A stretch of 64,000 nucleotides of DNA from Clostridia bacterium (lineage in GTDB: Bacteria > Bacillota > Clostridia > UBA1381), in the NCBI GenBank assembly GCA_017404065.1, contig JAFRDB010000106.1, forward strand, positions 1 through 64,000, read 5' to 3'. The notes under the pieces are model-generated. The model was not told where the DNA came from, ran no database searches, and was given only the letters and a program-made list of their open reading frames with translations. Position numbers and translations under genes: made by a program. Numbering within the stretch: position 1 is the first letter of the stretch; each line of letters begins with the position of its first letter. This document shows, in pieces, positions 1-64,000 of this stretch.

Positions 1-13
1 CACCAAATCAAAT

Positions 14-89
14 AGCGGAGTAGAGCAGTTGGTAGCTCGCAATGCTCATAACCTTGAGGTCGTTGGTTCAAGTCCTTCCTCCGCACCCA
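14..89 (+). tRNA. tRNA-Met (CAT)-like gene, integration target, imperfect fold
   Basis: The sequence can be laid out as a tRNA with a good D-arm (GAGC/GCTC), anticodon loop CTCATAA (anticodon CAT) and an encoded CCA end. Six of seven acceptor pairs form (GCGGAG with CTCCGC). The fold is flawed: the first acceptor pair is A-A, the anticodon stem has a T-C mismatch, and the T-stem GTTGG/CCTTC pairs at only three of five positions. Everything from the anticodon to CCA lies inside the 45-bp repeat that also ends the integrated element. It is therefore an elongator tRNA-Met-type gene whose 3' part was replaced or has decayed after integration. Function is doubtful. Confidence 0.6.
45..89 (+). repeat. 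attL, 45-bp direct repeat
   Basis: Identical over 45 bp to 9401-9445. It covers the anticodon loop to the CCA end of the tRNA-like gene. The 25-bp 3' part occurs a third time at 9516-9540. Confidence 0.85.
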
Positions 90-93
90 CGTA

Positions 94-127
94 ACAAGGG
101 ATTTTCAAAGCTTTGAAAGTCCCTTGT
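94..127. terminator. Palindromic terminator at the element left end
   Basis: A 34-bp near-perfect palindrome (94-110 pairs with 111-127 with one G-T pair) is followed by a T-rich run. It directly follows the tRNA-like gene and probably ends its transcript in place of the displaced native terminator. A related palindrome is at 9546-9579. Confidence 0.65.
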
Positions 128-136
128 ATTTTTATT

Positions 137-158
137 TTCCTTATAATTTTCCTTATAA
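137..158 (+). promoter_or_regulatory. Paired TTCCTTATAA motifs, candidate integrase arm sites
   Basis: TTCCTTATAA occurs at 137-146 and 149-158, 12 bp apart. The same pair is found near the right end (9262-9271, with a one-mismatch copy at 9274-9283) and in the decayed element (9589-9598, 9601-9610). Repeats of this size and spacing near element ends fit the arm-type sites of tyrosine recombinases; the role is inferred. Confidence 0.45.
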
Positions 159-207
159 TGACGATACGGTTGGATAATAAATCATAATGTGTGATAATAA
201 GTACATA

Positions 208-1335
208 TTAGTCTGATGTTTTGTTTTTCTTCTTTTCGGCTAATTTTTTTCGCTTATAAGCTAACTCCGGATAACAAGTTCTACTTCTGCAATATTCCAT
301 ACACTCTGGTCTTTCATCTTGGTTACATCGATCCACCTCACACAATCTGGTAAAACAATATTTCTGTCTGCCATTTTTAGGTTTAAATAACCTACTACAT
401 ATTGAACATCTTTTTAATGGTTGACGAAACATTTCCATATAGACGAATAAAGAGTAGATTGCTAAGTCAAATACGTCATCTGTTCCATATCCCATAAACA
501 TACCCTTATTACGTTTTCTGTATTGTTCAAAATCTAATATTCCTGTAAGTTTAACCGTTCCATATATTTTTCTCAACAGTTGCTCACATTCTTTGCCTGT
601 ATATTTAGAGAATAATGTATCAGTAATACCAATGTCATCAAGTTTGTAGTTATCATCAATCTTATAAAAAAGCAAAAATGCCGCATATAAAATTTGTAGT
701 TTTCGCAAAAATTCCCATACCCAAAAAGCCACGCAATTATTGGGTCTGACAAGTCGACTTCGTATATGGTGAATTACATTACGATTATTTATATATGTTT
801 TAGTAATATTTGATGAATTTAGTTTGTTCCGAATAGAAAATGGATAGCCATTTTTTTCACACCAGTTTTTAATCAACTCTAAGTCCTTATTTGATATATC
901 AATAGGCTCATTGCGGCGAGGCAGGGGCTGTGGTCTTTTAAACATAATATCATACAAATTATCCTTTATAGGCATATCATCAACAAGTAGCAAATGTTCT
1001 ATATCTCTAAATTCCTCAAATATTTTTGAAGATAACTGCAATCGCAAATTAATTAAGCTTGCAAGGAAGTATGTGTTGCTTGCATCTATTCTATTTCTTT
1101 CATATGCAAAACAATATTTCCCCTTTTCACCTAATACATTTAGTTTCGCTGTAATTACTGTTGCATTTTGAATAACATATTCTGGAAACGTAAAACAATC
1201 AGTATATCCCCTATTATAATCATATTCATTTAATGAAATAATCTCATAAATAAACGATATAGAGATTTCTTTATAATCACCATTATCTTTATCCATAAAT
1301 GAAGCTTTTAATATGTTTTCTACATTATTATCCAA
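208..1335 (-). CDS. Unidentified 375-aa protein with C-terminal Cys cluster
   Basis: I do not recognise a family with certainty. The C-terminal part carries eight cysteines between residues about 310 and 354, starting with CSIC and followed by a GRQKYC motif, which suggests a zinc-binding module, and the protein ends in a Lys-rich tail. The N-terminal 300 residues show no signal peptide or clear membrane segment, so it is probably cytoplasmic. The gene is divergent from the excisionase-like gene and has its own sigma-A promoter (1396-1424) and a GGAGGGG-type ribosome site. It is the leftmost gene of the element, in the position where cargo or defence genes often lie, but no function can be assigned. 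Confidence 0.8.
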   Translation of the reverse strand: MDNNVENILKASFMDKDNGDYKEISISFIYEIISLNEYDYNRGYTDCFTFPEYVIQNATVITAKLNVLGEKGKYCFAYERNRIDASNTYFLASLINLRLQLSSKIFEEFRDIEHLLLVDDMPIKDNLYDIMFKRPQPLPRRNEPIDISNKDLELIKNWCEKNGYPFSIRNKLNSSNITKTYINNRNVIHHIRSRLVRPNNCVAFWVWEFLRKLQILYAAFLLFYKIDDNYKLDDIGITDTLFSKYTGKECEQLLRKIYGTVKLTGILDFEQYRKRNKGMFMGYGTDDVFDLAIYSLFVYMEMFRQPLKRCSICSRLFKPKNGRQKYCFTRLCEVDRCNQDERPECMEYCRSRTCYPELAYKRKKLAEKKKNKTSD

Positions 1336-1395
1336 ATCTAATCCCCTCCTTTTAAGTTCATGTTAAAGTACATGTATATTTTTTAAACCTGAACC

Positions 1396-1424
1396 ATTAT
1401 ATGCTAAAATGGGGTCAAAGTCAA
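1396..1424 (-). promoter_or_regulatory. Sigma-A promoter for the 375-aa gene
   Basis: On the minus strand TTGACT (1419-1424) and TATAAT (1396-1401) are separated by 17 bp, upstream of the gene starting at 1335. Confidence 0.65.
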
Positions 1425-1442
1425 GAGAGGGGGTGAATTTTT

Positions 1443-1616
1443 ATGAGTGATAATTGCAAAACTTTAAATGTAAAACAGCTTGCTGAATATTTAGGTGTCG
1501 GCATGAATACGGCATATCAGCTTGTAAACTCACAAGACTTTCCTACGCTAAGGCTGGGAAAACGCATTGTTATTCCAATAGACTTATTGGAGCAATGGAT
1601 AGATAACCATGTATAA
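1443..1616 (+). CDS. Excisionase-family HTH protein, 57 aa
   Basis: A 57-residue protein with the compact MerR-like helix-turn-helix of excisionase-family DNA-binding proteins: KQLAEYLGVGMNTAYQLV, then a wing with LGKRIVIPIDLLEQWI. It starts at ATG 1443 after a GAGAGGGGG ribosome site. Such proteins bend DNA near attachment sites and favour excision over integration, and the integrase at 6596-7795 is the likely partner. In many elements this gene sits next to int; here it is about 5 kb away, next to the replication-like genes. Confidence 0.75.
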   Translation: MSDNCKTLNVKQLAEYLGVGMNTAYQLVNSQDFPTLRLGKRIVIPIDLLEQWIDNHV

Positions 1617-1643
1617 TTTCAAGTATGAATGGAGGAAAAAACA

Positions 1644-2003
1644 ATGTTAAATAATTATGCAAACAACAATAAGAAAGGAACTGAAAATATGAAAAAACTT
1701 ATGTACAGAAACTCAATCGGAGAATGGTTTCCATATGACAAAACCGATAAGTGCATGGTAAGTTGCTGTGAACATTTTAACGCAGAACTGCGTGAGCATA
1801 TCAGACAGGTTGAATTGGCAAAAAACATGAATTTAGTGCCTATTCAAAAAACCCTAACCGGTAAGTATCGCACCACGAAAGAATATTCAAAGTTCTTTAG
1901 ATATTGGATTAAATATCAAAACCGATTGGTGGACAGGCGCAGAGAAGAAATGAACAACGGCATGGAGGCGGGAAATGAAAAAAAACAAATTGAATGGCTA
2001 TAA
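1644..2003 (+). CDS. Hypothetical element protein, 119 aa
   Basis: The family is not recognised. The reading frame is open from 1629, but the strong site GGAGG at 1631-1635 lies inside that extension and is correctly spaced for ATG 1644; a second possible start is ATG 1689 (MKKLMYRN) behind AAGGAA. The protein is basic, with aromatic-rich stretches (KEYSKFFRYWIKYQ) and a C-terminal RRREEMNN segment, and has no signal peptide. Its last 29 bp overlap the next gene, so the two are translationally coupled, and it may be an accessory of the putative replication protein. Confidence 0.6.
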   Translation: MLNNYANNNKKGTENMKKLMYRNSIGEWFPYDKTDKCMVSCCEHFNAELREHIRQVELAKNMNLVPIQKTLTGKYRTTKEYSKFFRYWIKYQNRLVDRRREEMNNGMEAGNEKKQIEWL

Positions 2004-2883
2004 GCTGAATGCAAGCATTCACACCTTCGCTGTCAAAAGCGAAGGCGCTCCCACCCTGCCGTTAGTATACGACCTTGAATCTATCCGATCGGTCAAATTC
2101 GCAAGTAAGGATTCATGGATAACTCGCATTAACTTAAATAAGCTGAACGGAGATATCTTTGCATACAGCGAATTTCAAGCGCATGCGGCGGAACTGTTTA
2201 ATCATATGCAAATTCCGAATTGTACATATTGGAGAACCGATATTCGTTTGGATAGCCATGAGGATAACTTCAAGGACTATTATAAGCTGAACGCATTGCT
2301 GATTAGCTTGTTTAGTGTGATGTTTAATGATACAAATGGACAAGCTATCAGCCATATGCTAACTCAAACAAAAGAATTTTCAGATATATCTGCAAAAAAC
2401 CAGTATTGGGAAGTGAAATATTATAACAAAAAATTTCAAACCAACGATACTGATATAGCTAAGGCACGTTTGGAGTTCAGAAGCTTGAAGTCAACAAACG
2501 GAGCGGGTCACCCACCACATGAGATTAAAGAAATGTGGTTTAAAAAGTTAGACCAGCTACCGATATTGTATGAGGGCTTGCAAAGAGATTGCAACAGGAA
2601 TTTATATAGTGCTTATATAGATTATTGTAATTATAACAGCAAGTCCTATCAGAAAAGGGATTTGATTACAAGCTTCTTTACCGATTATGCTCATAGCATG
2701 ACAGTCTTTACAAGACGACAGCTAAAAGACTTTTTAGTGATGTGCGGAGTAAAAAAAGAGTGTGCCGAAGAAAGGGCAAGATATATTTGTGATAAAACAA
2801 ATATTGAGTTCTTTTCAAAAACGGATTTATGGACTTATATCGCAAAGATAAAGTCGGCTATGAATGACTTTTTTGAGTGTTGA
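1975..2883 (+). CDS. Putative replication-initiator-like protein, 302 aa
   Basis: A 302-residue protein overlapping the previous gene and starting behind GGAGGCGGG. Two segments recall rolling-circle replication proteins of small elements: a WRTDIRLD strand and a later YYNK ... ARLEFRSL strand, similar to the central region of phage gpII or Rep-like initiators. I could not find a clear HUH metal motif, so the match is weak and the protein might instead be another element-specific DNA-binding protein. Its place between the excisionase-like gene and the regulators fits a replication module of an integrative element. Confidence 0.4.
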   Translation: MKKNKLNGYKLNASIHTFAVKSEGAPTLPLVYDLESIRSVKFASKDSWITRINLNKLNGDIFAYSEFQAHAAELFNHMQIPNCTYWRTDIRLDSHEDNFKDYYKLNALLISLFSVMFNDTNGQAISHMLTQTKEFSDISAKNQYWEVKYYNKKFQTNDTDIAKARLEFRSLKSTNGAGHPPHEIKEMWFKKLDQLPILYEGLQRDCNRNLYSAYIDYCNYNSKSYQKRDLITSFFTDYAHSMTVFTRRQLKDFLVMCGVKKECAEERARYICDKTNIEFFSKTDLWTYIAKIKSAMNDFFEC

Positions 2884-3385
2884 AAATACGGTGTTATTTA
2901 CCCTGTTTTGACTTTTTGAACTACTTCGGAAAAGTCAGTGATAGCGTTAAATTTTAAGGATTTTCAAATTTATGAACAAATAATTATAAGAATAGGTGCT
3001 GTAAGCACAGGCTGTAGCATTTGCTCTTAGCAGTTCATGATGATGAACAAGATAGTTGTTTATTGCTATGAATGGAACACGTGAAGATAGAGAGGGGGCA
3101 AGATATAATTAATTATAAGAATATGTGGAATAAAGGCGGCTATGAATAAATATTTTAGTAGCTGATATATAGATTATATTATCTTAACTGCCTACATTCT
3201 TTGCTCTATACCTGAGAGCGAAAATATAAAAATAAGCTGATGTTTTTATAGCATACGGCTTATTTTTATGTTTATTAAATATTGGCGGTTATTTTAGGTT
3301 GTACGCAGTTTTAGGTGTAATCAATATCGTTGTATAGCTAAAGCATAAAAACGGCGAGAGAATAACGATAAATATGGTCAAACAA
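2884..3385. other. Intergenic stretch, no gene seen
   Basis: About 500 bp of AT-rich sequence without a convincing gene on either strand. It contains two copies of an ATTATAAGAATA-type word (near 2985 and 3111) and one terminator-like hairpin (3228-3267). Such a region beside a possible initiator gene could hold an origin, but no clear iteron array is present. Confidence 0.5.
3228..3267. terminator. Bidirectional hairpin
   Basis: Inverted repeat AAAAATAAGC (3228-3237) and GCTTATTTTT (3258-3267) with a 20-nt loop, between convergent genes. The A/T-rich flanks allow termination in both directions. Confidence 0.45.
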
Positions 3386-3694
3386 TTAGCTATATTCAAT
3401 ACCGAGAAGAATATTTACCGCACGCTGTAAATCAGTATGTTCACGATAAGCTAATATTAGATTTCGTTCGTGGGCGGTAAATTCTGTATCAAGGTGAATG
3501 TCGAGTAGCTCACTTGGTGATACGTTAAGGGCAGTACATATGTTAGAGAGCAAGTCAACATCAGGACGGTATAAGCCTTGCTCCCAGTTAGATATCCTAC
3601 TGCTTGAAACGCCGATTTTTTGTGCAAGCTGTTTTTGAGTAATATTATTAGCCTCCCTATATTTACGAATGCGAGAGCCGATTTCATAGTTCAT
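3386..3694 (-). CDS. XRE-family transcriptional regulator, 102 aa
   Basis: An N-terminal Cro/CI-type helix-turn-helix (residues about 5-60: IRKYREANNITQKQLAQKIG, then SRISNWEQG) is followed by a short helical tail. The start at 3694 is chosen because AGGAGGTG lies just upstream; an earlier in-frame ATG would place the site inside the gene. It is divergent from another XRE gene (3871-4092). Its promoter (3736-3763) contains a near-palindrome, consistent with self-repression. By position and pairing it probably acts as the repressor or antirepressor arm of a lysogeny-like switch for the element. Confidence 0.85.
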   Translation of the reverse strand: MNYEIGSRIRKYREANNITQKQLAQKIGVSSSRISNWEQGLYRPDVDLLSNICTALNVSPSELLDIHLDTEFTAHERNLILAYREHTDLQRAVNILLGIEYS

Positions 3695-3735
3695 TAAAAA
3701 CACCTCCTGCGCCATTTGTGTTTTATCTTAATTTT

Positions 3736-3763
3736 AGTATAGCAGATTTCCGCTAAAAGTCAA
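3736..3763 (-). promoter_or_regulatory. Promoter and operator of the minus-strand XRE gene
   Basis: On the minus strand TTGACT (3758-3763) and TATACT (3736-3741) are 16 bp apart. The near-palindrome AGCAGATTTCCGCT (3741-3754) fills the spacer and is a candidate operator. Confidence 0.6.
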
Positions 3764-3794
3764 CAAAAAAGTTCAGAATATATTGAAAAACATC

Positions 3795-3823
3795 TTGACA
3801 TTACAGTATTGCTGTTATATAAT
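3795..3823 (+). promoter_or_regulatory. Perfect sigma-A promoter for the plus-strand XRE gene
   Basis: TTGACA (3795-3800), 17-bp spacer, TATAAT (3818-3823), both hexamers matching consensus. Transcription would begin near 3830 and lead to the gene at 3871. Confidence 0.8.
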
Positions 3824-3846
3824 TATATAAAATACAGATATACTGT
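3803..3846 (+). promoter_or_regulatory. Two ACAG-N5-CTGT operators
   Basis: The 13-bp palindromes ACAGTATTGCTGT (3803-3815) and ACAGATATACTGT (3834-3846) share the form ACAG-N5-CTGT and are 31 bp apart, about three helical turns. The first fills the spacer of the promoter and the second lies on the transcript start, as expected for a repressor that closes this promoter. Confidence 0.65.
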
Positions 3847-3870
3847 AATAAGCAAAGGAGTGATGCAGAA

Positions 3871-4092
3871 ATGCAAGTATATGAAAGTGTAAGAGAGTAC
3901 ATAACGGAGCATGGAATAAAGCAAAGCGTTATAGCAAAGAAATGTAATGTTTCAAGCTCGACATTTAGTGCTATTTTAACAGGCAAACGAAAGATGTATG
4001 CCGAAGATTTAAGGGCGATTTGTATTGCCCTTAATGTAAGTCCGGAGGTATTTGTGGATTACGTTGTAGTAAATGAGGAGTGTATATATTGA
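3871..4092 (+). CDS. Cro-like XRE regulator, 73 aa
   Basis: A compact Cro/C1-type helix-turn-helix fills the whole protein: IKQSVIAKKCNVSSSTFSAI followed by LTGKRKMYAEDLRAICIALN. It starts behind AAAGGAG with normal spacing. It is divergent from the second XRE regulator (3386-3694), and its own promoter carries two ACAG-N5-CTGT palindromes, so it or its neighbour probably controls this promoter. The small size is typical of Cro-like proteins that tip such switches. The genes downstream on the same strand (4196 onward) may be read from the same promoter. Confidence 0.8.
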   Translation: MQVYESVREYITEHGIKQSVIAKKCNVSSSTFSAILTGKRKMYAEDLRAICIALNVSPEVFVDYVVVNEECIY

Positions 4093-4195
4093 CTTTAATT
4101 TTTATTAGCAAGCTTACTTAAAAATTGGACAAATAGTACATGACTTTTAGACAGGCTTATTATAAAATTTATGAAATACGGCGAGGAGGACTTTT

Positions 4196-4381
4196 ATGAA
4201 AACATTATTGTTTGGTCTTATGACAGCGGTTTTGACTTGTTTAGTTGCCGCAATTCTTTTAGTAATTTGGGAGGAATACGATTTGTTGGATTTTCGCAGT
4301 ATGTTGGGTATTGGATTTTTAGGATTTTTAATTGGCATTGCAGGGGATTACAAATTGCAATCAGAACGCAAGAAAAAATAA
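4196..4381 (+). CDS. Small two-helix membrane protein, 61 aa
   Basis: A 61-residue protein with two hydrophobic helices (about residues 4-24 and 34-48) joined by the acidic loop WEEYDLLDF, and ending in a basic tail (KLQSERKKK). A GAGGAGG ribosome site precedes ATG 4196. No family is recognised. It stands 27 bp before a lipoprotein gene and upstream of a secreted MORN protein, so it may belong to an envelope module of the element. Toxin-like or holin-like roles cannot be excluded on size alone. Confidence 0.65.
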   Translation: MKTLLFGLMTAVLTCLVAAILLVIWEEYDLLDFRSMLGIGFLGFLIGIAGDYKLQSERKKK

Positions 4382-4408
4382 TTAAAAGAAAGACGAGGGT
4401 AAAAATAA

Positions 4409-4888
4409 ATGAAAAAAACAATTACATTGACGGTGATAGTCGCTATAATAATATTTGTATTAACAGGCTGTGGAGAAAGCTCATCTTATACAAGCACAAG
4501 TACTAGTACAAGTACATATTCATATTCAAAACCAACAAGTCAGCCTATAATGAGCAGTGCTGCAAAAAAATATGCGTCGGCAAAGAATTTTAAATATGGC
4601 GATAATGGTTTTTCTTTTACCGGCTATATGAGCAACTTTTCAGTCGCAAACGTTGAGGTGGATCCAAGTTACGTGTATACCACAGGAGAAGCAAGATATT
4701 ACGGGATTTACTCTTTCTCGGTACTTGATGATGATAATAACGTCTTAGGGAAATTTACAGTAAAGGATATTTTGGATGAGGATACTATTAATTATTATGT
4801 AATGACATCTTCTCAAAACGCTGAATTTCTTTTTGTGTTTGATAACGACGGGAATATGCGGTCATTACCAGATGTAGTACAATACTAA
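4409..4888 (+). CDS. Putative lipoprotein, 159 aa
   Basis: A type II signal peptide ends in the lipobox LTGC (Cys about residue 21), followed by a Ser/Thr-rich linker with repeated ST dipeptides (about residues 25-45) and a globular domain of about 100 residues with alternating hydrophobic strands. The protein should be anchored on the outer face of the membrane. The domain shows no family I can name; the segment YYGIYSFSVLDDDNNVLGKF recalls small beta-sandwich domains of clostridial surface proteins. It lies between a small membrane protein and the secreted MORN protein, probably in one transcript. Confidence 0.75.
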   Translation: MKKTITLTVIVAIIIFVLTGCGESSSYTSTSTSTSTYSYSKPTSQPIMSSAAKKYASAKNFKYGDNGFSFTGYMSNFSVANVEVDPSYVYTTGEARYYGIYSFSVLDDDNNVLGKFTVKDILDEDTINYYVMTSSQNAEFLFVFDNDGNMRSLPDVVQY

Positions 4889-4934
4889 ATGCAATTATAC
4901 CACATTAAAAACAGAACTATAGGAGGAGATTAAC

Positions 4935-6479
4935 ATGAAACAAAGATTTATAAAACAATTATCAATTATACTAATTACCGCCGCTGTATTTGTACCGCAC
5001 ACTTACGCTGAAGATAATCAGCAAATCAGTGTGATTATAGACGGTAAAACCATAGCCTTTGAACAGCCGCCTATTGTTATAAATGACAGGACTATGGTAC
5101 CTTTGAGAGCTATTTTTGAAGCTCTCGGTGCTGATGTGGACTGGAACGGAAATACACAGACGGTAACAGGAAGCAAGGGGCTGATAGTAACCAAATTTAC
5201 GATTGATGACTCCGCATATTATATAAATGATTTCCCTCATGACCTTGATTCGCCGCCTGTTATTATAAATGAAAGAACCCTTGTACCTGTAAGAGTAATT
5301 GCGGAGAGCTTTGGCTGTGATGTAGAATGGAACGGTGATACTAAAACAGTTAATATTTCAAGCAAGCTATTAGAGGAAACGCAAATTGATTATGAGGGCG
5401 TGCATTATAAATATTATGGTGAAGTGAAAAACGGCAAAGCAAATGGTTACGGTATCAGAATAAATACGGATACTAATAGTTACAGTGCAGAACGGATTGC
5501 AATGGGACAATTTGAAAATAATGCTTTTGTATCAGGCAGCAGCTATGAAGGAGAATGGAAAAACGGTCACCCTGATGGGCAAGGCATAATGTACCTTGCT
5601 AACGGCGATAGATATGAGGGCGAATTCAAAGACAACAAAGCTGATGGATACGGCATTTGTTACCTTGCTAAAGGCGATAGACTCGAAGGTGAATGGAAAG
5701 ACGGCAAGGCAAGTGGACAAGGCATACGTTACATGGCTAACGGTGACAGATACGAAGGGCAATTCAAAGATGGCAAATACAACGGATACGGCAAATATTA
5801 CTGGGCTGACGGTAGCAGATACGAAGGTGATTTCAAAGACGACAAGATTACTGGATACGGCGTTTGTTACTTTGCTAACGGTAATAGATACGAGGGGGAA
5901 TGGAAAGATAACGCAAGACATGGACAAGGTACTTTTTACATGGCTAACGGCGACAGATACGAAGGACAATTCAAAGACAGCGAATACAGCGGATACGGCA
6001 AATATTACTGTGCTGACGGTAGCAGATACGAAGGTGATTTCAAAGACGACAAGATTACTGGATACGGCATTTTTTACTTTGCTAACGGTAATAGATACGA
6101 GGGGGAATGGAAAGATAACGCAAAACATGGACAAGGTACTTTTTACTGGGCTAACGGCGACAGATACGAAGGACAATTCAAAGACAACGAACACAGCGGA
6201 TACGGCAAATATTACTGGGCTGACGGTGACAGATACGAGGGCGAATTCAAAGATGACGCAAAACATGGATATGGCAAATATTACTGGGCTGACGGTGAGA
6301 GATACGAAGGGCAATTCAAAGACGGCAAGATCAATGGACAGGGTAAATATTACTTTGCTAACGGCGATAGATATGAGGGCGAATTCAAAGATGCCAAAAA
6401 ACATGGATATGGTGTTTATTACTATGCCAGCGGAAAAATAGATGCAGGTCGATGGGAAAACGATAATTTTGTAAAATAA
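4935..6479 (+). CDS. Secreted stalk-domain (CuAO-N) protein with about 13 MORN repeats
   Basis: A signal peptide (residues 1-25) precedes a copper-amine-oxidase N-terminal-like stalk domain (about 30-140, with the paired motifs NDRTMVPLRAIFEALGADV and NERTLVPVRVIAESFGCDV), then about 13 MORN repeats of 23 residues with core RYEGEFKD-GYGKYYWADGD. The start follows AGGAGG. In Clostridia the stalk domain is a common surface-protein module, while MORN hairpins bind lipids or proteins. Repeats 4-6 and 7-9 are near-identical copies, a 207-bp internal duplication (5753-5959 and 5960-6166). Function is unknown; a surface-display or envelope-binding role is inferred. The same stalk domain occurs in the host cluster at 29-38 kb, so the element may have acquired it from such a host. 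Confidence 0.88.
   Translation: MKQRFIKQLSIILITAAVFVPHTYAEDNQQISVIIDGKTIAFEQPPIVINDRTMVPLRAIFEALGADVDWNGNTQTVTGSKGLIVTKFTIDDSAYYINDFPHDLDSPPVIINERTLVPVRVIAESFGCDVEWNGDTKTVNISSKLLEETQIDYEGVHYKYYGEVKNGKANGYGIRINTDTNSYSAERIAMGQFENNAFVSGSSYEGEWKNGHPDGQGIMYLANGDRYEGEFKDNKADGYGICYLAKGDRLEGEWKDGKASGQGIRYMANGDRYEGQFKDGKYNGYGKYYWADGSRYEGDFKDDKITGYGVCYFANGNRYEGEWKDNARHGQGTFYMANGDRYEGQFKDSEYSGYGKYYCADGSRYEGDFKDDKITGYGIFYFANGNRYEGEWKDNAKHGQGTFYWANGDRYEGQFKDNEHSGYGKYYWADGDRYEGEFKDDAKHGYGKYYWADGERYEGQFKDGKINGQGKYYFANGDRYEGEFKDAKKHGYGVYYYASGKIDAGRWENDNFVK
5753..6166 (+). repeat. Two 207-bp tandem copies inside the MORN gene
   Basis: The three-repeat block 5753-5959 is repeated at 5960-6166 with few changes (both encode QFKD ... 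ITGYG ... GQGTFY). This shows recent expansion by unequal exchange on top of the 69-bp MORN period. Confidence 0.75.
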
Positions 6480-6595
6480 TGTGAATATGTTAGGTAAAGA
6501 AATGAATAAAAAGCTATCAAACCATATAAAAGATAATTTAAATTTATTAAACAATGTACTTGGTAAAGAATACAGTTACAAGGAGTGTTGCAACT

Positions 6596-7795
6596 ATGGC
6601 AAAAAAGCGTGGAAACGGCGAAGGTAGTATCCGCCAGACAAAAGAGGGATATTGGGAAGCTCGTATTATGATAGGCTATAACGAAAAGGGCAAGCCGAAA
6701 TATAAGGTGTTTAGCTCTAAAACCCGTAGCGAGGTATCAAAAAAGCTGTCCAACTATATATCGGGTAAAAAGGCACTGACACCTGAGGTCGTTAGTCAGG
6801 ATACGGTTGCTCAATGGCTGCAAAAATGGTTAGATACATACGTTGCTCAAAATGTCAAAAGCTCTACAAGGGTATCATATGAGGGCATTGTGAAACATCA
6901 GCTTATACCGCAAATCGGACATATTAAACTTACTCAGCTGAAAAAGTCAGATATTGAGAATATGTATAGCACACTACTGATAAACGGGCGAGCAGACGGA
7001 AAAGGTGGCTTAGCAATAAAAACCCTTAACAATATAGCTTTATGTCTGCACAAGGCGTTACAAACCGCATATGAAAATGAGTATATTGTTAAAAATCCTG
7101 CATCAGTCGCTAAAGTGCCTACATTAAAGAGTGCCAACAAAGAAAAGAAGGAAATTAAAATTCTTCCCCGACAAGAACAGAAACAATTAATGGCTGTATG
7201 CGATAACTCGCCGTATGGCATGGGTATTTTTACAACGCTATATACAGGTGTACGTATTGCAGAATTACTCGGTATTATGTGGAGCGATATTGATTTTGAG
7301 AAAAAGACGATAAGCATATCAAGACAGGTTAACCGAGTACATGATTACAGTCCCAACGCAACAGCACAAACAAGGCTCGGTATTCAAAATGATACCAAAA
7401 CCAAGACATCAACACGAGTTATAAGCATGAATGATATTTTATCAGAGCGGCTGCTGCAATATAAAGCTGAACAAGCGGAGCATATAAGGCAATGGGGCAA
7501 GGCTTATAATGATTTAGGAATGGTTTTTGCTCGTGAGGACGGGTTTTATATCGACCCTGTGACCTTTAGAGATAATTATAACAAGATATTAGCAAAAGCA
7601 GGCTTAGACCATTACACCTTCCACGCCCTGCGCCATACATTTGCAACACGAGCATTGGAAGCAGGCATCCCAATAAAGGTAGTCAGCAAAATATTAGGTC
7701 ACGCAAGCGTGCAAATCACTATGGACACATATCAGCATGTACTGCCAGAATTACAAAATGAAGCTATGAACAGAATAGCGGAATACATGAGCTGA
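6596..7795 (+). CDS. Tyrosine-type site-specific integrase, 399 aa
   Basis: The start at ATG 6596 follows AAGGAG; the frame is open for 14 further codons upstream without a ribosome site. The N-terminus is an arm-binding domain (GEGSIRQTKEGYWEARIM), then a SAM-like core-binding domain (about 70-170) and the catalytic domain. All catalytic residues are visible: Arg220 (TGVRIAELLG), His343 and Arg346 (HALRHTFATRA), His369 (LGHAS) and nucleophile Tyr379 (TMDTYQHV). It should recombine the attachment repeats at 45-89 and 9401-9445. A fossil copy of the last codons of a related integrase is at 10532-10561. Confidence 0.95.
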   Translation: MAKKRGNGEGSIRQTKEGYWEARIMIGYNEKGKPKYKVFSSKTRSEVSKKLSNYISGKKALTPEVVSQDTVAQWLQKWLDTYVAQNVKSSTRVSYEGIVKHQLIPQIGHIKLTQLKKSDIENMYSTLLINGRADGKGGLAIKTLNNIALCLHKALQTAYENEYIVKNPASVAKVPTLKSANKEKKEIKILPRQEQKQLMAVCDNSPYGMGIFTTLYTGVRIAELLGIMWSDIDFEKKTISISRQVNRVHDYSPNATAQTRLGIQNDTKTKTSTRVISMNDILSERLLQYKAEQAEHIRQWGKAYNDLGMVFAREDGFYIDPVTFRDNYNKILAKAGLDHYTFHALRHTFATRALEAGIPIKVVSKILGHASVQITMDTYQHVLPELQNEAMNRIAEYMS

Positions 7796-8076
7796 TAATC
7801 AGCTATGATTTTGAATTAGAGAGTTATTGCTATAAAATTTTTAGTATCCGCAAAAATGCGGTTAGGCAGAAAAAACGGATATTTATCATTTATATCAATA
7901 ATTCTGAAAAGGCTGGTTACAGTGTGTAATAAACCAACCCTAAAAAAAGTATTGCAACTTTCAAACCCATATGATAAAATAAGGATAAGACTTATCTAAA
8001 AGAATAATATTACTACAAGAGAAATTATAAATCATTTCATGTAAGACAAAGCAAGAAACTAAGGAGGAAGATAAAC
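7796..8076. other. Spacer between integrase and abiH
   Basis: No gene is seen. It holds an imperfect hairpin GGCTGGTT ... AACCAACC (about 7911-7941) followed by an A-rich run, a possible weak terminator for int, and then the abiH promoter at 7952-7980. Confidence 0.5.
7952..7980 (+). promoter_or_regulatory. Sigma-A promoter for abiH
   Basis: TTGCAA (7952-7957), 17-bp spacer, TAAAAT (7975-7980), giving a 5' leader of about 90 nt. This lets abiH be expressed independently of the integrase. Confidence 0.55.
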
Positions 8077-9258
8077 ATGAATATACTTGTAATAGGTAAT
8101 GGGTTTGATTTGGCTCATAATTTGCCTACTCGATATATTGACTTCATCGATTATATTCACACTCTTGTCCGTTATTCAGTATGGCATCAAAACCTGGATG
8201 AGATAATTCCTACTATTGAGTACTCCAACTCCCTGCGAGAAATCATACAAGAATACACTTTAAACAAGCCTATTTTTTCAGCAGATGAAGCAAATAAACT
8301 AGTTGAAACCAATTATTTAATAAAAACTAATTATAAAAATAATAATAATAATTTAGATAGATGGGTGGATTTTGAGAAAACTTTATCTTATATAATTCAA
8401 GAATTAAATAAGACTCCCAGACACCGGTCTTTGCCAGAAAAAATATTGGAAACCGAGATAAGCACATCAGAATTTCCTAAAAATTTTTACGATCTTTTTT
8501 TGAAAGCTGAAGAATTCTTGAAAAGTGATTTAAATCAGTTAATCTTATCATTTGAAAAGTATATATGTGAAATAGTAGACAACAAAGAAATCAACTGCAT
8601 CCTTCCAGATATAAAAAACCTTGAGCAAGATATAGATAAATTGATCAGTTTTAATTACACCGATACATATAGAAAAGTCTATAAAATATTGGATGATGAA
8701 AACTGTCATTTTATACATGGAAAAGCAGACTTAAAAAGAACACCTGAAGAAAACAATATGGTTATGGGAATTGATGATTTTTGCGATAATCAAGAAGATG
8801 AATATGATTTAAAATTTATAGAATTTAAAAAGTTTTATCAACGCATTGCAAAAAAAACGGGTAACAAATATAAAAAGTGGCTTGAAGAAGTTAATACTAA
8901 CGCAGAAGATATAGATATCCGAATTAACTCCATGGATAAAACCCATTTCCCAAGTATACAACAGCATATATACAAATCAATTTTAGCAGAAAAATCAAAT
9001 TTATTAAATATCTATTTCTTCGGTCACTCATTAGATGTAACGGATAGAGATATAATAAGTGAATTGATATTGAACCCATTTGCAAAAACCACAATATATT
9101 ACCTTAATCAACAGGTTTATGAGCAACAAATAATGAATTTAATAAAAGTCATAGGTAAAGACAATCTTATTGAGAAAACAGGCAACGGCACACTTGAATT
9201 CGTGAAGCAGGCAGATCCTATTCCAAGGGACACAGAACTTGAAATAACAAGTGAATAA
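8077..9258 (+). CDS. abiH: AbiH-family abortive-infection protein, 393 aa
   Basis: The N-terminal motif MNILVIGNGFDLAHNLPTRY is the hallmark of the AbiH family, first described as a lactococcal abortive-infection (anti-phage) protein. A conserved C-terminal strand is also present (LLNIYFFGHSLDVTDRD), together with an ISFNYTDTY segment near the middle and an IHGKADL segment after it. The family carries a Rossmann-like nucleotide-binding start (GNGFD) and probably acts in the cytoplasm; its mechanism is not established. An AAGGAGG site precedes the ATG. The gene sits between integrase and attR, the usual cargo position, and has its own promoter. Its base composition is AT-rich like the rest of the element. 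Confidence 0.85.
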   Translation: MNILVIGNGFDLAHNLPTRYIDFIDYIHTLVRYSVWHQNLDEIIPTIEYSNSLREIIQEYTLNKPIFSADEANKLVETNYLIKTNYKNNNNNLDRWVDFEKTLSYIIQELNKTPRHRSLPEKILETEISTSEFPKNFYDLFLKAEEFLKSDLNQLILSFEKYICEIVDNKEINCILPDIKNLEQDIDKLISFNYTDTYRKVYKILDDENCHFIHGKADLKRTPEENNMVMGIDDFCDNQEDEYDLKFIEFKKFYQRIAKKTGNKYKKWLEEVNTNAEDIDIRINSMDKTHFPSIQQHIYKSILAEKSNLLNIYFFGHSLDVTDRDIISELILNPFAKTTIYYLNQQVYEQQIMNLIKVIGKDNLIEKTGNGTLEFVKQADPIPRDTELEITSE

Positions 9259-9261
9259 TAT

Positions 9262-9283
9262 TTCCTTATAACTATCCTTATAA
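9262..9283 (+). promoter_or_regulatory. Paired TTCCTTATAA-type motifs near the right end
   Basis: TTCCTTATAA at 9262-9271 and ATCCTTATAA at 9274-9283, with the same 12-bp spacing as at 137-158. Candidate integrase arm-binding sites on the right side of the element. Confidence 0.45.
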
Positions 9284-9400
9284 TGACAAACAAAAGAGCT
9301 ATTAAATAACAACACATAATAAGACATCAACCCTTTATAAGGCACAGAGAACAAGGCGATTTAATAAGACACAATAAGAGATAATGTATAGAGAATAATC

Positions 9401-9445
9401 CTCATAACCTTGAGGTCGTTGGTTCAAGTCCTTCCTCCGCACCCA
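9401..9445 (+). repeat. attR, 45-bp direct repeat
   Basis: Exact copy of 45-89. The element therefore occupies about 90-9400 plus one copy of the repeat. Confidence 0.85.
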
Positions 9446-9448
9446 GTT

Positions 9449-9481
9449 CGCGAGGCTGTAAAAACAGCCCCGCGTTTTTTT
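9449..9481 (+). terminator. Intrinsic terminator after attR
   Basis: Stem CGCG-A-GGCTGT (9449-9459) pairs with ACAGCC-C-CGCG (9464-9474) around a short A loop, followed by seven T. It lies 4 bp after the CCA end in attR and is probably the original tRNA terminator, displaced by the integration. Confidence 0.8.
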
Positions 9482-9545
9482 ATTCTTTATAAGACCATTA
9501 AAGGGCGCACATTCAGGTTCAAGTCCTTCCTCCGCACCCAAGTAA

Positions 9546-9579
9546 ACAAGGGATTTTCAAGCAGTTGAAAATCCCTGGT
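9546..9579. terminator. Palindromic terminator at the remnant left end
   Basis: Stem 9546-9560 pairs with 9565-9579 (one mismatch), loop GCAG, then T-rich sequence. Compared with 94-127 the bases differ but the pairing is kept, which indicates selection on the structure. Confidence 0.55.
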
Positions 9580-9642
9580 GTTTTTATTTTCCTTATAATT
9601 TTCCTTATAATGACTATAAGGTTGGATAATAAATCTTAAAAC

Positions 9643-9876
9643 TTAATTATCAAAATACAGCAATTTATAGGCAGGCACTTCAAGAGCTTTTGCGATCTTG
9701 AAAAGCGTATCCAATGAAATTGCCTTATAAATATTAGGTGCCTCTATTTGTCCGATAAAAGAGACGCCACAATCAAGAATTTCTGCAAGTTGTTCTTGAG
9801 TTAAGGATTTCAATTTTCTATAGTACGCTATTTTTAAACCAATTTTTATATAATCATCTTTAAATTCAATGTTCAT
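9643..9876 (-). CDS. XRE-family regulator, 77 aa
   Basis: A single Cro/CI helix-turn-helix (residues about 12-68): IAYYRKLKSLTQEQLAEILD, then SFIGQIE, and LDTLFKIAKALEVPAYKLL. No further domain is present. It belongs to the decayed element and is divergent from the SLOG-domain gene, so it may regulate it. The region between the two genes contains the promoter at 9904-9932. Confidence 0.8.
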   Translation of the reverse strand: MNIEFKDDYIKIGLKIAYYRKLKSLTQEQLAEILDCGVSFIGQIEAPNIYKAISLDTLFKIAKALEVPAYKLLYFDN

Positions 9877-9903
9877 TCATATCACCAAACATATTTTATC
9901 ATC

Positions 9904-9932
9904 TTGACACATAAATAAAAATATGATATATT
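9904..9932 (+). promoter_or_regulatory. Sigma-A promoter for the SLOG gene
   Basis: TTGACA (9904-9909), 17-bp spacer, TATATT (9927-9932), about 70 bp before the start codon at 10003. Confidence 0.6.
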
Positions 9933-10002
9933 TGCAATAATTATTACTATTCTAATAATAATTATAACAAATAAAATAACAGATTATAAAAAGTGGTAAG
10001 CT

Positions 10003-10533
10003 ATGATGATTAATGAAGAAGAAAAACGGCAACACCGCTGTTGCTTTACAGGACATCGTCCGGAGAAATTACACATTTCCGAAGAAAAAGTCAAAGAATT
10101 ACTAAAAGCCGAAATTGAACAGGCAGTTTTTGACGGCTTTAATGTTTTTATAACAGGTATGGCACGCGGCGTTGACATATGGGCAGCTATGATAGTTCTA
10201 AATATGCGAAAAACAGATAAAGAAGTAAAACTGATATGCGCATCACCATACCCTAACTTTGAAAAACAATGGACAAGCAGTTGGCAGTTGGATTATAATT
10301 ATATTATGTCTAACGCAGACTTGGTTCGGTTTATAAGCCCATTTTATATTAAGTCTTGTTTTCAATTACGCAATCAATGGATGGTCAACCACAGCAAAAG
10401 GGTAATTGCCGTTTTTACCGGAGAAAAGAGTGGTACAAAAAACACCGTGGATTATGCCCTCAGGCACGGTATTGAAGTACGAAATGTATTAGATACCAGA
10501 TTCCCCTATCCAAATTGCAAAACAAACTTATAA
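10003..10533 (+). CDS. SLOG-domain (DUF1273, YpsA-like) protein, 176 aa
   Basis: The motif CCFTGHRPEKL near residue 13, the TGMARGVDIWAA loop and the late GTKNTVDYALRHG motif are those of the DUF1273/YpsA branch of the SLOG (DprA/LOG-like Rossmann) superfamily. These proteins are thought to bind nucleotides or nucleotide-derived ligands, and related SLOG proteins take part in conflict systems. A second Met one codon on is an alternative start. The gene is intact although its surroundings are a decayed element, and it is followed at once by the integrase remnant. Confidence 0.85.
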   Translation: MMINEEEKRQHRCCFTGHRPEKLHISEEKVKELLKAEIEQAVFDGFNVFITGMARGVDIWAAMIVLNMRKTDKEVKLICASPYPNFEKQWTSSWQLDYNYIMSNADLVRFISPFYIKSCFQLRNQWMVNHSKRVIAVFTGEKSGTKNTVDYALRHGIEVRNVLDTRFPYPNCKTNL

Positions 10534-10561
10534 CCGAATAGCAGAATATATAAGCTGTTAA
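10532..10561 (+). pseudogene. Integrase C-terminal remnant
   Basis: This stretch reads NRIAEYISC and a stop, matching the last residues NRIAEYMS of the intact integrase (7795). The downstream bases also match. All upstream integrase sequence is gone and the SLOG gene abuts it, so a large deletion removed the gene. Confidence 0.7.
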
Positions 10562-10585
10562 TATCCTATGATTTTATAGCAATAA

Positions 10586-10629
10586 TTCTGAAAAGCACGA
10601 TCTAGATATCGGTATCGTGCTTTTCAGAA
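10586..10629. terminator. Strong inverted repeat
   Basis: 16-bp perfect arms (10586-10601 and 10614-10629; core AAAGCACGAT/ATCGTGCTTT) with a 12-nt loop. It marks the end of the element remnant and can terminate transcription, although no long T-run follows. Confidence 0.5.
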
Positions 10630-10637
10630 CGGGTCAA

Positions 10638-10835
10638 CTATAGATTATCAATAAAATTAGGGCGGTTAAGTGTTTTACGTTTCAAATCTAATGAAGATAG
10701 CCAATCACGCACTTTTTGCCGAACATATGTAGTCCGCATAAAACGATTGACACATACATAAAAATTTTGTCGATCTTTATATGTGATATTATCTGATTGA
10801 TCAATTTCATCAAATTTTAATGTTATAATTAAATG
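10638..10835 (-). pseudogene. Orphan reading frame without start codon
   Basis: An open frame of about 65 codons (reading KFDEIDQSDNITYKDRQ and later VRQKVRDWLSSLDLKRKTL, then a stop) has no plausible start codon and no ribosome site. It resembles the C-terminal end of a lost gene at the border of the element remnant. The family is unknown. Confidence 0.3.
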
Positions 10836-10885
10836 TTAATTATATGTATAAATCACCAAAAATGAAGATTTTTAGCTATATCTTC

Positions 10886-10914
10886 TTGCAAAATCGCTGT
10901 TTTTAATGTATAAT
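10886..10914 (+). promoter_or_regulatory. Sigma-A promoter for the transporter pair
   Basis: TTGCAA (10886-10891), 17-bp spacer, TATAAT (10909-10914), about 40 bp before the GTG start at 10954. Confidence 0.7.
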
Positions 10915-10953
10915 ACTGATATAAACAAAAAAATCACATAAGGAGAAATCATT

Positions 10954-11880
10954 GTGATTGGAATGAATAAGCTGCAGGCAAATCTGTGTCTGCTTTGCGT
11001 AACGCTTTGTTGGTCTACGGAGGTAATAATATTTGCCTGCATACCCGATAGCGTTTCGCCGTATGCAACAAATTGCATTACCTTCGCAATAGGGGCGACA
11101 CTTATTTTTGTGTCGTTCTGGAAGCGTATTTGCAAAAGCTTGCGAGAGCACGGCGCAAGTATTATAAAAGTATGTATCGGGCTTGGTATACTATGTATGG
11201 CTTATAATACAATGTATATATATGGGCTAAACGATTTTGATGTTTCGACAGGCTCTTTTACACTTTCTATGACTGTCGTTGTGCTTCCCGTTATTCTGCT
11301 TACTATGAGAGAAAAAACGGAGTTAAATACATGGCTGGGTGCGGCGCTTGTTCTTACAGGCATATTTTTCAGCTGCATTGAAAGCGTACGAATGAGTCAG
11401 ATAACGGGTTTTCTTTTGATATTTGGCGGATGTGTTATAAGGGCTGTTTATATAATTAAAGTGAACAAGTATACCAAGCAGTTTGACCCGATCGTTATAA
11501 GTGCACTTGTATGTGCAGTGGGCGCGGTGATAAGCTTCAGTTTGTGGTTTGCAAGCGATAAACGCACATTTGCTTCAATTGAATGGACAAAGCAAATGAT
11601 AGCAAGTATGTTTATTTACTCATACTTTATTGTTGCATTTGCGCAGACCTTAAACTTTTTCGCGCAGCGCAGAACAACACCGGCAAGTGCTACGATTATA
11701 TATTCGATCGAAATTATTTTTTCTACGATCTGGGGCATACTGCTTCCGTCAAGCCTTGTCACCCCGATAAAGCTGTCTCCGTATATCTTGATCGGAGTAT
11801 TTTTTGTCGTAGCAGGTAACCTTGTAAATCTGATCGATTTTAAGGCCATTGGCAAAAAGGAGGCGGACGAGCATGAATAA
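10954..11880 (+). CDS. EamA/DMT-family transporter, 308 aa
   Basis: About ten hydrophobic segments in two halves and the typical opening LCLLCVTLCWSTEVIIFACI place this in the drug/metabolite transporter (EamA, RhaT-like) superfamily of inner-membrane permeases. The substrate cannot be told. The GTG start at 10954 is chosen because AAGGAG lies at the right distance; ATG 10963 is an alternative. Its stop overlaps the start of the next gene by 8 bp, so the two membrane proteins are translationally coupled and probably work on a common solute. Confidence 0.85.
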   Translation: MIGMNKLQANLCLLCVTLCWSTEVIIFACIPDSVSPYATNCITFAIGATLIFVSFWKRICKSLREHGASIIKVCIGLGILCMAYNTMYIYGLNDFDVSTGSFTLSMTVVVLPVILLTMREKTELNTWLGAALVLTGIFFSCIESVRMSQITGFLLIFGGCVIRAVYIIKVNKYTKQFDPIVISALVCAVGAVISFSLWFASDKRTFASIEWTKQMIASMFIYSYFIVAFAQTLNFFAQRRTTPASATIIYSIEIIFSTIWGILLPSSLVTPIKLSPYILIGVFFVVAGNLVNLIDFKAIGKKEADEHE

Positions 11881-12421
11881 AAAGCCGTTTGTGAAAAGTT
11901 TAATGTTTTTTATCGTACAGATCTTTGTATATCTTGTTGTCGCATTGCCGTTTAAGGTGATGGACGTTATACCGGGCTTTACGGATATCCGTCCTGTTAT
12001 GCTTTTAACGCCTATATATGCTGTCTTTTTCGGATCTCAGGGCTGTCTTTCCCTGGCGGTTGGCAACCTCATAATGGACATTGTGAGCGATAGCCTCCGA
12101 TGGTCGTGCATAGCGGGATTCGTTGCAAATTTTCTTGGCCCGTTTATTATTTATTGGTTTTGGGCGCATATATCAAAAAGCCCATTCTCGTTGAGGAGTG
12201 CGAAAAATCTTCTAATTCATACAATGCTGATTATATGCGCCGCTTTTTTGGAAACGCTTATAATAACGCCTGCTGTCGCAATTGTATACCCCACGGTCGA
12301 TATATGGCTCTTTGCAACGACCGTTATGTTGAACTCTTCTCTGTTCCCTATGGGGCTCGGCATTCCTTTGACTATTCTGATGCAGGAAGAGTTGGGCTTT
12401 AAAGCGTATAACAGCAAATAA
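11873..12421 (+). CDS. ECF-S-component-like membrane protein, 182 aa
   Basis: Five to six membrane segments with a pattern RPVMLLTPIYAVFFGSQGCL followed by a GNLIMDIVSDS motif, similar to substrate-binding (S) components of energy-coupling-factor transporters such as the QueT-like group. No ATPase or T component is nearby, which is usual for S components that share a module encoded elsewhere. The start ATG 11873 lies behind AAAAAGGAGG and overlaps the stop of the upstream permease gene. Substrate unknown. Confidence 0.6.
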   Translation: MNKKPFVKSLMFFIVQIFVYLVVALPFKVMDVIPGFTDIRPVMLLTPIYAVFFGSQGCLSLAVGNLIMDIVSDSLRWSCIAGFVANFLGPFIIYWFWAHISKSPFSLRSAKNLLIHTMLIICAAFLETLIITPAVAIVYPTVDIWLFATTVMLNSSLFPMGLGIPLTILMQEELGFKAYNSK

Positions 12422-12491
12422 TCATGAACTTCAATATAATTTACAAGTACACTTTTCCGTTTTTTACAACATATCTTTTCTCGGAAAACAG

Positions 12492-12538
12492 ATGCACCGC
12501 TTTGGACTTGATTTTGCCAAAGCGGTGCATTTTAATTT
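12492..12538. terminator. Dispersed GCACCGCTT hairpin, copy 1
   Basis: Perfect 14-bp stem ATGCACCGCTTTGG (12492-12505) and its complement (12517-12530), 11-nt loop, then T-rich run. It lies between the convergent ECF-S-like and SLH genes. Copies at 15287-15330 and 21319-21359 share both sequence and structure. Confidence 0.75.
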
Positions 12539-12567
12539 TTTTTATAAAGGCTCTTTATATCGTTTGA

Positions 12568-15015
12568 TTATTTATAGCAGCGATAAAGGAATGTTACTAT
12601 CTGTCCGCGCAGGCAGTTGTCAGCGGGGCTGAATGTGGTATCGGTTGTGCCGCTTGTGATCTCATTCTCATACGCCCAAAGCACAGGATCATAATAGTAA
12701 TCACCCTCAAAAACATCCTCAAACGGATTTTCGACGCTTGCCTTCTCGCCTTTCATACGGTAAAGGAATGTAACGGTCTGTCCGCGTGTTACAGTATCAT
12801 GCGGGCTGAAAGTTGTGTCGCTTGTACCCTTTGTAATACCGTTTTCATACGCCCAAAGAACAGCCTTATAGAAATAGTCGTCTGCCTTTATATCCGCAAA
12901 CGGGCTATCCGCCGTGTTCGGTTCGGGTGAGCCTGCCGTACGCCAAAGGAAAGCAACTGTCTGTGCACGTGTGCAGGATTCATTCGGGCTGAATTTCATG
13001 TCCGATGTTCCTTGTGTGATGTCTTTTTCTGCCGCCCAAAGCACAGCGTCATAGAAGTAATCGCCTTTTGCGATATCTGTAAACGGATTTTCGTCATCCG
13101 TCGGCATCGGTGTAGGATCGGCAGGCGGTGTTGTGGGTTCGATGTCCTCTTTCACAAATACAGGTGTTACATCAACCTTGCCCGCCGGCATTGTAAAGGT
13201 ATATTCGCCGTCCTTTTCAGTCACTTCAACATCTTTGCCATCTTTGTCTGTAACGGTGAGCTTGTCGAGTTTATAGCCCTCGTCGGGTGTAACTGTTATT
13301 GTAACGGTGCTTCCTTTTGTAGCATCTTTCGGATTTACGGTAACAGAGCCGTTGTCCGTTTCGCCGGACGTTACGGTATAGGTCACAGGAGTAGAACCGC
13401 CACCGCCGCCACCGCCACGGCTGCGGGAGTTTTTCGTCCACTGTGCGAAAATTTCGGCTTCTGCGTCAAATACGGTTTCGGTCGTTATCTTTGTTCCGCC
13501 GCTTGCTGCGGTAAACCAGCCGTTAAAACTGTAACCGCTTCTTGTCGGAGTAGGCAGGCTTGTAAGCTTTCCGTCCGTATCTGTTTCATCTTTTGCAGGC
13601 GTTACTGTACCGCCGTTTGCGTTAAAGGTAATTGTGAAGGTCGGAACAAGCATGGGAATGTCCGCAACAGTTTTTGTCTGTGTTGTAAAGGCTGTTTTGG
13701 TAAATGTTGCTGTATAGGTGGTCTCGCCCTTTGCGGTCACGGTCGCCTGTTTTGTTACCTCCGAAGCGGTATTGACCGTCTCGCTGTCAATATGAGACGC
13801 GTCTCTTCCGCATACACGGGACGCGGTCACTTTTTTGTTGTCATCCGCCCAGGAATATGAAGGTATCCCCCAATTATGTCCGAGAGGGTCAATAGTTCTC
13901 GGCGTTCTTGAGATCTCTTCGCCGCAAACTGCGCAATATATAACCTCATCAAAGCTTCCGCTTCCCTCGCACGATGCGGAATGCTCATTCTCTTTTACCG
14001 CTGCTGCCGGAGAGTGTGCCGACGGCGCGGTAAGCGTGATATCGACATTTCCGGTCGGTGTACCCGAAACGGTAATTTGGGTTGCGCTGTTTCTTGTAAC
14101 GGTTATTCCGTTTACCGCTTCTACCGAGTATGTTTCGGGGAAACAATAGCCGTCGTTTGCCGTATAAACCACATCGGTAATTGCGTCGCCTTCCTTCACC
14201 GTCTGCGATCCCTCGCCGGAGGTTTTTGTCATATTCGCGCCCGCCGTTAGATTGACGGTGTACTTATACCAAATCGCAAATTCATAAGGGTTATCCTCGG
14301 TGCCGTTACCGCCGATAAGCTTCAAACCGGCAGGCGTTTGGGGAGTTTCCGCTTCGTAATCCTCCGGTTGGATGTAAATATAGTATTGGGTCGGGAGAAT
14401 ATACAGATATATTAGATGCTGTTTGTATGTGGAAGACCACCTTTCGTATCGGAGCGTCGCATCGCCATTGGTATGGTACACACTTCTGTCTTCATCATAT
14501 ATGTAGTAAAACTCCTCACTGCCAAACTCGATGGTGTCACCGAATTCCCATTCGGACTTTCCTCCGATGGTGAGGTCGGTGTTGGTCTCCGTTGCCCGGA
14601 ACCATTTGTAGCTGTCATTCTGACTTGCATCATAGGAAACCTGGTCGGTGCCGTCAATATTTGCGGACGCAACGGCTGTAACATCGCTGCCGAGTGTGGG
14701 GGCTGTGAATAAAGCGCCGTTGTTGCCGACAGCAGTCACGCTGCCGCCCGAAACAGTAAGTGCATCGGAATTGACGGTTGCTTTGTATTGGTCGTCCGAC
14801 TTCGTCATTTCAACACCCGGCCACATACAGTTTCCCGGAGAGTAATATACGTAAACATTTCCGGCATTTGAACTTGTTACCTGTACGCCGCCTACCCAAA
14901 GATCATAGCTTTCATCGGCAAACGCCGTGAGCGTCATGCTCGGCAAAAGCGTAAAGCACATTGCAAGTACCAGCAGCACACTGAATAGCCGTTTTGTTTT
15001 CTTTGAACATTTCAT
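12568..15015 (-). CDS. SLH-domain surface protein with InlB-type repeats, 815 aa
   Basis: A signal peptide (MKCSKKTKRLFSVLLVLAMC ... AFA) leads into a long beta-rich region, an InlB B-type repeat (about 485-550, with FNANGGTVTP and GYSFNGWFT), a poly-Gly hinge (SRGGGGGGGS), a second bacterial repeat domain (SGETDNGSVTVNP ... VDVTPVF), a Pro/Thr linker and three C-terminal SLH domains (about 640-815; each starts FxDI/V-GDYFYDAVLWA). SLH domains bind pyruvylated secondary wall polymers, so the protein should be displayed on the cell wall. A site AAGGAGG precedes the start. The ligand of the N-terminal part is unknown. Confidence 0.93.
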   Translation of the reverse strand: MKCSKKTKRLFSVLLVLAMCFTLLPSMTLTAFADESYDLWVGGVQVTSSNAGNVYVYYSPGNCMWPGVEMTKSDDQYKATVNSDALTVSGGSVTAVGNNGALFTAPTLGSDVTAVASANIDGTDQVSYDASQNDSYKWFRATETNTDLTIGGKSEWEFGDTIEFGSEEFYYIYDEDRSVYHTNGDATLRYERWSSTYKQHLIYLYILPTQYYIYIQPEDYEAETPQTPAGLKLIGGNGTEDNPYEFAIWYKYTVNLTAGANMTKTSGEGSQTVKEGDAITDVVYTANDGYCFPETYSVEAVNGITVTRNSATQITVSGTPTGNVDITLTAPSAHSPAAAVKENEHSASCEGSGSFDEVIYCAVCGEEISRTPRTIDPLGHNWGIPSYSWADDNKKVTASRVCGRDASHIDSETVNTASEVTKQATVTAKGETTYTATFTKTAFTTQTKTVADIPMLVPTFTITFNANGGTVTPAKDETDTDGKLTSLPTPTRSGYSFNGWFTAASGGTKITTETVFDAEAEIFAQWTKNSRSRGGGGGGGSTPVTYTVTSGETDNGSVTVNPKDATKGSTVTITVTPDEGYKLDKLTVTDKDGKDVEVTEKDGEYTFTMPAGKVDVTPVFVKEDIEPTTPPADPTPMPTDDENPFTDIAKGDYFYDAVLWAAEKDITQGTSDMKFSPNESCTRAQTVAFLWRTAGSPEPNTADSPFADIKADDYFYKAVLWAYENGITKGTSDTTFSPHDTVTRGQTVTFLYRMKGEKASVENPFEDVFEGDYYYDPVLWAYENEITSGTTDTTFSPADNCLRGQIVTFLYRCYK

Positions 15016-15361
15016 TTTCCGATTTCCTCCTTTAGCTTGGTTGCTGTGTTTGCCTGAATAAACAAAAAAGCAAACGCCTATGCCACACCCTTGTCAATTA
15101 TTTCTGCCAAATATATATATATTTTACCACAACGAGCCGAAATCCGCAAGTGTTTTGAAAAAAAAATAAAGAGCCGAAGCTCCTTATTTCACACCGGCAA
15201 AGTTGATATTTCACTTATATACAAAAGTGTATTGCCGGGAAACACTTTCTTTTATTTCACAATGGAACTTTTCTCGGAAAACTGAAAATGCACCGCTTCT
15301 GACTTGAAATCTTGTCAAAAGCGGTGCATTGTTAGTTGTTTCTAAAATACTTATATTATTA
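15016..15361. other. Intergenic region with hairpin copy 2
   Basis: About 345 bp without a convincing gene. It holds the upstream region of the SLH gene (minus-strand TTGACA near 15094-15099), a short TA repeat (about 15110-15121), and the second dispersed hairpin with its conserved upstream word CTTTTCTCGGAAAAC. Confidence 0.55.
15287..15330. repeat. Dispersed GCACCGCTT hairpin, copy 2
   Basis: AATGCACCGCTT (15287-15298) pairs with AAGCGGTGCATT (15319-15330); the inner GACTTG/CTTGTC words extend the stem. The upstream CTCGGAAAAC word is shared with copy 1. It lies downstream of the GNAT gene. Confidence 0.7.
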
Positions 15362-15988
15362 TCAGAAAAGTTGTCCCGGCAGCTTCAGCTTTTCTTTGCG
15401 AGGGAATTTTTTATCAAATTCTTCTGCTTCTTCCGCAGGGAAAAGATAAACCTCCGGCGGTGCATATTCTCCTGTAATACCGCTTAAATATCCCGGTATC
15501 AATTCTTTGCACAGGAAGAATGATGCATCTGCATCTTCGGGTAACCCGTGATAACGGAGTCCGAATTCACTTGCAAAGGTAAATCCGCTTTTGCCATAGA
15601 AGTTAATATTCCCTTCAAAGCATACTGCACCGAAGCCACGCGCGGCGGCTTTTTCTAATGAGTAATCAAGCAGGATTTTACCGTAACCCTGCCGTTTCAG
15701 TTCGGGGGTAATGCAAATAGGTCCCATTGTCAAAATCGGAATATTCCTTCCTTCGTCGCTCTTAATATTTGCCTTAACAAATACATTCTGACCAATGATC
15801 CTGCCATCCTTTTCCAAAACAAAATCAAGCTCTTTGACAAAGTCAGGATGCTCCCTCAATCGTGTTATGAGATAGTGCTCAAGACACCCGGGGCGATACA
15901 CATTCCAGAAAGCCTCACGGATGAGATTTTCCACCACAGGGTAGTCTTCTTTTCTTTCTGACCGAATCAAATAATCATTTTTAACCAT
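15362..15988 (-). CDS. GNAT-family N-acetyltransferase, 208 aa
   Basis: A GNAT fold is indicated by the N-terminal LIRSERKEDYPVVENLIREA strand-helix and the acetyl-CoA loop ITPELKRQGYGKILLDYSLE (the R-x-x-G-x-G/A motif), followed by GFGAVCFEGNINFYGKSGF, the typical Y-x-K-x-GF end motif. The C-terminal 60 residues form an extension with LPGYLSGITGEY. The acceptor substrate is unknown. A ribosome site AGGAGGAAAAG precedes ATG 15988. It is the last gene of the minus-strand run that begins at the TetR gene. Confidence 0.88.
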   Translation of the reverse strand: MVKNDYLIRSERKEDYPVVENLIREAFWNVYRPGCLEHYLITRLREHPDFVKELDFVLEKDGRIIGQNVFVKANIKSDEGRNIPILTMGPICITPELKRQGYGKILLDYSLEKAAARGFGAVCFEGNINFYGKSGFTFASEFGLRYHGLPEDADASFFLCKELIPGYLSGITGEYAPPEVYLFPAEEAEEFDKKFPRKEKLKLPGQLF

Positions 15989-16052
15989 TTCTTTTCCTCC
16001 TGATCCCGTGGATATATAGAACCACGTTTATTTCTGTACCACACCTATCTGT

Positions 16053-16472
16053 CTAATGTCCTTTATGCTTTTCTTTGCGTTTTTGCTGTTTTAAGACAAA
16101 CCGTCGGTACTTTTCAGCTTCTTTTTGCTCTTTATCTGCTGTTTTTCTCTCTGTTTTTATTTCTTCATGCTGCTTTTTGAGTGCCTGCTGCGACTTGGTT
16201 CCGATGCCTTTGTTTTCAAGCGTTTTCTTTGCGTTTCTGAGGCGTCTTTTCAGATTGTCCGCTTTTTGCTTTTGCTCTGTTTTGATAGGCTTGCTGAACT
16301 TTAATTTGTTATAGTTTGAGAGCAGAAAAGCATAAATCTCCGAATCGGTAGGCTCTGCACCAAACGTAATTTTGCATACCGAGAGCTTTCTGCCTTCGAT
16401 CCGCTCAAACACGCCTATCCAAAACGGCTCATCAAAAAATACTGTAAATTTTGATTTATATAGCGTTTCCAT
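16053..16472 (-). CDS. YjdF-family (DUF2992) protein, 139 aa
   Basis: The opening FTVFFDEPFWIGVFER and the highly charged C-terminal coiled-coil segment (KADNLKRRLRNAKKTLENKG to KQQKRKEKHKGH) identify the YjdF/DUF2992 family, common in Firmicutes and of unknown function. In some species it stands alone behind the yjdF RNA motif; here it follows the upstream flavoprotein gene after 11 bp, so there is no room for that leader and it is part of an operon. Confidence 0.85.
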   Translation of the reverse strand: METLYKSKFTVFFDEPFWIGVFERIEGRKLSVCKITFGAEPTDSEIYAFLLSNYNKLKFSKPIKTEQKQKADNLKRRLRNAKKTLENKGIGTKSQQALKKQHEEIKTERKTADKEQKEAEKYRRFVLKQQKRKEKHKGH

Positions 16473-16483
16473 ATCGTACGGAT

Positions 16484-17170
16484 CTATTTAATGCCTCCAT
16501 TGACTATTTCCACATACAGCTCTTCGGGGATCATGGGCGAAGTGATTTTAGAGATCAAAGATTCTTCGATCGCACCGGTTTCCGCATACTGCCGACCTGC
16601 TTCTTTTATAAGTGCAAGGCGCGGCGCAGTGACCGTTTCCGCCTCCGGCGCGTTAAACATAGGGCTTTCGGGGACGGTAATAATCGTGTGACCGTTTTGG
16701 AAACACAGCTTAAACTGTGCCACCGCCGGCTCAAAATTCTGCTTACTGTTTGGAAATCCGCAGCCGCAGATCATCAAATATTTAAGGCGCGAAAAATCCG
16801 CCTGACCGATGTGCTCATATCTGTCACCTATCTTCTGCATCGCCATAGAGGAAAGCGGCAATGTGCGGTCAAGCAGCGCTTTTAAGGGCGCAGTCATACC
16901 ATAGCAGTACAGAGGATAGCTGAAAATCAAAAGATCACTTTTTAGTATTTCCTCTAATATTTCACGCATATCGTCCTTATGGATACAATTGCCGCCGCTC
17001 AGCATACAGGTAAAGCAGCCGGAGCAGTATTCTATGTGCTTGTCGATGACATTAACTATATGTATATACTGCTCGGTCACCTCATTCATTCCTTCAAGAA
17101 AGGCACGGGTGATGCACATTGTATCGCTTTTTTCTTTTTTGGGGCTTCCGTTCAGTACAAGTATTTTCAA
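16484..17170 (-). CDS. NADPH-dependent FMN reductase/flavodoxin-family protein, 228 aa
   Basis: The N-terminal KILVLNGSPKKEKSDT is the FMN phosphate-binding loop of the NADPH-dependent FMN reductase family. CSGCFTCMLSGGNCIHKDD is the paired-Cys motif of multimeric flavodoxin WrbA-like or iron-sulfur flavoproteins, and SDLLIFSYPLYCYGMTAPLK the second flavin loop. It is probably a cytoplasmic FMN-dependent oxidoreductase; the substrate is unknown. The C-terminal 70 residues are an extension. It lies in the TetR-led run beside another flavodoxin (18161). Confidence 0.85.
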   Translation of the reverse strand: MKILVLNGSPKKEKSDTMCITRAFLEGMNEVTEQYIHIVNVIDKHIEYCSGCFTCMLSGGNCIHKDDMREILEEILKSDLLIFSYPLYCYGMTAPLKALLDRTLPLSSMAMQKIGDRYEHIGQADFSRLKYLMICGCGFPNSKQNFEPAVAQFKLCFQNGHTIITVPESPMFNAPEAETVTAPRLALIKEAGRQYAETGAIEESLISKITSPMIPEELYVEIVNGGIK

Positions 17171-17188
17171 TTTCTTTCTCTCCCTTTC

Positions 17189-17518
17189 TCAAAATTTAAG
17201 ATTATGCCTCGCATCCGGATTATTGTCTGTTATCATTTTCACTTTTTCGCAAAGCGCAGCTTCAGAGCAATCTCCACAGGTCTCATATTTATCCTTTGCA
17301 CACTGTCTTATGGGACAAAGCGACTCACAATAAAGCGTTTTTACACCGTCTGTCCGGCATCCGACACAGTTTATCATTTCAGCCGTAATTTCCACGCCGT
17401 TCAATTCCGACGACTCTTTTGCGACTTTTTTACGTAATGTGCTATCATCATTTATTGTTGCAATTCGCGCCTCGCAAGCCTCGCAATCAAGTCCGCAATA
17501 TGCTATAAACTTTTTCAT
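17189..17518 (-). CDS. DUF3795 Cys-rich protein, 109 aa
   Basis: Many cysteines in spaced pairs (AYCGLDCEACEA, NCVGCRTDG, CESLCPIRQCAKDK, CGDCSEAALC) mark the DUF3795 family, thought to bind zinc or an iron-sulfur centre. The frame is open further upstream, but ATG 17518 has a proper AAGGAG site and begins at the conserved MKKFIAYCGLDC. Function unknown; its grouping with flavoproteins suggests a redox-related role. Confidence 0.82.
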   Translation of the reverse strand: MKKFIAYCGLDCEACEARIATINDDSTLRKKVAKESSELNGVEITAEMINCVGCRTDGVKTLYCESLCPIRQCAKDKYETCGDCSEAALCEKVKMITDNNPDARHNLKF

Positions 17519-17543
17519 TCTTTTTATTTCTCCTTGTAATGCG

Positions 17544-17747
17544 CTATTTCTTTGTATCATTATTATCAACGCCTGAATTATTATGTCCAAACGCAAGTCC
17601 AAGACACATACCTATGCCCATTCCTATCGGCATCCACAATCCCATATTATGTGTTGATGCTCCGATAGCAGTGCCTACTGAAATGCCGAGACACATACCA
17701 ATTGCCAGACCTGATGTGCTTTTATTATTCTTGTTATTATTCTTCAT
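17544..17747 (-). CDS. Small Gly-rich membrane protein, 67 aa
   Basis: After a polar Asn/Lys-rich start, residues about 13-57 form a Gly-rich hydrophobic hairpin (LAIGMCLGISVGTAIGAS and GLWMPIGMGIGMCLGLAFG), which suggests two glycine-zipper membrane helices, followed by an Asn/Asp-rich tail. GGAGATG lies before the start. The family is not named, but similar short proteins are common in Firmicutes next to small regulatory or redox genes. It is part of the same minus-strand run. Confidence 0.7.
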   Translation of the reverse strand: MKNNNKNNKSTSGLAIGMCLGISVGTAIGASTHNMGLWMPIGMGIGMCLGLAFGHNNSGVDNNDTKK

Positions 17748-17807
17748 AAAAACATCTCCAAATCAAAGTTCAACATGTCATGTGAAACAAATTAGAATTT
17801 TTCAGTC

Positions 17808-18122
17808 TCATTTTGCATTTTTGAGTTTCCTTTCGGGCAGTTCCGCATACATGCCTTCCAGTAATTCGGCAATCAAATCCGCGTCCTCAAATTGGTCAAA
17901 TACGTGCATCAGCGTCTTTGAACCTTCATAAGGATAACGCAGCTCTGAGTTGGCAAGAAGTCTGTCCGATGTCGGCGTTCTCTTTAAAAATAGTTCGTTA
18001 TCTCCAATGTCACCTATCAGTTTACCGTTAAAGTACACAAGATATCCGCCCATCATGGATTTTATGACAATATCACCGACTGCGGAAAAACGCTCCTTTA
18101 CATATTCGTTAAATTGATTCAC
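17808..18122 (-). CDS. TfoX N-terminal-domain protein, 104 aa
   Basis: The sequence KSMMGGYLVYFNGKLIGDIGDNELFLKRT is the TfoX/Sxy N-terminal domain, here standing alone. The GTG start at 18120-18122 is preferred because GTGGAGGTG lies 7 bp upstream; the frame extends a further eight codons without a site. In proteobacteria the full-length protein governs competence, but single-domain homologues in Firmicutes have no established role. Confidence 0.82.
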   Translation of the reverse strand: MNQFNEYVKERFSAVGDIVIKSMMGGYLVYFNGKLIGDIGDNELFLKRTPTSDRLLANSELRYPYEGSKTLMHVFDQFEDADLIAELLEGMYAELPERKLKNAK

Positions 18123-18160
18123 TATGATCACCTCCACAAATCCCATTTTGTCTCAGATTA

Positions 18161-18604
18161 CTATTTCGATATTTTATCAAAAAAATCTATTGCCCCTTGA
18201 ATTTCAGCGCTATCCGGGTGTCCCTTTGCAATTCCGCCTATCAGCTTGAAGGGGCCGTATGTGTCAAAGCCTTTGCAGAAATACGCGCCCAAGCATTCAC
18301 AGCCCTTTGATTCGGCAACAGCCTTTACGGCAGAATTGTGGTTTTCTCTGGGAGAGCCCGCCGTATGGATAAAGAAAACTTTTTTTGATCCGGGCAGATT
18401 GTTCTCTACAAACTTGATCATCTGCGGATAGTATTTTCCGTAAGCAATTCCCGACGCTATTCCTATACAGTCATACTCCTCAAGATCTATTCTCTCTTTT
18501 GACAAAACATCAAAAACCTTCACATCGTTTTTTGAAGCTATCGCTTCTATTACTTTTTTGGTGTTTCCGTGGTGTACGGAAACATAAATAATTATCGTTT
18601 TCAT
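18161..18604 (-). CDS. Flavodoxin, 147 aa
   Basis: A flavodoxin fold of normal length: KTIIIYVSVHHGNTKKVIEA is the FMN phosphate loop, YDCIGIASGIAYGKYYP the second flavin loop, and VFFIHTAGSPRENHN the third. The start at 18604 is chosen for its AAAGGAG site; earlier in-frame codons lack one. It is an electron carrier or flavin-dependent reductase of the cytoplasm, first gene after the TetR regulator and probably controlled by it. Confidence 0.85.
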   Translation of the reverse strand: MKTIIIYVSVHHGNTKKVIEAIASKNDVKVFDVLSKERIDLEEYDCIGIASGIAYGKYYPQMIKFVENNLPGSKKVFFIHTAGSPRENHNSAVKAVAESKGCECLGAYFCKGFDTYGPFKLIGGIAKGHPDSAEIQGAIDFFDKISK

Positions 18605-18662
18605 TTTAACATTAGCTCCTTTCAGTTCCAATCATATCTTAAAAGCCTCATATAACAAACGT

Positions 18663-19313
18663 TCAGTCTTTAATATCATTATTTTCTTTACCTTTCTTGA
18701 CGAGCTCTTTAAAAATAGCATCTTTATCAAACTTACCGCAAGGCAAGCCGGGGATTTCCTTATATGCCTTGCAGATCGAAAGGCTGAACTCTGCGAAAAT
18801 TGCACTTATCTCTTCATCATTATAAGGACATTCGCCGATTGCGATCATCGTGGTAAAACCATACGCCACCAACCACAAATCACGGAAGTATTTATCGGCG
18901 GTGTCCGCGTCCATATTATAAATTCTCATCAGCGATTCACGCGCCAGATCCTGCGACATTTTAAGTCCTTCCATAACTCCGCCTTGCACACCGTCAGGCG
19001 GTGTCAGAAACAAGTATTTATAAAGATTGGGTTCCTCTTTTGCAAAACGAATATATTGCTGCCCCACGCCTAAAAACGGTATTTCCGCCTTTAAGCCGTT
19101 TTCAACATATTGCTTATACAGATTTTTGGCATAGAGGTATACCTCTCTTTTAAGATCTTCAACCGTATCAAAATATGTAAAAATCGGTCTGGAAGATGCC
19201 CCCAATGTCGAGCCTACCTCTCTTGCAGTAACGGCACCTATCCCTTTTTTCCTCGTAATTTTGACGGCTGCTTCAATAATTTCGTTTGAAGTAAATTTCA
19301 CTTTCGGCGGCAT
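18663..19313 (-). CDS. TetR/AcrR-family regulator, 216 aa
   Basis: The N-terminal 50 residues form a TetR helix-turn-helix (IIEAAVKITRKKGIGAVTAR, then ASSRPIFTYFDTVEDLKREV), and the helical remainder is the ligand-binding and dimer domain. It leads a run of six or seven minus-strand genes of redox type. Its promoter (19369-19397) is followed by a perfect inverted repeat ATGCAAC-N4-GTTGCAT at the expected transcript start, so it probably represses itself and the downstream genes until an unknown ligand binds. Confidence 0.88.
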   Translation of the reverse strand: MPPKVKFTSNEIIEAAVKITRKKGIGAVTAREVGSTLGASSRPIFTYFDTVEDLKREVYLYAKNLYKQYVENGLKAEIPFLGVGQQYIRFAKEEPNLYKYLFLTPPDGVQGGVMEGLKMSQDLARESLMRIYNMDADTADKYFRDLWLVAYGFTTMIAIGECPYNDEEISAIFAEFSLSICKAYKEIPGLPCGKFDKDAIFKELVKKGKENNDIKD

Positions 19314-19344
19314 AAAATCTTCCTTTCAGTTTGCAACACTTGTT

Positions 19345-19362
19345 ATGCAACCCCTGTTGCAT
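19345..19362. promoter_or_regulatory. Inverted-repeat operator for the TetR regulator
   Basis: ATGCAAC (19345-19351) and GTTGCAT (19356-19362) form a perfect 7-bp inverted repeat with a 4-bp centre at the transcript start of tetR. A further half-like word TGCAAC is at 19332-19337. Confidence 0.65.
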
Positions 19363-19368
19363 ATTATA

Positions 19369-19397
19369 ATTATACATCTGATTTTGTATTTTGTCAA
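19369..19397 (-). promoter_or_regulatory. Sigma-A promoter of the tetR run
   Basis: On the minus strand TTGACA (19392-19397) and TATAAT (19369-19374), 17 bp apart, both consensus. Confidence 0.78.
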
Positions 19398-19455
19398 TAA
19401 TAAGAAAAATGTATTAATTTCTACACTTTAAACAACAAAAAGCTCCCAATGTTTA

Positions 19456-19484
19456 TTGAAATATTTTTGCAATTGTGCTATAAT
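19456..19484 (+). promoter_or_regulatory. Sigma-A promoter of the kinase gene
   Basis: TTGAAA (19456-19461), 17-bp spacer, TATAAT (19479-19484), leaving a leader of about 100 nt before ATG 19590. Confidence 0.7.
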
Positions 19485-19589
19485 GCAAGATGTATTGGTG
19501 TAGTATTGTTTTTTGTAAATAATTACAGATTTACAAGAATACTTTAAACAATTTTAGTAAGACTGTTTTTAATAAGCGGAGGATAAAAC

Positions 19590-21257
19590 ATGGAAATATG
19601 CTATTCATGTATGAGTAAAACAGAAAAAGGAAGACCGTGTTATAACTGCGGATATGTCAACGGAAGCGAAGCGTACCCGGCTCATCATTTAGCACCGGGA
19701 AGTATTCTTAACGGCAAATACATTATAGGCAAAGCTATAGGCGAAGGCGGATTCGGCATAACGTATATCGGTATGGACCTGAATCTTGAACGCAAGGTAG
19801 CGATAAAGGAATATTTCCCCAACGGCATGGTTACACGGAATTTAACAGAAACAGTCACAATTTTCACAGGCCAGAGTGAAAAATATTTTTATGAAGGCAG
19901 AGAAAAGTTTGTTAATGAAGCCAAGGCTTTGGCAAAAATGGACAAGCTGCCCGGAATAGTGTCTGTAATAGACTTTTTTATGGAGAACGGCACATCATAT
20001 ATAGTGATGGAGTTTATTGAGGGAAAGCCGTTTAAAGACATGCTGCAAGAGCGCGGAAGGTTGGACAGTGAAGAAGTATTCCACATGCTGAAATCACTGA
20101 TATATTCTTTGCAAGAAATACATAAGCTTGGGATAATACATAGAGATATAAGTCCCGACAATATAATGATAACACCGGATTCACAGGTAAAGCTGATAGA
20201 TTTCGGAGCGGCAAGAAGCATAGTTGATAATAAGAGCTTATCGATCCAATTAAAGCCGGGCTACGCTCCGGAAGAGCAATACAGAACTCACGGAGAGCAA
20301 GGCGCATGGACGGACGTTTATGCATTATGTGCGACCATGTACCGGGCTATAGCAGGGGTATTGCCGCCTGAGGCTTTAGAGCGGATACGTGAGGATCGGT
20401 TAAAGACACCGACAGAGCTTGGTATAAGAATAGATCGCAATAAAGAATCGATATTGATGCGGGGCTTGGCACTATATCGTGAACAAAGGCTTCAGAATAT
20501 GCAGGAGCTTTATGATGGCTTGTATAACGGGGCAATGTATGGCTACGATGATTACAGAAACATAAATCAAAATAATGTCAATACAACAAAAAGCAGAAAG
20601 ACCTTGTATGTTGTTTTAGCTGTGTCTATTATTGCAATCTTGGGTTTCCTTGCATTTTTCAGCAGCTTATTCTTTTTTTCGTCGAAAGAAAACGGACAAG
20701 ATAAAAACAGCGACAACACTCAGAAAGACGCTGTAGAAACTGCCGAGATCACTGAGGAACCGACACAGATCCCTACCGAAATACCGACACAGATTCCTAC
20801 CGAAGAACCAATAGAACCTGCTGTTGAAAGAGTACCTCTTTATAACCCTAATCTTACTTACAAAAGAATGCCGGAAATTCATAACAGTGAAGCATCTGAT
20901 GATACAGCTTTTATGTTGATGAATGAATTTATAGGCAACTATGTCATATTGTGTGATGATTTTATGAACTATGGCTCAGAAGAGATCTTAGATTATCTTG
21001 CACCGGGTTCTACGGCATACAATCAGCAGACAGGTTATAAAAAGAAACATCCGTCACTCACTCAAAGCATTGTTTCTTGGTCTGTACAGGATGTGCGACA
21101 ATATGGTTCTTATTACTATGTTTGGGATACCGAAGAATTAAGAGAAACGGAAAACGGCATAACTAAAAACACAATAAGTCATTGGGTATATAAGATAAGC
21201 AGAACAGGCGATTTATATAAAGTTATTGATTATACATACGATCCGATATATAAATAG
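19590..21257 (+). CDS. Zinc-ribbon membrane Ser/Thr protein kinase, 555 aa
   Basis: An N-terminal zinc ribbon (Cys4, Cys7, Cys17, Cys20) precedes a Hanks-type kinase domain (about 44-310): glycine loop GEGGFG (51-56), Lys73 in VAIKEYFP, catalytic HRDISPDN with Asp186, and DFGAAR. A cytoplasmic linker, one membrane helix (about 332-356), a Thr/Pro/Glu-rich segment (TQIPTEIPTQIPTEE) and an extracellular domain of about 130 residues follow. The HRDIS form and the IKEYFP motif are typical of a clostridial kinase group without PASTA repeats. The outer domain presumably senses a signal. GCGGAGG precedes the start. Substrates are unknown. Confidence 0.92.
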   Translation: MEICYSCMSKTEKGRPCYNCGYVNGSEAYPAHHLAPGSILNGKYIIGKAIGEGGFGITYIGMDLNLERKVAIKEYFPNGMVTRNLTETVTIFTGQSEKYFYEGREKFVNEAKALAKMDKLPGIVSVIDFFMENGTSYIVMEFIEGKPFKDMLQERGRLDSEEVFHMLKSLIYSLQEIHKLGIIHRDISPDNIMITPDSQVKLIDFGAARSIVDNKSLSIQLKPGYAPEEQYRTHGEQGAWTDVYALCATMYRAIAGVLPPEALERIREDRLKTPTELGIRIDRNKESILMRGLALYREQRLQNMQELYDGLYNGAMYGYDDYRNINQNNVNTTKSRKTLYVVLAVSIIAILGFLAFFSSLFFFSSKENGQDKNSDNTQKDAVETAEITEEPTQIPTEIPTQIPTEEPIEPAVERVPLYNPNLTYKRMPEIHNSEASDDTAFMLMNEFIGNYVILCDDFMNYGSEEILDYLAPGSTAYNQQTGYKKKHPSLTQSIVSWSVQDVRQYGSYYYVWDTEELRETENGITKNTISHWVYKISRTGDLYKVIDYTYDPIYK

Positions 21258-21557
21258 AATAAAACGGTATTTATGCTTGAAATCTCCATGAATCTGTTCG
21301 AAAGAATTGAAAACAGGAATGCACCGCTTCGACTTGAAGATTTTGTCAAAGCGGTGCATGGTTGCCTTATCCGTATATCTTGCATCTATCACTTTTCTTC
21401 AAATGCACGGATATTGAAAACTCCCCTTTTGTCCTTGATTGTGAAGTGTTCTAATTTCTATCAATAGATGCTTAGCGTTTACTGTGATCTGACAAACGAG
21501 ACTGTTCCGATTTGTCTTAGAATGCCTTTTAACTGACAGTAAGCTTACTATGCATTA
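21258..21557. other. Intergenic region with hairpin copy 3
   Basis: About 300 bp between the kinase gene and the convergent flavoprotein gene. Only the dispersed hairpin at 21319-21359 stands out; the short open frame across it has no ribosome site and is probably not a gene. Confidence 0.55.
21319..21359. repeat. Dispersed GCACCGCTT hairpin, copy 3
   Basis: ATGCACCGCTT (21319-21329) pairs with AAGCGGTGCAT (21349-21359); the inner GACTTGA ... TTTTGTC bases match copies 1 and 2. It probably also works as a terminator after the kinase gene. Confidence 0.7.
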
Positions 21558-22070
21558 TTACAGGCTTTTCGCCCAATCGCGGATCGCGGCAAGCTTTTCC
21601 TCCGATTTGTTTTCTTCGCCCGCAAGTGCGCAAACGCCGAAATCCTCTATGCCCATATAGCCGAGCATATTTTTATATGTTTCGATTGCGCCCGTTCCGG
21701 TATTCGGTGAACCCGAGCTTAAAAGCAGCGCTGCTTTTTTAGCCTTCTGCGGTTTGCCGATGCAGTAAACCCTCTGCATAGCCGCACTGAGCTGAGCGGT
21801 TACATCAAAATAGTAAACAGGGGATGCATATACTAACATATCGCTTTCAATATATGCCGGAATAACCTTTTCCATATCGTCCTTCTGAATACATTTCCCC
21901 TCGCCCTTGCCGTGACAATATTCGCATCCGAGGCATCCTGCAATTTTCATTCTACCCACATGAAGTATGTCCACCTCATGTCCTGCCTCCTTTGCACCCT
22001 CGGCAAAGGCATCAACCATGGCCGCCGTGTTCTCTTTTCTCGGACTGCCGTTCAGAATTGTGATTTTCAT
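21558..22070 (-). CDS. NADPH-dependent FMN reductase-family flavoprotein, 170 aa
   Basis: KITILNGSPRKENTAAMVDA is the flavin phosphate loop, CLGCEYCHGKGEGKC the paired-Cys motif of iron-sulfur-flavoprotein-like members, and YIESDMLVYASPVYYFDVTA the second flavin loop; LLSSGSPNTGTGA completes the FMN site. Length is normal for the family. The cytoplasmic oxidoreductase substrate is unknown. It is a paralogue of the protein at 16484-17170 but shorter, and stands alone. Confidence 0.87.
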   Translation of the reverse strand: MKITILNGSPRKENTAAMVDAFAEGAKEAGHEVDILHVGRMKIAGCLGCEYCHGKGEGKCIQKDDMEKVIPAYIESDMLVYASPVYYFDVTAQLSAAMQRVYCIGKPQKAKKAALLLSSGSPNTGTGAIETYKNMLGYMGIEDFGVCALAGEENKSEEKLAAIRDWAKSL

Positions 22071-22229
22071 TTTTACCGATCTCCTTTCAATAGCTTACAG
22101 AGCAAATAAGCTCCTATTCATCGCTTACATTATAACTTCTATTAAATTGTATCGTATCCAATATCATTTGTCAAGAGTTTCTTGTAGTATTTTACAGTTT
22201 TTGAATGAGCGAACAAACCGGTAATAATC

Positions 22230-22339
22230 GTTTAAATTTAAGTTTATCGGGGGACTGCCGTCCCCCGCGCCCCCTGCTCAGATGCGTGTGCAACAGGGGT
22301 TTTAGGGGGCGGTAGCCCACTAAGCTACTAATTTAAACT
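22230..22339. repeat. GC-rich structured palindromic element
   Basis: Outer A/T arms (GTTTAAATT at 22230-22238 and AATTTAAAC at 22331-22339) enclose a hairpin GGGGGAC-TGCC-GTCCCCC (22249-22266) and a second pairing CCCCTG (22271-22276) with CAGGGG (22294-22299), plus GGGGGC runs. It lies downstream of the flippase gene. The compact nested pairing looks like a small mobile palindrome or REP-type element rather than a simple terminator. Confidence 0.5.
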
Positions 22340-22356
22340 GAGATTTACGGTTTCAT

Positions 22357-23682
22357 TCACAAATAATTTAGCTTTTTACTATTCACACATCCGGCGACAA
22401 ACAGCAAGCTCACCACCATTCCGACAAAAAAAGCTATGTCTGAGCCTATTATTGCACCGTAAATATTCAGCACCGGTACAGACGCAAGTATTGCAGAGCA
22501 TATAAGCTTTATACATGCCGCCGATACGGATGCGATAAACGAACGCCATATATATCCCAATGACTGGAGAATAGCGCAGCTCATTTGCATAACGCATATA
22601 AACATCACAGACGGCGCGGCAAAACGCAGCATGGGAGCGCTATAGGTATTATGAAATATAATGAGCAGCATCAATTCACCAAATACCGCAATACTAACCG
22701 CGGCTATAATACCCGACACAGTGCATAAACCTATTCCCCTCCACGCGGCAGTACGTATTTTTTTCATATCCTTTAATTCAGCCGCGCCTGATATGACAGG
22801 GATTATACTTATTCCCAAGGTTGCAAGAAAACCCGCCGGAAGATTTAGCAGCGTCATAGCATAGCCTGTATATGCGCCGTAAACAAACCGCGCTTTTTCC
22901 TCGCTTAGTCCTGCGCGCAACAAGCTCGCCCTCAAAACCGAGGTCTCGCACATGGAAAATCCGGAAACAACTATTGATATAAATAACAACGGCAGCGCCA
23001 CCGAACCGAGCTCAACAAGAACTTTACCAAAGCCTTTTCGGCTCCTTTTTATTCTCCTATACGAAACAATATACCACAGAGCAAGTATGAAAGTTGCTGC
23101 TGTCTCTCCCACTGTAACGCCGCCCGCTGCTCCTGCGGCGGCATATTCCGCGCCGCGGCTTATAAGAAATACTGCTAAAAGGTATCCTGCAAACAGCTTT
23201 ATAATTGCTTCAATAACCTGTGATGTCGCTGTCGGCAGCATATCCGATCTCCCCTGAAATCCGCTTTTTACTGATGTGCCGAGCGCCACAAAAAGCACAG
23301 CCGGAGCGATCGCGCGTAGCGCAAGTCCGGCACGCGGTTCCTTCATTGCAAGCGCAAAAAATTCTGAAAACCGCCACATAACTAAGGTTCCGATCATACC
23401 CGCTGCGGTCAAAACTACCGTTGCGACAAAAACGATCTCCTTTGCATCTCCATCGCTGCCGCGCGCATGTGCAGCCGCTGTAAGCTTTTGCACGGCAAAC
23501 GGCATACCCGAAATGAAAAATGACAAAAACATTATATATACGCCGAATGCGGTGTTATATACAGCCATGCCCTCCTCGTGCATTATGTATGTAAGCGGTA
23601 TTTTGAGCACAGCACCGAGCGCTTTAGATATTATATTTGCAGCCATGAGTATCGCTGCGCCGGCGAGAAAGGAGCTTCTCAT
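22357..23682 (-). CDS. SpoVB/MurJ-type polysaccharide flippase, 441 aa
   Basis: About twelve to fourteen hydrophobic helices and the opening FLAGAAILMAANIISKALGA place it in the MOP/MATE exporter superfamily, near stage V sporulation protein B and YtgP lipid-linked-precursor flippases. The segment IPLTYIMHEEGMAVYNTAFG is typical of this group. It would move lipid-linked cell-wall or spore-cortex precursors across the membrane. Its ATG overlaps the stop of a small upstream membrane ORF (ATGA), indicating coupled translation. A second flippase of the superfamily is at 57518-59278. Confidence 0.88.
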   Translation of the reverse strand: MRSSFLAGAAILMAANIISKALGAVLKIPLTYIMHEEGMAVYNTAFGVYIMFLSFFISGMPFAVQKLTAAAHARGSDGDAKEIVFVATVVLTAAGMIGTLVMWRFSEFFALAMKEPRAGLALRAIAPAVLFVALGTSVKSGFQGRSDMLPTATSQVIEAIIKLFAGYLLAVFLISRGAEYAAAGAAGGVTVGETAATFILALWYIVSYRRIKRSRKGFGKVLVELGSVALPLLFISIVVSGFSMCETSVLRASLLRAGLSEEKARFVYGAYTGYAMTLLNLPAGFLATLGISIIPVISGAAELKDMKKIRTAAWRGIGLCTVSGIIAAVSIAVFGELMLLIIFHNTYSAPMLRFAAPSVMFICVMQMSCAILQSLGYIWRSFIASVSAACIKLICSAILASVPVLNIYGAIIGSDIAFFVGMVVSLLFVAGCVNSKKLNYL

Positions 23683-23822
23683 GTATCCGCCCCCATTGTT
23701 GCTGCCGGACGCGGCGCGGTAGACGCCGCATTATGCATAGGCGGGACAAATTCAACTATAACAAGCGGTATCACTACCGTTATAACTATTGTTGCAAACA
23801 ACGCAAATAATACCCTTTTCAT
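23679..23822 (-). CDS. Small single-helix membrane protein, 47 aa
   Basis: The frame starts at ATG 23822 behind AGGAGG (7-bp spacing; an upstream ATG is too near the site) and ends with TGA overlapping the flippase ATG by 4 bp. The product is MKRVLFALFA-type: one membrane helix (residues about 4-25) and a short Pro/Ala-rich outer tail. Overlap and strong ribosome site argue that it is translated and coupled to the flippase. It is too short for ordinary gene finders. No family known. Confidence 0.65.
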   Translation of the reverse strand: MKRVLFALFATIVITVVIPLVIVEFVPPMHNAASTAPRPAATMGADT

Positions 23823-23831
23823 TTCCATACC

Positions 23832-24004
23832 TCCTAACGGAGCAATGTTGTCAATCTAATGTATGTTTGTGGCAGCTTGGCAGCTACCGCGAGCGGCGGC
23901 TGCCGAGTCATACTCGCTTAACTTGACGACATCACCTAATGGAGTATATGTCCTCATAAAAATAAAAATACCGCGCATATTCGGATATAGCTGTAAATAA
24001 AATA
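23832..24004. other. Upstream region between flippase and mntP
   Basis: No gene is seen. It includes the GC-rich inverted stretch GGCAGCTACCGCGAGCGGCGGCTGCC near 23886-23911, which can fold on either strand. No yybP-ykoY manganese riboswitch could be recognised before mntP. Confidence 0.4.
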
Positions 24005-24033
24005 TTGACAACTATATTTTGCCGTGATATACT
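24005..24033 (+). promoter_or_regulatory. Sigma-A promoter of mntP
   Basis: TTGACA (24005-24010), 17-bp spacer, TATACT (24028-24033). The leader to ATG 24069 is only about 30 nt, too short for a riboswitch. Confidence 0.75.
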
Positions 24034-24068
24034 TGTAAAGCTATGACTTGTTTTTAAGGAGATAATGA

Positions 24069-24638
24069 ATGGGGATAATAGAACTGTTATTTCTCGCTGC
24101 CGGACTTTCAATGGATGCCTTTGCAGTATCGGTATGCAAGGGGCTTGCAACGCCTGAGCTGAAGCTGCGGCATACGCTGATAGTCGGCGCATGGTTTGGC
24201 GGGTTTCAGGCACTTATGCCGGTTATAGGCTACTTTCTCGGCTCAACCTTTGCCTCATATATAACCGCAATTGATCACTGGATAGCCTTTATATTGCTCT
24301 CGTTTATCGGAGGAAATATGATCCGAGAGGCTGTAAATGGCAAGGAAGAGGACGCGGACAGCTCGCTTGCGTTTAGAGTAATGCTGACAATGGCAGTTGC
24401 CACAAGCATAGATGCTCTTGCAGTAGGTATAACCTTCGCATTCCTTATACCAACACTGACGCAGCTTATGCTCTCCGTCCTGCTCATAGGCTGCACGACC
24501 TTTATATTCTCAGCGGCGGGCGTAAAGATAGGAAACGTATTTGGGCTTAAATACAAGAAAAAGGCCGAGCTGACCGGAGGAATTATCCTGATACTGCTCG
24601 GAATAAAGATATTGCTGGAGCATTTGTGGGTAATATAA
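24069..24638 (+). CDS. mntP: Manganese efflux pump MntP, 189 aa
   Basis: Six membrane helices with the two family motifs [14 protein letters not shown] (helix 1) and [15 protein letters not shown] (helix 4), each holding the conserved Asp needed for Mn2+ export, and [18 protein letters not shown] at the last loop. Length is normal. MntP relieves manganese excess and is often controlled by MntR or a yybP-ykoY riboswitch; neither is obvious here, and the leader is short. AAGGAG precedes the start. Confidence 0.92.
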
Positions 24639-24735
24639 CAGACGTTTATAAAGGAAACAAAGTTTATGCGCATTCGTGGAACACGTAAGCTTTGCTATAG
24701 CTTTGACTGAACGCGTAGCAAACCGGCGCTGATGG

Positions 24736-24870
24736 AATTGTTAGATAAACTTCAGTTTATCGAGTAGATGTTTGCGGCAATGCTCTGCTGTCCCTGCCTT
24801 GGGGCAGCCCTGGTCGGCGGCTATGCCGCCCACAAACACCTCTACAAACTGAAATTCATCGTGCAATTTC
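24736..24870. repeat. MITE-like imperfect inverted repeat
   Basis: Arms of about 40 bp (24736-24776 and 24831-24870) share ACTTCAGTTTAT-GTAGATGTTTG and its imperfect complement, around a GC-rich hairpin core (GGTCGGCGGCTATGCCGCCCAC). It lies between the convergent mntP and metA genes in a stretch without any gene (24639-24926). Confidence 0.5.
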
Positions 24871-24926
24871 TTATAAATAAAAAGCGGTACCGTCAGCTAT
24901 GCAAAACGTACCGCTATATTAATTTT

Positions 24927-25844
24927 TTACTGTATATCCTCGATATTATACGGTGTGATCTGATAAACAAAGTAGTTGAGCCAGTTTGCAAACAGAAGGT
25001 GCGCGTGCGAACGCCAGCGCACTATTGGCTTTTTTTTCGGGTCATCACCGGCAAAATAGTTCTTTGGTATCGTCGGATGCATTCCCTTTTCAAGATCTCT
25101 GAAATATTCGTTTTTCAGCGTGTCCGCATCGTACTCGCTATGTCCCATCACAAATATCCGTCTGCCTTTTTTTGTTGTTACTATATATACGCCAGCGTCC
25201 TTGGAATCACAGAGTATCTCAAGCTCTGGGACCTTGTCAATGTCCTCCTCCCGCACCTCCGTGTGACGTGAATGCGGAGCGTAAAAATGGCTGTCAAATC
25301 CGCGCACAAGCTTTGCTGTTTTGCGGCGCACTCTGTGGCGGAACACACCGGAACATTTTTGCGGCAGCCCGTACTTTGGTATGCCGTAATGATAATACAG
25401 CCCCGCCTGCGCACCCCAGCATATATGCAATGTTGAGGTCACGTGCGTCTTTGACCATTCCATTATCTCCACAAGTTCATCCCAGTAGTCGACATCTTCA
25501 AATTCAATGTTCTCCACAGGCGCGCCTGTTATTATCATACCGTCATATTTTTGGTGCTTTATATCATCAAAGGTCTTATAAAACGCCGAAAGGTGCTCGT
25601 CAGGTGTGTTCTTTGACACATGCGAGCTCATTTGCAGCAGATCCACCTCAACCTGCAGCGGCGTGTTTGACAGCAACCTCATCAGCTGCGTTTCCGTTTT
25701 TATCTTTTCAGGCATAATATTTACTATCGCTATCCTCAGCGGACGAATGTCCTGTGAAGCAGCGCGTTTTTCTGTCATAACAAAGATATTTTCCTTTGTA
25801 AGCTGCTTTGTTGCCGGAAGCTTATCCGGTATCCTTATAGGCAC
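24927..25844 (-). CDS. metAA: Homoserine O-acetyltransferase (MetA fold), 305 aa
   Basis: Full-length member of the MetA/homoserine transsuccinylase family, which activates homoserine in methionine synthesis. Catalytic Cys142 ([12 protein letters not shown]) and the His/Glu pair ([10 protein letters not shown]) are present, as is [19 protein letters not shown] near the C-terminus. Position 111 is Glu (ITGAPVEN) rather than Gly; in this family Glu111 selects acetyl-CoA, so the product should be O-acetylhomoserine although annotation pipelines often write succinyltransferase. It has its own promoter and no recognisable SAM riboswitch or T-box in the short leader. Confidence 0.93.
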
Positions 25845-25877
25845 AGCAACTACACCTCCCTACCTATTTTATAACCT

Positions 25878-25906
25878 ATTATACTATTATAACCCTCAAA
25901 TGTCAA
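25878..25906 (-). promoter_or_regulatory. Sigma-A promoter of metA
   Basis: On the minus strand TTGACA (25901-25906) and TATAAT (25878-25883), 17 bp apart, giving a leader of about 25-30 nt. Confidence 0.75.
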
Positions 25907-25947
25907 GCTATTTGGCGCACCCTTCCTCTATATCCATATATTTTGCA

Positions 25948-25976
25948 TTTACTTCCAGCAGCAAAAGTGCTATAAT
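25948..25976 (+). promoter_or_regulatory. Sigma-A promoter of the CAP-domain gene
   Basis: TTTACT (25948-25953), 17-bp spacer, TATAAT (25971-25976). Confidence 0.55.
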
Positions 25977-26019
25977 AAAAATGCATCATGAAAGGGTGAA
26001 AAATCGAAGGGAGATAAAA

Positions 26020-26721
26020 ATGAACAAAATCAAAAAAGCGCTTATATGTGGACTCACCGTCTTAACAGTAGCGCCAACGGCATTTGCAAAATGTCCGAAT
26101 ACATACGAAAAAATCGAAATTCAGAAGATAACCTCCGTTCAACAGCTTATTGACTATCTGAATAAACTTTACGGAGCAACAGCAACACCCTCAAGCAGCA
26201 GAAAAACTAAACCGACGCAGGCACCGGCTGCGCCTAAGGTAACCGCAGCGCCAAGAGCAACGGCAGCGCCAAGAGCAACGGCAGCGCCAAGGGCAACGGC
26301 AAAACCCGCGGAGACTTCAATGGTAGAAGTGACAGCCTCCGCTATCGAAAAAGAAGTCTTTGACCTCGTAAACAAAACACGCGCCGGCTACGGACTCCCT
26401 CAGCTGGCATGGGCCAATGATCTTGCGGCGGTCGCACGGGCACATAGCCGAGATATGATAAACCGCAGATTTTTTGATCACACAAATCCGGACGGACTTT
26501 CTCCCTTTGACAGGATGAGGGCTGCCGGAATACGATACAAAACAGCGGCGGAAAATATTGCTTACGGGCAGAGAACACCCGAGGCCGTAATGAATGCATG
26601 GATGAACTCCTCCGGTCATCGTGCCAACATACTGAATGCCAATGTTAAGGAGATCGGCGTGGGTGCTGTAGCTGACTCGTCAGGTACTATCTACTGGACA
26701 CAGGAATTTGTTGCAAGATAA
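26020..26721 (+). CDS. Secreted CAP/SCP-domain protein (YkwD-like), 233 aa
   Basis: The start at ATG 26020 follows AAGGGAG and opens a clean signal peptide (MNKIKKALICGLTVLTV ... AFA); the longer open frame upstream overlaps metA and is ignored. After a short helix comes a linker with repeated APRATA units (about residues 70-92) and a C-terminal CAP domain (about 107-233) with ARAHSRDMINRRFFDHTNPD, AAENIAYGQ and NSSGHRANILN, the usual YkwD motifs. It is a secreted protein of the CAP superfamily, often linked to sporulation or the cell wall in Firmicutes; activity unknown. Confidence 0.9.
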   Translation: MNKIKKALICGLTVLTVAPTAFAKCPNTYEKIEIQKITSVQQLIDYLNKLYGATATPSSSRKTKPTQAPAAPKVTAAPRATAAPRATAAPRATAKPAETSMVEVTASAIEKEVFDLVNKTRAGYGLPQLAWANDLAAVARAHSRDMINRRFFDHTNPDGLSPFDRMRAAGIRYKTAAENIAYGQRTPEAVMNAWMNSSGHRANILNANVKEIGVGAVADSSGTIYWTQEFVAR

Positions 26722-26745
26722 ATAAGGATCGATCATGATGCAATT

Positions 26746-26780
26746 GAGAGCTGCCCGAAACGGCAGCTCTCATTTTCTGT
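26746..26780 (+). terminator. Terminator after the CAP-domain gene
   Basis: Perfect 10-bp stem GAGAGCTGCC (26746-26755) and GGCAGCTCTC (26762-26771), 6-nt loop, then ATTTTCTGTATTTTTT. Confidence 0.8.
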
Positions 26781-26856
26781 ATTTTTTAAGGAGATTGCTG
26801 TCCTTGCAGCAGCATTTGGCATCATTTCATTCATAAAACATTCCTACTATGTGTTT

Positions 26857-27879
26857 TTATTTCATTAGTTCTTTGACTTCTTTATCGATCTTGTCAAGAT
26901 CCTCTTGTGTAGGCTTGAACAAAACCTCTACCGGCTTTGCCGCACGTCGCAGTCCCATTGCGGCAAGAGTCTTATCTATAAGCTTTATCCCGTCTCCCGC
27001 CCAGCCGAACGAGCCAAAAACAAAATAAGGCATTCCGCGTTTGTTAACAGTGTCTATCCGTGTTATTATATCCCATATACTCTGCGGCGCATTACGATTT
27101 ATTGTCCTTGTGCCGACCGCAAAAACCTTTGCCGCATTTATGGCATCCGCCGCTTCTGCTGCGCTGCAGATGTCAGCATCAAACACCTTTGTTTTGTATG
27201 CCGCACCGAGCGACGCTGCCGCCCGTTCTGCAAGCGCCTTTGTATATCCGTATTTGCTTGAATATATAATGACCGCGCGCGGACTGCTACGCTCCGGAGC
27301 TTCCGCCAATATGCGGTATGCCGCAAATGCCGCCTCCGGAGCTTGCGCCTCGCCGCGGAATGGGTATATGAAGCTTATATCCTCATCCGCCAGACGGTCA
27401 AGCGCGGAAAGAACAAATCCGCTGTTCACCGCAAGATAACGGTTATAATATTCTTTAGCGCCCTCCGCTTCGGATGAAAAAGCCTGACCTGAGAACAACA
27501 CTCCATTACAGACCGCCATGACCGTATCTACCCAGTCCAGCCCCGGCGTTACATGAAAGCAAATACCATGATCCTCCATGCCGTCCTTTATAAGCCTTTC
27601 GTTAACAGCGCGATTCACTATCTCTTTTATATTCCTGAGCGCCGCCGGACTGCCGTAAACCTCTATATCCGGCTTGATATCAAGCAACGCATCCATACCG
27701 CCGGTAAATTCCGGCTTTGATGTAAGCAAAATCACGGCGTCACATTCCGTCGCCGTTTTTATGTACTCACCCGCATACTGCTCCGGAACACCGCCGATAA
27801 CAAAGCTTTTGCCGCCGGAATTCAACGTGTAAAAATTATAGCCTCCGGCGCTGTGAGCAGTTATATTATTTGCAGACAA
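26857..27879 (-). CDS. Flavodiiron-like protein lacking the diiron ligands, 340 aa
   Basis: The C-terminal half (about 200-340) is a flavodoxin domain (AVIIYSSKYGYTKALAERAA, then VFAVGTRTINRNAPQSIWDI, and YFVFGSFGWAGDGIKL). The N-terminal half aligns with the metallo-beta-lactamase domain of flavodiiron (FprA) proteins but has lost its metal ligands: the HxExDH motif reads TSKPEFTGG, the next His is Asp in TPGLDWVDT, the bridging Asp is Gln in FSGQAFSSE, and the last His is replaced in IYPFRGEA. It therefore cannot reduce O2 or NO in the usual way and may be an electron-transfer or scaffold protein. Its first 14 bp overlap prmA. Confidence 0.82.
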   Translation of the reverse strand: MSANNITAHSAGGYNFYTLNSGGKSFVIGGVPEQYAGEYIKTATECDAVILLTSKPEFTGGMDALLDIKPDIEVYGSPAALRNIKEIVNRAVNERLIKDGMEDHGICFHVTPGLDWVDTVMAVCNGVLFSGQAFSSEAEGAKEYYNRYLAVNSGFVLSALDRLADEDISFIYPFRGEAQAPEAAFAAYRILAEAPERSSPRAVIIYSSKYGYTKALAERAAASLGAAYKTKVFDADICSAAEAADAINAAKVFAVGTRTINRNAPQSIWDIITRIDTVNKRGMPYFVFGSFGWAGDGIKLIDKTLAAMGLRRAAKPVEVLFKPTQEDLDKIDKEVKELMK

Positions 27880-28831
27880 AGGACCACCAATCCTTTCTGC
27901 GTTTACTTTCCACTACCGTAAAGCCCTCTGCCTCAAGCGCAGCCTTAACCTCATCCTGCCGTCCGTCAATTATACCGGACGTAATGAACACTCCGCCGTC
28001 GGCCATGTATTCCCGCGCAGCGGGAGCAAGTCCGATGATAACATCCGCTACTATATTTGCTGCAACTACTTCATATTTATTCTTTGAGATAACCGCCTTA
28101 ACAGCCGGATCGGTAAGAACATTACCGCTTATAACGGTATACACTTCACGCGGCACGTTATTCATATCCGCATTCATGTATGCGGTATCTATGCAGTTGG
28201 GATCAATATCGACCGCCAATGCCTCTTTCGCGCCCAATAATAGTGACACTACCGAAAGGATACCGCTGCCGCAGCCAAGATCAAGCATCCTGCAACCCGG
28301 TTTTATGTGCTTTTCAAGCCGTTCCAGACATAGCTGTGTTGTCTCATGCGATCCTGTACCAAAGCTCATGCCCGGATTAATGTTAAATACTACACGGTCT
28401 GTTGGCTCGCTTATTTCCTCCCATTCAGGCTTGACCAAAAGTTTTTCACCGATCTCGATCGGGTGAAAATATTTCTTCCAAGCGTTTGCCCAGTCCTCCA
28501 TCCTCGTTCCTTCGGTCTCTACCGCAAGTCTGCCGAAAACATCTGCCCCATCCATGCCGCGAAGCTCGGCCATACTGCCGTTTATCGCCGCAAGCAGCTC
28601 TCTTCCGGGAATATCATCACTGACATACGCTATAACTCGCGTCTCACCCGACATGCGTTTTTCAAGATCCTCATCAACATAATCCCAAAACTCTCTTGTC
28701 TGCTCTAAGTGATCTCTGAACTCGCTCTCGTCCTCTATCTCAAGTCCGGTTATACCAAGCTGCATCAGCCTGCCGCTGACCGGCTCTATCCCGGCATTTG
28801 TCGTATATATTGTTACTTTTATCCAATCCAT
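27866..28831 (-). CDS. prmA: Ribosomal protein L11 methyltransferase PrmA, 321 aa
   Basis: ATG 28831 follows CGGAGTGAT; nine earlier in-frame codons lack a ribosome site. The N-terminal substrate-recognition domain (MDWIKVTIYTTNAGIEPVS) and the methyltransferase core are present: MSFGTGSHETTQLCL, SAM loop MLDLGCGSGILSVVSLLLGA and the NPPY-like motif VAANIVADVI. PrmA trimethylates L11 on the ribosome. The end of the gene overlaps the flavodiiron-like gene, so the two share a transcript. Confidence 0.95.
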   Translation of the reverse strand: MDWIKVTIYTTNAGIEPVSGRLMQLGITGLEIEDESEFRDHLEQTREFWDYVDEDLEKRMSGETRVIAYVSDDIPGRELLAAINGSMAELRGMDGADVFGRLAVETEGTRMEDWANAWKKYFHPIEIGEKLLVKPEWEEISEPTDRVVFNINPGMSFGTGSHETTQLCLERLEKHIKPGCRMLDLGCGSGILSVVSLLLGAKEALAVDIDPNCIDTAYMNADMNNVPREVYTVISGNVLTDPAVKAVISKNKYEVVAANIVADVIIGLAPAAREYMADGGVFITSGIIDGRQDEVKAALEAEGFTVVESKRRKDWWSFVCK

Positions 28832-29147
28832 ATTTATCACTCCGATTTGATAAATCAAATATGCTCTGCAAGTTACCGCTTATATAATGATGATCAACAC
28901 AACATTCTGTGTTATTAACATACCGCAGCAAATCTCGAATGATATTAGTATAACATAATTTTGTTACAATTGCAATATTTTTATCTAAAAAGCTATATTA
29001 ATTAATATAAGCAGACTTATCTCGAAAAGAGCTAAATTGATAGAGCTCATTTCTCCTTATATCCTTTGCTTTTTCTTTCTTTGAAAATAAATCGAATATT
29101 CCTATAACTGACCTCCTTGTATTATAAACATCTATGATATTCAACTT
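28832..29147. other. Intergenic region upstream of prmA
   Basis: About 315 bp without a gene. It carries the prmA promoter (28947-28975) and AT-rich sequence down to the end of the GH26-like gene. Confidence 0.5.
28947..28975 (-). promoter_or_regulatory. Sigma-A promoter of prmA
   Basis: On the minus strand TTGCAA (28970-28975) and TATACT (28947-28952), 17 bp apart, leader of about 110 nt. Confidence 0.6.
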
Positions 29148-31727
29148 TTATTTCTCTTTATATCTGTACAGTATTCGTGTCTCAACATCTCTTGTAAAAC
29201 TATAATCAGGCTCTCTATCGGAAAACTCCGACCAATCTCCCCACTGCCAATATATATACTTACGATAAATTTTCCTATATCTGTATTCTGTATAGTCACC
29301 GCCGCTTGTTTCTACAAGGTACCACCTCCAACAGGAGTTAGAACAACGGTGTTTTTCGCCATTAATATAGTGTGTATAATCACTGTCACTATCCTCTGAA
29401 TACGGCAGCGGGCTGTCAAACCAGCCAAGATCATGATATATGGCTTCATCGCAAAATTTATAATTACTCGTTCTGTATCTGTGAGAGGAATCTGAAATAT
29501 CCCCCGTGCACCAATGCGCATAATGATAGCTAACAGGTGATGACTGCGTTCGTGTTTGCACTTCGGTACCTTCGTTCTCGCTTATATAGCTGCTCTGCCA
29601 TTCGCTCCAGTCGCCATAGGATGTTTCTGTCCGAACGTAATTCCCCGCGAGTGAATACCTGTTTGATAATTCAAAGTATTCTTTATCTCTGTAGCGATAC
29701 TGTTCCTTTTTTTCAATATAATACAGATCCGCATCAATATTTTCCGGCAGTTTTTTCATCCATTCAGACCACTTAAAAACCTTCGGCGTTATATCTACGG
29801 TATATGTTCTGTTGTCCCATTCCACATCACAGCCCAGTCCCTCTGCTATTGCCCTGACCGGCACAAGCGTCCGATCCGAAAGAACAAACGACGGCGCATC
29901 AAGATCTATGACCTTGCTATTGACATACATTTTTTTGCTTCCGACTGTGATCTTCACAGTTCTGTCGCCGCGTTTTCCGCTCGCTGTTTTTGAATTGCCG
30001 TCCCAGTTTACATCAGCGCCGAGAGCCTCAAATATTTTCCGCATCGGAACCATAGTCCTGTCATTATATATTATAGGCTCCTGGTCGAACGATACCGTTT
30101 TTCCGGATATGTTTACCTTGACGCCTTTCCCCGCTTCGCCTATGTTTACAGTTGAATCCCTTGTCAATGTCTTTCCGCTTTCAAACAATGCGACACAGCT
30201 CAGGCTGTGCTTACCGAAATACCCAGCGGCATCAATATATGTCGTGAACGGTATCTCGTTTGACATCCCTAAATATTTTCCGTCAATGTAATATGCAACA
30301 CTTTTCAAAGTATCATTATAACTATGAGCATAGCACGAAATTGAGAAAACGCTTTCCAGATTTATTCCGTCCGTTATCTCACGATAGCACAGATCGGTAC
30401 TGTTATTAAAGCTGTCTTGGACAAACCGCCCTGTCTTTGTGAGCCTCAGGTACTCATTGCAAAGCGTGTTATTTGACGAAAGTCTGAAATCATTTGTTTC
30501 TCCGTCAACGTAATAATCAAAATACGCTATCAACTTGATTTGCGGATAAACCATAGGCAAATATGAATAATACTCCTTGAGTCTTCTGAGCGCAAATTCT
30601 GTGGTGTTCTCATTCTGGGTTTTTACATAGTGTCCGCAGCCTGATTCTGAAATCATTATTGGTTTCCTGCTGCCGTATTTATCAATTATATCTTTGACTG
30701 CTATGACTGGCTCTGAGTTTATTCCGGTTTTAAATACAATCTCATTCTCTTCCGAGCTGCTTTTGCTGCCCAAAAAATACTTTTGGGCATACAGTGACAT
30801 ACCTACCCAGTCCACATACGCATCACCCGGATAATAATCATCTATATCAATGTCCCATCTCGAAACCTGATTCGGGCTCCACACCATCGCCACATTTGAA
30901 TTCCTGCTTTTGAAATATTCAGACACATATCTAAACGCAGCTTTATAGCTTTCCGGATCGGTCAGATTTTTGTCCCATATATCAAACTCTGCCGCAAAGC
31001 GAAGAAATACCGGCACATCCGAATATTTATCGAAAAGCTCTGAAATCTCCTTTAGATAAGAACCCATTTTTTTAATATCAGATATGTCTTTACCTTGATT
31101 AGGACAGTTAAGTGCAAATTCTACAGCACAGCCTGATGACCGCGCGGATGATACCATGCTCTTGTTATATGAAAGCAACGTCTGTCCCAGTTCTTGATAT
31201 ATAAGTATCATTGATTCATTATCAAGCTTGCTTCGTATACCTCCGTTAGAGCATACACCAAATAAGACTCCGTTTTGTCTCTCGTTCTTTGCTCCATAGT
31301 ATGGTGATTTGCCGCCCTCTGTGTACATTCTTATATCCGAAGCATACTGTGCAGTGCGTGCTTTTGCCGAAACAAGATAATCATAATATTTATAACTGTT
31401 TGCTGAGCCGCAATCATATAGAGCCTTAAAGGTCACTGCGCTGTTATCGTAGTCTCCCATAGCTGCGTATGCCTTACCAACAGCGTTATAGCGAGTAACT
31501 AGAATATCTCTTTTCTCGTCACTGTCCTCGACATTGCGCATAAGTGCTATCAATTCATTTCCGTATTTGATAATACTCGGGTTGTCATCAGCCTTTAGTG
31601 CCGCTTCATACTTGGTATTCACCGTCCAGAAGGAATTTGGCAACGCATAGACGAGATTGATGTTAACTGAAAAGGCGCAACTTATTAATGCTGTTAGTAA
31701 AACCCGTTTAAACTTTCCATTTTTCAA
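29148..31727 (-). CDS. Secreted GH26-like glycosidase with stalk domains, 859 aa
   Basis: A signal peptide and a helical TPR-like segment (to about residue 110) are followed by a glycosidase barrel (about 150-440) resembling family 26 beta-mannanases: PVFLRFAAEFDIWD (acid/base Glu), VAMVWSPNQVSRWDI, DYYPGDAYVDWVGMSLYA and PIMISESGCGHY (nucleophile Glu). An Ig-like segment, a copper-amine-oxidase-N stalk module (about 545-655: NDRTMVPMRKIFEALGADV, SDRTLVPVRAIAEGLGCDV) and a Trp/Tyr-rich C-terminal region of about 190 residues follow. It should act on a polysaccharide outside the cell. Its start overlaps the zinc-ribbon gene by 4 bp. Confidence 0.82.
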   Translation of the reverse strand: MKNGKFKRVLLTALISCAFSVNINLVYALPNSFWTVNTKYEAALKADDNPSIIKYGNELIALMRNVEDSDEKRDILVTRYNAVGKAYAAMGDYDNSAVTFKALYDCGSANSYKYYDYLVSAKARTAQYASDIRMYTEGGKSPYYGAKNERQNGVLFGVCSNGGIRSKLDNESMILIYQELGQTLLSYNKSMVSSARSSGCAVEFALNCPNQGKDISDIKKMGSYLKEISELFDKYSDVPVFLRFAAEFDIWDKNLTDPESYKAAFRYVSEYFKSRNSNVAMVWSPNQVSRWDIDIDDYYPGDAYVDWVGMSLYAQKYFLGSKSSSEENEIVFKTGINSEPVIAVKDIIDKYGSRKPIMISESGCGHYVKTQNENTTEFALRRLKEYYSYLPMVYPQIKLIAYFDYYVDGETNDFRLSSNNTLCNEYLRLTKTGRFVQDSFNNSTDLCYREITDGINLESVFSISCYAHSYNDTLKSVAYYIDGKYLGMSNEIPFTTYIDAAGYFGKHSLSCVALFESGKTLTRDSTVNIGEAGKGVKVNISGKTVSFDQEPIIYNDRTMVPMRKIFEALGADVNWDGNSKTASGKRGDRTVKITVGSKKMYVNSKVIDLDAPSFVLSDRTLVPVRAIAEGLGCDVEWDNRTYTVDITPKVFKWSEWMKKLPENIDADLYYIEKKEQYRYRDKEYFELSNRYSLAGNYVRTETSYGDWSEWQSSYISENEGTEVQTRTQSSPVSYHYAHWCTGDISDSSHRYRTSNYKFCDEAIYHDLGWFDSPLPYSEDSDSDYTHYINGEKHRCSNSCWRWYLVETSGGDYTEYRYRKIYRKYIYWQWGDWSEFSDREPDYSFTRDVETRILYRYKEK

Positions 31728-32644
31728 TAATCAGACTCTACCTTTCTAATGCTCTCATTAATTGATGCAATCTCTTGATGATAATTTTGATCTAATGATG
31801 TTAATTGATTCTCTATAGCTGATATTTCTTGATTTATTCCTTTTGTTTTTTTATCAGCTATTTTATCAAATATTATACCTATTATAGAACAGACTATCCA
31901 CACTCCAAAGCCAAGCACTGTCATGCTAAGAACAAAACATAAGACACCATCAAATCCACCCAGCGCCACAGCGCCTGTGATAGAAAAGCCAAATATTGCA
32001 ATTAGCAATAATATAATAATAGTTATAATAATAACTTCCCCAGGTCTCTTTATTGATTTTTCTGTTTCTATTAATTCATTCCTGCGTTTTTCAAGGATGG
32101 CCTTTTGCGCATTGAATTCATTTGTCATTTGGTTGATTTTCTGGTTGCCGGTACTTATAATACTATCAAGCTTATTCTTGACAGCGTTGTAGTATGGTTT
32201 GTATTGGGTATTCATGCTGTTTTTTTCATTTTCGTCAGCAACAGTGCATGCCTTTCTATAGTAGTCTTCTATAACCGATAACACCCTTCTACTTATATTA
32301 ATATCTGTAAAATTCTTGCTTCTTACTTTAATAAGCCCCCACCAACCGCGATAATCATATGGACATTCCAAAGTTAGCTTTCCGAAAACGCCATCTGCTG
32401 AATCATAATCACCCATCATAATAAATGTCTCACCTGATTTTACTCTACTGTCTCTTGAACTATCATCGTTCACATTAACAACATCGGCATGCAAATTTCC
32501 GATGTTGGTTATGGTATTGTAATTATTTATTGCATTTTCCGTAATAAAAGGCGTATGACAATACGGACACACAGCTGCTTCCTGACTTGCATCCACTTCT
32601 AATCTTGCACCGCATTGCGTGCACAAAGCCGGTATTAATGGCAT
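31724..32644 (-). CDS. Zinc-ribbon membrane protein, 306 aa
   Basis: An N-terminal zinc ribbon (CTQCGARLEV ... CPYCHTPF) is followed by a polar region with a TPR-like part (SGETFIMMGDYDSADGVFGK), a coiled coil (about 160-195), two membrane helices (about 203-260) and a second coiled coil at the C-terminus. The ATGA overlap with the secreted glycosidase gene shows coupled translation, which is odd for a protein of cytoplasmic-facing type and a secreted enzyme. Function unknown; a membrane-associated sensor or assembly factor is possible. The tract is AT-rich compared with neighbouring core genes. Confidence 0.7.
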   Translation of the reverse strand: MPLIPALCTQCGARLEVDASQEAAVCPYCHTPFITENAINNYNTITNIGNLHADVVNVNDDSSRDSRVKSGETFIMMGDYDSADGVFGKLTLECPYDYRGWWGLIKVRSKNFTDINISRRVLSVIEDYYRKACTVADENEKNSMNTQYKPYYNAVKNKLDSIISTGNQKINQMTNEFNAQKAILEKRRNELIETEKSIKRPGEVIIITIIILLLIAIFGFSITGAVALGGFDGVLCFVLSMTVLGFGVWIVCSIIGIIFDKIADKKTKGINQEISAIENQLTSLDQNYHQEIASINESIRKVESDY

Positions 32645-32674
32645 GATTCCAACCCCTCTTTCTTCATATATTTT

Positions 32675-33838
32675 TCACAAAGCTATTGCCGAAAAACCTG
32701 ACTGGTCTTCCGGCAATAACTCATCGAATGCAGTGTTTGATTTCTTTTTATACTGCACATCCCAACCATATTCCTCATACATATTAATTACATCCTGTAG
32801 TGTTTGGACTTGCTCTTCTTCTTTTAGATATTTTTCAGTGTATTTTTCAATAAGAATATTATTACAGTAATAATACTCTGCCCAATCTTGCTTCATCCCA
32901 AACACATTTGTACCTGAGCTAAAATCATTAAGCTCATTGCAATAGCCCGACGCATCAAAATTATCACCAAAAATTATGAATTCTCTGCTATCTGTCAGTA
33001 TATCGTCATCATTTGCAGTGTACACACGGATTGTTACCGGATATAATCCATCCATATCCAAACCATCATCACGTGAAAAGCAAAGCTGATTTCCATGTAC
33101 AAGAACACCATTAGGCATATACATTTCAGGCAAATCCACATGATCTATATAGCCTCCGGACTCAGTGTGGTTATAGCTGTCTGTTTTGCTGTATATCTGC
33201 ACTGCCCTATTGTCATTATCCCACTCAACAATACAGTCAAAAGCCTCAGCTATAGCTCTAACCGGCACCAAAGTTCTGTCATCCTTTATAAACGGCGGAG
33301 AGTCAATAACTATTATTTCACCATTACGATACATCTCATTATCACCTATATAAAGGACAATGCGGGTATTATTTAAATATGCATCTACTGCCTGAGCCTC
33401 CGGTATCCAATCCACCTCAGCACCGAGAGCCTCAAATATTGCTCTTAACGGAACCATTGTTCTGTCATTTACGATTACCGGCGGAACATCAAACTTAATC
33501 TGTACATCATCAACGAAAACTATTATATCATCGCTTTCAGCATAATAACTGTACGTGTTATTTTCATTGTTTTGCTGTATATATGAATCCGATTTTGAAA
33601 CGGACTCCTCCTCTTTCTCACCGTAATATTCAGATCCATTTATCGTTTCATCATAAGACGGATCATAGCCCTCACCATAGCTGTCGTATTGGCTTGCGGT
33701 TTCATCACTTGTATCTTCTCGCTCATCGTATTTTGAATCATACGAATAACTCATGTCTGCATCGCTCGAAAACTCATCTGCAGACACCGTTGTCGACAGC
33801 ACTAAGAAGGCAAAAAGCGCAATAAATACTTTTTTCAT
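32675..33838 (-). CDS. Secreted stalk-domain (CuAO-N) protein, 387 aa
   Basis: A signal peptide (to about residue 20) is followed by a low-complexity Ser/Asp/Tyr/Glu-rich segment (about 22-100), a copper-amine-oxidase-N stalk domain (about 105-220: NDRTMVPLRAIFEALGAEV and DDRTLVPVRAIAEAFDC) and an unassigned C-terminal domain with VDLPEMYMPNGVLVHGNQLC. No catalytic residues of amine oxidase are present; the stalk is a structural surface module in Clostridia. It lies between the zinc-ribbon protein and the NlpC/P60 hydrolase, all on the same strand. Confidence 0.83.
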   Translation of the reverse strand: MKKVFIALFAFLVLSTTVSADEFSSDADMSYSYDSKYDEREDTSDETASQYDSYGEGYDPSYDETINGSEYYGEKEEESVSKSDSYIQQNNENNTYSYYAESDDIIVFVDDVQIKFDVPPVIVNDRTMVPLRAIFEALGAEVDWIPEAQAVDAYLNNTRIVLYIGDNEMYRNGEIIVIDSPPFIKDDRTLVPVRAIAEAFDCIVEWDNDNRAVQIYSKTDSYNHTESGGYIDHVDLPEMYMPNGVLVHGNQLCFSRDDGLDMDGLYPVTIRVYTANDDDILTDSREFIIFGDNFDASGYCNELNDFSSGTNVFGMKQDWAEYYYCNNILIEKYTEKYLKEEEQVQTLQDVINMYEEYGWDVQYKKKSNTAFDELLPEDQSGFSAIAL

Positions 33839-33849
33839 GCAACCACCTT

Positions 33850-35493
33850 TTATTGTAGATTTATTTGTTTGCCGGAAGCATATCCTGTGATTCCATTATA
33901 ATTTACATAGTACCAACCGTTGCTTGTTTTGTCAGGATATACAGTACATTGTGCACCCTGATTCATGCTTCCCACTATTTCATAGCTCGTACCCGGGCCA
34001 CTCCTGATACTTAAATTATCCCAGCTTGCAGGTATATTTACAACGCCAATTCTTGTGCTTGCTGACGAATTACTTGAACCCGAGTTTGAACCAAGCTTTA
34101 TCTGACCACCCGAAGCATATCCCCAAATTTCGTTATAATTTACATAATACCAACCATTGCTTGCTTTATCAGGATATACGGTACATTGTGCACCCTGATT
34201 CATACTTCCCACTATTTCATAGCTCGTACCCGGACCGCTCCTGATACTTAAATTATCCCAGCTTGCAGGTATATTTACAGTTCCCGTAACTGCCGTCCCG
34301 TTTGCATTACCTTGACTGACAGGCTTTGCATTAACCGAAAAATCCTTCTTTGCTGTTGCAACACGACCCGATGTATCTGTTGCCTCCACTATCATAGTAT
34401 AACTGCCGATCGACAGGTTATTGAATACAAGATCATTATTTAAATTTGCTGCCTTTATATCCATATATGTGGAATTTGGCTTATCGGTAGATGATAATAC
34501 GGTTTTACCGCTTGAGTTTTTTACATACCCTTTAACAACAGAAATCTTATAGTTTGATGTAACCGAGCCTCTTAATCCATACGAACTTCCGACATCTAAA
34601 GATACAGGATACTTTTCAAGGTTTATAGAAAGCGTCGAATCTGATGATTGCTTTTTTTCAGACTTCGATTTGTTGACCGTAAATTTTTTAGTAACGCTTA
34701 TTTTTTTACCTGAGCCGTCCACCGCTTCAATATATAATTTGTATTCTCCCGCTGATAAGCTGTTGAACACCAGATTATTATTTAGATTTGCCGATTTTAT
34801 ATTCAATGATGTTGAATTTGGTGTATCCGTTGAGCTTTGAATAACACTGTTACCCTTCTTGATCTGTCCTGTTACTTTTTTAATATTATAATTCGATGTG
34901 ATCGTACCACGCAGCCCATAATTGCTGCCCACCTTTATAGACTGCGGATAATCGGTAAGATCAATAGAAAGCGTGGAAGCAGCTTTCTTATGTGTAGCTT
35001 TTACTTGATTTGTATTCGTATCAAAATAAGAATCTTTAATTCTAATGATAGCAATTATATCTCCAATCCACGCCGATGTAGCTGGACACTCTAATACACC
35101 ATACTTACTATTAAGCGCATTTACAACATTTCCGTTTCCGGAATATAAAGACACATGACCTGGAGTATAGATAATATCACCTATCATAGCATTATTTATA
35201 TCTGTGCCCTCGTTTGTTGCAATGCCATCTGATACTAAATTGATCATATCCGCTCTTCTACCCCATAAATTGATATCGAATTTTTCATATACTCTACATA
35301 TAAAACCAGAACAATCAACTCCGGTGGCAAGGTCTGTCCCGCCCCAAACATAAGGCACTTTACCTATATAACTTCTTGCACACTCTATCACTTCATCTCT
35401 TGTTCCGGACGCATGCACTTGATTAATTACACCTATCGTACATAACATTGCAATGAGCACAGCTATTGAACTAATCTTTTTTAATATTTTCAT
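33850..35493 (-). CDS. Secreted NlpC/P60 endopeptidase with SH3b repeats, 547 aa
   Basis: After a signal peptide (1-29) comes an NlpC/P60 domain (about 30-160) with catalytic Cys61 (GVDCSGFICRVYE) and His113 (TPGHVSLYSG), which cleaves peptide bonds in peptidoglycan stems. Two related beta-sandwich repeats follow (about 170-290 and 285-395, both with GLRGT/S-TSNYKI and DGSG or DTSG endings), then two nearly identical bacterial SH3 domains (about 405-470 and 480-547; NLSIRSGPGTSYEIVGSMNQ) that bind cell wall. The SH3 pair is almost a direct DNA duplication, suggesting recent expansion. The order, with the catalytic domain first, is unusual but known. Confidence 0.92.
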   Translation of the reverse strand: MKILKKISSIAVLIAMLCTIGVINQVHASGTRDEVIECARSYIGKVPYVWGGTDLATGVDCSGFICRVYEKFDINLWGRRADMINLVSDGIATNEGTDINNAMIGDIIYTPGHVSLYSGNGNVVNALNSKYGVLECPATSAWIGDIIAIIRIKDSYFDTNTNQVKATHKKAASTLSIDLTDYPQSIKVGSNYGLRGTITSNYNIKKVTGQIKKGNSVIQSSTDTPNSTSLNIKSANLNNNLVFNSLSAGEYKLYIEAVDGSGKKISVTKKFTVNKSKSEKKQSSDSTLSINLEKYPVSLDVGSSYGLRGSVTSNYKISVVKGYVKNSSGKTVLSSTDKPNSTYMDIKAANLNNDLVFNNLSIGSYTMIVEATDTSGRVATAKKDFSVNAKPVSQGNANGTAVTGTVNIPASWDNLSIRSGPGTSYEIVGSMNQGAQCTVYPDKASNGWYYVNYNEIWGYASGGQIKLGSNSGSSNSSASTRIGVVNIPASWDNLSIRSGPGTSYEIVGSMNQGAQCTVYPDKTSNGWYYVNYNGITGYASGKQINLQ

Positions 35494-35509
35494 ACCAATA
35501 TAACTCCAT

Positions 35510-36385
35510 TCACTTTATCAACGAAATCAAATACTCGCACCTTTTCTTTGTATATTCCGCTCCTTCAATGTTCGATGCCATCGGAGCCATCGAACCGCCG
35601 ACATGTTCTGCAGCTGCCGCCGCCATTGCCGCTTCCTTCTTTTGTATCCAATTCTTTTCGTCTGCCTGCAGGCTGCTGAACTCTGCGCCTGGTAGCGTGT
35701 TCTTTAAATACTGATAAATTTCATTGAGCAAAGCATCCCACTTTTGATATACGTCATAAGTCGACTGATTAATTTCCATTTGCGTCATCGCTGTTGCGGC
35801 ACGATCTTTTTCGTATGTTTCAAGTTCACTCATTCTTCTTTTGTATTCATCCCGTAGACTGTTTGAAGCAATCATTCCCGAATCATTCCCGGATATTGCT
35901 CCGCCATTATTGTCGGAACTGTCAAAAAAGAAATCATCGACCGATCGATACATGCCAGGTCCGGGCTGAGCAGCGATCTCTCCTGTGCTGCTGAACGTAG
36001 CTGTGATATTGATATGCTCTTTTCCGTTTTCATCATTGAATTCATATAAGATCGTCAACCCTCTCGCTTGTGAATCAGAATCATATCCCTCAGCAGTGTT
36101 TTCTGATGTAAAGGTTATATAATCCGTACTTCCGTCACTATAATTTATTTTTGCCTCATTCTCTCCAACCGCAGTTATTTCAACCTGCATAATATCTTTT
36201 CGTTCATAATCGGTAAGCGATGTGTAGTACCATGTTCCCGTATGTTCGCTGAAATACACATTCTCTGTGGTTTCTGTTGGAATGATAGCATCAATGTTGT
36301 TATCATCATTGTTGTGTGATCCACTATTGCACGCTGACAATACTATTGCCAGCAGAACGACTGATATCGTTAAAGTTTTTTTCAT
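35510..36385 (-). CDS. Lipoprotein with LprI-type C-terminal domain, 291 aa
   Basis: The lipobox is LSAC (Cys about 19). Residues about 45-145 form a beta-rich domain (TGTWYYTSLTDYERKDIMQV) and residues about 175-291 are helical with LETYEKDRAATAMTQMEINQ, WDALLNEIYQYLKNTLPG and LQADEKNWIQKKEAAMAA, matching the LprI-like (DUF1311) domain found in lysozyme inhibitors and many Gram-positive lipoproteins. It should sit on the outer membrane face. The start is preceded by AAAGGAGGTAG and by the promoter region that is duplicated at 37035-37189. Confidence 0.83.
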   Translation of the reverse strand: MKKTLTISVVLLAIVLSACNSGSHNNDDNNIDAIIPTETTENVYFSEHTGTWYYTSLTDYERKDIMQVEITAVGENEAKINYSDGSTDYITFTSENTAEGYDSDSQARGLTILYEFNDENGKEHINITATFSSTGEIAAQPGPGMYRSVDDFFFDSSDNNGGAISGNDSGMIASNSLRDEYKRRMSELETYEKDRAATAMTQMEINQSTYDVYQKWDALLNEIYQYLKNTLPGAEFSSLQADEKNWIQKKEAAMAAAAAEHVGGSMAPMASNIEGAEYTKKRCEYLISLIK

Positions 36386-36396
36386 GGATACACTAC

Positions 36397-36551
36397 CTCC
36401 TTTGCTCTGTTTTTGTTCTGTATGGTAGTATAATACCTTAATTCAGAGTGTCTTTGGTCGCCTATGAAGCGACATTTTATTCTCTCCTTTTAAACCATTC
36501 AGCTGAATCCATATGATAATCGTTGCTTGTTATATAATCTCTGCGCAGATG
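36397..36551 (-). repeat. 155-bp duplicated segment, copy A
   Basis: Nearly identical to 37035-37189 (offset 638 bp, no gaps, few substitutions). It spans the last 25 codons of one small lipoprotein gene, its stop and hairpin (GTCGC-GCGAC), and the promoter and ribosome site of the next gene. Confidence 0.85.
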
Positions 36552-37024
36552 CAGTGCATATTGACTTAATTCCGTCCCCGACACAGCATCTGCAACATAT
36601 GTATTTAATGCTGGTTCTGCTCCGTGATATCCAAGCAGAATGACCCATTTCTTCGCGCCATATTCATCGGAATACGGTTCGCTTTCAGCCTGGGACGAAC
36701 TTAACAGTTTCATATTTATCGTTCTTCCGTCCTCTTTGAATATAAAATGTGTGTCGTCTACTGCCGTAAGCTCGGCCTCCATTTGCGCATCAAACCCATC
36801 TGTGCCAAAACCGTACCACTTTCCGATATAATCGCTTACTTCACCTCTGATTTGTCTATAACCTCCTGTGTTGCCTCTACTTCTTGCGTCTCACTCTCAT
36901 CCTCTAACTTGTCCATAAATGTATTAAAATCATCCGTCCAATCATCATGCTTAGATTCGGTATTGCCGCACGAAGCAAGGCACAAAACCGATATGAGCAT
37001 TGTTATCATTAATACTTTTTTCAT
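36477..37024 (-). pseudogene. Frameshifted small lipoprotein gene
   Basis: The first part (37024-36836) encodes a lipoprotein start with lipobox LASC and an acidic segment, ending early at DKSEVK. In another frame, from about 36846 on, the reading continues without a break as EVSDYIGKWYGFGTDGFDAQ and then through MEAELTAV to a C-terminus (ALNTYV ... HMDSAEWFKRRE) shared with the paralogue at 37115-37396. A one-base insertion or two-base loss near 36837-36846 would restore a single protein of about 180 residues. Either the gene is broken or the base call there is wrong; a programmed frameshift is less likely. Confidence 0.72.
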
Positions 37025-37034
37025 TATGCTTTAT

Positions 37035-37189
37035 CTCCTTTGCTCTGTTTTTGTTCTGTATGGTAGTATTATACCTTAATTCAGAGTGTCTTTGGTCGCC
37101 TATGAAGCGACATTTTATTCTCTCCTTTTAAACCACTCAGCTGAATCCATATGATAATCGTTGCTTGTTATATAATCTCTGCGCAGATG
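37035..37189 (-). repeat. 155-bp duplicated segment, copy B
   Basis: Second copy of 36397-36551. The pair delimits a 638-bp tandem duplication unit that created the two small lipoprotein genes. Confidence 0.85.
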
Positions 37190-37396
37190 AAGCGAGTATT
37201 GGCTTACTTCAACATCTGTTTTTGCTTCTGATACATAAGTATTCAAAGCCGCTTCCGTTCCATGAAATCCAAATAAAATAACCAATTTATTTGTACCGTA
37301 TAAATCGTCATTTTTTGATACAGTGTTTCCACAGGATACAAGATTTAAAGTCGATACAAGCAATATTGCTAAAAATCGTTCACGCTTTACCTTCAT
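37115..37396 (-). CDS. Small lipoprotein, internally shortened paralogue, 93 aa
   Basis: A signal peptide with lipobox VSCG (LNLVSCGNTVSKNDD) runs directly into the C-terminal domain YGTNKLVILFGFHGTEAALN ... HMDSAEWFKRRE. Compared with the frameshifted neighbour, the acidic linker and the DYIGKWYGF to KKW region, about 100 residues, are missing, so this is an internal-deletion derivative that stayed in frame. It may still give a small membrane-anchored product. Family unknown. Confidence 0.65.
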   Translation of the reverse strand: MKVKRERFLAILLVSTLNLVSCGNTVSKNDDLYGTNKLVILFGFHGTEAALNTYVSEAKTDVEVSQYSLHLRRDYITSNDYHMDSAEWFKRRE

Positions 37397-37400
37397 TCCT

Positions 37401-38354
37401 TCAATTTACTCTCTCGCACTTATTGTCATTATAATATGATTTCGCACCCGGTGTGCCGTAATATAATGAATTGGTGTATTCTATCACAGCAAGTTTAAAC
37501 CTCGTTAAAACAGTTTCTCCTGAAATTATTGAACTGACATTCTTATCGCTTCCGGTTACTTCTATAACATCTGTTACAAATGCTTTGGAACTCTGTAAGG
37601 TAGTTTTGTCACCTGTTTGAACATTAACAGTCTCTTCATGGTACGGAATCGTGATAATATCCTGATATCCTCTTTCGCCGCCGCTCCACACTCCGACACC
37701 ATCCATTGTGTATTTATACTGCAAATCAACAGTTTGATTTTCTTTGTCTACACTTATGATTTTTACCATAATATCCAAGTACTGTGCCAGATAAAGTCCA
37801 TCGATATTTTTCCATTCACCTATAAAATTTGCCAGAGAAAAATCATCCGTATTCGTTTTATTAGCATTTTCTGCCGTTACGATATCGCCCGTTACATATA
37901 CGCTTCTTGTCGCATTGTCCCAATCAATCACCATATCCCAAAGATTGCAAAATGCTCTCAGCGGTATATAGAAATTTCCGTTATAAATAGTGGCGGGAAC
38001 ATCAAGAGAAATAGTTTTTATGTCGCCATCTACACCGGTTCTGGTAACAGTTTCGCTGTCATTAACAAAAGTACACTCCGTTACTCCATCACTAAACGTA
38101 GCTTTCTTCTCATCCGGGTTCCATTTAATATTTTCTTCGGCAATGCCCATAGCCTCGAATATAGGCCTAAGTGGAACAAGCGTTCTATCATTCATGATAA
38201 ATGGTTTGTTCTCACTATTTGCATAAACATTGGTGCCATTCAAATAAACTGTAAGTTCCTCCGAAAAACTCTTGATGTTTACCGCTCCTGCGGATATCCC
38301 GCTTGTAATCATTATAGCCGATATAGCTACCGTAAAAAAATTTTTTGCTTTCAT
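37401..38354 (-). CDS. Secreted stalk-domain (CuAO-N) protein, 317 aa
   Basis: ATG 38354 is chosen for its GGGAGG site and the signal peptide that follows (MKAKNFFTVAISAIMITSGI). The stalk domain (about 30-150) has NDRTLVPLRPIFEAMGIAEE and, in the second half, FYIPLRAFCNLWDMVIDWD. The C-terminal half (about 165-317) is beta-rich with NFIGEWKNIDGLYLAQYLDI, similar in type to the IGKW segment of the neighbouring lipoproteins. No enzyme motif is present. It ends 4 bp before the small lipoprotein gene and is probably first in that transcript. Confidence 0.83.
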   Translation of the reverse strand: MKAKNFFTVAISAIMITSGISAGAVNIKSFSEELTVYLNGTNVYANSENKPFIMNDRTLVPLRPIFEAMGIAEENIKWNPDEKKATFSDGVTECTFVNDSETVTRTGVDGDIKTISLDVPATIYNGNFYIPLRAFCNLWDMVIDWDNATRSVYVTGDIVTAENANKTNTDDFSLANFIGEWKNIDGLYLAQYLDIMVKIISVDKENQTVDLQYKYTMDGVGVWSGGERGYQDIITIPYHEETVNVQTGDKTTLQSSKAFVTDVIEVTGSDKNVSSIISGETVLTRFKLAVIEYTNSLYYGTPGAKSYYNDNKCERVN

Positions 38355-38508
38355 CTTAGCAACCTCCCTATAAAAATGAATATTTTTCAAGTACAGCTCG
38401 CTTAACTTGCTGTATTTTCATTTATTATATCATGTTATTGAATAAATTGCAAGTATTTTGTGATATAATTTCCTAAAAAGAATGTTTAGAAAAGTTGAGG
38501 TGACTTAT

Positions 38509-38868
38509 TTGTTTGATTTGGGACTGACAATAAAAACGCTAAGAAAAAAAAATCATTTAACACAAAAAAATCTGGCAAAGAGACTTAACATCTCTGAAAC
38601 ATCTGTAAGCAAATATGAAAGCAACACCGTTACTCCGCCACTGGATGTGCTCCGATCCATGTCAACAGTTTTTCATATCTCCATGGATGAGATGTTTGGT
38701 ACACAGCCTGCAGGCACCATTTCTCTCCACGGACTTTCTGAAAACCAAAAAGAAATAATAAAACAGCTTGCATACATTTTTAATTCATACGGCAAAAATC
38801 CAACTCCCTTTGAGGTGTCAGAGTACTACTCCATACTCGGCCGCATTGTTGCAGAAATGTTCAAATAA
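38509..38868 (+). CDS. XRE-family regulator, 119 aa
   Basis: Helix-turn-helix at the N-terminus (IKTLRKKNHLTQKNLAKRLN, then ETSVSKYESNT) and a C-terminal helical segment of about 50 residues (LSENQKEIIKQLAYIFNSYG). The TTG start at 38509 is preferred: GAGGTG lies 6 bp before it, whereas ATG 38482 has no ribosome site and lies only about 13 bp from a TATAAT box (38464-38469). It is divergent from the surface-protein cluster and could regulate it; the C-terminal part is not a known sensor. Confidence 0.78.
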   Translation: MFDLGLTIKTLRKKNHLTQKNLAKRLNISETSVSKYESNTVTPPLDVLRSMSTVFHISMDEMFGTQPAGTISLHGLSENQKEIIKQLAYIFNSYGKNPTPFEVSEYYSILGRIVAEMFK

Positions 38869-38881
38869 TCCATGCAATGAC

Positions 38882-38925
38882 TAAAAGCGCATTCATGCGG
38901 CGACGCCACACAAAACGCGCTTTTA
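38882..38925. terminator. Bidirectional terminator between XRE gene and rpoD
   Basis: Perfect 9-bp stem TAAAAGCGC (38882-38890) and GCGCTTTTA (38917-38925), 26-nt loop, with T-rich sequence on the plus side and A-rich on the other. Confidence 0.65.
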
Positions 38926-38966
38926 TTTGTTTTAATCACTCAGCTTAAAATAACTTTATCAACTTA

Positions 38967-40103
38967 TCATACATCCAAAAAGTCCTTCAGCTTCTTTGAT
39001 CGGCTCGGGTGACGAAGCTTTCTGAGCGCCTTTGCCTCGATCTGGCGAATACGCTCACGCGTCACCTTAAACTCCTTGCCGACCTCCTCCAGCGTGCGCT
39101 GCCGACCGTCTATCAGTCCAAAGCGAAGCTTGAGCACCTTTGCTTCCCGGTCTGTAAGCGTTTTCAATACCTCTACAAGCTGCTCCTTAAGCAACACAGA
39201 GCTTGCCGCCTCGCTTGGCGCGGGCGCGTCATCATCGGGGATAAAGTCACCCAAATGGCTGTCCTCCTCCTCGCCTATCGGGGTTTCAAGCGAGACAGGC
39301 TCCTGTGATATCTTAGATATCTCCCTAACCTTTTCAACGCTCATATTGAGTCCCTTTGCAAGCTCCTCAGGCGTTGGCTCACGGCCAAGCTCCTGAACAA
39401 GCTGACGCGAAACACGCACCAGCTTATTTATAGTCTCTACCATGTGCACCGGTATCCTGATCGTTCTTGCCTGATCTGCTATGGCGCGGGTTATCGCCTG
39501 TCTTATCCACCATGTTGCATAGGTCGAGAATTTGTAGCCCTTTGTATAATCGAATTTATCCACTGCCCTTATAAGACCAAGGTTTCCCTCCTGAATAAGG
39601 TCAAGGAACAGCATACCGCGACCGACATAACGCTTTGCAATGCTGACAACCAGTCGGAGGTTAGCCTCGGCAAGCTTTTTCTTCGCTTCCTCATCACCCT
39701 CGCTCATGCGCCGCGCCAGATCCGTTTCCTCTTCAGCAGTAAGAAGATCTACCTTACCTATCTCTTTGAGATACATCTTTACGTGGTCATCGACGCTCAC
39801 GCCCTCCGGCACAGACAGATCCTCAAGCTCTTCCTTGGTGACCTCGATCTCCTCAAGCTCCTTTTCTATATCCTCTACGAGCTCTATATTCTCGCTCTCA
39901 AACCGATCATAGACCTTTTCCATCTCCTCCGGAGTTACTTCAAAGCCCTCAAGCGCGGAATTTATCTCCCGAAACGAGATATAGCCGCGTTTCTTGCCGC
40001 GCTCAAGCAGAGCACGCTTGATAGCTCGCTTCTTTTCAAGAGTCACCTTGTACGCTTCAAGCTCCTCTGCTGTCATATTTGAAAGGTTCTTTTCTGTATT
40101 CAT
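38967..40103 (-). CDS. rpoD: Primary sigma factor RpoD (SigA), 378 aa
   Basis: All core regions of a housekeeping sigma-70 factor are present: region 1.2 ([20 protein letters not shown]), region 2 ([59 protein letters not shown]), region 3 ([20 protein letters not shown]) and region 4 ([13 protein letters not shown]-type with [20 protein letters not shown]). The N-terminal 100 residues form a short acidic region 1.1. It directs the many TTGACA-TATAAT promoters seen in this window. It follows dnaG after 39 bp, the conserved macromolecular-synthesis order. Confidence 0.98.
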
Positions 40104-40142
40104 ATTATTTCCTCCGAATTATACGGTCATCCGTATCATTTT

Positions 40143-41960
40143 TTATTTGTTTGTTGTTTTTGTCCTCTGCTGTTCGGTAAGCTCTGCTTTTTTCCTGAGT
40201 AGCTCACCTATTTTTTTCGCGTCCTGCTCTGCACTGATCTGCGCTTCCAGTCTGTCTTGTTTTATTTTATATATAAGATCATACAGTGTTTTTTCGTTAT
40301 CGGTGTACTCCTCTCGGTTAAAGAACACCTCTCCCGCCTTATTTTCACTCTCCGCATCTCCCGAAAAACGGTTTATTACGGCTGCGGGATCGACCTCTTC
40401 GCCTTTTTTCGCAGCACTGTACATATATTCAGCCATATCTTTATATACCTTGTCCGAAAATTCCTCCGGACTTATTATCTCTGCCGCCTCCAGCGTCAGT
40501 CTCTTTGACGCGGACATAAGTGAAAGCACCCGTTTTTCAGCCTCAAGCGTTGCGCTCGACACCCGCTCCGCCGGAGACCTGCCGCTGTTTACCCGCATCA
40601 GCTCTCGTTTTTTATAGGCTTCCTTTGTTTGTGCCGGTGAACGGCGCGGCATCTTACTTTTTATTTCCTTGTATTTACCGACTATCGACTGCTCCGATAT
40701 GCCGGTTTCGGCTGCGATTTTTTTTATGTACGCCTCGACCTCGACCGGATCACCGAGGCTTGCGAGTATCCGCGCCGCCGCTTCAACAAACCTTATCTTG
40801 CCGTCTGTATCGTTTATATCATACTCGCGCTTTATAAGCGAGAGCCTGAATTCGGTTGAAGGCATAGCCTTGTCTATTGCTTTGCGGAAGCCCTGAACTC
40901 CGTATTTGGTTATAAACTCATCCGGATCCTTTGCACCGGTTATGCGTATCACACGCGCCTTGCCGCCGACAGAGGCTATGATATCTATTGCCCTGAGTGC
41001 AGCCTTTGTGCCTGCCTCATCCATATCGTAGCATATAAGTATCTCATTCGCATACCGAAGCATCAGCTTTGCCTGGTTTTCAGTGATCGCCGTACCGAGC
41101 GTCGCAACACAGTTGGATATCCCGGCCTGATGCACCGTTATAACGTCCATATACCCCTCGCATAGGATGATATCCTTTTCATTGGAGTTTTTTGCAAGAT
41201 TTAACGCAAACAGATTGCTGCCCTTGTCAAACACAGGTGTTTCCGGTGAATTCAGATATTTTGCAAGCCTCACTCCGTTCGGAAGCTTTTCGCTGCCCAT
41301 TATTCTCCCGCCGAAACCGATTATCTTGCCTCGCGCATTTATTATAGGGAACATTACTCTGTCACGGAACTTATCTACCGCCTTCTCATTTCGAGATACC
41401 GCAAGCCCTGCGGAAACAATATCCGCCTCACTGTACCCCTTTGCCTTAAGGCTGTTTATCAGTCCTGCGGAATCTCCGGTCGCATAGCCGAGTCCGAATT
41501 TTGTCATGGTCTTTTTGCTCAGCCTGCGTGCGGCAAAATACTCCCTTCCGGCTCTGCCCTTTTCGGGGTCATTTAAGCAGTCATAAAAATAACGCGCGGC
41601 AAGCTTATTCATTTCGTAAATACGTTCCTTTTGCTGTGCCGCCGCGCCTCCTGCGCGCGTCCCGTTTTCCGGTATAGCTATCCCTGCCCGATCCGCCATC
41701 TGCTTTATTGCATCCTGAAAATCCAGACCCTCAAGCCGCATAACGAGCTGTACAAAGTTACCGCTCGCGCCGCAGCCGAAGCAATGAAAAAGCTGCTTGT
41801 CCCTATCTATATTAAATGACGGTGTCTTTTCATTGTGAAAGGGACAGCACGCCATATAGTTTCTCCCGCGCTTTTTTAATGTCATAAACGATGACGCGTA
41901 ATCCACAATATCATTTGCCATGTTTATTTCATTAAAAAGCTCGTCAGATATATATGCCAC
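40143..41960 (-). CDS. dnaG: DNA primase DnaG, 605 aa
   Basis: The N-terminal CHC2 zinc domain has ligands Cys39, His42, Cys60 and Cys63 (CCPFHNEKTPSF, FHCFGCGASGNF). The RNA polymerase/Toprim core is present (NSNEKDIILCEGYMDVITVH, ILICYDMDEAGTKAALRAID), and the C-terminal 150 residues form the helicase-binding domain. The enzyme lays down RNA primers at the replication fork together with DnaB. It is co-transcribed with rpoD. Confidence 0.97.
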   Translation of the reverse strand: MAYISDELFNEINMANDIVDYASSFMTLKKRGRNYMACCPFHNEKTPSFNIDRDKQLFHCFGCGASGNFVQLVMRLEGLDFQDAIKQMADRAGIAIPENGTRAGGAAAQQKERIYEMNKLAARYFYDCLNDPEKGRAGREYFAARRLSKKTMTKFGLGYATGDSAGLINSLKAKGYSEADIVSAGLAVSRNEKAVDKFRDRVMFPIINARGKIIGFGGRIMGSEKLPNGVRLAKYLNSPETPVFDKGSNLFALNLAKNSNEKDIILCEGYMDVITVHQAGISNCVATLGTAITENQAKLMLRYANEILICYDMDEAGTKAALRAIDIIASVGGKARVIRITGAKDPDEFITKYGVQGFRKAIDKAMPSTEFRLSLIKREYDINDTDGKIRFVEAAARILASLGDPVEVEAYIKKIAAETGISEQSIVGKYKEIKSKMPRRSPAQTKEAYKKRELMRVNSGRSPAERVSSATLEAEKRVLSLMSASKRLTLEAAEIISPEEFSDKVYKDMAEYMYSAAKKGEEVDPAAVINRFSGDAESENKAGEVFFNREEYTDNEKTLYDLIYKIKQDRLEAQISAEQDAKKIGELLRKKAELTEQQRTKTTNK

Positions 41961-42155
41961 AAGCTCCCCTTCTTTCTATGATCATACCTAACTTACTCTT
42001 ACATTATTTACATAAAATTGCATATTATACATTTCTGTTTTTTGTCACACATAATATATTTACCGCAAATCGCGAAATTCTAACAAAAAATTTGTATTCA
42101 TTATTATATTTCTCCGACCTGTGCCGCTTTCCCTTGTTTTTTGCAAATTTTAAAG

Positions 42156-42183
42156 GGGGCTGTAGTTGTTTTGCAACAGCCCC
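42156..42183 (-). terminator. Terminator after the SLH gene
   Basis: GGGGCTGT (42156-42163) pairs with ACAGCCCC (42176-42183); on the minus strand it is followed by a T-rich run. It lies just downstream of the gene ending at 42194. Confidence 0.7.
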
Positions 42184-42193
42184 TCGGTATATA

Positions 42194-44473
42194 TTATTTA
42201 TCGTCACATATAATTACCCTGATCCTACCGCCCTTGTCCTCGGACTTATCGTAGTAGCAGGTATATCTATAATTACCGCTTATCGCTTCATTGAGCGACA
42301 TCTCAAGAAACGTCGATAACTGTTGCCGCTTGTATACCCGTACTTTATCCATCAGCCGATATGTCTTTGTGCCTATCGTGGCAGTGGTCTGTGTCAGCTC
42401 ATCTAAGGCGCCGCTATAAGACATGAGTTTTGATGCATGCACCACCGTTTGACCGTCCGCCGTAAACTGAACCGGCGTACCGGTAACAAGATTAAACCTT
42501 GACGCTGTATAAACCGCGTTGTCTGACTGTATAGAATATGTATTATACATCGTTTCGCCGCTGTCCGATTGCTTCGAAGCTGATATTACCATACCGTAAT
42601 CAAACATATCTCCGGTTACATTTTGCAATATCATCTCATCTATCTGTCCGGCTGAGTTTGTGCTGTAATATACAACATTATTCGCGGCAAGCTCAATACC
42701 ATCAATTCGCTGCAGATATATCCTCGCATAGACCGCAACATTATTCCCGGCAAGCTTTGCGGTATCAATTATCTTTACATCCTCAGAAATACTCTTACCG
42801 CCGATCGTTCGCTTTGTAAAGTTCACATATCCGCTTAGTGAGTTCGCAGAGTTAAGCGAATTCACTATCGCCTTGCCATCCTTGAGCTGTATCCGCACAG
42901 CCTTGTTTACATAAATCCCGCGGTCATAGTCGGTGGGATAGGTGTATGCACTGCCGTCGGGAGTTACTACATCTACATAATAGCTCGTATATGTAGTGCC
43001 GTCAGATGCCGTGAACACCTTTCTGCCGCTGCCGGTTATGAACCCGATAACGGAGCCTGATGTGAGCATATTGCTTGACGCTACACCTGCGACCTTGTTT
43101 CCGTCCCGACCCATAAGAAGTGTTACCGTATCACCGTAGCTGAGCGTTCCGCTTGAGGAGAGATCATTGAAGGCCTCGACCCCCTCTACCTCGTATGTAA
43201 TGCCGGAAACCGTTATTTTTTGCGGTGAGTCTTTTGAAGGTATCGCGCTCTCATAAACACCTGTTATCTTTTTGCTGTACGCGAGCACCATATTCAACGT
43301 ATCGCTATAGTAGATTATATCATTTGCTACTATAGCGCTTTGTGATACCTCTGAGCCGTCACGCATTATCCTCGTGTTCGAATCGGTAATAAAGCTGCCC
43401 GCCCATGAGCCGGACTTCACCTTGAACGGTCCCTCAAGGCTGCTTTCACTGTAATTTATCCTGTCTATCTCGCCGGTTTCCTTGTACCTGATCTTGATTC
43501 GATCACCCATTTCCATTGAGGATCGGAGCGTACCGTAAGTATAGGAAACATTATCCTTGTAGCACGCTGTAGTATCGCTTATATCAAGCTGGACACGGTT
43601 TGAATTGTTACCTACCGGGTACGCAAGAATGGCATCGTTTAGTGTAGTATAGATAATATACTCCTTCACCGTAGTCAGCGTATCCGGCGCGAATACAAGA
43701 ACATACCTGCCGTCCTTTATTACCATATCGCCGCGGCTGCCCACATTATCAAAATCAAAGCTGCTCCGCACCCGGTATTTTCCTGCCGAGGTCGCTATCT
43801 CATCACTGTCAAGCGTAGTGTTCTCAGAGCTTGATGCCTCTATAGTGACATTTTCCTCAAACACGCAGTTGTGCACTGCTATCAGCTTTTCCTTTGTCAC
43901 CGATGCCTTCAGTTCTGTATCGAGCGTGTTGCACACGAGCCGCGCCACCTGCCGTCGCGTCAGCTCCATGCCGATCTCGCCTTCCATCCCCTCTGTCATT
44001 TCAAGATTATTAGCCATACCGACCTGTCCATAAGGGTAAGAAGCGCCGAAGTCATCATTTGTATAACCCAGAACCTTCAGCATCATATTTATTGCTTCCT
44101 CGTATTTAACGGTGCCGTCGGGTCTGAATGTACCGTCCATATATCCGTTTACAATGCCCGCCGAGACCGCTGCCTGTATATACGGAGCGCCCCAATACGA
44201 GCCCTTCACATCTGAGAATGGTGAGAAAGGCAAGCCTATTGCGACTGTATTTTTTTCACGTGATGACGCCACGGCTATCTTTGCCATCTCCGCGCGTGAG
44301 ACATAGCTGTCAAGCCTGTAATCACCGTTTTCGTCACCTATCATTATATTCAGCTCCGAGAGCAATGTCATCATATCGCCGTCTGTGCGGATAGCCGCCG
44401 CATCCGCGGATACAGAGGCCGCCACAGACAGCACCGCTACCGCAAACGCGGCGCATATCAGTTTTTTTATCAC
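42194..44473 (-). CDS. SLH-domain surface protein, 759 aa
   Basis: A signal peptide (MIKKLICAAFAVAVLSVAAS) precedes two to three SLH motifs (about 30-205): DGDYRLDSYVSRAEMAKIAV-like, FSDVKGSYWGAPYIQAAVSA with IVNGYMDGTFRPDGTVKYEE, and GMELTRRQVARLVCN. The remaining 550 residues are beta-rich with no enzyme motif, in the style of S-layer or cell-wall scaffold proteins. SLH at the N-terminus (the 12568-15015 protein has it at the C-terminus) suggests the rest projects outward. It could be a main S-layer-type protein, but that is inferred from layout only. Confidence 0.88.
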   Translation of the reverse strand: MIKKLICAAFAVAVLSVAASVSADAAAIRTDGDMMTLLSELNIMIGDENGDYRLDSYVSRAEMAKIAVASSREKNTVAIGLPFSPFSDVKGSYWGAPYIQAAVSAGIVNGYMDGTFRPDGTVKYEEAINMMLKVLGYTNDDFGASYPYGQVGMANNLEMTEGMEGEIGMELTRRQVARLVCNTLDTELKASVTKEKLIAVHNCVFEENVTIEASSSENTTLDSDEIATSAGKYRVRSSFDFDNVGSRGDMVIKDGRYVLVFAPDTLTTVKEYIIYTTLNDAILAYPVGNNSNRVQLDISDTTACYKDNVSYTYGTLRSSMEMGDRIKIRYKETGEIDRINYSESSLEGPFKVKSGSWAGSFITDSNTRIMRDGSEVSQSAIVANDIIYYSDTLNMVLAYSKKITGVYESAIPSKDSPQKITVSGITYEVEGVEAFNDLSSSGTLSYGDTVTLLMGRDGNKVAGVASSNMLTSGSVIGFITGSGRKVFTASDGTTYTSYYVDVVTPDGSAYTYPTDYDRGIYVNKAVRIQLKDGKAIVNSLNSANSLSGYVNFTKRTIGGKSISEDVKIIDTAKLAGNNVAVYARIYLQRIDGIELAANNVVYYSTNSAGQIDEMILQNVTGDMFDYGMVISASKQSDSGETMYNTYSIQSDNAVYTASRFNLVTGTPVQFTADGQTVVHASKLMSYSGALDELTQTTATIGTKTYRLMDKVRVYKRQQLSTFLEMSLNEAISGNYRYTCYYDKSEDKGGRIRVIICDDK

Positions 44474-44498
44474 AGTATTTACCTCCTGATTACTATAA

Positions 44499-44601
44499 GG
44501 TTGAGATAAAATCGTTCATATTGTGCATTTGAGCAAGCGAGTCTGTACTTTGTGTACGCGAGCTTGCGAAAATGTGCAAGACTGGGCGATTTTAGCCAAA
44601 C
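44499..44601. repeat. MITE-like palindromic element, copy 1
   Basis: About 103 bp, close to identical to the reverse complement of 61251-61352. Each copy is itself an imperfect palindrome with arms of about 40 bp (ends GGTTTGAGAT-like and GCCAAACC-like; inner GAGCAAGC and GCTTGCGAAAA words). Here it lies between the SLH gene and the FtsX-type permease gene. Confidence 0.75.
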
Positions 44602-45792
44602 TTAGTCACTTCTCAGTGCGTCAATTGGATTTAACTTTGCCGCCTTCCGCGCCGGCAGAAACCCGAACACAATGCCTATTCCCACAGACACACTAAAGGC
44701 AAGCATTATAGCACCGACAGACGGAGCAACACTCATATCAAGAAGCTTACCGGCAAGCATCGCAAACGAGCTGCCTATGATTATTCCGATCACACCGCCT
44801 ATACAGCTCACAACACCGGATTCCATAACAAACTGGCTCATTATATGCTTATGCTTTGCACCGAGAGACTTCCTTATACCGATCTCCCGCGTTCTCTCGC
44901 TTACCGATACGAGCATTATATTCATTATCCCTATTCCGCCGACAAGCAGCGAGATAGCCGCTATTGCGACAAGGAACATCTCCATCTTTCCGAGCATATC
45001 AGTCATGGTGTCTATCATTGATTTCATTGATGTCACACTGAAATAGTCACTGTCGCCTATCTTCTCCAGCATGAACGCCTCCAGCCGCGCCTTTGCCGCG
45101 TCTATATGCTCCTCATCTATCGCGTCCACTGTGTACGAACCGACCACCGTTGTGCCGTTCATCTGCATCGCGGTAGAGTACGGGATATACACAACATCAT
45201 CTGTTGACGACTGCTCTGAATCCGCATCCTCCTCCAGAACACCTATGACTGTAAACGGACTTCCGTTTATTCGCATAGTCTGACCTATCGCATCCTCACA
45301 CGAGCCGAAGAAATATACAGCCTGATATGAGCCAATGACCGCTGTGTTGAGCGATTTATCACAGTCTGCATAGCCTATAAATCTGCCGAACGCCACATCA
45401 AGCTTCTGTATGTTATAAAAATCCTCTGAAACCCCGTTGCAGGTGCTTGTTATCGTATCATCGCCGGAGGTCGGGAGCTTCAGCTCACCGGATACAACAA
45501 TCCTCGGTGTCATCCCCTTATACAGCTCCGGATTTTTGTCTATAAAATCATACATTTCGTCCGGCTCCACCTTCGTAGTAACCGCGCGTGTCATTATATT
45601 TGCCGTGAGCGAGGTCGTTCCGAAGCTGCTGAACATATCCGTTACCTCTCCGGTAAGACCGTTCATGAGCGAAACAAGTATTATCACTGCGGCAATTCCT
45701 ATGATTATACCGAGCATGGTGAGGAGTGATCTCACCTTATTGCTGATGATACTTGAAACCGCCATCTTAAAGCTCTTTGTAAGCCCCATCAA
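44602..45792 (-). CDS. MacB-like ABC transporter permease, 396 aa
   Basis: One N-terminal membrane helix (KVRSLLTMLGIIIGIAAVII), a large extracytoplasmic MacB core domain (about 50-265) and three C-terminal helices of the FtsX domain (starting MFLVAIAAISLLVGGIGIMN), with VSERTREIGIRKSLGAKHKH as the coupling segment. This is the permease of a MacAB-type tripartite-like exporter; in Gram-positives such systems export peptides or antibiotics, or signal envelope stress. It overlaps the ATPase gene by 4 bp. Confidence 0.92.
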   Translation of the reverse strand: MMGLTKSFKMAVSSIISNKVRSLLTMLGIIIGIAAVIILVSLMNGLTGEVTDMFSSFGTTSLTANIMTRAVTTKVEPDEMYDFIDKNPELYKGMTPRIVVSGELKLPTSGDDTITSTCNGVSEDFYNIQKLDVAFGRFIGYADCDKSLNTAVIGSYQAVYFFGSCEDAIGQTMRINGSPFTVIGVLEEDADSEQSSTDDVVYIPYSTAMQMNGTTVVGSYTVDAIDEEHIDAAKARLEAFMLEKIGDSDYFSVTSMKSMIDTMTDMLGKMEMFLVAIAAISLLVGGIGIMNIMLVSVSERTREIGIRKSLGAKHKHIMSQFVMESGVVSCIGGVIGIIIGSSFAMLAGKLLDMSVAPSVGAIMLAFSVSVGIGIVFGFLPARKAAKLNPIDALRSD

Positions 45793-46526
45793 TCCTCCTC
45801 CTCACTGCCGGCTGCCATCTGCCGCGCCACGATCCTGTCGCCCGATACAGGCCCGTCATAGACTATTCTGCCATCAGTTATACGCACTATCCTAAGCGCC
45901 TGCGCCGCTATGGAGTTATCATGCGTTATAAGTATTATCGTGTTGCCCTCACGGTTTAGCTGCTGCAGAAACAGCATAACATCACGCCCCGTGCGTGAAT
46001 CCAGCGCACCGGTAGGCTCATCGGCAAGTATTACCGACGGATCGCCGGCAAGAGCGCGCGCAATAGATACCCTCTGCTGCTGACCGCCCGAAAGCTGAGC
46101 AGGGTAGTTTGACGCCTTATCCGCAAGCCCTACCCTTTCAAGCGATGTCAATGCCCGCTCGCGCTGCTCACGGTCACTGCAGCCGGCATAAAGCAGTGGA
46201 AGCTCCACATTTTCAAGCACACTGAGCTTGGGTATGAGGTTGTACTGCTGGAATATAAAGCCCAGCATCTTATTACGCACCTCTGCAAGCTCATCGTTTG
46301 AATAGTTATTGATCTCTCTGCCGTTGAGCCTGTATATACCGCTCGTAGGCACATCAAGACAGCCGATAATGTTCATACAGGTCGATTTACCCGAACCGGA
46401 TGCGCCCACTATCGCCACAAACTCTCCCTGATCTATTGTAAGCGTAATTCCGTCGAGCGCACGCACCTCATTATCGCCCATTTTATATATCTTATATATG
46501 TTTTCAAGCTCTACCAAATGTGACAT
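45789..46526 (-). CDS. ABC transporter ATP-binding protein (MacB/LolD type), 245 aa
   Basis: Walker A GASGSGKST, Q-loop FIFQQYNLIPKLSVLENVEL, signature LSGGQQQR, Walker B VILADEPTGALD and the H-loop ITHD are all present. The sequence belongs to the mechanotransmission (LolD/MacB/FtsE) group. It powers the adjacent permease (44602) and works with the adaptor (46531). The gene is 4 bp from the adaptor gene and overlaps the permease, so all three are made together. Confidence 0.95.
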   Translation of the reverse strand: MSHLVELENIYKIYKMGDNEVRALDGITLTIDQGEFVAIVGASGSGKSTCMNIIGCLDVPTSGIYRLNGREINNYSNDELAEVRNKMLGFIFQQYNLIPKLSVLENVELPLLYAGCSDREQRERALTSLERVGLADKASNYPAQLSGGQQQRVSIARALAGDPSVILADEPTGALDSRTGRDVMLFLQQLNREGNTIILITHDNSIAAQALRIVRITDGRIVYDGPVSGDRIVARQMAAGSEEED

Positions 46527-46530
46527 AGCT

Positions 46531-48543
46531 TTACCTCATACCGCCCGGTCCTCCACCACTATAACCGCCTCTGTTGCCGCCATAGCCGCCCGGAGGTCCG
46601 CCGTAGCCGCCGCCATAGCTGCTGCGCGGCATCTGCTGCTGCTCGCCGGTGCCCTCTGCCTCAACTCCGGTAGGCTTAAGCGCGCCGCGTACCTCATCGC
46701 CCTCTTCAAGTCCCTGCTTTATCTCTATATACTCGGAATCTGTCGCTCCGGTCTTTACCTCAACGCTGTAGAAGCCCTCCGGTGCGCGATCCTTTTCATC
46801 CTTCTTCTCGCCCTTCATATACACGCGGCTGCCGCGCTGGACAGCCGAAACCGGTACTGCCACAACATCCTTTGCGCTCTCTACGGAAATTACGCAGTCC
46901 ACATTCATTCCCGGCAGCAGATCACCGTATTCGGTTATGGTTATCTCCACCGGATACACCGTAACACCGTTTTGTGAAGTTCCGTTTATTCCTACCTTTG
47001 TAACTTCACCATTAAACGTACCCTCAGCAGCATCGGCGGTTATATCCACCCTCTGCCCGACCTTAACATCCTGTATCTCGGACTCGTCAACCGAAAGCTC
47101 CACCTTCAGCACCGACATATCATATATGATTGCCATCGGCTCGTTTGTGCTGTTATTGTTCTGCTCCAGCTTATCTCCGGCTTTTTTGTTTTTGGTTATT
47201 ATCGTGCCGTCTATCGGTGCGGTTATCTCGTAATCCTCTAACTTCTTCTGTGCTGTTTCCAGTGAAAGCCTTGCATTATCTACCTCAAGCTTTGCCGCGG
47301 CAACAGAAGAATCAAGCGCGTATGTATCATTATCGACAACAAGCTGTGCAAGCTTTGTATAGGCGTCGTCAAGATCAAGCTGCGAGTTTTTAAAGCTCGA
47401 CTGCGCGTTTTTTAAAGAATTGGTGATATTATCCGATTCAATATAGCCTATGACCTGACCTGTGGTTATGAAGTCATTTTTGCTGAGATACAAACTTACA
47501 AGCCTGCCGCTGCTTTTCGCTGTCAGATAACCTTCATCATAGTTTTCAAATGTACCAAGATCGCTGCACGCTATACCATTTACCACCGCCGAAGCCCTTT
47601 CTCCGGCTGCAAGTCCGCCGGGGTTATCGACTGTTATCGTTGCATATCTGACTATCGCGTGTGCGTCCGTCGCCGTTGAAGCTCCCGAAACGCTCTCAAC
47701 GGTACCATACAGCTTATCACCCGTTGACGCAATGGTCAGCTCCGCTATGCTGCCGGAATAAATGCCTCCGCTCTCGGAATCATTAAACGGGATCTGTATC
47801 TTCAACCGTCTGTCATTATATATGCTCGCAAGCATTGTTCCGTCATTTACAAGACTGCCCTCCTTTACAAGGACCTCCCGAACTGTGCCTGTATAATTTG
47901 CTGTTATTGTCAGATTTGCAGCATCCGATTGTGCAGTACTGAGATTTCGTTTTGCGGTCTCAACGCTTTCGAGCGCCTTTGTTACCGCGTTCTGTGTGGT
48001 TTTTTTATTGTTGTTATTCGCCTCTATTGTGTTTGTCCGCTTTTTCACCGCATCCTCAAGCGCCTGATTTGCCTTGGTGAGCGCGTTACGCGAAGAGCTT
48101 ACCGAGCGCTGCGCATCCTCGGAGTCTATTTTATAAAGGAGCTGATCCTTTGTGACTATATCGCCCTCGCTGAAGGTATCCGATAATATCTCTCCGGTAA
48201 CAAGAGCGGTCACATTATATGTATCATTTGCCGCAAGCACTGATGAGCCGTCTACCGTTCTTATGATATCGCGCTTTTCTGCCTTTACCATATCATACCC
48301 GGCGTCACTGCTGCCCTTATGGTTAAGCTTAGGCACAACAATAAGCGCTGTAACTGCCAGCACAGCGCATCCTAACGGTATAAGGACCTTTTTTCTGAGC
48401 AGCTTTTCCGATACACGCGGAAATTTTTGAGATGTCTTATCCCTTAAGCCAATTAGCCTGTTTTTTATTCCGGACTTGCTTTTGCCGGACTTTTCTTCCG
48501 CCGGCTCCTGCACCTCTCGCTCCTCTATCCTGGTATCCTCCAT
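46531..48543 (-). CDS. MacA/HlyD-type adaptor of the ABC exporter, 670 aa
   Basis: A cytoplasmic Glu/Lys-rich start and one membrane helix (about 51-69: VLIPLGCAVLAVTALIVVP) precede lipoyl-like halves (VTALVTGEILSDTFSEGDIV and VREVLVKEGSLVNDG), a helical hairpin, a second biotin/lipoyl-like region (TAPIDGTIITKNKKAGDKLE) and beta-barrel domains. At 670 residues it is longer than usual because the hairpin-lipoyl unit seems to occur twice. The tail is Gly-rich (YGGGYGGPPGGYGG), probably disordered and surface-exposed. It links the MacB-like permease to the wall or to substrates. A strong promoter lies upstream. Confidence 0.9.
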   Translation of the reverse strand: MEDTRIEEREVQEPAEEKSGKSKSGIKNRLIGLRDKTSQKFPRVSEKLLRKKVLIPLGCAVLAVTALIVVPKLNHKGSSDAGYDMVKAEKRDIIRTVDGSSVLAANDTYNVTALVTGEILSDTFSEGDIVTKDQLLYKIDSEDAQRSVSSSRNALTKANQALEDAVKKRTNTIEANNNNKKTTQNAVTKALESVETAKRNLSTAQSDAANLTITANYTGTVREVLVKEGSLVNDGTMLASIYNDRRLKIQIPFNDSESGGIYSGSIAELTIASTGDKLYGTVESVSGASTATDAHAIVRYATITVDNPGGLAAGERASAVVNGIACSDLGTFENYDEGYLTAKSSGRLVSLYLSKNDFITTGQVIGYIESDNITNSLKNAQSSFKNSQLDLDDAYTKLAQLVVDNDTYALDSSVAAAKLEVDNARLSLETAQKKLEDYEITAPIDGTIITKNKKAGDKLEQNNNSTNEPMAIIYDMSVLKVELSVDESEIQDVKVGQRVDITADAAEGTFNGEVTKVGINGTSQNGVTVYPVEITITEYGDLLPGMNVDCVISVESAKDVVAVPVSAVQRGSRVYMKGEKKDEKDRAPEGFYSVEVKTGATDSEYIEIKQGLEEGDEVRGALKPTGVEAEGTGEQQQMPRSSYGGGYGGPPGGYGGNRGGYSGGGPGGMR

Positions 48544-48582
48544 TCACATATCCTCCCAAGAAACGAACCTATTCTATGTATA

Positions 48583-48611
48583 ATTATACACTATCAAAAA
48601 TATTTTTGCAA
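48583..48611 (-). promoter_or_regulatory. Sigma-A promoter of the MacAB-like operon
   Basis: On the minus strand TTGCAA (48606-48611) and TATAAT (48583-48588), 17 bp apart, about 40 bp before the adaptor gene. Confidence 0.7.
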
Positions 48612-48635
48612 TAATTCTTTCGTTCCTTTTATAGT

Positions 48636-50384
48636 TTATTCACATTTTGTTAATACATTCTCCGGCGATACATACACCGTGTTGTAGCCTTCATATATCA
48701 CCATACCCGGCTTTGCGCCGTTCGGCTTTTTCACATTCTTTATCCGTGTATAATCCACCGGCACCTGCGCGCTCTCCCGCGCCTTTGAATAGTATGCCGC
48801 AAGCTGCGCTGCCTCAAGCATCGTCCGGCGAGGCACCTCCTTATCCGTGCCGAGCTTTATTATCGTATGCGAACCGTGTATATCCTTCGTATGGAACCAC
48901 CAGTCGGAGTTGTTTGCAAACCGCAAGGTCAGCTGATCGTTCTGTGTATTGTTCCTGCCCACGTATATATCAAATCCGTCACTTGATATAAAATGCATGG
49001 GCTTTGATGTTTCCTTCTTCCGCTGCTTCGTCTCCTTGCGGCGCTGCTCCACATAGCCTTCGCGCATCAACTCCGCTCGTATCGCGCTTATATCCTCTGC
49101 CGATTCTGCATTTTGCGCCATAGCAAGAGTGCTTTCAATATAATCAAGATCCCCTCGGCACATCTTCATCTGCTTTACCGCCTCAACCTGAGCCACCTTC
49201 GCCTTGGTGTATTTTTTATAATATTTCTGCGCATTCTGCGATGGTGAAAGAGAGGGATCAAGCGCTATTTTTATTGTCCCTCCGGTCTCCGAGTAGAAAT
49301 TCTGCGCTTCAAGCTCGGTCATGCCGTCTGTCATACAATAGATATTTGCGGTTATAAGATCACCGTATATCTTATATTCCTCCGCCTTTTCCGCATCATC
49401 TATCGTTCGCTTTAATATATCAAGCTTTCTGGAAAGCCGCTCAATATTATTGCCGAGCAGTTTTGTAAGGTCCGCACTGCGCTGACGGAGCCGCTCATGC
49501 ATATCACGCTTTCTGTAGAAATCATCCACCAGCGCGTTCATACTGTCATAGTGCGTTATATCCGCAAGCCCCTCATACTGCTTTATATCGACAGATGAAA
49601 ATTCTATTATTCTGCCCGATCCATTATCCGTTATCATGCACGGTGAAAAACGTCCCCCGCGAACCGCCTCACCCATACGTATAACGGCAAGCTTAAGCGC
49701 GGCGGCACGATTGGTGTTGATCTGATTCGCTATGACATCTGTCGTGCCGAACACGGAATATATCAGCTCACGCGCCGTTAGCGGACTTATTCCCGCAACC
49801 GAGGCTATCAGCGCTTTTTCTGCTTTCTGCGGACGCGTAAGGTCAAGCTCATCATCAACGGAAAAATCTATAAGCGTCTGCCTGTCCTGTGCGGGCGGCG
49901 GCTCATACAAGCCGCCTGGCAATATCTCTCGTACCGAGCTTACAGACTCGTCAATACGCTTTACAGAATCTATTATCCTGCCGTTTTCATCGACCAGTAT
50001 TATATTTGAATGCCGCCCCATTATCTCAACTATAAGCTGCTTTGTGGTAAGCTCGCCAAGCTCGGTATAGCTTTCTATACCGAGCTTTACAACACGCTCA
50101 AAGCCGGGCTGTTCAACTGCCGTTATCCTTCCGCTTCCGATATGCTTCCTCAGCAGCATACAGAACAGCGGCGCAGTCTTTGGGTTCTTTTTCGTCTGTG
50201 CGGTGAGATGAATGCGCGGATGAGCCGGACTTGCCGAGATGACAAGCTTATAGCTATCATCTCTCGTCCTTATGTGTATCACTATCTCATCACGCTCAGG
50301 CTGATGTATTTTATCCACCCTTCCGCTGACAAGGCATTGAAGCTCCGTTACAAGTGCGCGTACTGCCGCTGCGTCAAGAGCCAT
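48636..50384 (-). CDS. rqcH: Rqc2/NFACT protein RqcH, 582 aa
   Basis: NFACT-N begins with ALDAAAVRALVTELQCLVSG and includes RVDKIHQPERDEIVIHI; the coiled-coil middle runs about 285-440, and NFACT-R has FISSDGFDIYVGRNNTQND and the hallmark DWWFHTKDIHGSHTII. Bacterial RqcH binds stalled 50S subunits and adds C-terminal alanine tails to nascent chains for ribosome rescue; the older name is fibronectin-binding protein. Length is normal. It lies 4 bp after pcrA and shares its transcript. Confidence 0.95.
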   Translation of the reverse strand: MALDAAAVRALVTELQCLVSGRVDKIHQPERDEIVIHIRTRDDSYKLVISASPAHPRIHLTAQTKKNPKTAPLFCMLLRKHIGSGRITAVEQPGFERVVKLGIESYTELGELTTKQLIVEIMGRHSNIILVDENGRIIDSVKRIDESVSSVREILPGGLYEPPPAQDRQTLIDFSVDDELDLTRPQKAEKALIASVAGISPLTARELIYSVFGTTDVIANQINTNRAAALKLAVIRMGEAVRGGRFSPCMITDNGSGRIIEFSSVDIKQYEGLADITHYDSMNALVDDFYRKRDMHERLRQRSADLTKLLGNNIERLSRKLDILKRTIDDAEKAEEYKIYGDLITANIYCMTDGMTELEAQNFYSETGGTIKIALDPSLSPSQNAQKYYKKYTKAKVAQVEAVKQMKMCRGDLDYIESTLAMAQNAESAEDISAIRAELMREGYVEQRRKETKQRKKETSKPMHFISSDGFDIYVGRNNTQNDQLTLRFANNSDWWFHTKDIHGSHTIIKLGTDKEVPRRTMLEAAQLAAYYSKARESAQVPVDYTRIKNVKKPNGAKPGMVIYEGYNTVYVSPENVLTKCE

Positions 50385-50388
50385 AATA

Positions 50389-52599
50389 TCACTCCTCTAC
50401 GATCTTCTCAAGCTTTGCGAACACCGCCATGAGCCGTTTGGTTCCGGCTGTGTCAAAATCTATCACAAGTATGGCATCATTACCGAAGCTCTGCGCCGAT
50501 ACAACAGTACCGTCACCAAACTTTCTGTGTCTCACACGGTCACCGGCAATGAACTGCACAAGCTCCTCTGCGGCGGCATCCTTCTTCTTTTTTTTATATT
50601 TATTCTCATTCTGCCATGCTTCAAACGAAATCCCGATCTTGCCGACCTGTTGCTGTATCCGGCTCAGCATCGGTCCGTCCGTCATCAGAAGCTCCTTCGG
50701 TATCTCCGCCAGAAATCTCGATTCCGGCGAGTATGAGCGTGTACCGTACCTGAACCGGCTCTCAGCGCGCGACAGGTAAAGCTTATCCTTTGCGCGGGTT
50801 ATTGCAACGTAACAGAGACGACGCTCCTCCTCCATCGCCTCCGGATCGATTTCTGAACGCATTCCGGGGAATACACCCTCCTCAAGACCTGTCACAAACA
50901 CGACCGGAAACTCCAGCCCTTTTGCGCTGTGCACAGTCATCAGCGTTACATAGTCATCATTCTCATCGTAGTCATCCGCATCGGAACGCAGCGTTATATT
51001 TTCCAAAAACTCTCCCAGTCCGCCCGTTGTCTCCGGTGCCTTTGCGAATTCTGCGACCGCATTCACAAATTCACTAAGGTTCTCTATCCTCGTTTGCGCT
51101 TCAATAGAGGTATCGTTTCTCAGCATATCCATGTATCCGCTGTCTTCGATCGTTCGCTTTACAAGCTCCACTATATCAAGCTCCGCCGCAAGCGCCCGAA
51201 GATTTTTTATCAGCGCAGTAAACGCCTTCAGTCTTATCGCCGCCGCGCCAAATTCCGGATATGTGTCGGCACTGTTTGCGATCTCAAAGAATCCTGCTCC
51301 GTTTGCCCGGGCAAGCTCGCTGAGCTTGTCCATTGTAGAAGCGCCTATCTTCCTCTTTGGCTCATTTATTATCCTTTGCAGGCTGAGATCATCGTTATAA
51401 TTATATATGAGTCTCAAATATGCGATTATGTCCATGATTTCTTTTCTGTCGTAAAACCTGAGTCCTGCAAGCACCTTATACGGAATGCGCTCGGACATCA
51501 GCACATCCTCAAAAGGCCGCGACTGCGCGTTCGTCCTGTATAATATCGCATAATCACCGTATCTGTCCGCGTTCTCATACCGCTTTTTTATTGCATTTAT
51601 TATAAACCGCGCCTCGTCGCTCTCGGTTGAACCGACTAACACCGAGATCTTTTCTCCGCCGTCACGGCACGTCCACAGGCTCTTGCCGAGCCTCTTTACG
51701 TTGTTGGCTATAACGCTGTTTGCCGCGTCAAGTATGATCTGCGTTGAGCGGTAGTTTTGCTCCAGCGGCACACGCTTAACATCTTTATAATCCTTTTCGA
51801 AATCTAAGATATTATTCACGTTTGCACCGCGGAATTTATATATACTCTGATCATCATCGCCCACCACGCACACGTTTCCGTATCCGGCGGCAAGCAGCTT
51901 TATCAGCTTATATTGCAGGTTATTCGTGTCCTGATACTCGTCAACAAGTATGTACTGGAACTGAGCCTGGTATTTTTCCGCAATTCCGGGATCGTTTTTA
52001 AGTATACGAACAGTAAGCATTATAAGGTCATCAAAATCAAGTGCGTTATTATGGATGAGCTTATTGCGATAGCGTTTATAAAGCGCCGCTATCGTAGCAG
52101 TCTGCCTGTCGCGCGGCGCTTCGCGCTCCATATCCTCCGGCAGCCACTCTTCATTTTTAGCATCGGAAATGACACGCAGAACATAATTTATCGGGTATTC
52201 CTTATCATCTACTTCCATTTCCTTCATGCATTCCTTCATAACCGTGCGCGAATCGGCGCTGTCATATATAACAAAATCCCTGCCGTAGCCTTCCGCCTCT
52301 ATATAGCGCCTGAGTATTCTCGCACACACTGAATGAAATGTGCCTACCCACATATCATTAACGCCGTTGCCGATGATCTTCTCTATCCTCGACTTCATCT
52401 CATTCGCCGCTTTGTTTGTAAACGTTATGGCAAGTATATTCCACGGCTGAGTATGCCTGGTCTGGAGTATATACGCTATGCGGTTGGCAAGCACTGTCGT
52501 CTTGCCGCTGCCCGCTCCCGCAAGCACCAGCACCGCGCCCTCGGTGGTCATTACCGCCTCACGCTGGCTGTCATTAAGCTTATCTAAATAACTGTACAT
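50389..52599 (-). CDS. pcrA: ATP-dependent DNA helicase PcrA/UvrD, 736 aa
   Basis: Superfamily 1A motifs are complete: Q-motif LNDSQREAVMTTEG, Walker A GAGSGKTT, motif Ia ITFTNKAANEMKSRI, motif II LVDEYQDTN, motif III GDDDQSIYKFRGAN, motif IV EQNYRSTQIIL, motif V VHSAKGLEFPVVFVTG and motif VI YVAITRAKDKLYLS. The C-terminus has a Tudor-like RNA-polymerase-binding segment (GDRVRHRKFGDGTVV). PcrA acts in nucleotide excision repair and removal of proteins from DNA. First gene of a pcrA-rqcH transcript. Confidence 0.97.
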   Translation of the reverse strand: MYSYLDKLNDSQREAVMTTEGAVLVLAGAGSGKTTVLANRIAYILQTRHTQPWNILAITFTNKAANEMKSRIEKIIGNGVNDMWVGTFHSVCARILRRYIEAEGYGRDFVIYDSADSRTVMKECMKEMEVDDKEYPINYVLRVISDAKNEEWLPEDMEREAPRDRQTATIAALYKRYRNKLIHNNALDFDDLIMLTVRILKNDPGIAEKYQAQFQYILVDEYQDTNNLQYKLIKLLAAGYGNVCVVGDDDQSIYKFRGANVNNILDFEKDYKDVKRVPLEQNYRSTQIILDAANSVIANNVKRLGKSLWTCRDGGEKISVLVGSTESDEARFIINAIKKRYENADRYGDYAILYRTNAQSRPFEDVLMSERIPYKVLAGLRFYDRKEIMDIIAYLRLIYNYNDDLSLQRIINEPKRKIGASTMDKLSELARANGAGFFEIANSADTYPEFGAAAIRLKAFTALIKNLRALAAELDIVELVKRTIEDSGYMDMLRNDTSIEAQTRIENLSEFVNAVAEFAKAPETTGGLGEFLENITLRSDADDYDENDDYVTLMTVHSAKGLEFPVVFVTGLEEGVFPGMRSEIDPEAMEEERRLCYVAITRAKDKLYLSRAESRFRYGTRSYSPESRFLAEIPKELLMTDGPMLSRIQQQVGKIGISFEAWQNENKYKKKKKDAAAEELVQFIAGDRVRHRKFGDGTVVSAQSFGNDAILVIDFDTAGTKRLMAVFAKLEKIVEE

Positions 52600-52625
52600 T
52601 ATAGTCTACCTCACTTTAATTAATA

Positions 52626-52655
52626 ATTATACACTATAATGATACCTGTTGTCAA
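52626..52655 (-). promoter_or_regulatory. Sigma-A promoter of pcrA
   Basis: On the minus strand TTGACA (52650-52655) and TATAAT (52626-52631), 18 bp apart, directly before the start at 52599. Confidence 0.7.
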
Positions 52656-52790
52656 TCGGCTTATGAAACAAAATAATATGATAAAAAAAACCAAAAATGC
52701 CATGCTTTTTTGACCCAAATAAAGAATATCTTTTACGGTATACATGGGATACAAAACTCAAAAAATAAAATGAAAGGACGGTGATAAGAT

Positions 52791-53753
52791 GTGATAAAAA
52801 ACAAAATCTGGTTTGCGGCGGTTTTTATGACCGCCTTTATTCCGCGTGTCTATGCCGCACAGGTCGAGGTATCCGGCGAGTGTGTGGGCGTTAAGCTTTA
52901 TACGGAAGGGCTTATAGTTTGCGATACCGCAGTTCTGACGGAACGGGACGGCACAAAACGCAATATTGCCGCGGAATACGATATCGAAAAGGGCGACGTG
53001 ATAACCGCGGTAGGCGGCATGACGCCCGATACTAACGAAGCGCTCATTGATGCGATAGACAGCTGCAACGGATGCATTACTCTGACGCTAAAGCGCGGCA
53101 ACAGAGAACGCACCCTCGATATCGCTCCCGCGGACACCGACGAAGGCGCAAGGCTCGGACTTTGGCTGCGCGACAGCACTGCAGGCTTTGGCACTGTGAC
53201 CTGCTATGTCGGCAACAGGTTTGCCGCGCTCGGTCATGGGATATGTGATGTCGATACAGGAAATATTATGCCCGTAGGCAGAGGAATTATACAGGAAAGC
53301 GAAAATCTGTTTATAACAAAAAGCCACATGGGTATACCGGGAGCAATCACCGGTGAGATCGAAGGCGAGGTGCTCGGAACGATAACGGAGAACCGCGAAA
53401 ACGGACTGTTTGGCACAGCAGAAAAGCACAGCGGCATCATAATGGAGACAGAGGAAAAATCTGCGATTTGCCGCGGCGCAGCGACTATGCTCGCAGATGT
53501 TGACGGCAAAGGCGTTAAAGAATACAGCATAGAAATAAAGCGCATCCTGCCCGGAGATGACGGGCGGGATATGATAATAAAGATCACGGATGATGCGCTT
53601 ATAGAAAAAACCGGCGGCATCGTTCAGGGGATGAGCGGCGCGCCGATCATACAGAACGGTAAGCTTGCGGGCGCGGTCACGCATGTGTTCTTAAGCGATA
53701 CCCGCTCCGGCTACGCAATAGCCGCGGAAAATCTGCTTGAGGGAATGATATAA
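52791..53753 (+). CDS. spoIVB: SpoIVB-type sporulation serine peptidase, 320 aa
   Basis: A signal-anchor (to about residue 22) and a PDZ-like domain (about 25-110, DIEKGDVITAVGGMTPDTNE) lead into the S55 peptidase domain with RLGLWLRDSTAGFGTVTCY, His149 (AALGHGICD) and Ser282 (GIVQGMSGAPII), the catalytic pair of SpoIVB. In sporulation SpoIVB is secreted by the forespore and triggers pro-sigma-K processing in the mother cell. GTG 52791 follows a GGTGAT-like site. The protein is about 100 residues shorter than Bacillus SpoIVB, mainly at the N-terminal side. Here it does not neighbour spo0A. Confidence 0.9.
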   Translation: MIKNKIWFAAVFMTAFIPRVYAAQVEVSGECVGVKLYTEGLIVCDTAVLTERDGTKRNIAAEYDIEKGDVITAVGGMTPDTNEALIDAIDSCNGCITLTLKRGNRERTLDIAPADTDEGARLGLWLRDSTAGFGTVTCYVGNRFAALGHGICDVDTGNIMPVGRGIIQESENLFITKSHMGIPGAITGEIEGEVLGTITENRENGLFGTAEKHSGIIMETEEKSAICRGAATMLADVDGKGVKEYSIEIKRILPGDDGRDMIIKITDDALIEKTGGIVQGMSGAPIIQNGKLAGAVTHVFLSDTRSGYAIAAENLLEGMI

Positions 53754-53770
53754 GGAGTCTCTTAAGGCAT

Positions 53771-53810
53771 CCACGGAAAAGGCAGCTTCATGGACTGTCT
53801 CCTTCCGTGG
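53771..53810. terminator. Inverted repeat between spoIVB and the CDF gene
   Basis: CCACGGAA (53771-53778) pairs with TTCCGTGG (53803-53810). The right arm is inside the last codons of the convergent CDF gene. A possible bidirectional terminator. Confidence 0.45.
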
Positions 53811-54669
53811 GTGTCGGGTTTACATGAACCATGCAGTGCTTTACGTTTTTAAAGGATTCCTCCACGCGACGGTGTACATTCTCCGCTATGAGATGGGCGT
53901 TGAACAGCGTGAGGCTTGCATCCTCGGATATCTCCACATCCACATATATCTTTGAACCAAAGCGTCGGGTCCTGATAAGGTCTATAGACTGAACTCCGTC
54001 AGTCTCAATAATGATCTTTTTTAGCTCTGCTATCTCATCCTCGTCACAGGAACGGTCGACCAGGTCATTTACAGCTTCGATAAATATATCATACGCCGCC
54101 TTACATATCATCAGAGATATAAGGATGCTCGCTACCGGCTCCAGTACAGCGATACCCAAATATGCTCCGCCCGCTCCTATGAGCGCACCAACAGACGAAA
54201 ACGCATCCGAGCGATGATGCCACGCATCAGCAAGGAGGGACTGTGAGCCGATATCCTTCGCGGCACGGCGCGTGTAATGATACATCCATTCCTTGACCGC
54301 AATGGATATCGCTGCAGCGGCAAGCGCGGCGATCCCCGGCGTTTTTATCGTATCGGTATGCCGGAGCATCCCAATCGCGGAGCGGCAGATGCCTACGGCA
54401 GTTGCAGCCAGTGTTACGGCGAGAATGATAGAAAATATACACTCTATACGTTCGTGACCGTATGGGTGATCGTCATCGGATTCCTTTGCGGATATGTTTA
54501 TCCCTATCAATACCATGACGGTAGAAAATATGTCTGATACAGAATGCACGGCATCAGAAATAAGCGCCTGAGAATGCGCGAAAATCCCCGCCGCGAGCTT
54601 CATAAGCGCAAGCAATGTATTCACGAGCATAGTTATAACTGATACCCTGTTTGCTTTTTTTGTATCCAT
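53788..54669 (-). CDS. Cation diffusion facilitator (CDF) transporter, 293 aa
   Basis: Six membrane helices with the paired metal-site motifs ALISDAVHSVSDIFS (helix 2, HxxxD) and LLADAWHHRSDAFSS (helix 5), the DDHPYGHERIE loop, and a C-terminal cytoplasmic domain (about 205-290) ending with KHCMVHVNP. It exports divalent metal ions such as Zn2+, Fe2+ or Mn2+ by proton antiport; the helix-2 HxxxD plus helix-5 HxxxD form does not settle the metal. A GGAGG site precedes the start. Confidence 0.92.
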   Translation of the reverse strand: MDTKKANRVSVITMLVNTLLALMKLAAGIFAHSQALISDAVHSVSDIFSTVMVLIGINISAKESDDDHPYGHERIECIFSIILAVTLAATAVGICRSAIGMLRHTDTIKTPGIAALAAAAISIAVKEWMYHYTRRAAKDIGSQSLLADAWHHRSDAFSSVGALIGAGGAYLGIAVLEPVASILISLMICKAAYDIFIEAVNDLVDRSCDEDEIAELKKIIIETDGVQSIDLIRTRRFGSKIYVDVEISEDASLTLFNAHLIAENVHRRVEESFKNVKHCMVHVNPTPTEGDSP

Positions 54670-54999
54670 GACGCATACGACCTCCTTAATTCAGCTTACA
54701 TTTAAATCTAAGCAACGCTCCTGCTTTGCTTGCAAGGAGCAGAGCTTGCGACAGATTGCAATCAGCGCAGGGAGCGTTAGCTCCTCAGGGTTTCAGCGAG
54801 AGATTAAAGCTCTCGCTGAAACCCTGAAATGGAACCCACCTCCTCAGAGGTTGGGGACATCTGCGTATATGTTATATTATGTGCTGTATCCGCCCTATGA
54901 TACAATTTTATCAACTTAATAATACATAGTCAAGCGCAACTTATGATAGCACATTCAAATTTTATATAGTTTCTACCGCTGTATATCTGTAAAAAACGC
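54670..54999. other. Hairpin-rich intergenic region
   Basis: About 330 bp without a gene. It contains imperfect pairings AACGCTCC/GGAGCGTT (about 54713-54777) with an inner GCTCC/GGAGC stem, the very stable hairpin at 54785-54827, and a third stem CCACCTC/GAGGTTGG (about 54835-54856). The three in a row form a structured block between divergent genes. Confidence 0.5.
54785..54827. repeat. Perfect 18-bp-stem hairpin
   Basis: 18-bp perfect arms (54785-54802 and 54810-54827, core GGGTTTCAGCGAGAG) with a 7-nt loop ATTAAAG. There is no T-run, so it is not a plain terminator. It may be a small palindromic element or an RNA structure. Confidence 0.65.
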
Positions 55000-55028
55000 T
55001 TGACAACTTGCTCATTTTAAGATAATAT
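55000..55028 (+). promoter_or_regulatory. Sigma-A promoter of the nad operon
   Basis: TTGACA (55000-55005), 17-bp spacer, TAATAT (55023-55028), about 36 bp before nadE. Confidence 0.65.
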
Positions 55029-55064
55029 CATATTAATATTTAAACTGCATGGAGGAACAAGGAT

Positions 55065-55790
55065 ATGTTTGATGCGGAAAAGGTAAAAAAAGATTGTATC
55101 GAATGGATCCGTGATTTTTTTGAAAAGAACGGAAATGGCTGCAATGCCGTAGTAGGTATTTCGGGCGGCAAAGACAGCTCGGTAGTTGCCGCGCTCTGTG
55201 TTGAAGCGCTCGGCAAGGATCGTGTCATAGGCGTGCTGATGCCAAACGGCGTGCAGCCGGATATAGATATGGCGGAGCTGCTTGTTAAGCATCTCGGTAT
55301 AAGATACTATGTTATAAATATAAAAGATGCGACCGAGGGGCTGATAAAGAGTATACCGTTTGAGCTTGGCACACAGAGCATGACAAATCTCCCGCCGAGG
55401 ATAAGGATGACGACCCTTTATGCGGTATCACAGAGTCATAACGGCAGGGTTGCAAACACCTGCAATCTTTCAGAGGACTGGGTAGGCTATTCAACGCGCT
55501 ATGGCGACAGCGCAGGGGATTTCAGCCCGTGCTCACACCTTACTGTCCAAGAGGTCAAGGCTATAGGCAGACTTTTAGGACTGCCGCAGGTTCTCATTGA
55601 CAAGGTTCCGACAGACGGGCTTTGCGGAAAGACAGACGAGGATAACCTCGGCTTTACCTACGCGGAGCTTGACAGATATATACGCGAAGGAAAGATAGAA
55701 GATGCGGAGAAGAAGGCACGGATAGACCGGCTGCATAAGATCAACCGGTTTAAGCTGGAGGTAATGCCGTCATTCGTACCGGATATATAA
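55065..55790 (+). CDS. nadE: NAD+ synthetase NadE, 241 aa
   Basis: The P-loop GISGGKDSS (residues 31-39) of N-type ATP pyrophosphatases is present, with GVLMPNGVQPDIDMAELLVK, NTCNLSEDWVGYSTRYGDSA and VPTDGLCGKTDEDNLGFTYA, all typical of NH3-dependent NAD+ synthetase. There is no glutaminase domain, so free ammonia is the amide donor. The enzyme makes NAD+ from deamido-NAD+ and ATP. The neighbour (55819) supplies the adenylyl-transfer step of NAD synthesis. Confidence 0.95.
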   Translation: MFDAEKVKKDCIEWIRDFFEKNGNGCNAVVGISGGKDSSVVAALCVEALGKDRVIGVLMPNGVQPDIDMAELLVKHLGIRYYVINIKDATEGLIKSIPFELGTQSMTNLPPRIRMTTLYAVSQSHNGRVANTCNLSEDWVGYSTRYGDSAGDFSPCSHLTVQEVKAIGRLLGLPQVLIDKVPTDGLCGKTDEDNLGFTYAELDRYIREGKIEDAEKKARIDRLHKINRFKLEVMPSFVPDI

Positions 55791-55818
55791 GTTTGGAAAG
55801 GATCTAATTATTTTAAAC

Positions 55819-56373
55819 ATGTTTAGTAAACCATATAAGCTCGGGATAATTGTCGGCAGATTTCAGACCTTACATCTCGGCCATCAGGACATAATAGACA
55901 GGGCAGCGGAGCTGTGTTCAAATGTCGGTGTGTTCATAGGCTCATCGCAGGAATCCGGCACAGAAAAAAACCCGTTCAGCTATGAGCTGCGGAAATCACT
56001 GATCGAATGCATTTACGGTGACAGAATAAACATATTTCCACTGCCGGATATCGGAGTAGGCAACACATCAAAATGGGGCGACTATATCCTTGATAACGTC
56101 ATGCAGCGATTTGGCAGACAGGCGGATATATTCATCTCCGGCAAAGAGGAACGGCGGCTTGATTGGCTTAGCAGCTCTGCCGGTCTTGGCATTGCAGAAA
56201 TGTATATTCCAAAGTCCATAAAAATATCCGCATCAGAGCTGCGCGAGCTTTTTATAAACGGAGATATAAAGGCATGGATGCGGTTTACCGATAAGCGCCT
56301 CTGGCCGAGATTTGATGAGCTGCGCGGTATTGTGTTAAATTCATATAAAAACAAGAATACCGCAAGCATCTGA
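55819..56373 (+). CDS. NMN adenylyltransferase-type nucleotidyltransferase, 184 aa
   Basis: The start KLGIIVGRFQTLHLGHQDII carries the HxGH motif (His19-His22) of the nucleotidyltransferase superfamily; GVFIGSSQESGTEKNPFSYE and the late KISASELRE (the ISxS-like motif) place it with NadM/NadR-type NMN adenylyltransferases rather than NadD. It joins ATP with NMN or NaMN. Twenty-eight bp after nadE on the same strand, it shares the pathway. The ribosome site (AAAGGA) is rather far from the ATG. Confidence 0.85.
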   Translation: MFSKPYKLGIIVGRFQTLHLGHQDIIDRAAELCSNVGVFIGSSQESGTEKNPFSYELRKSLIECIYGDRINIFPLPDIGVGNTSKWGDYILDNVMQRFGRQADIFISGKEERRLDWLSSSAGLGIAEMYIPKSIKISASELRELFINGDIKAWMRFTDKRLWPRFDELRGIVLNSYKNKNTASI

Positions 56374-56505
56374 GAGACCCGTAGCAAAGCTTTCCGATAC
56401 GCCAGGCAAGGCAATGTGCATGGAGACGGATTATCTGGAATACCTGAAACGTTCTGTCGATTTCAGAATAAACAGAGAAGCTAAGATATAAGTATATATG
56501 ATGAA

Positions 56506-56535
56506 ACAGGGAGCCGAAACCAGCCCCCTGTTTTT
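56506..56535 (+). terminator. Terminator after the nad operon
   Basis: ACAGGG-A-GC (56506-56514) pairs with GC-C-CCCTGT (56523-56531), followed by TTTTT. It lies just before the convergent yoeB gene. Confidence 0.6.
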
Positions 56536-56541
56536 ACGATA

Positions 56542-56805
56542 TTACTTATCTCTGTAGTGAGAACCGCACTGAACGCTTTTAATAACATCATTTTCAATGC
56601 GATAAACTATTCTGTTGCATTCATCAATACGTCTGCTCCAGTATGCAGAAAGATCACCTGTGAGACGCTCCGGCTTGCCTATACCCTTATATCCGTTACG
56701 ATCCATATCCTTCAGCAAATTATTAATTCTGTTCAGCGTCTTTCTATCCTGCTTCTGCCAATAGGTATAATCCTCCCACGCTTCGTCAGTCCACGCCTTA
56801 ATCAT
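56542..56805 (-). CDS. yoeB: YoeB/Txe-family toxin, 87 aa
   Basis: A close match to YoeB in length and motifs: TDEAWEDYTYWQKQDRKTLN, GKPERLTGDLSAYWSRRI and the end CGSHYRD. The residues known to be needed in E. coli YoeB align in number as well: Glu46, Arg65, His83 and Tyr84. YoeB cuts mRNA at the ribosome A site when freed from its antitoxin. It overlaps the antitoxin gene by 8 bp. Confidence 0.93.
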   Translation of the reverse strand: MIKAWTDEAWEDYTYWQKQDRKTLNRINNLLKDMDRNGYKGIGKPERLTGDLSAYWSRRIDECNRIVYRIENDVIKSVQCGSHYRDK

Positions 56806-57061
56806 CTAAGTTTACCTCATGGATCGTTCCGCCGGTCGCTTCCATCTGAGCCACAGATCTTTTCAGCCTCTCAATGTTAGCAGCACTGTAAAACGGATCA
56901 CCATCAGAAGAAATCTCAAACGGTATTCTTCTTTCTCTTACAGCTTTTTTTGCAAACACAACAAAGGCTGTTGTCATACTCATGCCTATATCCGAGCAAA
57001 AGTTGTCAAACTGTCTTTTTAGATCTTCATCCATTCGTATGCTTACATTTGTCTGTGCCAT
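56798..57061 (-). CDS. RelB/DinJ-family antitoxin, 87 aa
   Basis: The N-terminal ribbon-helix-helix (TNVSIRMDEDLKRQFDNFCS, then MSMTTAFVVFAKKAVRE) and RRIPFEI-type segment are those of RelB/DinJ antitoxins; the C-terminal tail (MEATGGTIHEVNLDD) should wrap the toxin. Pairing a DinJ-type antitoxin with a YoeB toxin is a known mixed combination. It is encoded first, with an overlapping toxin. The palindrome TATTATATAATA on its promoter is the likely autoregulatory operator. Confidence 0.9.
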   Translation of the reverse strand: MAQTNVSIRMDEDLKRQFDNFCSDIGMSMTTAFVVFAKKAVRERRIPFEISSDGDPFYSAANIERLKRSVAQMEATGGTIHEVNLDD

Positions 57062-57076
57062 AATATCATCTCCTCG

Positions 57077-57111
57077 TATTATATAATATCAAAACTTCAA
57101 TGCATTGTCAA
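57077..57111 (-). promoter_or_regulatory. Promoter and operator of the toxin-antitoxin pair
   Basis: On the minus strand TTGACA (57106-57111) and TATTAT (57083-57088) are 17 bp apart. The perfect palindrome TATTATATAATA (57077-57088) covers the -10 box and is a good operator for the antitoxin complex. Confidence 0.7.
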
Positions 57112-57450
57112 GAAATTTCTGTACAAAATGAATCATCAATATTTTCTATTTGATATCTTTATACGGCTATACAGTTCAGGAGATATAATTGAATATACGG
57201 AGAACTGAGATGAATAAGTAAACCTCATTGAAGATTATTATTATGGCGATATCATCGATTCCGTTTCCCATATTATAAATGATCGGCCGAACACAGACGG
57301 AAATATAACCGACACTGTAGACATTCCCGGCAGAGTAAGTATAAAAGAATATCCTTATACCGAAACAACAACTATTATCCGGTAAACAACAAAAGAGTAA
57401 GCTTTTATTATAGTCGATAATTTCTATTATTACATGGAGGAATACTGAAA
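57112..57450. other. Gene debris upstream of the toxin-antitoxin pair
   Basis: No intact gene. On the plus strand 57227-57385 is open for 53 codons up to a stop (ending KEYPYTETTTIIR) but has no start codon or ribosome site, and looks like the 3' end of a lost gene. The minus-strand open frame over the same bases has no good start either. Confidence 0.4.
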
Positions 57451-57451
57451 A

Positions 57452-57488
57452 GACGCTCATGCAACACCTTCGTAACTGCATGAGCGTC
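57452..57488. terminator. Terminator after the second flippase gene
   Basis: Perfect 12-bp stem GACGCTCATGCA (57452-57463) and its complement (57477-57488), 13-nt loop, with T-rich tails on both strands. Confidence 0.8.
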
Positions 57489-57517
57489 ATCTCTTTTTCA
57501 AATTCCGCTTTTCACTT

Positions 57518-59278
57518 TCAACTTTCCTTATATATCCCCCGCCTTACGAGCAGCGAATATATCCTCTCGCCCGCCGGCAGGAGCAGTATGTCATCCCTGT
57601 TCATAATATGCAGACGAAGCACGAAGCCTAAATATACCACTGCTGCCACGGCTATCGCCGCCGCCGACGCGATAAGATTGTTCACATAGCCAGCGCCAAG
57701 CACCGCAAACATAGCCCGATATACACCGAACGCCGCAATACCCATTGCCGCGCCCGACATGAGCGGCTTCACCACAAACTTCCCGGCAGTTATCCTTAAC
57801 GGTATGTACCGTATAAGCACCATAAAGTTCACAAGAAACGCCACAAGCTGACACGCGATCGATGAGATCGCCGCGCCGTAAATGTTTACAGACGGCATAC
57901 TTATAAGCACTATATTAAGCGCTACCTTGCACACACATCCGGCAAGGATACCTATTGCCGGTATGAACACCTTACCTATACCCTGAAGTGCGCCGGTAAG
58001 CGTCTGTGTAAGTGCGCTGAATATCAGAGCCACCGCCATGATCGCAAGCAGGTCTGCGCCGTCAGAGGTCGCGGGGTATATTATTTTATATATAGGCTGC
58101 GCAAGCGTTATAAATCCGATCGCGCATGGGAGTATCAGAAGTATGGATATAAGGAACGAATACGACGTCTTAGACGATGCTTCCGCAGTATCGCCCTTTG
58201 CAAGAGCGCCCGCAATTGACGGAACAAGCACCGTTGCAAACGCAATATTCAGCGCAAGCGGCATATTAAAGATCGTGTCGCTCTTTGAGAGCATTCCGGA
58301 CAGGAATACAGCCTCCTTATTCAGCTGCGCCGCCGTAGGATGCGCTATTGCCGCCTGTCCCGCTCTTGCCGGTATACCGGACGCAAACGCAGCTTCGATA
58401 CCGCGCGTTATGGTCGCAAGATCGACAACACGATTGACAGCGGTTATTATGGACGCAAGCGAGATCGGTACAGAGAGCATTAGTATCATTTTTATCAATC
58501 CGCGCGTTGAAGTTGTAAGCTCTGCCGCTGACGATCTGCCTATACTTTCATATATACCCTTTTTACGCCTATTATAAAAAAACACAAGATAAATAAATGA
58601 TATAAGCGTTGCAAGCGAGCTTGCAGCATTCGCCCAAGCGGCAAGTATTTCCGGCGGAGTTACACTCTCTCTGCCCATATCATATAGCATTGTCAGTTTT
58701 GTAAGCACTGCCATAAACGCCGGCATAGACCCGACAGCAGCCACAACAAGAACAATGGTAAGCCCGCACTTAAAGACCTGCTCAAGCATCTGTGAGAAGC
58801 TCGTTGCGCGCATATCGTTAAGTCCCTGGAAATAGCCGCGTATTACAGATGACACACAAACAAAAAATATCGACGGCGCAAGGGCGCGCATTACATACTG
58901 CGCTCCGTCCATGTTCACAACATATTTTGCGACAAACTCCGAGCCGATATACAAAAGCGCCGCGCATATCAGTCCAACTGCCGAAAACAGCTTGAACGCG
59001 GTAACAAATATCCTGTGCGCCGACTTGTAATCGCCAAGTGCGGCGCGCTCTGATACCATCTTCGCTATAGCGTTGGGGATACCAACAGAGGATATAGCCA
59101 AAAGCACCGTATATACCTGAAAGCCCGCGTTATAGAAACCGTTGCCGCTGTTACCGAAGCCGTCTATATTGGTTATGACCATTCTGTACACAAGTCCGAG
59201 CATCTTTACCATGATCTGCGCAAACAGGATCATAATAACATTGCCCATAAACGACTGTGTCTTTTGTTTTTTATCCAT
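57518..59278 (-). CDS. MurJ/SpoVB-type polysaccharide flippase, 586 aa
   Basis: About fourteen membrane helices with the superfamily opening GNVIMILFAQIMVKMLGLVY and internal segments SSVIRGYFQGLNDMRATSFS and LLALMAVALIFSALTQTLTG-like, typical of YtgP/MurJ-type lipid-linked-precursor flippases. It is longer than the paralogue at 22357-23682 and more like the vegetative YtgP/Amj-independent group. It would move lipid II or teichoic-type precursors outward. It stands alone with its own terminator. Confidence 0.9.
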   Translation of the reverse strand: MDKKQKTQSFMGNVIMILFAQIMVKMLGLVYRMVITNIDGFGNSGNGFYNAGFQVYTVLLAISSVGIPNAIAKMVSERAALGDYKSAHRIFVTAFKLFSAVGLICAALLYIGSEFVAKYVVNMDGAQYVMRALAPSIFFVCVSSVIRGYFQGLNDMRATSFSQMLEQVFKCGLTIVLVVAAVGSMPAFMAVLTKLTMLYDMGRESVTPPEILAAWANAASSLATLISFIYLVFFYNRRKKGIYESIGRSSAAELTTSTRGLIKMILMLSVPISLASIITAVNRVVDLATITRGIEAAFASGIPARAGQAAIAHPTAAQLNKEAVFLSGMLSKSDTIFNMPLALNIAFATVLVPSIAGALAKGDTAEASSKTSYSFLISILLILPCAIGFITLAQPIYKIIYPATSDGADLLAIMAVALIFSALTQTLTGALQGIGKVFIPAIGILAGCVCKVALNIVLISMPSVNIYGAAISSIACQLVAFLVNFMVLIRYIPLRITAGKFVVKPLMSGAAMGIAAFGVYRAMFAVLGAGYVNNLIASAAAIAVAAVVYLGFVLRLHIMNRDDILLLPAGERIYSLLVRRGIYKES

Positions 59279-59373
59279 AACAATTCCCTTTCGATTTTTC
59301 TCATAATAACACGTGCTCAGCGCATCGATCCCCGAATATCCATTCTTGGGGCTTTTGCTGCAAAATTAAAACA

Positions 59374-59399
59374 AAACCGCTGCATTCTGCAGCGGCTTT
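59374..59399 (-). terminator. Terminator of tRNA-Gln
   Basis: CCGCTGCA (59377-59384) and TGCAGCGG (59388-59395) form a stem with a 3-nt loop; on the minus strand it is followed by TTTTG. It ends the tRNA transcript. Confidence 0.75.
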
Positions 59400-59402
59400 A
59401 TA

Positions 59403-59476
59403 TGGCTGCGGAATCAGGATTCGAACCCGAACAGAGTGAGTCAGAGTCACTAGTGCTACCCTTACACAATTCCGCA
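59403..59476 (-). tRNA. tRNA-Gln (CTG)
   Basis: The minus strand folds into a complete cloverleaf: acceptor TGCGGAA/TTCCGCA, D-stem GTGT/GCAC, anticodon stem AGTGA/TCACT with loop CTCTGAC (anticodon CTG, codon CAG), T-stem TCGGG/CCTGA with loop TTCGAAT, discriminator G and an encoded CCA. A terminator follows at 59374-59399. Confidence 0.93.
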
Positions 59477-59604
59477 ATATCTTAACGACAAATGCTATTA
59501 TAGCAGAACCCCTGCGATTTGTCAACACTTTTTTTTATTTTTACCTTGTTTAATTTTCACAAAATAAAATAAAAAACGACTTTGTTTTCTATTTAACTAC
59601 TGCG

Positions 59605-59633
59605 TTGAAAAAATTTTAACAAAGTGCTATAAT
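59605..59633 (+). promoter_or_regulatory. Sigma-A promoter of the decarboxylase operon
   Basis: TTGAAA (59605-59610), 17-bp spacer, TATAAT (59628-59633), leader of about 60 nt before ATG 59700. Confidence 0.75.
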
Positions 59634-59699
59634 ATAAAATAGGTAGGTTTAGGATGTTTGATCTTAGATCATCTATATATATACAGACGGAGGTTAATT

Positions 59700-61250
59700 A
59701 TGGGAACAGTTGATAAGCTGACCGAGCTTCAATTCCGCAGAAACAAGATCGAACAAGGCGGCGGCGAAGCAAAGATCAAAAAGCAGCATGATTCGGGTAA
59801 GCTAACTGCGCGAGAGCGCATAAACGCTCTGCTTGACTCAGGCAGCTTTGTTGAGACAGATGCTTTTGTCAGCCACAGATGTACCGATTTCGGTATGGAC
59901 GCGGTAGAGGCTCCGGGTGAGGGTGTCGTAACAGGCTACGGCACTGTTGACGGACGGCTTGTATATGTCTATTCACAGGACTTTACGGTAGTCGGCGGCT
60001 CGCTCGGTGAAATGCATGCAAAGAAGATATGTAAAGTAATGGATATGGCGGCCAAGATGGGTGCACCGATAATCGGCATGAACGATTCGGGCGGCGCTCG
60101 CATTCAGGAGGGCATAGACGCTCTCTCGGGCTTTGGCGAGATATTCTACAGAAACACCGTAAACAGCGGCGTTATCCCGCAGATAAGCGTTATTATGGGG
60201 CCATGTGCGGGCGGCGCGGTATATTCACCGGCGATAACAGACTTTATATTTATGGTGGATAAGACATCAAAGATGTTTATAACAGGTCCGCAGGTCATCC
60301 AATCGGTTACAGGCGAGGAGGTCTCAGCAGAGGATCTGGGCGGCAGCAAGGTGCACGCTGCAAAATCAGGCGTATGCCACTTCACAGCCGCATCCGACAA
60401 GGAGTGTATAGAGGATATAAAGAAGCTTTTAAGCTATCTGCCTTCAAACAATCTTGAGGAAGCGCCTTATACCGAACCGACAGACGCAATAAACCGTCTT
60501 TCGGAAAAGCTCACGACAATAGTGCCGGATAACCCCAACCAGGCGTATGACGTAAAGGAAGTTATTGCAGAGATCGTTGATAACGGCGAGTTCTTTGAGG
60601 TGCACAGCGAATTTGCAAAGAACATCGTTGTAGGATATGCGAGAATGAACGGAATGAGCGTCGGAATAGTTGCAAACCAACCTAAGGTAAAGGCGGGCTC
60701 ACTTGATATAGACGCATCAGACAAGGCAGCTCGATTTATACGCACCTGCGACAGCTTCAACATTCCGCTTATAACCTTCACAGACACGCCCGGTTACTTC
60801 CCCGGAGTTGATCAGGAGCAGGGCGGCATAATCAGAAAAGGCGCAAAGCTTTTGTATGCTTATTCCGAGGCAACCGTGCCGAAGATCAATGTTATCACAA
60901 GAAAGGCTTACGGCGGTGCGTACATCGCGATGAGCTCAAAGCATCTTTCAACAGATATAGTAATGGCATGGCCTACTGCGGAGATCGCAGTAATGGGCGC
61001 AGAGGGTGCCGCAAATATCATATTTAAAAACGATATAAAGTACAGCGATGACCCGATCCGCACAAGAGCAGAAAAGGTACAGGAGTACAGAGACCGCTTT
61101 GCGACACCGTTTGCGGCAGCAGCACGCGGCTATGTAGACGACGTTATAGAGCCGGATTCCACAAGACCGAGAATCATTGCAGCGCTTGAAATGCTCCGCT
61201 CAAAGAGAGATTCGAGACCGGCGAAGAAGCACGGCAACATCCCCGTATAG
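59700..61250 (+). CDS. mmdA: Acyl-CoA carboxyltransferase (methylmalonyl-CoA decarboxylase alpha type), 516 aa
   Basis: Two crotonase-like halves of a biotin-dependent carboxyltransferase: [53 protein letters not shown] and [15 protein letters not shown] in the first, [20 protein letters not shown] and [16 protein letters not shown] in the second. These fit MmdA or propionyl-CoA carboxylase beta. With a biotin carrier and a membrane beta subunit in the same operon, the methylmalonyl-CoA decarboxylase role is more likely: it moves CO2 from (S)-methylmalonyl-CoA to biotin. The start ATG 59700 follows GGAGG. Confidence 0.9.
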
Positions 61251-61352
61251 GTTTGGCAAAAATCGCCCATCTCGCACGTTTTCGCAAGCTCACATACACA
61301 AAGTATAGACTCGCTTGCTCAAACGCACGATATGAACGATTTTATCTCAAAC
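61251..61352. repeat. MITE-like palindromic element, copy 2
   Basis: Inverted copy of 44499-44601, directly after the mmdA stop and before the OadG-like gene. It was inserted inside the operon, where it adds a long hairpin to the transcript. Confidence 0.75.
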
Positions 61353-61387
61353 CTGATCTTTATATAATGATGAAAGGAGATATTGCT

Positions 61388-61777
61388 ATGAATTTGGATC
61401 AGGCATTGATTTCAGGTCACGGGATAACCCTTCCGCAGGCATTCTCTACCGGTGGCGAAACAGCTGTTATCGGTATGGGTATCGTATTCTCGGTGCTTAT
61501 AATACTGATGATAGTGCTAAACCTTTTCAAGGTCATATTCTACCGTGAAAAGAAAGCGGAGCCGGCAGCAGCTGTAACAGAGCCTATCCCGGCAGTACAG
61601 CCCGCGGCAGAGGAGGAGAACGAGGAGGAGCTGATAGCCGTTATAACAGCAGCAATAGCTGCAAGTCTTAACACCTCGACCTATAACCTGAATATTAAGT
61701 CCATAAGACGAGTTTCACCCGGTCGTCCGGCATGGAACAGAGCAGGACTGAATGAAACTATAAATAACAGATTCTGA
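61388..61777 (+). CDS. OadG-like small membrane subunit, 129 aa
   Basis: ATG 61388 follows AAAGGAG; the open frame upstream runs through the inserted palindrome and is not used. One membrane helix (about 28-48: VIGMGIVFSVLIILMIVLNL) is followed by an Ala/Pro/Glu-rich linker and a short C-terminal domain with EELIAVITAAIAASLN and RRVSPGRPAWNRAGL, as in OadG/MmdD (gamma/delta) subunits. It assembles and anchors the decarboxylase complex on the membrane. Confidence 0.88.
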   Translation: MNLDQALISGHGITLPQAFSTGGETAVIGMGIVFSVLIILMIVLNLFKVIFYREKKAEPAAAVTEPIPAVQPAAEEENEEELIAVITAAIAASLNTSTYNLNIKSIRRVSPGRPAWNRAGLNETINNRF

Positions 61778-61793
61778 GAAAGGAATAATTAAA

Positions 61794-62171
61794 ATGAGAA
61801 AGTTTAACATAACCGTAAACGGCAAGACTTATGAGGTCGATGTTGAAGAAGTAGGCGGCACCTTGTCGGCACCGGTTGCCGCTCCGGCTCCTGCTGCAGC
61901 ACCGGTTTCCGCACCTGCACCTAAAGCTGCTGCTCCAAAGGCAGCGGGAAGCATGGGCGCAAAGAAGGTTACCGCTCCGATGCCGGGCACAGTAGTTTCA
62001 ATAAAAGTAAATGTAGGCGACAAGGTGGAAAGCGGCACGCTCGTAGCCGTACTTGAAGCCATGAAAATGGAAAACGAGATATTCGCGGGCGCTGACGGTG
62101 TTATCGCAAGTGTTAATGCCTCAGCAGGCGACAGCGTAAACACAGGAGACGTGCTTGTTTCTATCAACTAA
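61794..62171 (+). CDS. Biotin carboxyl carrier protein of the decarboxylase, 125 aa
   Basis: An N-terminal MRKFNITVNGKTYEVDVEEV strand, an Ala/Pro hinge (about 25-55) and a biotinyl domain with the biotinylated Lys91 in VLEAMKMENEIF. It carries CO2 from the alpha subunit to the membrane beta subunit. Seventeen bp after the OadG-like gene. Its sequence type matches MmdC and OadA-like carriers of clostridial pumps. Confidence 0.93.
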   Translation: MRKFNITVNGKTYEVDVEEVGGTLSAPVAAPAPAAAPVSAPAPKAAAPKAAGSMGAKKVTAPMPGTVVSIKVNVGDKVESGTLVAVLEAMKMENEIFAGADGVIASVNASAGDSVNTGDVLVSIN

Positions 62172-62189
62172 GAAAGTGGTGACAAGAAA

Positions 62190-63431
62190 GTGATTGAAAG
62201 TTTTGCAAACTTTTTAGGCAACACAGGTGCCGCCGCGCTTTTCCAGAACGGCGGACCGGATGCCATAAAAACCATTATAATGCTCGCCATTGCCTGTGTG
62301 CTGCTATATCTTGCAATAGTAAAAAAATATGAGCCGCTTCTGCTGCTCCCAATCGCGTTCGGTATGCTTCTTTCAAACCTGCCGATGATAAAGGATTCAA
62401 GCGCGATAATGATGCATACAGAGTGGTTCACTGACACACAGTATATGATAGACGGGCACATAAATGTCGGCATGATAGCGCGCGAGGGCGGTCTGTTGGA
62501 TCTGCTGTACCTTGGAGTTAAGCTCGGTATATATCCCCCGCTCATATTTGTAGGCATAGGCTGTATGACGGACTTCGGCCCGCTTATCGCAAACCCCAAA
62601 AGTATCCTTCTGGGAGCTGCGGCACAGTTCGGTGTATTTTTTACATTCATAGGCGCGCTCGTTATAAGCGCACTCGTACCGAGCATCGCATGGGGCGTTA
62701 AAGAAGCCGCATCAATAGGTATTATAGGCGGTGCTGACGGTCCGACAGCGATATATGTTACAAAATCGCTCGCGCCATCACTCCTTCCGGCAATAGCCGT
62801 TGCGGCATATTCATACATGGCATTGATTCCGATCATCCAGCCGCCGTTTATGAAGCTTCTTACAACAAAGAAGGCACGCGGCGTTGTTATGGATCAGCTG
62901 AGACCCGTATCAAAGACAGAAAAGATAATATTCCCGATAGTGGTAACGCTTGTTGTTGCATTCATCATCCCTGATGCGGTATCGCTCGTGGGCTGCCTGA
63001 TGTTAGGTAACCTTCTTAAGGAATCAGGGGTGTGCGACAGACTTGTAGATACTGCGCAGAACGCGCTTATGAACATCGTTACGATATTCCTCGGCATTAC
63101 AGTCGGCGCGACAGCGACAGCTTCAAGCTTCCTGTCCGCATCAACGCTCGGAATCGTTGCGCTCGGTCTTGTAGCGTTCATATTCTCGACCTGCGGCGGA
63201 CTGCTTCTCGGCGACCTTATGTATGTGCTCACAAAGGGCAAGGTAAATCCGCTTATCGGTTCGGCGGGCGTGAGCGCGGTGCCGATGGCTGCGCGTGTAT
63301 CGCAGTCAGTAGGACAAAAGGAAAACCCTTCTAACTTCCTGCTCATGCACGCAATGGGTCCGAACGTTGCGGGAGTGATCGGTTCAGCAGTTGCTGCCGG
63401 AGTATTCCTGTCAATGTTTAACGGAATGTAA
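62190..63431 (+). CDS. oadB: Na+-translocating decarboxylase beta subunit, 413 aa
   Basis: About ten membrane helices with the family signatures LLYLGVKLGIYPPLIFVGIG, GCMTDFGPLIANPKSILLGA, GIIGGADGPTAIYVTKSLAP (the conserved Asp-containing fold that binds Na+) and GSAGVSAVPMAARVSQ near the C-terminus. It decarboxylates carboxybiotin and exports Na+. A GTG start at 62190 follows a weak GAAAG site. It is shared by methylmalonyl-CoA, oxaloacetate or glutaconyl-CoA pumps. Confidence 0.95.
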   Translation: MIESFANFLGNTGAAALFQNGGPDAIKTIIMLAIACVLLYLAIVKKYEPLLLLPIAFGMLLSNLPMIKDSSAIMMHTEWFTDTQYMIDGHINVGMIAREGGLLDLLYLGVKLGIYPPLIFVGIGCMTDFGPLIANPKSILLGAAAQFGVFFTFIGALVISALVPSIAWGVKEAASIGIIGGADGPTAIYVTKSLAPSLLPAIAVAAYSYMALIPIIQPPFMKLLTTKKARGVVMDQLRPVSKTEKIIFPIVVTLVVAFIIPDAVSLVGCLMLGNLLKESGVCDRLVDTAQNALMNIVTIFLGITVGATATASSFLSASTLGIVALGLVAFIFSTCGGLLLGDLMYVLTKGKVNPLIGSAGVSAVPMAARVSQSVGQKENPSNFLLMHAMGPNVAGVIGSAVAAGVFLSMFNGM

Positions 63432-63449
63432 TTATTTCCCCATACGGCC

Positions 63450-63491
63450 GCCCCCTCCGCGGGAATGCTCGTTTGAGGCGAGTAAGGGGGC
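63450..63491 (+). terminator. Hairpin inside the decarboxylase operon
   Basis: GCCCCCT (63450-63456) pairs with AGGGGGC (63485-63491), followed by AATAATAAAA. It may act as an attenuator or RNA-stability element before the last gene. Confidence 0.4.
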
Positions 63492-63514
63492 AATAATAAA
63501 AAGGAGAATTAATC

Positions 63515-64000
63515 ATGGCAAATAATATAGTACAGCCAAAGCCGGTGGGCATCACCGAGACAGTACTCCGTGACGCGCACCAGAGCCTTATCGCTACGCG
63601 TATGACAACAGCGCAGATGCTGCCTATTGTTGAGAAGCTTGACAATGTCGGCTATCATTCACTCGAAGCATGGGGCGGTGCTACGTTCGATTCCTGTCTG
63701 CGGTTTCTTAATGAAGACCCATGGGAGAGACTGCGCAAAATTAAGGATAGGGCTAAGAAAACACCTTTGCAGATGCTGTTCAGAGGTCAGAACATATTAG
63801 GTTATCGCCACTACGCCGATGACATCGTAGAGTATTTTGTTCAGGCATCCATCGCAAACGGTATAGATATTTTAAGAATATTCGATGCGCTAAATGACGT
63901 GCGTAACCTTGAATGCGCTATCAATGCTACAAAGGAGTACTGCGCAAAGGAAGGTAGGGGACACGTTCAGGCGACTGTCTGCTACACGACCTCGGAGTTC
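63515..64000 (+). CDS. oadA: Oxaloacetate decarboxylase alpha / pyruvate carboxylase B-type carboxyltransferase, partial
   Basis: The window ends inside this gene (162 codons seen). [20 protein letters not shown], the [20 protein letters not shown] metal-site loop, [20 protein letters not shown] and [15 protein letters not shown] are typical of the conserved TIM-barrel carboxyltransferase shared by OadA, PycB and the 5S subunit of transcarboxylase. ATG 63515 follows AAGGAG. Its place after the mmd genes means one biotin carrier could serve two acyl donors. Confidence 0.93.

Follow-up and report, generated by a model that had tools for sequence, protein, structure and literature searches.

A prmA-linked flavodiiron-like protein without diiron ligands in a family of Clostridia

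A flavodiiron-like protein encoded directly downstream of prmA has lost every ligand of the diiron site and has kept its flavodoxin domain, and comparable losses run through most of the family to which the bacterium belongs. The gene lies at positions 26857-27879 on the minus strand of the window, by which we mean the whole stretch of 64,000 nucleotides analysed here. The initial annotation saw in it a single pseudoenzyme derived from an oxygen reductase, and this understates the case: the process is graded and family-wide and involves gene fusion to prmA.

Domain layout and diiron positions of the window protein

The gene is one open frame of 340 codons, starting at a TTG within the last codons of prmA and overlapping the 3' end of that gene by 14 nt. 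The same kind of start and overlap was seen again at other loci of the window's genus. The product of 340 aa consists of a metallo-beta-lactamase-like domain (approximately residues 1-195; 27295-27879, minus strand), which in a profile alignment to solved flavodiiron proteins (FDPs) is without metal ligands and without the N-terminal hairpin, followed by a flavodoxin domain (approximately residues 200-334; 26878-27282, minus strand), and this order is homologous to that of solved FDPs. In Pfam only Flavodoxin_1 passes (residues 204-330), and the best FDP model of NCBIfam gives 78 bits against a cut-off of 635; the N-terminal half is too changed to be recognised by Pfam on its own. A phmmer search of the PDB returned FDPs and one flavodoxin, with some of the FDP matches spanning both domains (1vme over residues 13-299, 1ycf over 40-330). 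Among the matches were also D. gigas ROO (1e5d) and the entries 6h0c/6h0d, titled putative diflavin flavoprotein A 3, which we take to be Flv1. Descent from an FDP, as had been proposed, is borne out by a profile from 25 relatives that aligns over its full length with 6etb (E. coli flavorubredoxin, E 1.2e-64), 1ycf and 1e5d. The AlphaFold model of the window protein alone had a mean pLDDT of 39.6.

In D. gigas-type numbering, the ligand positions of the window protein have changed as H79 to T53, E81 to K55, D83 to E57, H84 to F58, H147 to D115, D166 to Q132 and H227 to R175. Aligned with ligand-complete relatives, residues 53-58 (TSKPEF; 27706-27723) replace the H-x-E-x-D-H motif, residue 115 (27535-27537) has Asp for His147 as LHWPD becomes LDWVD, residue 132 (27484-27486) has Gln for the bridging Asp166, and residue 175 (27355-27357) has Arg for His227 as SHG or LHG becomes PFRG, all on the minus strand. 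An acidic residue replaces an acidic one at D83 only. Counted over six positions (H, E, D, H, D, H, with H84 set aside), the window protein retains 0 of 6, in agreement with the claim that all metal ligands of the lactamase fold are substituted. In five alignments, all with E. coli flavorubredoxin, the motifs that hold the ligands of this solved protein coincide with the columns used for our ligand calls.

Ligands elsewhere in the domain were also looked for. The only histidines of the window protein are residues 9, 104 and 109, none of which falls on a ligand position. The N-terminal domain has no His or Cys that is kept in at least 12 of the 13 genus members, and the acidic residues conserved there across the genus are only four (E57, E94, D99 and D118). 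The 12 other full-length genus members retain 0 or 1 of the six ligands. Because the lactamase domain of the genus has no conserved His or Cys, the diiron site has not simply moved, and a replacement His/Cys site was ruled out for this genus. The term pseudoenzyme used in the initial annotation holds in the sense that the diiron site for O2/NO reduction has been lost, and in that sense only, as FMN chemistry may remain.

The flavodoxin domain, which had been described as intact, is indeed so: the Flavodoxin_1 match is accompanied by retained FMN loops (YSSKYGYT, GTRTINRNA and FGSFGWAGD), which suggest that the window protein carries FMN. Across 46 ligand-poor proteins of the family, residues G211, T213, T259, F288, G289, W293 and G295 are 96-100% kept. 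In one sub-lineage (G069, G072, G075, G078 and G081) the flavodoxin phosphate loop is altered, which makes the case for FMN weaker there.

Ligand loss and selection across the family

A prmA-linked FDP-type gene is carried by 51 of the 70 genomes of the window's family, a count that excludes a fragment at a contig edge in G013, and no such gene was found in the other 19. All six ligands are left in five of the linked proteins (G019, G029, G065, G066 and G073), four in 4, three in 13, two in 9, one in 6 and none in 14, and ligand loss in the linked proteins, of which 46 have at least two ligands lost, evidently exceeds chance. Outside the family the six ligands were intact in 25 of 25 relatives examined, these being five from the other families of the order and the 20 best-ranked among the 55 non-family genomes that gave a match in a class sample. 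The second-type FDPs were likewise intact (9/9 examined), including that of the window genome itself (L047). The loss of ligands usually goes together with loss of an N-terminal hairpin of 18 alignment columns: each of the 39 intact proteins has it in full, and most or all of it is absent from the ligand-poor ones (at most nine columns filled in 42 of 46; the exceptions are G028 with 12 columns, G083 and G084 with 16 and G069 with 17).

Some individual proteins are of separate interest. The linked protein of G028 (L029 1429-2586) is an unusual intermediate compared to its neighbours, as D83, H84 and H147 are lost and H79, E81, D166 and H227 kept. In G081 (L141 1652-2818) and G075 (L143 1832-3007) the residues at the ligand columns are H, E, H, C, P, C, and extra Cys residues occur at the later motifs; from these residues, it is possible that this sub-lineage has another metal site. 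A relative in G002 (L072 3851-4702) has 284 aa only; part of the lactamase-like domain, reaching as far as the flavodoxin domain, is missing, and the FMN loops remain.

In trees built with the ligand columns omitted, the linked proteins form one clade, with support of 97/100 on 51 rows and an SH-aLRT of 100 on the 48 rows left when three long ones (L026_G002, L016_G021 and L173_G066) are dropped. The window protein, which is encoded directly downstream of prmA (a fusion to prmA was counted as equivalent), falls inside this clade. Of the five intact members, G019, G065 and G029 are the earliest branches of the clade. As a single clade of all ligand-poor proteins was not rejected by the AU test (p 0.475), we make no case for a first loss that occurred more than once; the first-loss changes on the tree number three with all rows and one without the three long rows. 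Later erosion of single ligands recurs, with 11 changes at D83, seven at E81, six at D166, five at H147, four each at H79 and H227 and one at H84. A Bacteroidetes locus (L034) matching residues 297-340 only was excluded from the trees, and a single weak relative from a scan of viral contigs (L177), similar in the flavodoxin part, was not used.

Of 13 close pairs, 12 had usable dS, and their dN/dS ranged over 0.059-0.211 for the lactamase-like domain and 0.073-0.284 for the flavodoxin domain. These values are rough, as one pair was dropped for saturated dS, several others exceeded 1.5 in dS and a loose pattern was used to place the border between the domains. Purifying selection thus acts on both domains, and pseudogene decay was rejected on these values. 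Mean identity within the genus is 49% for the lactamase-like and 53% for the flavodoxin domain (78 pairs, 13 rows).

Association with prmA and possible function

The gene directly upstream (27866-28858, minus strand) encodes PrmA, the ribosomal protein L11 methyltransferase (Pfam PrmA 270 bits; TIGR00406 217.5 bits, cut-off 183). Among the 51 genomes, measured between stop-to-stop frames, the two genes overlap or lie within 100 nt on the same strand in 46, the window included, and are 290 nt apart in one and fused in two; two cases at contig edges were left unjudged. In G023 the fusion is a protein of 700 aa with Pfam PrmA (10-327), ODP lactamase (350-507) and Flavodoxin_1 (557-684), and G086 has a like in-frame fusion of 634 aa, cut by the contig edge. 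The linkers of the two fusions have diverged. Both genomes belong to genus g9, of which the third member, G036, keeps separate genes. The 14-nt overlap on the same strand and the in-frame fusions in two relatives suggest that the gene is co-transcribed with prmA. The tight coupling to prmA that had been proposed is therefore upheld by overlap, by family-wide adjacency and by fusion. The link was seen within the family only: the class sample comprised 216 genomes, of which 55 non-family ones had an FDP match (E <= 1e-70) and prmA coordinates were available for 44; in none of these 44 were the two genes on one contig and within 100 kb of each other, and prmA and the FDP gene were adjacent or fused in all seven family members of the sample.

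The usual order in the family is dnaG-rpoD-prmA-FDP, followed in several genomes by rsmE (presumptive names, assigned from sequence). Seven family genomes without the FDP gene have rsmE directly after prmA, which suggests that the FDP gene was inserted between these two or lost from there, and which shows that PrmA works without an FDP partner. In the window, the rpoD-type sigma factor gene (38967-40103, minus strand), which gene order in relatives identifies as the ancestral upstream neighbour of prmA, lies about 10 kb off, with the dnaG primase gene upstream of it (40143-41960, minus strand) as in relatives. Since rpoD adjoins prmA in related genomes, the stretch of approximately 10 kb at 28859-38966 that parts them arose by insertion or rearrangement in this genome, and prmA and the FDP gene have remained together. 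This stretch encodes a copper-amine-oxidase-N domain, a GH26-like protein and one that by eye resembles NlpC/P60. On the other side, an open frame on the plus strand (25606-26721), convergent with the FDP gene, looks by eye like one for a secreted CAP-type protein with a ATAAPRATAAPR repeat linker.

Fusion, overlap and co-movement together point to a function joint with PrmA, the kept FMN loops to flavin as the working part, and the emptied pocket to the end of O2/NO reduction. The window protein may thus, with near-even probability in our judgement, be an FMN-carrying partner subunit of PrmA, likely acting as a redox switch or dimer scaffold. Judging from gene orders, an ordinary two-domain FDP gene would have been inserted between prmA and rsmE in a dnaG-rpoD-prmA-rsmE operon. 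O2/NO reduction would have been left to the second, ligand-intact FDP of the same genome, freeing the linked copy from that task, and the linked copy would then have lost the diiron site and the hairpin while both of its domains were kept under selection. The protein would be made alongside PrmA by translational coupling, and as a single polypeptide in two species. Its most likely job would be to tie L11 methylation to the flavin redox state, or to hold PrmA dimeric through the FDP dimer; a physical complex with PrmA, and redox control, are what we infer from the genes. However, rpoD and prmA are kept together about as well without an obvious joint function, so that gene order alone proves little, the fusion is confined to a genus where G036 has separate genes, and 19 of the 70 family genomes are without the gene.

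The protein could also act by itself as a flavodoxin-like electron carrier or flavin reductase, for which the prmA operon would give steady expression only; this explanation is possible though less than probable. Flavodoxins are common electron donors of radical-SAM and other enzymes, no part of the protein is better kept than the FMN loops, and dnaG and rpoD, which neighbour it in the operon, are unrelated in function. However, the lactamase-like domain, needless in a simple carrier, is equally strongly selected, and neither the overlap with prmA nor two in-frame PrmA fusions would be expected. A more specific form of the PrmA partnership, which we consider rather doubtful, is a redox-controlled methyltransferase, in which PrmA and the diiron-less FDP would form a complex, in some species as one chain, and the flavin redox state would set L11 methylation, tuning translation or the stringent response to redox conditions. 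On this doubtful reading the cell, or O2 in traces, would determine the flavin state, an O2-reducing ancestor having turned into a redox sensor.

The window protein might instead pair, as a ligand-poor subunit, with the canonical FDP that its genome also encodes, in the manner proposed for the heterodimers of cyanobacterial Flv1/Flv3 and Flv2/Flv4. Such a canonical FDP with 6/6 ligands is present (L047), and FDP heterodimers with one ligand-poor partner are described in PMC4390876. Yet this FDP belongs to a far clade, shows 23% identity in an alignment that covers part of the length, and is encoded on another contig, and the partner in the fusions is PrmA and not another FDP, which makes this improbable. 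More improbable still is a pocket remade into another metal or ligand site and not emptied: the Cys and His at the ligand columns of G075 and G081 and the four acidic residues conserved in the window's genus would fit it, but that genus has no conserved His or Cys in the domain, and sister species have unlike residues at several of the ligand columns. A functionless decaying gene is strongly disfavoured and hardly credible, for although ligand loss is progressive, G002 has a shortened copy and the gene is missing from over a quarter of the family, the family copies keep long open frames, dN/dS is well below 1 in both domains and the FMN-loop residues are nearly invariant.

The methylation of L11 by PrmA has long been puzzling, as it is widely conserved and yet knockout phenotypes are weak. 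A dedicated flavoprotein partner of PrmA, if true, would open a way to learn under which conditions and to what end L11 gets methylated, and the link with prmA hints at a tie between the redox state of the cell and ribosome modification. In addition, one clade ranging from intact to fully emptied diiron sites offers natural intermediates for studying how an enzyme may turn into a partner protein.

Comparison with known systems

Ligand-less FDPs are already known from Flv1 and Flv2. A published FDP partner, fusion or flavoprotein/redox link of PrmA was not found in a search of a literature collection with few subscription journals. For the enzymes of C. difficile, PMC6033852 gives the seven residues that serve as ligands, together with the FDP class scheme. 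With class A FDPs (D. gigas ROO 1e5d, the nitric oxide reductase 1ycf and the core of E. coli flavorubredoxin) the window protein shares the two-domain order, homology over the full length and the FMN loops; it differs from them in being without the diiron ligands and the N-terminal hairpin and in having 340 residues, compared to approximately 400.

In terms of ligand loss the window protein is like the cyanobacterial Flv1 and Flv2 of class C, FDPs without canonical ligands for which heterodimers have been proposed, according to PMC4390876. Because the near relatives outside the family are intact, the ligand loss described here looks independent of that in Flv1/Flv2. Flv1 and Flv2 carry an added flavin-reductase domain, whereas the window protein ends after the flavodoxin domain. 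Furthermore, the partner of Flv1/Flv2 is a second FDP gene, whereas the ligand-complete FDP of the window genome is on another contig and the direct neighbour is prmA, whose product is part of the same polypeptide in G023 and G086.
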